This document shows positions 1-21,110 of a stretch of DNA of 21,110 nt, in pieces. The notes beneath the pieces were generated by a model. It was not told where the DNA came from and did no database searches. It worked only from the letters and a program-made list of their open reading frames with translations. The stretch is from a virus: positions 1 to 21,110 of IMG/VR virus record IMGVR_UViG_3300009537_000211; one strand, 5' to 3'. The translations under genes and the position numbers were made by a program. Every line of letters starts with the position of its first letter. Position 1 is the stretch's first letter.

Positions 1-21
1 GGCAATCCTGCCGCCAGCTAA
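1..21 (+). CDS. 3' end of an upstream gene (partial)
   Basis: Frame 1 reads GNPAAS and then TAA at 19-21. It is followed 13 nt later by the next ATG with its own ribosome binding site (GGAG at 23-26). The spacing fits the end of an upstream gene in the same operon. Only six codons are visible, so nothing can be said about function, and the frame itself is inferred from the spacing. Confidence 0.3.
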   Translation, partial: GNPAAS

Positions 22-34
22 ATGGAGCATAATC

Positions 35-391
35 ATGCCAAGAGTTAAGGTGGAATACCAAAAGATCAAGCAGGAGGACATCGACTTGCTGCAAGGCGAC
101 GCCGCCAAGGCGCGAGACGCTTACAACAAAGCCTTGGACAAGGCACGCCCGCAATGGGCCGAGACCAAGGCACGCAATGCAGCAATCAATGCGGAATTGC
201 AACCGTTCGCGGATGCCTTCGACGATCATCTTGAACGGGCCTTTCGTCGGGCTGGACTTATTCCCGAAGGACAAGAGATTGTGTTCGGCCACCTCTATGG
301 CAAGCATCAGTTCGGTTTGCGGCCGCGAACGGGGATGAAAAGCAAGGAAGTATCGTTCGCATTGCCTGCCGTTGACGACGACGGCGAGTAG
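35..391 (+). CDS. Hypothetical protein, first of two tandem paralogues
   Basis: This 118-residue soluble, charged, mostly helical protein has no signal peptide or membrane segment. I do not recognise a function. It shares a register-perfect motif with the next gene: DID.LQG at residues 15-21, followed by a helix containing ARD/SRD. Both also share a C-terminal G.IP.G...VF segment (residues about 75-85 here) leading into a short beta-rich tail. The two therefore look like products of a tandem duplication that has diverged strongly. The start is chosen from GGAG at 23-26, 8 nt before the ATG. Codon use is GC-rich (GCC, AAG, CGC/CGG), unlike the AT-rich late genes to the right. It sits at the end of an operon that also contains two microproteins, which is typical of phage accessory regions. 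Confidence is high that it is a gene and nil for function. Confidence 0.8.
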   Translation: MPRVKVEYQKIKQEDIDLLQGDAAKARDAYNKALDKARPQWAETKARNAAINAELQPFADAFDDHLERAFRRAGLIPEGQEIVFGHLYGKHQFGLRPRTGMKSKEVSFALPAVDDDGE

Positions 392-399
392 CAGCCACT

Positions 400-432
400 T
401 AACAAGGATGGCCAAGTAGGCTGTCCTTGTTA
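400..432 (+). other. Strong 14-bp RNA hairpin between the paralogues
   Basis: Positions 400-413 pair with 419-432 around a 5-nt loop (AAGTA). The outer arms are TAACAAGGA and TCCTTGTTA, then two G-T wobbles, then GCC/GGC. There is no T-run after it, so a simple rho-independent terminator is unlikely. It could protect the transcript end after processing, attenuate read-through or tune translation of the downstream gene, whose SD (GGAAAGGA, 437-444) begins 5 nt after the stem. Confidence 0.7.
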
Positions 433-452
433 TCTTGGAAAGGAAATAGAGC

Positions 453-818
453 ATGGCTTACCCTAAGACTGTCGATCTGAACGACATCGGTCTCGATATT
501 GACATGCTGCAAGGCGAGGCCGCTTGGTCACGTGACTGGCTATACTCGGTTTTTAGCTGGGCCGACGACCGCCGGGCGTGTGTAAGAGCTAGTGGAGCAC
601 TAAAAGCCAATTCCAATACTAGCCTATACAAGGCCGCCGTTTCGGAAATGGCCAAGGTTCGCAAGGAGGAGCGTACAGCACGCAAGGAATTCGACCTGCA
701 ATTAACCTCTATCTTAGCCAAGTTAGGACAAATTCCTGACGGCTACCATCCAGTGTTTTTCCATCAGCATACCTTTCGAGGTATTTCCCACGCGGTTGGA
801 TTCGTGAGGAGCAAATAA
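453..818 (+). CDS. Hypothetical protein, second of two tandem paralogues
   Basis: This 121-residue soluble protein is related to the preceding gene. DIDMLQGEAA sits at residues 15-24, exactly where the neighbour has DIDLLQGDAA. GQIPDGYHPVF matches the neighbour's GLIPEGQEIVF near the C-terminus. The middle is a charged helical stretch (KVRKEERTARKEFD) that could form a coiled coil. The start is supported by GGAAAGGA (437-444), 8 nt upstream. The next gene starts one base after the stop, so the two are probably translationally coupled. There is no catalytic motif and I do not recognise the family. The antisense reading frame over the same DNA is a shadow. Confidence 0.8.
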   Translation: MAYPKTVDLNDIGLDIDMLQGEAAWSRDWLYSVFSWADDRRACVRASGALKANSNTSLYKAAVSEMAKVRKEERTARKEFDLQLTSILAKLGQIPDGYHPVFFHQHTFRGISHAVGFVRSK

Positions 819-819
819 C

Positions 820-987
820 ATGGAAACGATAATCCTAATCCTAGCACTATGGTTCGGTCCGGGAAACGCAACTGTCGCCGAGCTCCATGGTTATCGAACA
901 CGGGCAGAATGTTGGCGAGAAGCAAGCGCGTTTATGCAACGTCACAACGTCATGGAAGCAACGTGCGTATTCGAAAACGGAGCATGA
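820..987 (+). CDS. Small exported two-cysteine protein
   Basis: This 55-residue protein begins METIILILALW, a short hydrophobic leader that reads as a signal peptide or membrane anchor. It continues with a soluble part containing two cysteines, in RTRAECW and EATCVF. The start has GAGGA at 806-810, 9 nt upstream, and lies one base after the previous stop. The architecture is hydrophobic leader, then [RK]T..[EA]C, about 20-30 residues, then a terminal C[VI]. It recurs in the product at 1975-2181 although the two genes differ in base composition. Tiny exported proteins of this design are frequent in phages, from memory, with no assigned role. A periplasmic disulfide-bonded peptide acting on the cell envelope or on superinfection is a guess only. 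Confidence 0.7.
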   Translation: METIILILALWFGPGNATVAELHGYRTRAECWREASAFMQRHNVMEATCVFENGA

Positions 988-990
988 ACG

Positions 991-1161
991 ATGAATGAGA
1001 ATCAAGCGAACTTGGAGGCAATGTTGGACGATATCGTACGGGGTATTAACCAACGTCAGAGCTCCCTACAAGACCGCCGTGATATCATAGACCTAATCAT
1101 TGCCATCCGCAGATTAAGGTCTGCAATAACGATAATGGAGGGCACTACCGATTCGCCTTAG
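991..1161 (+). CDS. Small hypothetical helical protein
   Basis: This 56-residue product starts MNENQANLEAML and continues as one probable amphipathic helix pair (IVRGINQRQSSLQDRR, then DIIDLIIAIRRLRSAI). The start lies 3 nt after the previous stop and has CGGAGC at 978-983. There is no signal peptide and no cysteine. Charged and hydrophobic residues alternate as in small coiled-coil or DNA-associated phage proteins, but I do not recognise it. It is the last gene before the terminator at 1181, so it closes the left operon. Confidence 0.65.
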   Translation: MNENQANLEAMLDDIVRGINQRQSSLQDRRDIIDLIIAIRRLRSAITIMEGTTDSP

Positions 1162-1180
1162 CTTTCTCGCATTGTCTCTC

Positions 1181-1218
1181 AAAGCCCAGCCTAGTCCGTC
1201 TAGCTGGGCTTTTCTTTT
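1181..1218 (+). terminator. Rho-independent terminator of the left operon
   Basis: A perfect 10-bp stem is formed by AAAGCCCAGC (1181-1190) and GCTGGGCTTT (1203-1212), with a 12-nt loop and a T-rich tail (TTTTCTTTTG). It lies 20 nt after the last gene of the left operon. It separates that operon from the late control region. Confidence 0.93.
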
Positions 1219-1546
1219 GTCCTAACGGCACACGATTCGCAGCTGCGCCTTTTCCCGTTATGTTCTTGCGCCCCGAGCATCCGTCCCCATTGTCAGATAG
1301 GCAATTCCCGGCACATAGCATAGTCGCCATTAATCGGAACCTATCTCCTCGCTATCTTCCCCTAGCTAGAGCCTACAATCGCCCCAAGTAGCGTTTACGT
1401 GCGAGCAATTGGTATTTCTCGTTACGTTCCCGCACAACCATGACATGACCATAGGGTTGGTAATAGGTAATGTATAGCAATATCATAGTGTTATACTAGC
1501 ATTTACGGATGGCAATTATGGTAGGTTATATAAGCCATTGATATCA

Positions 1547-1576
1547 TTGACACTTTTCTGATTTCGTACATACTGC
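1547..1576 (+). promoter_or_regulatory. Candidate promoter with consensus -35 box
   Basis: A perfect TTGACA (1547-1552) is followed after 17-18 bp by only a weak -10 candidate (ATACTG or TACTGC). The weak -10 lies inside the inverted repeat at 1566-1583, an arrangement seen where a repressor or activator binds over the -10. Downstream, after about 65 nt, is the hairpin at 1640-1670. Confidence 0.35.
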
Positions 1577-1583
1577 AATGTAC
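1566..1583. promoter_or_regulatory. Operator-like inverted repeat
   Basis: GTACAT (1566-1571) and ATGTAC (1578-1583) form perfect 6-bp half-sites around a 6-bp spacer. An 18-bp dyad overlapping the -10 of a TTGACA promoter is the usual size of an operator for a dimeric helix-turn-helix regulator. No cognate regulator gene is identified in the window. Confidence 0.45.
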
Positions 1584-1639
1584 AGGAATACTGAATAAAC
1601 ATATAATGAATGAAAAGAGATCATTTATAATGATAATGC

Positions 1640-1680
1640 GACCCCACTAGGTAGGACCACTAGGGGGGTCTTATATATAT
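1640..1680 (+). terminator. Strong hairpin, probable terminator upstream of the late operon
   Basis: GACCCCACTAG (1640-1650) pairs with CTAGGGGGGTC (1660-1670) over 11 positions with one A-G mismatch and a 9-nt loop. The tail is TTATATATAT rather than a pure T-run. It may stop transcripts initiated at the TTGACA promoter, insulate the late promoter, or be a structured leader. Confidence 0.6.
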
Positions 1681-1739
1681 ATGTATACCATCATTGTAAA
1701 AAGTATAAAAATTCACTGTAAAGTCTTTCGCTGTATGGT

Positions 1740-1778
1740 TTTTCATATAATTTTCATATAATAATATTCTTTTTCATA
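1740..1778 (+). promoter_or_regulatory. Tandem repeat with two perfect TATAAT boxes
   Basis: TTTTCATATAAT occurs at 1740-1751 and again at 1751-1762, with a partial third copy TTTTCATA at 1771-1778. Each full copy ends in a perfect -10 hexamer (1746-1751 and 1757-1762). No good -35 box is spaced for either, so these may be activator-dependent or phage-specific late promoters, or simply an 11-bp-phased AT-rich bend. Confidence 0.4.
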
Positions 1779-1974
1779 AAAAATGTTTCTTTCTTTTTCA
1801 GTAAGTTAACAATTTTTAGAAAAATAATTAAAAATATTTTGTAACATTTTACCTATTTTTGGGGTATACCTATATAGTAATAGGAAATAGATAGATAAAG
1901 AGAGATAAAGATAATGAAATCGAAAATATCCAAGGGCAGGTTTATAAATTTTAAATATTATTAAGAGGAGAAGT

Positions 1975-2181
1975 ATGAAAGTATTTTTAGTAGTGTTTTT
2001 TCTTATTAACGGTGTATGGGTTCAAGGAGAAGATAGTAAGGGATGGGGAGCCTTAGAATTTAAAACAGAAGAAGCCTGCTTAGTAAGTAGAGACAGAGGT
2101 AATAATATTAACACTGCCCTAAAAAAGAGTAAGCCTCTTGTTATAGAGAAGAGGTTTGAATGTATTGTAATACTAGAATAA
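1975..2181 (+). CDS. Small exported two-cysteine protein (second copy of the design)
   Basis: This 68-residue protein starts with MKVFLVVFFLINGVWVQG, a typical signal peptide or membrane anchor. A soluble segment follows with exactly two cysteines, in KTEEACLVSRDRG and RFECIVILE. The ribosome site AGAGGAG ends 4 nt before the ATG. Layout and cysteine placement match the 55-residue product at 820-987: hydrophobic leader, [RK]T.E.C, a spacer helix, then a C-terminal cysteine followed by aliphatic residues. This copy is AT-rich and opens the late operon. The function is unknown. A disulfide-stabilised periplasmic peptide is the natural reading. It is directly followed by another gene with a signal peptide, so both probably act at the host envelope. 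Confidence 0.75.
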   Translation: MKVFLVVFFLINGVWVQGEDSKGWGALEFKTEEACLVSRDRGNNINTALKKSKPLVIEKRFECIVILE

Positions 2182-2192
2182 GGAAATATAAG

Positions 2193-2612
2193 ATGAAGAA
2201 GCTATTATTTGCATTACTAGTCTCCCTGTTTATTCCTTCAGCAATGTTGGCTGGGCACTTACCTATGCCTACTCCTGCCGATCCAGCTACTAGTCCAGTA
2301 AAAACTTCAGTACTATGTACTGCTGAGGCTACTACCTATCTTGTTTCCTTAATAGGAACTACGGAACTTAAGCCTACTCTTCTGGCTTATGTCGATACAG
2401 GAGATTGTGTACGTAGTAGCGATGGTTTGTTTAGAATGGAGATTGGAGAGTACACTCTAAGCGAAGGTAAGTGCATGAGAGGCAATCGTTATTGGCAAGT
2501 TATTCCTCGTCCAGAGTTTAAAGCTAAGTTCGATAATGTATTAAAGAATTGGCAGTTTGCTCCTTATATTTCTTGGATCGATAAGAGGTGTTCCCCAGAA
2601 GGCGATGCGTAA
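2193..2612 (+). CDS. Secreted hypothetical protein with signal peptide
   Basis: This 139-residue protein starts MKKLLFALLVSLFIPSAMLA, a textbook signal peptide with likely cleavage after MLA or MLAG. The mature part has four cysteines (SVLCTAE, TGDCVRS, EGKCMRG, KRCSPEG), enough for two disulfides. I chose the ATG at 2193 because AAGGA (2180-2184) sits 8 nt upstream and the signal peptide starts there. The in-frame ATG at 2160 lies inside the previous gene and would spoil the leader. The 3' end overlaps the terminase small subunit start by 8 nt (ATGCGTAA). I do not recognise the family. The periplasm is its likely site. Confidence 0.75.
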   Translation: MKKLLFALLVSLFIPSAMLAGHLPMPTPADPATSPVKTSVLCTAEATTYLVSLIGTTELKPTLLAYVDTGDCVRSSDGLFRMEIGEYTLSEGKCMRGNRYWQVIPRPEFKAKFDNVLKNWQFAPYISWIDKRCSPEGDA

Positions 2613-2997
2613 TCCATTAGTCGATACATCGAAGAATAAGCCAACGGAGCAGCAGAAGGTCTTTATAGACGCTATGCTAGGAGAAGCTAGAGGCGATCCT
2701 AGAACTGCTGCTGCCATTGCCAACTATAAGCCTAGCTATGCTTACGAGGTTGTAGAGAAGGTTAAGGATGAGCTTATAGAAGGAGCTAAAAGAATCTTAG
2801 CCCTCTATGGTATTAAGGCTGCCTATTCTCTTACCGAAGCTTTGAATGATGACGATATAACGCCACAGACTAAGATAAAGCTGAGAGCGGCAGAACAGAT
2901 ACTTGATCGGATTGGGGTTCATAAGAATGAACAAGCAGGTGTTAGTCTGAATGACTCGAACGCCATTATCCTTTTCCCAGCTAAGAATGACGCTTAA
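2605..2997 (+). CDS. terS: Terminase small subunit
   Basis: This 130-residue protein reads like marine-phage terminase small subunits. A T..QQ.FIDAMLGEARGDPRTAAAIA segment (about residues 14-39) would be the DNA-binding helix-turn-helix. Next comes a helical oligomerisation core with KAAYSLTEAL and KLRAAEQILDRIG (about 63-100). The short tail has NAIILFPAK. The small subunit recognises the packaging start and regulates the large subunit ATPase/nuclease. I chose the ATG at 2605 over an in-frame ATG at 2557. It is preceded by AGAAGG (2597-2602), overlaps the upstream gene by 8 nt, and gives the usual family start. The large subunit lies more than 10 kb downstream, which is unusual because terS and terL are normally adjacent. 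The assignment rests on remembered family patterns. Confidence 0.75.
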   Translation: MRNPLVDTSKNKPTEQQKVFIDAMLGEARGDPRTAAAIANYKPSYAYEVVEKVKDELIEGAKRILALYGIKAAYSLTEALNDDDITPQTKIKLRAAEQILDRIGVHKNEQAGVSLNDSNAIILFPAKNDA

Positions 2998-3217
2998 GTT
3001 TGCAAGTAAGGGGGATGTTATCAACTGCCCTAACTCCCATCCTTGCTTACAGGTTACTAAAGATATTTACGTAGGGGATAGGGCTATGGCTGATTCTTTT
3101 ATGGCAATTCCTCCAATGGTCCCTCCAGTCGAGAATGAGCCTATAGGCTGGTGCCCTCACTGTAAGCTGACATTAGTAATGAATACAAAGTTTATAACAA
3201 GGAAGTATAATGCGTAA
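2987..3217 (+). CDS. Small Zn-knuckle-like protein
   Basis: This 76-residue protein has four cysteines arranged as CPNSHPC (C-x5-C) near residue 15 and CPHC (C-x2-C) near residue 55. The pairs are separated by about 35 residues, which suggests one zinc site. Such small zinc-binding proteins are common beside phage packaging genes, but I know no specific function for this one. The start is ambiguous. ATG 2987 overlaps terS by 11 nt. ATG 2951 has a weak AGGTG upstream and would add 12 residues. I prefer 2987, which begins with the basic stretch MTLKFASKGD. The 3' end overlaps the next gene by 8 nt (ATGCGTAA), the same junction as between 2193-2612 and terS. Confidence 0.65.
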   Translation: MTLKFASKGDVINCPNSHPCLQVTKDIYVGDRAMADSFMAIPPMVPPVENEPIGWCPHCKLTLVMNTKFITRKYNA

Positions 3218-3581
3218 GATTATAACAACAATTCCATTTGGATGGGAAGTGTCTATAGACTGTGAAGGGATGATGATTCCAGTCCCCTTAGAGCAAGAGA
3301 TGCTAAAGAAGGCTAAAGACTATTTAGAAAGTTGTTCCTTACGTGAAGTGGCTGATTGGCTTTCACGTAGTACAGGACGGAAGATTAGCCATATGGGGCT
3401 TAAATACATTAAGACGAATGGTTGGAAGGCTATAGAAGATTTAGGAGATGAAGAAGAGATTAAGTTTACTCGTAATGTAATCGATGTGAATCCAAGTGAA
3501 GAAGCCGCAGAAGAGTTTTCTCCTGCCGATCCTTTAGAATTTGAGCATCACGCTCTTTATAAAACAAACCCAGAGGAATAA
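3210..3581 (+). CDS. Helix-turn-helix protein, possibly terminase-associated
   Basis: This 123-residue protein has a short beta-like N-terminus (GWEVSIDCEGMMIPVP). A predicted helical domain follows at about residues 27-70, with YLESCSLREVADWLSRSTG then KISHMGLKYIKTNG. The pattern 'S-L-R-x-V-A-x-W-L-S-x-x-T-G-x-x-I-S-H-x-G-L' is that of a resolvase-like helix-turn-helix. From memory, a comparable segment occurs at the N-terminus of some marine-phage large terminases. Here it is a separate gene beside terS, while terL carries a lysine-rich extension instead. The C-terminal third is acidic and probably disordered. A role in DNA recognition during packaging or late regulation is inferred. Start and stop are tightly packed: 8-nt overlap upstream, next ATG immediately after the stop. 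Confidence 0.65.
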   Translation: MRKIITTIPFGWEVSIDCEGMMIPVPLEQEMLKKAKDYLESCSLREVADWLSRSTGRKISHMGLKYIKTNGWKAIEDLGDEEEIKFTRNVIDVNPSEEAAEEFSPADPLEFEHHALYKTNPEE

Positions 3582-4010
3582 ATGTTTGCACTATTAGGAA
3601 GCGCATTAGGATTTTTTACTTCGTTCCTTCCTAGTGTTATGGACTATTTCAATAACGTAGAGAGAAATAGACATGAACTAGCTATGCTTGAACGTAGAGC
3701 AGAGCTTCAGCTTGAACATATGCAAGTGGAAGCTAGTGTTAGAGAGATCGAGACTCTCCATGAACATGATTTGCCTTCAGGTGTTAGATTTATAGACGGG
3801 CTAAGAGCAAGCGTCCGTCCTGTCATAACCTATGTATTCTTCTTCTTATTTTGCGGAGTAGAGATTGCTGCTTATTCAGCATTAGTTGTTCAAGGAGTAG
3901 ATGCTGGTTTAGCATTAAATATTATATGGGATGAGAATATTCAAGGGCTGTTTGCTTCCATCATGGCATTTTGGTTCGGTGGAAGGCTTGCAGTTAAGTA
4001 TTTCAAATAG
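3582..4010 (+). CDS. Holin-like three-segment membrane protein
   Basis: This 142-residue protein has a hydrophobic N-terminal segment (1-20), a charged helical linker (21-65) and two clear membrane segments at about 80-103 and 120-140. The linker ends in the motif RASVRPVITY just before the second segment. The last segment contains FWFGGR. This layout, and the R.SVRP.ITY and FWFG.R signatures, match what I remember of the '3TM holin' family related to gene-transfer-agent release (Pfam GTA_holin_3TM). Holins form membrane lesions that time endolysin release. No endolysin is recognisable in the window. The start is fixed by AGAGGA (3572-3577) and the stop of the previous gene. An alternative is another small virion-associated membrane protein. 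Confidence 0.7.
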   Translation: MFALLGSALGFFTSFLPSVMDYFNNVERNRHELAMLERRAELQLEHMQVEASVREIETLHEHDLPSGVRFIDGLRASVRPVITYVFFFLFCGVEIAAYSALVVQGVDAGLALNIIWDENIQGLFASIMAFWFGGRLAVKYFK

Positions 4011-4078
4011 GACTTTGAGTTTCAATATTGTACACACAGTTTAGACAGTAAAGACATTACGATCCAAAGTCCTTCTTT
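4010..4078 (+). other. Long-loop inverted repeat after the holin gene
   Basis: GGACTTTG (4010-4017) is perfectly complementary to CAAAGTCC (4065-4072), which is followed by TTCTTT. The loop is 47 nt. It could act as an inefficient terminator or as a structured leader for the following 37-residue gene, whose SD (GAGGAG, 4083-4088) comes shortly afterwards. The long loop makes an intrinsic terminator uncertain. Confidence 0.35.
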
Positions 4079-4095
4079 AAACGAGGAGAAAGCGT

Positions 4096-4209
4096 ATGAG
4101 ATGGTTTGATAGTATGTGTTTCTGGGCTATGGATAGGCCAAAGCTTTCTGTGTTCCTATTCGCTGCTTGGTCGCTCTTTATGTTATCACTAGGTACAGGA
4201 GCTAGTTAA
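4096..4209 (+). CDS. 37-residue single-pass membrane peptide
   Basis: The gene reads MRWFDSMCFWAMDRPK followed by one membrane segment (LSVFLFAAWSLFMLSLG) and TGAS. The SD ACGAGGAG (4081-4088), 7 nt before the ATG, is among the best in the window, and the next gene's ATG follows the stop directly. A short cytoplasmic N-terminus with one transmembrane helix beside a holin-like gene suggests a small accessory lysis peptide, an antiholin or a membrane-anchored regulator. That is inference from context only. The W- and F-rich composition is characteristic of phage membrane micropeptides, and I recognise no family. Confidence 0.6.
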   Translation: MRWFDSMCFWAMDRPKLSVFLFAAWSLFMLSLGTGAS

Positions 4210-4722
4210 ATGCCCTCAATTGATAAAGGCGGCTCAGTATCTACAGTATTGGAAGGTACGCCTACTATAGCAGTGGCTACCTATTCAGCTAATGATTTCT
4301 TAGGGACAGCAGAACTTGTTTTATCACCTGCGGCTATTAAGCGAGAGCTTCCTAGAATTGTTGTAGGAAGTGGAACTATTGTTAATGTCATTGTTACAGA
4401 TAAGGCTGCTCAGACAGCTACTATGGACGTAGTATTTTGGGATACTGAACCTTCTAATACTACTTTTGCAGATGAAACACCATTAACAATGGCAGATGCC
4501 GACTTAGCTAATGTTATCGGTGTTGTTACAGTAGATACTTGGACATCATTTGTTAACAACAGTGTAGGGATGCCTGCAGCGGCTGTAGCTATTCCGTATG
4601 TATTAAAAGAAGATACTACAATTGCTAATACAACACTGTATGCTGGCTTGATTACTCGTGGCACTCCTGCTTATGCAAGCACAAGCGACTTAACGCTTCG
4701 TGTTATGCTGTATCTAGACTAG
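4210..4722 (+). CDS. Beta-rich virion protein (170 residues)
   Basis: This 170-residue protein is rich in Thr, Ala and Val with alternating hydrophobic residues, which predicts an all-beta fold. It has no signal peptide or membrane helix. It ends DLTLRVMLYLD. A similar hydrophobic strand (GIIRVWAILMDIS) ends the visible part of the protein after the capsid gene at 20679, and both have a region of T.A.T-type strands before it. This may reflect a shared beta-sandwich design rather than close homology. AGGAG (4197-4201) gives the start. It opens the run of virion genes between terS and terL, so a decoration or tail-fibre accessory role is likely. No specific family is recognised. Confidence 0.7.
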   Translation: MPSIDKGGSVSTVLEGTPTIAVATYSANDFLGTAELVLSPAAIKRELPRIVVGSGTIVNVIVTDKAAQTATMDVVFWDTEPSNTTFADETPLTMADADLANVIGVVTVDTWTSFVNNSVGMPAAAVAIPYVLKEDTTIANTTLYAGLITRGTPAYASTSDLTLRVMLYLD

Positions 4723-4731
4723 GAGAGAACA

Positions 4732-5307
4732 ATGGCAAGAGTAATGACTCAGCTAATGCAAGGAAAGAAAAGAGACGCTCTACATGAAATATTAGAGATT
4801 CTTCGCTATTTAGGAAGCGAAGACAAGGTTAAAGACTTAGAAGCCTGTATGGAAGTTGAGATGAAAGCGCAGGAAGCAGAGAAAATGCTTGGCTCAGTAA
4901 AATCTATTACTTGGTTACACGAGGAAGCTAAAGGTATTTTAGAAAAAGCAAGGAAAACTAAGAAAGAAGCAGAGGATAGTGCTGCTGATGCGGCTGCGAA
5001 CTCTTGGAATGAGCATGATAAAATAATTAAGGAAGCTAACGACATAGTAAGCAGATTAATGGTTCCTATAGATCGTGCTAATGAGGATATAAGAGATAAG
5101 GAAAAAGCTGCTTTACAAAAAGAAAAAGAACTTAAAGGTATTGAAGAGCATCTTCAAAGTAGATCTATTAAGTTGGCAGAAGAAGAAATTAAACTAGAGA
5201 AGCGTGCTAAGCAATTAGAGAAAGTGATTAAAGAAGCTGAAGAAGCTAAAAAGAAATCGCTAGAGAGTAATGCGCTTGCTCGTAAAATGTTAGACAGCAT
5301 AAGATAG
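4732..5307 (+). CDS. Coiled-coil protein
   Basis: This 191-residue, highly charged, Lys/Glu-rich protein has long helical stretches. A globular helical N-terminus (about 1-50, including ILEILRYLGSEDKVKDLE) is followed by heptad-like segments at about 60-100 and 115-185. The start follows TAGGAGAG by a few bases. It has no membrane segment and no catalytic motif. In virion operons such proteins serve as chaperones, fibre trimerisation factors or internal structural rods. Position directly before the 1010-residue structural gene suggests assembly help, but this is inference. A second, unrelated coiled-coil gene lies at 10663-11052 after the 634-residue protein, a parallel placement. Confidence 0.7.
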   Translation: MARVMTQLMQGKKRDALHEILEILRYLGSEDKVKDLEACMEVEMKAQEAEKMLGSVKSITWLHEEAKGILEKARKTKKEAEDSAADAAANSWNEHDKIIKEANDIVSRLMVPIDRANEDIRDKEKAALQKEKELKGIEEHLQSRSIKLAEEEIKLEKRAKQLEKVIKEAEEAKKKSLESNALARKMLDSIR

Positions 5308-5317
5308 GGAATAGAGT

Positions 5318-8300
5318 ATGGCCGCAATAGTTGACACAGACATTTCGATTAACGCCAGTGGCGATATACGCTGGACTGGTGCTGCAACTACCAATCGTCA
5401 TACTGTTCTAGAGTTTATCCAATGGCTCATGGACAAGCAAGATGACGAACAAGCAGCAGGTGATGATCTACTCGATATTACCGTTGACACTCCATTTGAC
5501 CGATCAACTGACCAGATTGTAACCTTAAACAGTCCGTTTAATATTGATGATACATTTGCCACTCATCTTTATGATGGCTCAGTCTCTCAGACAGAGCCTA
5601 TTGTAGGCGGTGAAACTCTTTATTCTGGTATCCGAATCATTGGTCCAGTAGTAGCTTCAACAGAGTATATGATTATTCAAGACGGTAAGGTTTTACCATC
5701 GTTTTGGGGAACCGGTATTAACCCTGAAGTTGCGCCTTCATTGGTTTTCTCTCGCCACTTAGTAAAATCTAAAGTTGCTGGGGTACAGATTGACGGACAA
5801 AGAATTACGGTTTTAGCGAGAGAGCTTGGAGATCAGTTTAGAAGGTTCCCTGCTACGCTAGGTACTGGTAATAGCGTGGCTGCTATTGGTAATGGCGCTG
5901 ATATTTTCAACACCACTTCTGATGCAACTATTGCCGGCTGGACAACTATTTCAAACACTGAAGGCTTTCAAGAACTTAATATTGATGGAACAGGCGCTGC
6001 CGGACAAGAGTTCTACTCTCAGTGGAATAAAGGCGATCAGTCAATTAATGAAACCTATGAGAGGTCAAAGTGGATTACACAGCGATCTCATACCGCAGAT
6101 GCTACTGGAGGAACACCAACAGGTGCAGACTTTGTAATCGATAACGCTACAATTGTTGGGCAGGCTCAGACATTCATTCCATTATCCGGAACTGAGTGGT
6201 TAACTGAGATTCGTGCAAAGATTAAGATTTTAGCAGGTGCTCCTACTGGTCCTATTTTTTGTGAACTATGGGATTCTGATGATACAGGCAGCCAGCTTTC
6301 AAAACCAGTTGGCGGTATCCTTGCACGTTCTGAAGATGTTTTAGCAAGTTCTATTACTTCTACTTATGAAGAAGTTATTTTCAGATTTAACAGAATTAAT
6401 CCTGCAACTGGTGTAGATCAAGGCGCTAGTCTTGCATTAGCTAATGCTGAGTATTGTGCAGTTTTTAGGCATCCGACAGGAACAGCAGGTGCAAACTTCT
6501 CATTAGAAGGTGCGTCTACAGATCAAGATAGCACTATGAACCAAGCAGACGATACTGGGGCAGTTTGGACAGCATCGGCTACTGACGATATTAATATTAC
6601 TGTTAAGTCGTCTCCTCCGATCCATGGCGTTCCCGGTGAAGTTTTCCAAGGTATTAATATTGAAGTTGGTTTTGATGCTGAGCCAGCAGCACAGCTCTCA
6701 GAAAACGATGTTGTTACGTGGGGAACTCTGGTAACATACGATAATCTTGATAGCGGTGCGTTCCTCCCTGGAGAATATGTCGTTTTCAATACTCCTTCCG
6801 ATGCTTATACAGGTAACGGTACAACTGATTTAGATTTCGCCACTGGACCTGATACTATTACTAGAGCTACTGGTTCTTGGATTACAGACAATTATGTTGT
6901 GAACGACCGTATTCATGTTACAGGTTCGGCATCGAATGAGGGCATTAAGACAGTAACTGCTGTTACAGCCCTTGTTCTTACTGTAGCCGAGACACTAACG
7001 GGAGAGCTAAATGTAGCAGCAACAGTTGAAAGACTTTCTGCTATTGTTAGCGGAGGAATAGTACTATACGATGACGGAGTAGATGAACTTCTCGTATCGC
7101 TAGATAGCCCTGGTGCCTCTGTTATTGTAGATAATGATATTATTTCTACAGTTAGAGGAAGCGCTGAAACATCTTGTAAGATTAATACTACCATTACTGA
7201 TGAGGATAAAGGTGGCGGTACAGGTATTATCTTAGCAAAAGACGATAATGGGACAACTGGAGAGCTTTATCTGCAAGTTCTTTCTGGAGTTGATCCTGTT
7301 AATAACACCAGGATTCGTAAGGACGACCTCTCAGGCGATCCTCTTCTCGATTATGTCGATGCAACGACAGTATTGAATACAAAAACAATTTCTCCAGAAT
7401 ATTTAGGTACTTCAACAGGTTCTAATATTATTGGAGCTTATGGTATTGGTTTTGAGACATTAGATGTAGGAGCAAGTGACCGGTTTACTTCACTAGATGA
7501 TGCTTCTAGGATTCCGCCTAACAATGTGAAATTTACAGTTTCTGGACTAGTTGCCGGAGAAGATCGTGTTCTTGTTGGTCCCCGTACTGGAACAGTCCTT
7601 GATACAGGACAGTGGCTTGTCAGTACTGCATTAACTACTAATGCAGAAACAGCCCTTGTAGTCTCAACAGGCACCGATACTGTACCCTTCCCGGATGCAG
7701 AAGAGAACTGGCCTGATACTGGCATAGGAACTGGTGTTAATGACAATGCTCGTTTACGTATTCAAAGAGATGATGGTATTTTTAAACGTGTTCCTTATGA
7801 TAGCCATGATGGAACTGACACTTTCACTCTTGGAACGCCTGTTAGTGCGGCAGTACAAATTAATGTTGTAGCCTCAGCAGGAACATTTACACGTGTATCT
7901 GGAGACTTTTTAGCAGATGGCTTTGAGAACGGATGCCGATTTACTGGCTCTGGCTTTACTAATGGAGGTAATAATGCAGCCTTCACTGCTAAAACTGTAA
8001 CAGCAACTGTAATTACTGTTGTTGATAATACTGGTATGGTTGATGAAACAGGATCTGGCGATGAAGTACTAACTTCAAATGGTTGGGATTTCTCAACAGC
8101 AACTGCTGGTATGGATAATGCTGCTTCTGGTAAGGAAGCCTTCTTAGCTTTTATTGATGTACTTGCTGATGCTACTACAGAAACATTTACTGGAGTGCAT
8201 ACTACAGGTAATGATCGTGCCTTGTTCGTTAGAGTTCGTGATGGCGGTACAGCAGGAGATGGCAAACCTACTAAGACCTTTGAAGCTAATGCTGCTCAGT

Positions 8301-8350
8301 TCCTAAGTACTCCTCAGACAATTGCAGCAATTAGAAACAGCGATGCGTAA
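5318..8350 (+). CDS. Large multi-domain virion structural protein (1010 residues)
   Basis: The N-terminal 250 residues (containing GDIRWTGAAT, DDLLDIT, FNIDDTFATHLYDGS, VLARELGD and NTEGFQELN) match a structural protein I remember from many uncultured marine phages. In those relatives a segment like ERAKW..R runs almost directly into H/Y-GM.GE.FRGI. Here the two parts (ERSKWITQR near 248-256 and IHGVPGEVFQGI near 436-446) are separated by about 180 residues with beta-sandwich character: AQTFIPLSG..WLTEIRAKI, FCELWDSD, YEEVIFRF. That looks like an inserted carbohydrate-binding-like domain. Two copies of a roughly 50-60-residue module (TITRATGSW... at about 511-570 and TFTRVSGDF... at about 854-915) flank the C-terminal half. 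The tail ends with TIAAIRNSDA. A tail, neck or fibre role is likely. The stop overlaps the next ATG (TAATG). Confidence 0.8.
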   Translation: MAAIVDTDISINASGDIRWTGAATTNRHTVLEFIQWLMDKQDDEQAAGDDLLDITVDTPFDRSTDQIVTLNSPFNIDDTFATHLYDGSVSQTEPIVGGETLYSGIRIIGPVVASTEYMIIQDGKVLPSFWGTGINPEVAPSLVFSRHLVKSKVAGVQIDGQRITVLARELGDQFRRFPATLGTGNSVAAIGNGADIFNTTSDATIAGWTTISNTEGFQELNIDGTGAAGQEFYSQWNKGDQSINETYERSKWITQRSHTADATGGTPTGADFVIDNATIVGQAQTFIPLSGTEWLTEIRAKIKILAGAPTGPIFCELWDSDDTGSQLSKPVGGILARSEDVLASSITSTYEEVIFRFNRINPATGVDQGASLALANAEYCAVFRHPTGTAGANFSLEGASTDQDSTMNQADDTGAVWTASATDDINITVKSSPPIHGVPGEVFQGINIEVGFDAEPAAQLSENDVVTWGTLVTYDNLDSGAFLPGEYVVFNTPSDAYTGNGTTDLDFATGPDTITRATGSWITDNYVVNDRIHVTGSASNEGIKTVTAVTALVLTVAETLTGELNVAATVERLSAIVSGGIVLYDDGVDELLVSLDSPGASVIVDNDIISTVRGSAETSCKINTTITDEDKGGGTGIILAKDDNGTTGELYLQVLSGVDPVNNTRIRKDDLSGDPLLDYVDATTVLNTKTISPEYLGTSTGSNIIGAYGIGFETLDVGASDRFTSLDDASRIPPNNVKFTVSGLVAGEDRVLVGPRTGTVLDTGQWLVSTALTTNAETALVVSTGTDTVPFPDAEENWPDTGIGTGVNDNARLRIQRDDGIFKRVPYDSHDGTDTFTLGTPVSAAVQINVVASAGTFTRVSGDFLADGFENGCRFTGSGFTNGGNNAAFTAKTVTATVITVVDNTGMVDETGSGDEVLTSNGWDFSTATAGMDNAASGKEAFLAFIDVLADATTETFTGVHTTGNDRALFVRVRDGGTAGDGKPTKTFEANAAQFLSTPQTIAAIRNSDA

Positions 8351-8766
8351 TGATTACTGTTATCGGAATGTGGGAGCCTGGATACTCTGCTGAACAGACA
8401 TTCTTTGAGGATACTGTTTGGAAGCAAGTAATTAATGCTTATAATGTAGACCGTTTTGTTATGGTAGCAGAACAAGATACTAGAATTGCTAATCTCTCCG
8501 TACCAGAACAGTTTAATACAATGGAAGAGGCATTAGCAAGTTCTACAGGCAATCGTGTATTTCTTACTTTTTCCGAAATAGGTGCAACTTCATTAAGGGA
8601 TTTTATCCATCCTGAAAATGCAATTTATATTTTTGGCCGTCCCGGTGATAATTTACAAAGATATATAACAGATAATGATTATAGAGTACATATAGTTACG
8701 CCGTCTAATATTGATATGCTTGCTTGCTCCTGTATATCAGCAGTTCTTTATGCTAGATCTATATAA
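8350..8766 (+). CDS. Possible SPOUT-fold protein in the virion operon
   Basis: This 138-residue protein has an N-terminal half (MITVIGMWEPGYSAEQTFFE...) of alpha/beta type. Its C-terminal half resembles the knotted core of SPOUT RNA methyltransferases: a strand with AIYIFGRPGDNL (compare the FG.EG.GL loop), then RVHIVTPSNIDMLACSCISAVLYA (compare IP....SLN...A..I.LY). The usual Arg and Asn residues of active TrmH-type enzymes are not clearly present, so it may be a non-catalytic derivative. It is coupled on both sides by TAATG junctions to the 1010-residue and 634-residue structural genes. From memory, similar small genes follow this structural gene in other marine phages. The fold assignment is pattern-based and uncertain. 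Alternatives are a modification enzyme for host RNA or a structural adaptor. Confidence 0.6.
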   Translation: MITVIGMWEPGYSAEQTFFEDTVWKQVINAYNVDRFVMVAEQDTRIANLSVPEQFNTMEEALASSTGNRVFLTFSEIGATSLRDFIHPENAIYIFGRPGDNLQRYITDNDYRVHIVTPSNIDMLACSCISAVLYARSI

Positions 8767-10670
8767 TGAGTGTTGATCTAAGAACAGAATTAAATGACTG
8801 TGATGATGCTACTGGCTTCACTGATAGCAATAAGGCTCCAGGGCTTAATGCTACAGTTGGTCAGAGGTATGAAGGGTCAGGAGCTATCGAGACTCAGCAT
8901 ACAAATTCTAATAATGAACTTGATACTACTCAAACAAGTGGAGGTGGAGGAACATTTTCCTTAAACCTTTCAGATTCTACTTGCTATCTTTTACTTAAAG
9001 ACAATCTAGTAAGCTCAGCAGCAAACGGAGGTGTTCAGTTTGTTCTTGGAGATGGAACAGATAAAATAGGTTTTGATATTGCAGGAAATGATGCACCAGG
9101 AATGGATATCCCTCCTTACTATCGTGCATTTAAATTAGATGTTTCTAATTTACCTTCTGGTTCAAATGTCACCTATACAGGAATAGAGGCTAACTTAACT
9201 CTTACAGCTATTACTGCTATGGGAGTTGGCACACTCCATCTTGCTAAAGCAGTTGGTAATGTGGCAAATATTTTCTGTGATGCAATTTCCTATATAGCAA
9301 ATGATTCTTATGCTTTGCGTATTAACGGAGGAACTGTTGGTACGCCAGAGACAATGGCAGATGTGCAAAGCGATGACGCATCAGGACTTTTTACCGGTAT
9401 TGCGTTCGGAGGACTAGTTGCAAACCCATTAGGGAAACAGTATGTATTTTTCGGCCCTACAGAATGGGGAGAGCCTTCTGCCACAGCAGATCACCATTTT
9501 TCTGCTAATGGTGAACAGTGGTTTTGGATGGGAGATAATGCAGGTGGACATTCAGTAGGAGCCACTCATTTCCCCTTCCGTGTTATAGGAAATTCAACTG
9601 ATACTGCAAGTTGGAAGATAAGTAATACATCTATTGTTAATACTGGAACACGAGCACAGTTCGATATGTCCAGTACTAATGTTGAAACGCTTGAAGTAGA
9701 TGCATGCTCTTTCACTGGACTTGATACTATATCTGCTCCTCTTGTTGGCGGTACTAGTCGGTTTTGTACTAATACAATATTTTCTGATTGCGGTGCAGTA
9801 ACCCATAACGGCGCAAATATGTCGGGATCTAGTGTTTTATTATCTAATGTTGCTACAGATGATGGTGCTTTGTTTTACGACCAAACTACAGATCCTGATG
9901 GAGTAATGGACAATATGAAGTTCTCCAAAGGGGCAAATGCTCATCACGCTATTCGTTTCGGAACTAGTGTACCGGCTGAACTAACCCTTCGTGGATGTAC
10001 TTTTACGGGTTTCGGATCGACTGATGATGCTAATGATTCAGTATTTCGTTTTGATGATATTGGCGGAAGTATAACGCTTAACTTAGTAGATTGTACTACA
10101 GATGGGGCATTTAGTGTAGACGATGCTGCCGGTGTTACAGTTACAGTAGTTATCGATCCGGTAACAACTCTTGTTAATGTAAAGGATAATAAAGGCAATA
10201 ATCTAATTAATGCAAGAGTACTGGTAGAGGCTTCTGACGATACTGGAGATTTTCCGTTTGAAGAAACAGTTGGTCAAATAGTAAGATCCGGTGCAACTGC
10301 TACAGTAACACATACAGGACATAATTTAAAAACTAACGATATAGCAGTAATACGCGGTGCCGGTGAACAGGAATATAATGGCCCGTTTGCTATTACAAAG
10401 ATCGATAACGATTCTTATTCCTATACTGTAACAGGTACTCCTTCTACCCCGGCTTCTGGAACAATAATATCATCTGGAGGCGCAATTTCAGGGCTTACAA
10501 ATGGAAGTGGGAATATATCTTCATCACGCACTTTTACACTTAGCCAACCTGTTAAAGGAACAGTAAGAAAATCTACAGGTACTCCTAGGTTTAAGAATTT
10601 CTTACTTGGAGGAGTAATTAATAACGCTGACGGGTTGACAATTAATGTAAGGATGGTTAAAGATGAATAA
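8766..10670 (+). CDS. Beta-rich tail fibre or spike-like protein (634 residues)
   Basis: The N-terminus (MSVDLRTELNDCDDATGF) is followed by Gly/Thr-rich strands. Residues about 278-498 show short repeating strand-turn units with N, D, C and G at turns (NTSIVNTGT, LEVDACSFTGLD, CTNTIFSDCGAV, LTLRGCTFTGFG). This pattern is typical of right-handed parallel beta-helix proteins. Residues about 500-565 form a separate module (VRSGATATVTHTGHNL, AGEQEYNGPF, YSYTVTG.P). From memory the same module appears in many phage structural proteins. The C-terminus is basic and beta-rich. Beta-helices in tail spikes often bind or cleave host polysaccharide, but no catalytic residues are identifiable. It couples with the previous gene (TAATG) and overlaps the next by 8 nt (ATGAATAA). 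Confidence 0.72.
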   Translation: MSVDLRTELNDCDDATGFTDSNKAPGLNATVGQRYEGSGAIETQHTNSNNELDTTQTSGGGGTFSLNLSDSTCYLLLKDNLVSSAANGGVQFVLGDGTDKIGFDIAGNDAPGMDIPPYYRAFKLDVSNLPSGSNVTYTGIEANLTLTAITAMGVGTLHLAKAVGNVANIFCDAISYIANDSYALRINGGTVGTPETMADVQSDDASGLFTGIAFGGLVANPLGKQYVFFGPTEWGEPSATADHHFSANGEQWFWMGDNAGGHSVGATHFPFRVIGNSTDTASWKISNTSIVNTGTRAQFDMSSTNVETLEVDACSFTGLDTISAPLVGGTSRFCTNTIFSDCGAVTHNGANMSGSSVLLSNVATDDGALFYDQTTDPDGVMDNMKFSKGANAHHAIRFGTSVPAELTLRGCTFTGFGSTDDANDSVFRFDDIGGSITLNLVDCTTDGAFSVDDAAGVTVTVVIDPVTTLVNVKDNKGNNLINARVLVEASDDTGDFPFEETVGQIVRSGATATVTHTGHNLKTNDIAVIRGAGEQEYNGPFAITKIDNDSYSYTVTGTPSTPASGTIISSGGAISGLTNGSGNISSSRTFTLSQPVKGTVRKSTGTPRFKNFLLGGVINNADGLTINVRMVKDE

Positions 10671-11052
10671 CGTACTGTCTGAAAAAGATGATTTTATAGC
10701 AGAAGGTTTTTATAAGATTGATGAAAACCTTATTACTAAACGACCTCCTAAAATTAAATGGGGGATGAAATATACAAATAAAAGTGCTAATGAAAAGATT
10801 AAGTACCTTGAAAAGTTAGCATCTTCAATGAATCATGCAGCTTATTTAGTACAAGAAGAAAGAAATGAATTAGGCATTCTTTGCGAGAAAAAAGAACGGC
10901 AAATTGAAAGTATGGCAAAATCTCTATGTGATAATAACACTATGATACAACAAGAGATTACTCGAATGAACTCAGACAGACAGTACTATAACAAGCAAAT
11001 TGCTTTATTAAATGCTAAACTAGGAGAGTTTAAAGGTGGCAATAAGTATTGA
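10663..11052 (+). CDS. Small coiled-coil protein
   Basis: This 129-residue charged helical protein has an N-terminal tail that is probably flexible (1-40, containing KRPPKIKWGMKYTNK). It is followed by long helical segments with heptad character (NEKIKYLEKLASSMNHA, then LGILCEKKERQIESMAK, then MNSDRQYYNKQIALLNAKLG). It overlaps the preceding fibre gene by 8 nt and the next gene by 17 nt, so it is tightly embedded in the operon. A role as fibre chaperone or trimerisation factor is suggested only by position and shape. It has no membrane segment and no catalytic motif. Confidence 0.7.
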   Translation: MNNVLSEKDDFIAEGFYKIDENLITKRPPKIKWGMKYTNKSANEKIKYLEKLASSMNHAAYLVQEERNELGILCEKKERQIESMAKSLCDNNTMIQQEITRMNSDRQYYNKQIALLNAKLGEFKGGNKY

Positions 11053-11611
11053 TTGGAATACTGCTGCATTCTCTATTCCACAAGCAGATCTCACTCCAGT
11101 TACTGGAACACTCTACGAATTAAGTACAGAAACTGTTTTTAGAGCAGGTGTTAATGAGATCATGGCAAGTGAAGAGGGTATTGTTTTTACCGATCCATTA
11201 ATCCATAATACAGAAGTAACAGTATCTGGAACAACATTTGCTCGTACTATTGAAGTTACTAACGGATATTCAGTTACATTTACTCCAGACAGTCAATGGT
11301 CTGTCAGGCTAGTAGACTCTAATAATAACTTATTTGATGTTGAGAATGGAATTTTAAATCAAAATCAAGTTCAGGTTATTGCCCAAAACTCAGGTGGCTT
11401 GATAAAAGGAGATATTTCCGAACAAGTTGTCGAGGGAAGTAGAACAGTTCAACAGGCTCTACGTATCATACTTTCTGCTTTGGCCGGTAAACTTTCAGGG
11501 GCTGATACTACTACAGTTAAAATTAGAGATACAGGGGATACTAAAGATAGAATTACTGCTACGGTAGATAGTAAGGGAAATAGAACGGCTGTTATATTGG
11601 ATGACACTTAA
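11036..11611 (+). CDS. Beta-rich virion protein with GTG start (191 residues)
   Basis: The start is GTG at 11036 (MAISIDWNTAAF), with TAGGAGAG (11021-11028) 7 nt upstream, inside the 3' end of the previous gene. Residues 1-125 alternate hydrophobics as in a beta-sandwich (VFRAGVNEIMASEEGIVF, TEVTVSGTTFARTIEV). The C-terminus (about 130-191: SRTVQQALRIILSALAGKL, then DTKDRITATVDSKGNRTAV) is a short helix followed by a beta-hairpin. From memory this ending occurs in many tailed-phage structural proteins of otherwise differing N-termini. It probably belongs to the tail or baseplate appendage set. The exact role is unknown. Its stop overlaps a micro-ORF through TAATG. Confidence 0.72.
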   Translation: MAISIDWNTAAFSIPQADLTPVTGTLYELSTETVFRAGVNEIMASEEGIVFTDPLIHNTEVTVSGTTFARTIEVTNGYSVTFTPDSQWSVRLVDSNNNLFDVENGILNQNQVQVIAQNSGGLIKGDISEQVVEGSRTVQQALRIILSALAGKLSGADTTTVKIRDTGDTKDRITATVDSKGNRTAVILDDT

Positions 11612-11736
11612 TGTTTCCGAAAATATACTTTACTTCTAATTATTTCAGCCCTAATTATTTCCCCCCGCTGCTAACTGTAGTACTTACAAAAATCAACACT
11701 GCATTTTTTAGATATAGAAAAATGCGTGGTGTTTAA
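11611..11736 (+). CDS. 41-residue YF/P-rich micro-ORF
   Basis: An ATG overlapping the previous stop (TAATG) opens a 41-residue frame starting MFPKIYFTSNYFSPNYFPPL. It continues LTVVLTKINTAFFRYRKMRGV. The aromatic/proline spacing, YF..NYFSPNYFPP, is the kind of motif I remember from other small phage proteins located between virion genes, where Y-F/W-x-P-x-Y-F-P-P recurs. That makes a real gene more likely than its size suggests. There is no separate SD, so translation would depend on coupling. The function is unknown. A short virion or membrane peptide is possible. Confidence 0.5.
   Translation: MFPKIYFTSNYFSPNYFPPLLTVVLTKINTAFFRYRKMRGV
11695..11733 (+). other. Imperfect hairpin before the glycine-rich gene
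   Basis: AACAC-T-GCATTTTT (11695-11708) pairs with AAAAATGC-GTG-GTGTT (11718-11733), 13 base pairs with a 1/3-nt internal loop and a 9-nt terminal loop. There is no T-run afterwards, so termination is unlikely. It lies at the 3' end of the micro-ORF, 25 nt before the next start, and may be a processing or translation-control element. Confidence 0.45.
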
Positions 11737-11758
11737 CAGAATAATAAAGGAATAAATT

Positions 11759-13291
11759 ATGGCAAGTCCTACTGTTTATAAAGATCAACGATATCTTATG
11801 TCGCCTCATTATGCGACTTCGTATGATCTTACTGTTGGCAATGCGCCAACATTCGATTTAGCTGCAAGTAAGTTAAAGATTGGTGGCACAGTTGTTTCCT
11901 CTACTGCTGCCGAGCTTAACTACTTAGATATAACTACACTTGGTACAGGCGCTGCAAGCAAAGCAGTTGTGCTAGATACAGGTGACGACTATACATGGCC
12001 CGCAACAGGCGTTCTCACAGTTTCGCTTCTTGTTGCTAATGCCGATCCCGGCTCCTTTACTGGCCTTGCAGGCTCTTCTGGGGCAGGTGGTGCTGTTAAT
12101 ATTGTAGGCGGTGTTGGTGACAGCGGTGCCGGTGGCGCAGTTGCTCTAACAGGTGGCGCAGGCGATACTACTGCATCTCTTGGTGGCGCAGCTACTGTTA
12201 CCGCAGGTGCTGGTGCTTCAACTGCTGCCGGTGGTGTTGCCTCTTTAATCGGTGGCGCATCAGGCGGTGGTGCTACTGGCGCAGGCGGTGCTGCTGCTGT
12301 TACAGGCGGTGCTGCTGCATCTACTAATGATGCTGGCGGTGCTGCTCAGACTACAGGTGGCGCAGGTGCTGGTACAGGTGCTGGTGGTGCATTTACCGCT
12401 GCTGGTGGTGCAGGTGGTGCTACAGGAACTGGTGGTGCTGCTACTGTCACTTCTGGTGCAGGTGGTGCTACTTCTGGCGCATCGGGAACAGTTACCTTTG
12501 CATCTGGTGTAACCTCTGCTGCTACTACAGGTACTGCTAACAATACTGGCGCAGTTACTTTTACTACTGGTGCTCCTGGAACAGCTACTACAGGTACTGC
12601 TGGTAACTCTGGTACTCTTACGATCTCTACTGCCGCTGGTGGTGAGGCCTCTGGAGCAGCAGGTACAGGTGGCGATGCTGGGGCTCTTAATATTACTGGT
12701 GGTGTTGGTGGTGCTTCAACTGCTGATGGTGGCGCTGATGACGAAGTTGCTGGTATTGGTGGTGACATTCTTATTACTGCTGGTGCTGGCGGAGCACTTC
12801 ACGCTTCCGCATCGACAGTTAGTACAGCCCGTGGTGGTAATATTACACTAACTCCGGGTGTCGCTGGTGCTGCTGCTTCTGGTACTCTTGCAGATGACGG
12901 TACGATTAAGCTAATGCGTACTGCATCTCTTCCTGTTCTAACACATCAGCCAGCTTCTCAAACTGCAACCGATACTGCTACACTAACAGTAGCACAATTA
13001 CTTGGCGGTATTTTAGAAGTTACTCCTACTGCTGCTGCTGCGCTTACTATGCCAACAGGTACTGCTTTAACAGCAGCATTTACTGGGCTAGTTGCTGGTG
13101 ACAGCTTTGATCTATCTGTTATCAACCTATCAGCAGGTGCTACTAATATTATTACTTGGACAGCAAGTGTTGATATTACTTTAGTTGGTGATGGACGTAT
13201 TGAAGAAAACGATACTGAGAGCCCTTCATCCGCTATGTTTAGGTTAAAGTGGGTTTCAGGTAATACTTGGATTTGCTACCGTATAGCATAG
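11759..13291 (+). CDS. Glycine-repeat tail fibre or adhesin-like protein (510 residues)
   Basis: Residues 1-100 contain a motif frequent in phage fibre proteins: KLKIGGTVVSSTAAELNYLD. It is followed by GTGAASKAVVLDTGDDY. Residues about 103-375 are a long repeat of Gly, Ala, Thr and Ser, with units such as GGAATVTAGAG, TGGAGAGTGAGGA and ITGGVGG. This could fold as a polyglycine sheet or beta-solenoid like known Gly-rich fibre adhesins. Residues about 390-510 form a beta-rich C-terminal head ending WICYRIA. Gly is coded mostly by GGT/GGC, whereas terL next door favours GGA, consistent with high expression and/or repeat expansion. The SD AAAGGA sits 8 nt upstream. Host binding is the likely role, with repeat tracts giving variable specificity. 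Other-strand and other-frame ORFs here are shadows. Confidence 0.75.
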   Translation: MASPTVYKDQRYLMSPHYATSYDLTVGNAPTFDLAASKLKIGGTVVSSTAAELNYLDITTLGTGAASKAVVLDTGDDYTWPATGVLTVSLLVANADPGSFTGLAGSSGAGGAVNIVGGVGDSGAGGAVALTGGAGDTTASLGGAATVTAGAGASTAAGGVASLIGGASGGGATGAGGAAAVTGGAAASTNDAGGAAQTTGGAGAGTGAGGAFTAAGGAGGATGTGGAATVTSGAGGATSGASGTVTFASGVTSAATTGTANNTGAVTFTTGAPGTATTGTAGNSGTLTISTAAGGEASGAAGTGGDAGALNITGGVGGASTADGGADDEVAGIGGDILITAGAGGALHASASTVSTARGGNITLTPGVAGAAASGTLADDGTIKLMRTASLPVLTHQPASQTATDTATLTVAQLLGGILEVTPTAAAALTMPTGTALTAAFTGLVAGDSFDLSVINLSAGATNIITWTASVDITLVGDGRIEENDTESPSSAMFRLKWVSGNTWICYRIA

Positions 13292-13294
13292 CCT

Positions 13295-15010
13295 ATGGAC
13301 GCTCCCCGAACTAAGGAACAGAAAAAAAGAGTAAAGAAAGTTCCTGGACCAGCGCCTAAAAGGTACGGGGAGTACAAAAATGTTAAAGAAAGAGCTAAAA
13401 TTGCTAGGGTAGTCGATAAGGAAAAAGATAAAGAAAAGAAGGCAAAACAAAAAGCTAAACAGACTATCGTAAGAGCAGAAAAAAGAGTTGTCCAATTAGA
13501 TAGGCAATTATATAATGCTAAACAGACAGCTAAAAATAAGAAGAAAGCTCTTTTAGAAGTAAGGGATATTATCAAGGGAAAGAGTGCTGTCCTCACAGAG
13601 GAAACTCTTTCCCGCGTCCCCAAAGCAGTGAGAGAATATGTTATCGAAGGAGAGAAAAAACTTATCACTCCTAATCCTGGTCCTCAGACTATGTTCTTAG
13701 CTTCAAGCGAAAAAGAAGTGTTTTTCGGAGGAGCTAGGGGAGGCGGAAAAAGTTGGGCAATGTTACTTGATCCTTTACGTTATTGCGATAAGCCTACAGC
13801 TTCTGCCTTGATTATACGGAAGACAATGCCAGAATTACGAGACTTAATTGAAGAATCACGTAAGATTTATAATACAGCCTACCCAAAAGCTAGGTTTATG
13901 ATACAAGAAAAAGAATGGAGATTTCCTTCAGGCGCACGTATTAAGTTTGGATATTGCGATAGCGAGGACGATGTTACACAGTATCAAGGCCATTCATACA
14001 CTTGGATAGGAGTAGACGAGCTTCCTCAATATCCCAGTCCTAAAATATGGGAAGAGCTTAAAGGTGCATTAAGATCGACTGATCCGGAAATTCCAATTTT
14101 TATGCGCGCCACAGGAAATCCCGGAAGTGTTGGAAGTCAGTGGGTTAAGGAAATGTTTATTGATCCTGCTCCCGAAGGCCAAACTTTTCGTATCGAAGTT
14201 GATACTATGCTTGGAACTAGGTATATAACTAAGAAGTTTATAAAGTCAAAACTAACTGACAATCCAAAACTTTTAGAAACTGATGAATACCTTATTATGC
14301 TTTCTAATCTTCCAGAATATAGGCGTAGACAATGGCTTGATGGAGATTGGGATGTTTATGACGGAGCGGCCTTTTCAGAATTTAACTCTCACATTCATGT
14401 AGTTGAGCCGTTTAAAATTCCTCCAGGGTGGCCGAGATTTAGAGCGGCTGACTGGGGATATAGCTCTCCTGCTTGCTGCTTATGGTTCGCTTCAGATAGA
14501 GAAGGTAACCTTTGGGTTTATAGAGAACTCTACACTTCTAAACTTACAGCAGATATTTTTGCTAAGAAAGTGCTGTTTATGGAGAAGGAGGATAGAGTTA
14601 GATACGGAGTGTTAGACGCTTCAGCTTGGGCTAACAGAGGAGATGTCGGTCCATCAATTGCAGAAACTATGATCAGAAACGGATGCAGTTGGAGACCTAG
14701 TGACCGTTCAAGAAATAGTCGTATTAATGGAAAACTAGAAGTTCATAGACGATTATCTGTAGACTTAGAAAAAGAAGAGCCAAGAATTAAAATATTTAAT
14801 AATTGTAGAAATCTTATCCGTACTCTTCCTCAATTACCATTAGATAAGAATAACCAAGAAGATGTGGATACAGATGCAGAAGACCACGCTTATGATGCTT
14901 TGCGGTATGGTTGCATGTCAAGACCTATTAACCAACAACAATATGAAGACATGCTAGTTGCTGTAGACAGTGAAGCTTGGAAACCTAGTGACCGGGTATT
15001 CGGTTACTAA
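13295..15010 (+). CDS. terL: Terminase large subunit
   Basis: This 571-residue packaging ATPase/nuclease has Walker A GGARGGGKS (145-153), preceded by NPGPQTMFLASSEKEVFFGG. Walker B is TWIGVDE (236-242), with catalytic glutamate E242. The coupling motif is ATGNPGS (272-278). The nuclease domain has RAADWGY (D386), GVLDASAW (D441) and DAEDHAYDALRYG (acidic residues 528-534), the usual RNase-H-like metal site. The enzyme translocates DNA through the portal and cuts it at termination. The first 120 residues are an unusual lysine-rich, probably coiled-coil extension. The start lies 3 nt after the previous stop without a clear SD, so it is probably translated by coupling. The antisense hydrophobic ORF over the lysine-rich part is a shadow. 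Confidence 0.95.
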   Translation: MDAPRTKEQKKRVKKVPGPAPKRYGEYKNVKERAKIARVVDKEKDKEKKAKQKAKQTIVRAEKRVVQLDRQLYNAKQTAKNKKKALLEVRDIIKGKSAVLTEETLSRVPKAVREYVIEGEKKLITPNPGPQTMFLASSEKEVFFGGARGGGKSWAMLLDPLRYCDKPTASALIIRKTMPELRDLIEESRKIYNTAYPKARFMIQEKEWRFPSGARIKFGYCDSEDDVTQYQGHSYTWIGVDELPQYPSPKIWEELKGALRSTDPEIPIFMRATGNPGSVGSQWVKEMFIDPAPEGQTFRIEVDTMLGTRYITKKFIKSKLTDNPKLLETDEYLIMLSNLPEYRRRQWLDGDWDVYDGAAFSEFNSHIHVVEPFKIPPGWPRFRAADWGYSSPACCLWFASDREGNLWVYRELYTSKLTADIFAKKVLFMEKEDRVRYGVLDASAWANRGDVGPSIAETMIRNGCSWRPSDRSRNSRINGKLEVHRRLSVDLEKEEPRIKIFNNCRNLIRTLPQLPLDKNNQEDVDTDAEDHAYDALRYGCMSRPINQQQYEDMLVAVDSEAWKPSDRVFGY

Positions 15011-15027
15011 TAACAAAGGAATAAACT

Positions 15028-15300
15028 ATGCCAGATATTAAATCTCCACATGGTGCGGAAATGGATTATCGCTATGGTCCTGCTGTCAACATGAATGAGA
15101 AGCGTAAGCAGGGCGACCTGGGTAAAGAAAATACTGCCAAGAGCGGCACAGGTGGCACTGTTGACAAGAGTGTTGTGCGTAATGATCGTGATAACCTAGA
15201 CGTGAATATGGGAAAGAGCGGAACTGGAGATAATAGTCCTTCAGGCCCAATTTTTCCAAAAGGAAAAGACGATAGACTAGATCCTGACTATAGTAAGTAG
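15028..15300 (+). CDS. Small disordered protein between terL and portal
   Basis: This 90-residue hydrophilic protein is rich in Gly, Lys, Asp, Ser and Asn, with no predicted structure. It carries two similar motifs (NTAKSGTGGTVDKS and VNMGKSGTGDNSPSG, sharing KSGTG). The SD AAAGGA is 8 nt before the ATG, in the same leader context (AAAGGAATAAA) as the Gly-rich fibre gene. Small disordered genes in this position are common between terminase and portal genes of marine phages, from memory. No function can be assigned. It might be an accessory packaging or head-internal protein. Confidence 0.65.
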   Translation: MPDIKSPHGAEMDYRYGPAVNMNEKRKQGDLGKENTAKSGTGGTVDKSVVRNDRDNLDVNMGKSGTGDNSPSGPIFPKGKDDRLDPDYSK

Positions 15301-15309
15301 GAATAAGCA

Positions 15310-17409
15310 ATGCCTGATGAAGCTATTGCAAGCGAAGGTGTCTCTTTAATAGACAGCAAAAAACAAGAAGATGAGTTTATCGGAGTTGTTTCTGCTGTTA
15401 AACAAAGATTTGAGAGGGCTGAAACTGCACGATGGGCTGATGAGCAGAGATGGATTAAGGCCTATAGAAACTATCGAGGCGAATATGGCCCCGATATGCA
15501 GTTTAGAAAAGATGAGAAATCTCGCGTATTTGTTAAGATAACTAAAACAAAGGTAATAGCTGCCTATGGACAACTTTTGGAAGTCCTATTCGGTAAAAAT
15601 AAATTTCCTATTTCTATCGAACATACTCCTGTACCAGAAGGTATTTCAGAATATGCTCATGCTGATGTTAGTACAGAGCAACCTATGGCGGAAACAATTT
15701 CCCAGAATTTTGGATTTCCTGGAGACGGGAAAAACTTACCACCTGGAGCTATTAGCCCAGTAGGGGAATTAGGAGGAGGATTGAAAGAAGCAGGTTTTGT
15801 AGATGGTCCTGCTCCTGAAACAACTAACTTTATACAAATACATCCAGCAGCAAAAGCTGCTAAGAAACTAGAAAAAGTTATCCATGACCAAATAGAAGCT
15901 AGTGACGGAACTACTGCACTGCGTAGTACAGTTTTTGAACAAGTGTTGCTAGGATCAGGCGTGTTAAAAGGGCCATTCAATATCGAAAAAACGGTTAATT
16001 TTTGGTCTAAAAATGAGGATGGAAAAAGAGAATATACTCCTATTTATAAAACAGCGCCTAAAATAAGCAATACATGCCTGTTCAGTTTCTATCCCGATCC
16101 TGAAGCAACCACTTTAGAAGATGCTGAATATGTTATTGAATTACACAAAATGAGTAAATCTCAGTTAAGACGTTTAATGAAACGTCCCTTCTTTAGGAAA
16201 GAAGCTATTACAGAGTGTATTGCACAGGGACCGAACTGGACAGATAAGAATTACGAATCTTATCTTCAAGATGCTACTAAGGATAGCGGAACATCTGAAA
16301 GATTTGCAGTGTTAGAATATTGGGGGACCGTAGATAAGGATATGGCCCAAGCAGCAGGTCTGAAGATAGAAGAAGATATGGATGAGATGGACGAGATTGA
16401 GATTAATGCTTGGATTTGCGGAAATGAAATTTTAAGATTAGTCGCTAATCCCTTCACTCCTACTAGAATACCTTATAACGTTGTTCCGTATGAAGTTAAT
16501 CCTTATAGTATGTTCGGAATAGGTGTTCCAGAGGATATGGATGATGCTCAGATGGTTATGAACGGCCATGTAAGAATGGCTATTGATAACCTAGCACTTT
16601 CTGGTAACTTAGTTTTTGATATCGATGAAACGGCTTTAGTAGCCGGACAGAGTATGGATGTCTTTCCGGGAAAGATCTTCAGGCGTCAAGGAGGTATTTC
16701 AGGACAAGCTATTTATGGTTTGAAATTCCCTAATACGGCTTCAGAGAACTTAGAGATGTTCAGAGTATTTAGGCAATTCGCTGATGAGGAAACAGGTATT
16801 CCTTCTTTCTCGCATGGACAAACAGGCGTACAAGGTACAGGAAGAACAGCTTCAGGCATCTCAATGTTAATGGGAGCCGCTGCTCTTAGTATTAAAACAG
16901 TTATCAGAAACGTAGATAACTTCCTATTACGTCCTCTAGGAGAAAATTACTTCAATTGGAATATGCAATTTAATGAGGATGACGATTTAGAGTTTAGAGG
17001 AGATCTGGAAATTAAAGCTAGAGGCACTTCTGCCCTAGTCCAGAAAGAGGTCAGGTCGCAGAGATTGCTCATGTTCTTTAATGTTGGCGCTAATCCTGCT
17101 GTTGCTCCTCTTATTAGATGGACTACTCTTCTTGAAGAACTAGCAGAGAGTTTAGAAATTGATCCAGAAAAGATTCTAAATAGTCCAGAAGAAGCTAAAC
17201 TAATGGCAAAACTAATAGGAATAGTAAATGCTCAGCAAGGAAATGGCAAACAAACTCAGTCCTCTAACGGGGAATCGTCCGGCATGGGAGGGATTTCTAG
17301 CGTACCTGGAGGAGCAGACCCAACAAACGCATCGGGAGTTGGTGACGGTTTCATCGGAACTGGAGTTGCGCCGGTGCCAGGGGAAAGCGGCTTTTCTGCG
17401 AACTCTTAA
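15310..17409 (+). CDS. Portal protein
   Basis: This 699-residue protein has the size, position (after terL, before scaffold and capsid) and sequence texture of a podovirus- or siphovirus-type portal, which forms the dodecameric ring through which DNA enters. The N-terminal helix RFERAETARWADEQRWIKAYRNYRG (about residues 33-57) and the following FVKITKTKVIAAYGQLLEVLFG are typical of the portal clip/wing region. Later come helical and beta segments (VPYEVNPYSMFGIGVPEDM, MVMNGHVRMAIDNLA, GRTASGISMLM). The last 60 residues are a Gly/Ser/Pro-rich tail (SSGMGGISSVPGG...FSANS), common in such portals. That tail is encoded by DNA that also encodes a second protein in another frame (17228-17458). The SD TAGGAA lies just before the ATG. 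Assignment is from memory of the family. Confidence 0.85.
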   Translation: MPDEAIASEGVSLIDSKKQEDEFIGVVSAVKQRFERAETARWADEQRWIKAYRNYRGEYGPDMQFRKDEKSRVFVKITKTKVIAAYGQLLEVLFGKNKFPISIEHTPVPEGISEYAHADVSTEQPMAETISQNFGFPGDGKNLPPGAISPVGELGGGLKEAGFVDGPAPETTNFIQIHPAAKAAKKLEKVIHDQIEASDGTTALRSTVFEQVLLGSGVLKGPFNIEKTVNFWSKNEDGKREYTPIYKTAPKISNTCLFSFYPDPEATTLEDAEYVIELHKMSKSQLRRLMKRPFFRKEAITECIAQGPNWTDKNYESYLQDATKDSGTSERFAVLEYWGTVDKDMAQAAGLKIEEDMDEMDEIEINAWICGNEILRLVANPFTPTRIPYNVVPYEVNPYSMFGIGVPEDMDDAQMVMNGHVRMAIDNLALSGNLVFDIDETALVAGQSMDVFPGKIFRRQGGISGQAIYGLKFPNTASENLEMFRVFRQFADEETGIPSFSHGQTGVQGTGRTASGISMLMGAAALSIKTVIRNVDNFLLRPLGENYFNWNMQFNEDDDLEFRGDLEIKARGTSALVQKEVRSQRLLMFFNVGANPAVAPLIRWTTLLEELAESLEIDPEKILNSPEEAKLMAKLIGIVNAQQGNGKQTQSSNGESSGMGGISSVPGGADPTNASGVGDGFIGTGVAPVPGESGFSANS

Positions 17410-17458
17410 AGATTTAAAGATAATGGTAGATACCAAGAGAAATGAAAAGGACAGTTAA
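17228..17458 (+). CDS. Small helical head-module protein overlapping the portal 3' end
   Basis: This 76-residue frame starts inside the portal gene (182-nt overlap) and ends 49 nt past the portal stop. It has its own AGGA (17217-17220) 7 nt before the ATG, and its stop is fused to the next start (TAATG at 17456-17460). The sequence is strongly helical and charged: AWEGFLAYLEEQTQQTHREL, then ELELRRCQGKAAFLRTLKDLKIM. I remember the same pattern (W..LL.YL......E...A.....L.R.QG....LR.LK.L) in small proteins coded just after the portal in other tailed phages. It is therefore unlikely to be a shadow, although it lies largely in portal DNA. The role is unknown, perhaps head completion or portal assembly. 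Confidence 0.7.
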   Translation: MLSKEMANKLSPLTGNRPAWEGFLAYLEEQTQQTHRELVTVSSELELRRCQGKAAFLRTLKDLKIMVDTKRNEKDS

Positions 17459-18375
17459 TGCCACAAGAACAGCAATATAGACTGAGGCCGTTAGTCACTC
17501 CTCAGCTTCCTACTTCAGACGAACCTAGGCTTACGTTTGAACAGGTTAGTGCAGGCCGTCCTAAACTCCCTGAAGTAGGGCTAGGAACTCCCGGTAGCGG
17601 TATCGGTCTTCCTGAATTACCGTCTCCTATTCCCGGAGAAGGAGGAATAGGCAGCAGACGTGGAAGTGAGGCTGATACTACTGGTGGACCAGGAAGTGCA
17701 GGAGATGCTGCTAGGGAAGGTGCGGACTTGTCTAATGCATCTTTAGCAACTTTTCCAGACATTGCAGATATGGATACGGTAACACGAGGTATTATGTTAG
17801 CTGCTCCTGGAAGTCTTTTAGGTACATTTTTAAGCGAGATATTTGGTCCTGTAGGTGTAAACGCATCTCCTGCTCCGTCTATAGGAGGAAAGTTTCCTGG
17901 AAGAACATTTGAAGAATCGCAAGCTATTAGAAACCAGTTTAAAGACTTACAAAGTTTAGCTAGTAAGATGTCTAAAACTTCTAATGAAAAAACTTCAGGA
18001 CTGCTTAGTAGTAAAAGCGCTAAGATACATTCTGTTGCTCTTAATAATAGATTTAATAGAACAATTCAGGAAAAAACAGGAATAACTGCTGCTACGCCAA
18101 GCAAAGCACCATCAGGGTTTGGTAGAAACAGACCAGGTGTAGGAGTAGGTAACAGACAAGGTGTAGGAGTAGGTACAGGGGCTAATTCGTTAAGTACAGG
18201 ACCTGCTGGACCTGCTATAAATAGACAAAGAGGAGCAGGTAACAAAACAGGTGTAGAAGTAGGTAAAGAAGCCCCTGCGGTAGGTAGCGGCCTAATAGGA
18301 AGACCTGATAGAGACAGACAAGGTAGAGGACTAATAGGGCCTGATAGAAGCAGACAAGGTGGAGGACTAAGGTAA
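17458..18375 (+). CDS. Gly-rich repeat protein of the head module (305 residues)
   Basis: The protein has a proline/glycine-rich, probably disordered N-terminus (1-100). A helical/hydrophobic stretch follows (TVTRGIMLAAPGSLLGTFLSEIFG, about 107-130), then a basic helical region (QFKDLQSLASKMSK...). The C-terminus is a repetitive basic Gly/Arg tail (about 215-305) with repeats NRPGVGVG, NRQGVGVG and NKTGVEVG, and GLIGRPDRDRQGRGLIGPDRSRQGGG. Its position between portal and scaffold, the hydrophobic segment and the disordered basic tail suggest a minor capsid, internal or ejection protein. The positively charged tail might contact DNA. This is inference, and I recognise no family. The start is coupled to the preceding gene by TAATG. 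Confidence 0.68.
   Translation: MPQEQQYRLRPLVTPQLPTSDEPRLTFEQVSAGRPKLPEVGLGTPGSGIGLPELPSPIPGEGGIGSRRGSEADTTGGPGSAGDAAREGADLSNASLATFPDIADMDTVTRGIMLAAPGSLLGTFLSEIFGPVGVNASPAPSIGGKFPGRTFEESQAIRNQFKDLQSLASKMSKTSNEKTSGLLSSKSAKIHSVALNNRFNRTIQEKTGITAATPSKAPSGFGRNRPGVGVGNRQGVGVGTGANSLSTGPAGPAINRQRGAGNKTGVEVGKEAPAVGSGLIGRPDRDRQGRGLIGPDRSRQGGGLR
18127..18264 (+). repeat. 24-bp coding repeats
   Basis: A 24-bp unit beginning AACAGACCAGGTGTAGGAGT (18127-18150) is followed in tandem by a copy differing at one base (18151-18174). A third copy with several changes lies at 18241-18264. They encode NRPGVGVG, NRQGVGVG and NKTGVEVG. The near-identity of the first two points to recent slippage or duplication. 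Confidence 0.8.
18290..18371 (+). repeat. Imperfect coding repeat at the gene's 3' end
   Basis: A unit of about 36-40 bp beginning CTAATAGG and ending in GACAAGGT[AG]GAGGA occurs about twice, followed by a truncated third start CTAAGG. It encodes LIGRPDRDRQGRG and LIGPDRSRQGGG, then LR. It is another sign of expansion in the disordered C-terminal tail. Confidence 0.7.
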
Positions 18376-18393
18376 ATGAGGCGGGAGAGTATA

Positions 18394-18732
18394 ATGCCAG
18401 AGAATACAGACGAGCTATCACAAGGGCTTTCACAGCTTGCTCCAGAAGCAAAGCAGATTATTTCACAAGGCCTTGGACAGCTAGGACAAGCTATGCAAGC
18501 GTTTGTCGAAGAAGTAAATACCGTAACAAACGGACAAGGAGAGGCAGTATTAGAACTCTTCTTAAAAAAAGATGAAAATGGAATGAACATACCGGAAGAA
18601 GCGGTACGTGTCATAGGTTCAGATAAGATTAAGAAAATGATAGAATCGGCCCTAATGCCTGATGAAAGTGGCGATCAGGCTCCAGCAGGATTAGCTGCAA
18701 GGCCCACTGCCCCTGGTACTTTGCCAGGATAG
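18394..18732 (+). CDS. Small helical head-module protein
   Basis: This 112-residue protein starts MPENTDELSQGLSQLAPEAK and is helical. It has glutamine/glycine repeats (QGLSQLAPEAKQIISQGLG) followed by a helix with charged residues and a Pro/Ala-rich C-terminal tail (APAGLAARPTAPGTLPG). I chose the ATG at 18394 because GGGAG (18383-18387) is 6 nt upstream. The in-frame ATG at 18376 directly after the previous stop is the alternative and would add MRRESI. The repeated QG.L.QL pattern predicts an amphipathic helix bundle. Function is unknown. It sits just before the scaffold gene, so capsid assembly is plausible. Confidence 0.7.
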   Translation: MPENTDELSQGLSQLAPEAKQIISQGLGQLGQAMQAFVEEVNTVTNGQGEAVLELFLKKDENGMNIPEEAVRVIGSDKIKKMIESALMPDESGDQAPAGLAARPTAPGTLPG

Positions 18733-18745
18733 CCACACTTTTGGG

Positions 18746-18815
18746 AAGGGCCACCTGTCTTTGACAGCCCCCTTTAGAAAACTCTAAGGGCCACCTTTAC
18801 TAACGTAGAGCCCCC
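18746..18815 (+). promoter_or_regulatory. Twin RNA hairpins with shared stem and bulge
   Basis: Two elements in tandem (40-bp period) share AAGGGCCACCT on the left and AGCCCCC on the right. Each folds as GGGC paired to GCCC with an identical CACC bulge on the 5' side and an upper stem of different sequence. That stem is TGTC/GACA with loop TTT in the first (GGGC at 18748), and TTTAC/GTAGA with loop TAAC in the second (GGGC at 18788, one wobble). Changed bases with kept pairing argue for selected RNA structure. They end about 15 nt before the scaffold SD (GGAG). Confidence 0.7.
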
Positions 18816-18832
18816 GATACGGAGAATATACA

Positions 18833-19705
18833 ATGCCTAAAACAGAAAAAGAAGACGATAGCGTAGTAGGACTACCAACCCCTAAACCTTATACTAAACT
18901 TAACGATCCTTCTGAAATTTCTGATGAAGAGCTAGAGAAAATGGAAGAAGCTCTTAAATCAGGAGGCGCTTCTAAGAAAGAAGAAAGCGCTGATGAAGAA
19001 GGAGAGGCAGAAGAGCTATCTGCTGAAGAAAAAGTTTATAAGAAGCGTTATGGCGACTTGAGAGCTCACTACAACGAGATGGTAGAGAAGCACAAAGAAG
19101 TTCTTGCTAAGAAAAACGATGAACTTATCAAAGCAAGACCTGAGTATTCTCCTCCAAAAAACAAAGAGGAACTAGCTAAGTTTAAGGAAGAGTATGGGGA
19201 CTTGTACGCTATAGTTCAAACTCTTGCTAGACAAGAAGCAGAAGAAGCGGATTCTACTATAAAAAGTAGACTTGATGCAATTTCTGAAAAAGAAGCTAGG
19301 CTTGCCAGACAAGAAGCAGAGAAATTCTTAGTTAATAGGCATCCAGACTTTCAGGAGCTTATAGAGGATGACGAGTTTCACGATTGGGCAAGACGGCAAG
19401 ATCCTCAGATACAATCTTGGCTGTATGAGAATACGGACAATGGTGTATTAGCTGCTCGTGCTGTCGATCTTTATAAAACTGATAAGGGCATTAAAGCACC
19501 AAAGGCTGATAATGAGAAGTCAGATAAAGCGGCTGCTGCTCAGGTTGTAACTAAATCTAGGCAGTCCAAACCGGAAGGTAAGGAACCGCGTATCTGGAGT
19601 GAATCTGAAGTCAAATTGCTCAAAGATAGTGAATACGAGAAGTTTGAAAAAGAAATAGATCAAGCTCTCGCAGATGGAAACTTCATTTTTGATTTGAGCA
19701 GATAA
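18833..19705 (+). CDS. Scaffold protein
   Basis: This 290-residue acidic, Lys/Glu-rich, strongly helical protein lies directly upstream of the major capsid gene, the classic place of the scaffold. The N-terminus is disordered and acidic. The centre carries long helices (YKKRYGDLRAHYNEMVEKHKE, LARQEAEEAD...LARQEAEKFL). The C-terminus ends in a small basic/acidic helix pair with IWSESEVKLLKDSEYEKFEK and ADGNFIFDLSR, of the kind that contacts coat protein in other phages. It guides procapsid assembly and is then lost. The start follows CGGAGAATATACA, with SD GGAG. The two RNA hairpins lie in the preceding 100-bp gap and may tune its synthesis relative to the coat protein. Confidence 0.85.
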   Translation: MPKTEKEDDSVVGLPTPKPYTKLNDPSEISDEELEKMEEALKSGGASKKEESADEEGEAEELSAEEKVYKKRYGDLRAHYNEMVEKHKEVLAKKNDELIKARPEYSPPKNKEELAKFKEEYGDLYAIVQTLARQEAEEADSTIKSRLDAISEKEARLARQEAEKFLVNRHPDFQELIEDDEFHDWARRQDPQIQSWLYENTDNGVLAARAVDLYKTDKGIKAPKADNEKSDKAAAAQVVTKSRQSKPEGKEPRIWSESEVKLLKDSEYEKFEKEIDQALADGNFIFDLSR

Positions 19706-19720
19706 CCGAAAGGAATTAAG

Positions 19721-20656
19721 ATGGCTGCTTTTACAAAGGCATCAGGTTACTCTAACCTTAACCAAGGTAACTTTTCTCCAACCATTTACAGTCAAAAGGT
19801 CCAGAAATTCTTCAGACGGGCCTCTGTCGTTGAAGCTATAACGAATACTGACTACTTTGGTGAGATTGCTAACTTTGGTGATACGGTTAATGTGATCAAA
19901 GAGCCAACACTAACTGTTGCTGATTATGCACGAGGCCAGCGCATTAATGTGCAGGATCTTGTGGACGATCAGATTACCCTAACTGTCGATCAGTCTAAAT
20001 ACTTTGCTTTCCAGGTTGACGACATTGAAGAGAAACAGGCGCATATTAACTGGATGGATCTTGCTATTTCGTCCGCTTCTTATACGCTTAAAGACAGTTT
20101 CGATGCTGATATTCTCGATCAGATGGAGATTGGAGTTAATTCGAACAATACGTTCGGAACTATTTCAGCCGCTACTGATCTTGGATATGACGCAGGCGAG
20201 ACAAGTCCTGTCAATCTAATGGCTCGGCTAGCTCGGCTATTAGACGATCAGAACGTCCCTGAAGACAATCGCTTTCTAGTTGCTAAGCCTGTCTTTTGGG
20301 AGATCTTTGCAAATGAAAATGCTAAGCTAATGGATTCAAGCGTTAGCGGCGATGGTGTTTCTCAGATGCGTAATGGTCGCTTTATTGACCGTCCGGTACA
20401 TGGCTTTAATCTTTATAAGAGCAACAATGTACCAACAAGCTCTACCACTATCACTGACCATACAGACTGGTCCGATGCTACTGATTGTGTGATTGCTGGT
20501 CATATGTCAAGTACTGCTACAGTTTCTCAGATTGCAAAAACTGAGGTTTTGCGTATGCAGGACTCGTTTGGTGATATGGTTCGTGGGATGCACATGTATG
20601 GCCGTAAGGTTCTACGTGATGTCGCACTAGCTACGGCATATTACAAAGTTGACTAA
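19721..20656 (+). CDS. Major capsid protein
   Basis: This 311-residue protein has the length and pattern of HK97-fold major capsid proteins as found in marine phages. An N-terminal arm (AFTKASGYSNLNQGNFSPTIYSQKVQKFF) is followed by an E-loop and P-domain-like region (FGDTVNVIKEPTLTVADYARGQ, QDLVDDQITLTVDQSKYFAFQVDDIEE) and an A-domain-like C-terminus (AVAKP-type strand near FLVAKPVFWEIF, then VLRMQDSFGDMVRGMHMYGRKVLR). The segment DIEEKQAHINWMDLAISSASYTLKDSFDADIL resembles the P-domain spine helix. The start is supported by AAAGGA 8 nt upstream. Arginine is coded mainly by CGN, unlike the AGA/AGG bias of terL, as expected for the most abundant virion protein. Confidence 0.88.
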   Translation: MAAFTKASGYSNLNQGNFSPTIYSQKVQKFFRRASVVEAITNTDYFGEIANFGDTVNVIKEPTLTVADYARGQRINVQDLVDDQITLTVDQSKYFAFQVDDIEEKQAHINWMDLAISSASYTLKDSFDADILDQMEIGVNSNNTFGTISAATDLGYDAGETSPVNLMARLARLLDDQNVPEDNRFLVAKPVFWEIFANENAKLMDSSVSGDGVSQMRNGRFIDRPVHGFNLYKSNNVPTSSTTITDHTDWSDATDCVIAGHMSSTATVSQIAKTEVLRMQDSFGDMVRGMHMYGRKVLRDVALATAYYKVD

Positions 20657-20678
20657 ACCCTAAAGAAAGGAAAATACT

Positions 20679-21110
20679 ATGGCTACTTATACTGGCTTTC
20701 TACAGGGTAGTACCTCTGGGCATCCTAATAGTGGATGGACGCGTCATCCCTATCTAGTAGAGTCTGTTGTAGATTTCGCTACACAGAACGCTGCTGCTGC
20801 TGATGTCTATCGTATGATTCAGGTTCCTGCACAATCGCTTATTCTTCATGCGGGGCTTGAAGTTGTTACTGCTCTAACCACTGCAAGCACGCCAACCTTT
20901 GATTTAGAAGTCACTGGAGGCACTGCTGATCAGTGGTGCTCTGCTTATGCTACCTATACTGCTGGTGGATATTCTCCATTAGTGGCAAGTTCTACTACTG
21001 CTCCTGATAAACTTATAACTACTGCTGACACTATTGATCTATTGGTCAATACTGGTACTGTTACAGCAGGGATTATTCGTGTATGGGCAATCCTCATGGA
21101 TATTAGTGGT
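20679..21110 (+). CDS. Beta-rich virion protein after the capsid gene (partial)
   Basis: The frame is open for 144 codons and runs off the window end at a codon boundary (...ILMDISG), so the gene is incomplete at the 3' end. The start has AAAGG (20666-20670) 8 nt upstream. The protein begins MATYTGFLQGSTSGHPNSGW and is Thr/Ala/Val-rich with alternating hydrophobics, predicting a beta-sandwich. A protein like this after the coat gene may be a head decoration or stabilisation protein. Its last strand (GIIRVWAILMDI) is similar in style to the last strand of the 170-residue protein at 4210. Codon use is CGT- and GGT-rich like the capsid gene, suggesting high expression. I remember similar proteins beside capsid genes in marine phages, but no established name. 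Confidence 0.75.
   Translation, partial: MATYTGFLQGSTSGHPNSGWTRHPYLVESVVDFATQNAAAADVYRMIQVPAQSLILHAGLEVVTALTTASTPTFDLEVTGGTADQWCSAYATYTAGGYSPLVASSTTAPDKLITTADTIDLLVNTGTVTAGIIRVWAILMDISG

Follow-up and report, generated by a model that had tools for sequence, protein, structure and literature searches.

Two-component spanin genes of the Rz/Rz1 type are found in embedded, overlapped, and separated architectures, in which the partners occupy different reading frames and are often misannotated (PMC6139136). In three mixed spanin families, the upstream partner has a divergent sequence where the genes overlap (PMC6139136). These genes are the closest precedent for the pair described here, as one gene pair likewise occurs in all of these forms. 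Spanins, however, are lysis proteins of unrelated sequence, whereas the portal gene and the small gene considered here keep both of their products homologous in both arrangements.

By homology, the nearest described systems are the small genes that follow the portal gene in HMO-2011-type phages (gp50 in HMO-2011), Rhizobium phages, Vibrio phage CHOED, and Aeromonas phage MQM1. They encode a homologous helical protein in the same position, but overlap the portal gene by about 0 to 75 nt as opposed to 182 nt here, and the conserved portal motif lies on DNA separate from the small gene. The same near-complete +1 overlap, with the portal [P/A]G coincident with the QG of the small protein, occurs in HTVC033P, HTVC115P, HTVC103P, and HTVC104P. 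These phages differ from the present locus in that their small gene is unannotated and their portals are 49 to 53% identical to the one studied here (52-53% for HTVC115P and HTVC033P, about 49% for HTVC103P and HTVC104P). A literature search that left most subscription papers outside its reach returned no paper pairing "HMO-2011" with "overlapping genes", and the word "overlap" is absent from the main paper on HMO-2011-type phages (PMC9038755).

The sequence analyzed is a virus record of 21,110 bases (hereafter the window), whose relevant features are collected in Table 1. The initial annotation had described an overlap between the 3' end of the portal gene and a 76-residue frame shifted by +1, together with a stop/start junction to the next gene, and all of these positions proved correct.

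Table 1. Features of the portal/small gene locus in the window
Feature	Position	Strand	Details and basis
Portal protein gene	15310-17409	+	699 aa; phrog_332 1.5e-70, SU10_portal PF23899 6.4e-28
Small helical-hairpin gene (predicted fold)	17228-17458	+	76 aa, frame +1 relative to portal; homologs, profile tests, model
Dual-coding overlap	17228-17409	+	182 nt, codes portal residues 640-699; drop in portal dS
AGGA, Shine-Dalgarno-like	17217-17220	+	7-nt spacer to the small-gene ATG; same spacing in many relatives
Conserved portal tail motif DPTNASGVGDGFIGTGVAPVPGESGFSAN	17320-17406	+	DNA shared with small-protein residues QTQQTHRELVTVSSELELRRCQGKAAFLRTL; alignments
TAATG stop/start junction between small gene and next gene (17458-18375)	17456-17460	+	Sequence

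Domain matches place the portal protein in the SU10/P22 type. It is about 48-53% identical to the portals of HMO-2011-type phages, a group likeness that is known here from the portal alone. The product of the gene downstream of the small gene is a 305-aa protein of low complexity that has GVGVG-type repeats and lacks a convincing family match. Between terL and the portal gene lies an ORF (15028-15300) for a low-complexity protein of 90 aa; this gap holds several small genes in the HTVC phages and none in the HMO-2011, CRP, and CHOED-like phages that were read. Two long antisense ORFs on the minus strand (18066-18614 and 12346-12768) lie opposite Gly/Pro/Ala-rich genes and are probably an outcome of codon composition.

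The 76-residue frame had been described as a charged helical protein of a kind that follows portals, and both its homologs and its model bear this out. In tblastn searches, the frame matched HMO-2011 (E 1e-6) and HTVC033P (6e-6) and, weakly, CRP-345 and CRP-207, in every case at the 3' end of the portal gene. All 24 phages whose portal ends were read carry the small gene. When portal searches of viral contigs were pooled with named phages, 293 deduplicated loci were obtained, in 290 of which the small gene adjoins or lies over the portal 3' end; these comprise HMO-2011-type podophages and their relatives. In a wider screen of 419 portal loci, 415 had a single small-gene match. By homology and position, the frame thus belongs to the family of small genes behind HMO-2011-type portals, in whose alignment a Gln-Gly pair is invariant. 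Homologs outside the long overlap, which would be missing if the frame existed only as part of a portal gene, are present in phiM6, CHOED, CRP-13, and Aeromonas phages. Direct searches of the viral contigs with the window's own proteins did not find close relatives, and Pfam and PHROG provide no convincing family for the small protein (best PHROG E value 0.0016, for one member; best Pfam E value 0.1, for the window's protein).

The structure model of the small protein (pLDDT 94.6) comprises helices at residues 4-15, 17-40, 44-61, and 63-71, and the protein is confidently predicted to be a helical hairpin. The nearest folds in the PDB are the helical hairpins of the PscE/EscE chaperones (Z about 7, as is common among helical bundles); being only middling hairpin matches, they were dropped as a pointer to function. 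The top viral predictions in BFVD are phage proteins of 70-76 aa, mostly uncharacterized. Judging from gene position and fold class only, a role in the assembly of the head or portal is probable for the small protein.

Annotation of this gene is uneven. It is present but unannotated in HTVC033P, HTVC103P, HTVC104P, HTVC115P, CRP-345, CRP-1, and Aeromonas phage 1233. In HMO-2011, gp50 is annotated from position 3540 of the locus (L001), while homology extends back to an ATG at 3501, so that the annotation looks 39 nt too short (3501-3539). A small-gene relative (L024, 3164-3379) also occurs in Pseudomonas phage Rollin, at a portal identity of only about 27%; it overlaps the portal gene by 77 nt and lacks the shared portal motif.

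On the portal side, the overlap coincides with a C-terminal tail that is predicted to be disordered, as had been supposed: in the portal model, pLDDT falls below 50 for residues 637-699 and lies between 25 and 39 over residues 640-699. The overlap is richer in GC than the remaining portal gene (54% vs 39%), as the initial annotation had noted. Its reading of this enrichment as a sign of double constraint was rejected, since the excess over the portal core is +0.14 in tails of relatives without overlap and +0.15 in tails with it; the GC content reflects a Gly/Pro/Ala-rich tail.

Such a tail could leave a 76-codon frame open as a mere by-product with no gene in it, and when the window's portal is recoded synonymously, the +1 frame does indeed stay open in 32% of cases. 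Across relatives, however, the frame is open in all 83 overlap-type sequences, whereas the same recoding would leave it open with a per-sequence probability of 0.20 on average. Its content was compared with a small-gene profile that was built solely from phages lacking the long overlap and is therefore independent of it. The window's frame scores 47.8 bits with this profile, whereas 50 synonymous portal recodings reach at most 20.3 bits; among overlap-type relatives, the real frames average 37.3 bits and the recodings 3.2 bits (at most 24.4). Together with the standalone homologs in phages that lack the overlap and the confidently predicted fold, these scores make the by-product explanation extremely unlikely.

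Synonymous rates tell the same story from the portal side. In 91 overlap-type pairs, portal dS is 0.955 in the core and 0.636 in the 60 codons that lead up to the overlap, and it reaches 0.147 within it, six-fold below the core; suppression of the synonymous rate had been proposed as a check on the overlap. In portal tails without overlap, the drop is mild (0.72 vs 1.37 and 0.85 vs 1.26). The small frame shows the matching pattern in the same 91 pairs, with a pS of 0.251 where it lies within the portal gene and 0.557 past the portal stop. That both frames of the overlap encode real, conserved proteins under selection, as first suggested for this locus, is confirmed at the level of sequence comparison. 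In keeping both frames open and in suppressing synonymous change, the pair behaves as out-of-frame, overprinted genes do.

Neither protein dictates the sequence of the other. Resampling the codons of the small gene reduced the score of the portal-tail profile from 65.8 to 4.8 bits, and resampling those of the portal reduced the score of the small-gene profile from 83.4 to 14.8 bits. The IGTG of the portal motif faces the turn that joins the two long helices of the small protein (residues 41-43), along with the first part of the helix that follows. At small-protein residues 41, 43, and 44, which face IGTG, overlapping phages have A, S, and E with 96% conservation, while other phages vary there, a pattern that is, as far as alignments can tell, one of reciprocal constraint. 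The shared stretch is best read as encoding two unrelated conserved proteins, a putatively disordered portal tail in frame 0 and a predicted standalone two-helix protein in frame +1.

With regard to expression, the small protein is most likely translated independently, from the ATG at 17228, which is directly preceded by an in-frame TAA and, slightly further upstream, by the SD-like AGGA. The SD that had been ascribed to the frame is thus present as a sequence but is of moderate strength (anti-SD duplex of -4.2 kcal/mol in the window); start sites of the long-overlap class average -5.5 kcal/mol, compared with -3.0 kcal/mol at random portal positions. The TAATG junction may couple the small gene to the next gene, and independent initiation with such coupling is the best-supported route of expression as judged from these signals. 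A frame overlap of 150-220 nt across the group would also tolerate a ribosomal frameshift, through which the small frame could be expressed mainly as a fusion to the portal. The conserved ATG with its SD-like site, the position of the window's ATG immediately behind a stop, and the relatives in which the gene stands alone all speak against such a fusion, which we regard as very improbable.

Comparison of overlap lengths among related phages, which had also been proposed, revealed three discrete classes of about 0, 50-80, and 150-220 nt, with none between 80 and 140 nt. One apparent overlap of 152 nt (L131) was rejected because the profile start had been misplaced. The long overlap is common to about 135 deduplicated loci, including the pelagiphages HTVC033P, HTVC103P, HTVC104P, and HTVC115P. 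In all 129 assessable loci of this class, the first base of the small gene's QG codon lies exactly 1 nt downstream of the first base of the portal [P/A] codon (P-G-E motif). Loci of the 50-80-nt class show a corresponding distance of 133-205 nt, always in the same frame, and their small gene is displaced in frame with a mode of 174 nt beyond the coincident position. The HMO-2011, CRP, and rhizobium phages have kept the portal motif, while their small gene is homologous but lies downstream, on different DNA.

The portal tails of these displaced phages still resemble those of the overlapping ones. The overlap-type tail profile scores a mean of 39.5 bits in the 50-80-nt class (shuffled sequences at most 8.4) and 20.1 bits in sister phages with near-zero overlap (shuffled sequences at most 10.1), although some sister-clade tails match it weakly and a few score near zero, down to -0.8 bits. 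Stops in the +1 frame of relatives that keep the portal tail had been named as evidence that would count against the small gene. Such stops do close this frame in the HMO-2011/CRP tails read as examples, but the small gene itself is intact downstream, so the stops do not refute it and instead point to an overlap that was undone. Beyond chance, no residual small-frame signal was found in the portal tails of the displaced clade (mean percentiles 0.56-0.57), and none of the 419 loci screened carries two copies of the small gene. In the 50-80-nt class, the small gene gave a portal-frame signal (percentile 0.98) that was discarded as evidence, since the stretch concerned is partly still portal-coding.

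How the two arrangements are related depends on which of them came first. If the overlap came first, a single duplication or re-acquisition of the small gene explains the separate motif and gene in the sister clade; with the opposite order, evolution would have had to re-create one of these two independent sequences over the other. The simpler path favors an ancestral overlap that was later undone, and the direction from overlapping to separate is inferred on this ground. Trees of the portal core, in which the sister HMO-2011/CRP clade is placed within the overlapping phages, lean toward undoing as well. The overlap would then be an old, inherited feature of the phage lineage that was most likely undone in the HMO-2011/CRP/rhizobium-phage clade when the small gene was duplicated or acquired anew, and the portal tail of that clade may still carry the motif that formerly shared DNA with it.

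Dual coding could also be real and the overlap derived, with the portal extended over the small gene, or the genes pushed together, and the motif evolved anew. AU tests did not reject all overlapping phages as one clade (p-AU 0.068 with 54 rows and 0.469 with 39 rows), and the spanin literature argues for transitions from separated to overlapped genes (PMC6139136). Moreover, in the distant group of CHOED, MQM1, Slicky01, and relatives, the genes are separate or barely overlapping and the IGTG part of the motif is absent. Against this order stands the observation that HMO-2011/CRP tails contain the whole motif even though motif and small gene are on different DNA, as the motif would have to re-evolve over a small protein that by itself supplies almost none of it. 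We consider a derived overlap unlikely as a general account, but for the distant step from CHOED-like to overlapping phages it is fully possible. CHOED-like portal tails average 6.9 bits with the overlap-type profile, near the shuffled range, which together with their separate genes fits the extension of a portal over an existing gene. The initial annotation had suggested such an extension; as the first origin of the overlap it is possible, whereas a local event in this phage is at odds with the many loci that share the arrangement.

Taken as a whole, an account in which two proteins are encoded by the same DNA, the small one is translated from its own start, and an old inherited overlap was later undone in a sister clade appears likely to us. 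Its more specific part, namely that an ancestral overlap in the head module was resolved by duplication and that the HMO-2011-type portal tail keeps a motif that once shared DNA, is moderately probable.

The long-overlap group consists of aquatic phages whose annotations mostly lack the small gene, and the analysis thus adds a conserved gene that was missed in cultured pelagiphages and other aquatic phages. As the same two proteins occur on shared and on separate DNA, the locus represents a natural experiment for measuring directly what an overlap costs and how each protein constrains the other. Should the duplication route hold, the sister clade would provide a case in which an overlap was resolved, a step that is mostly just assumed, and would thereby document an escape from overprinting within an essential head module.
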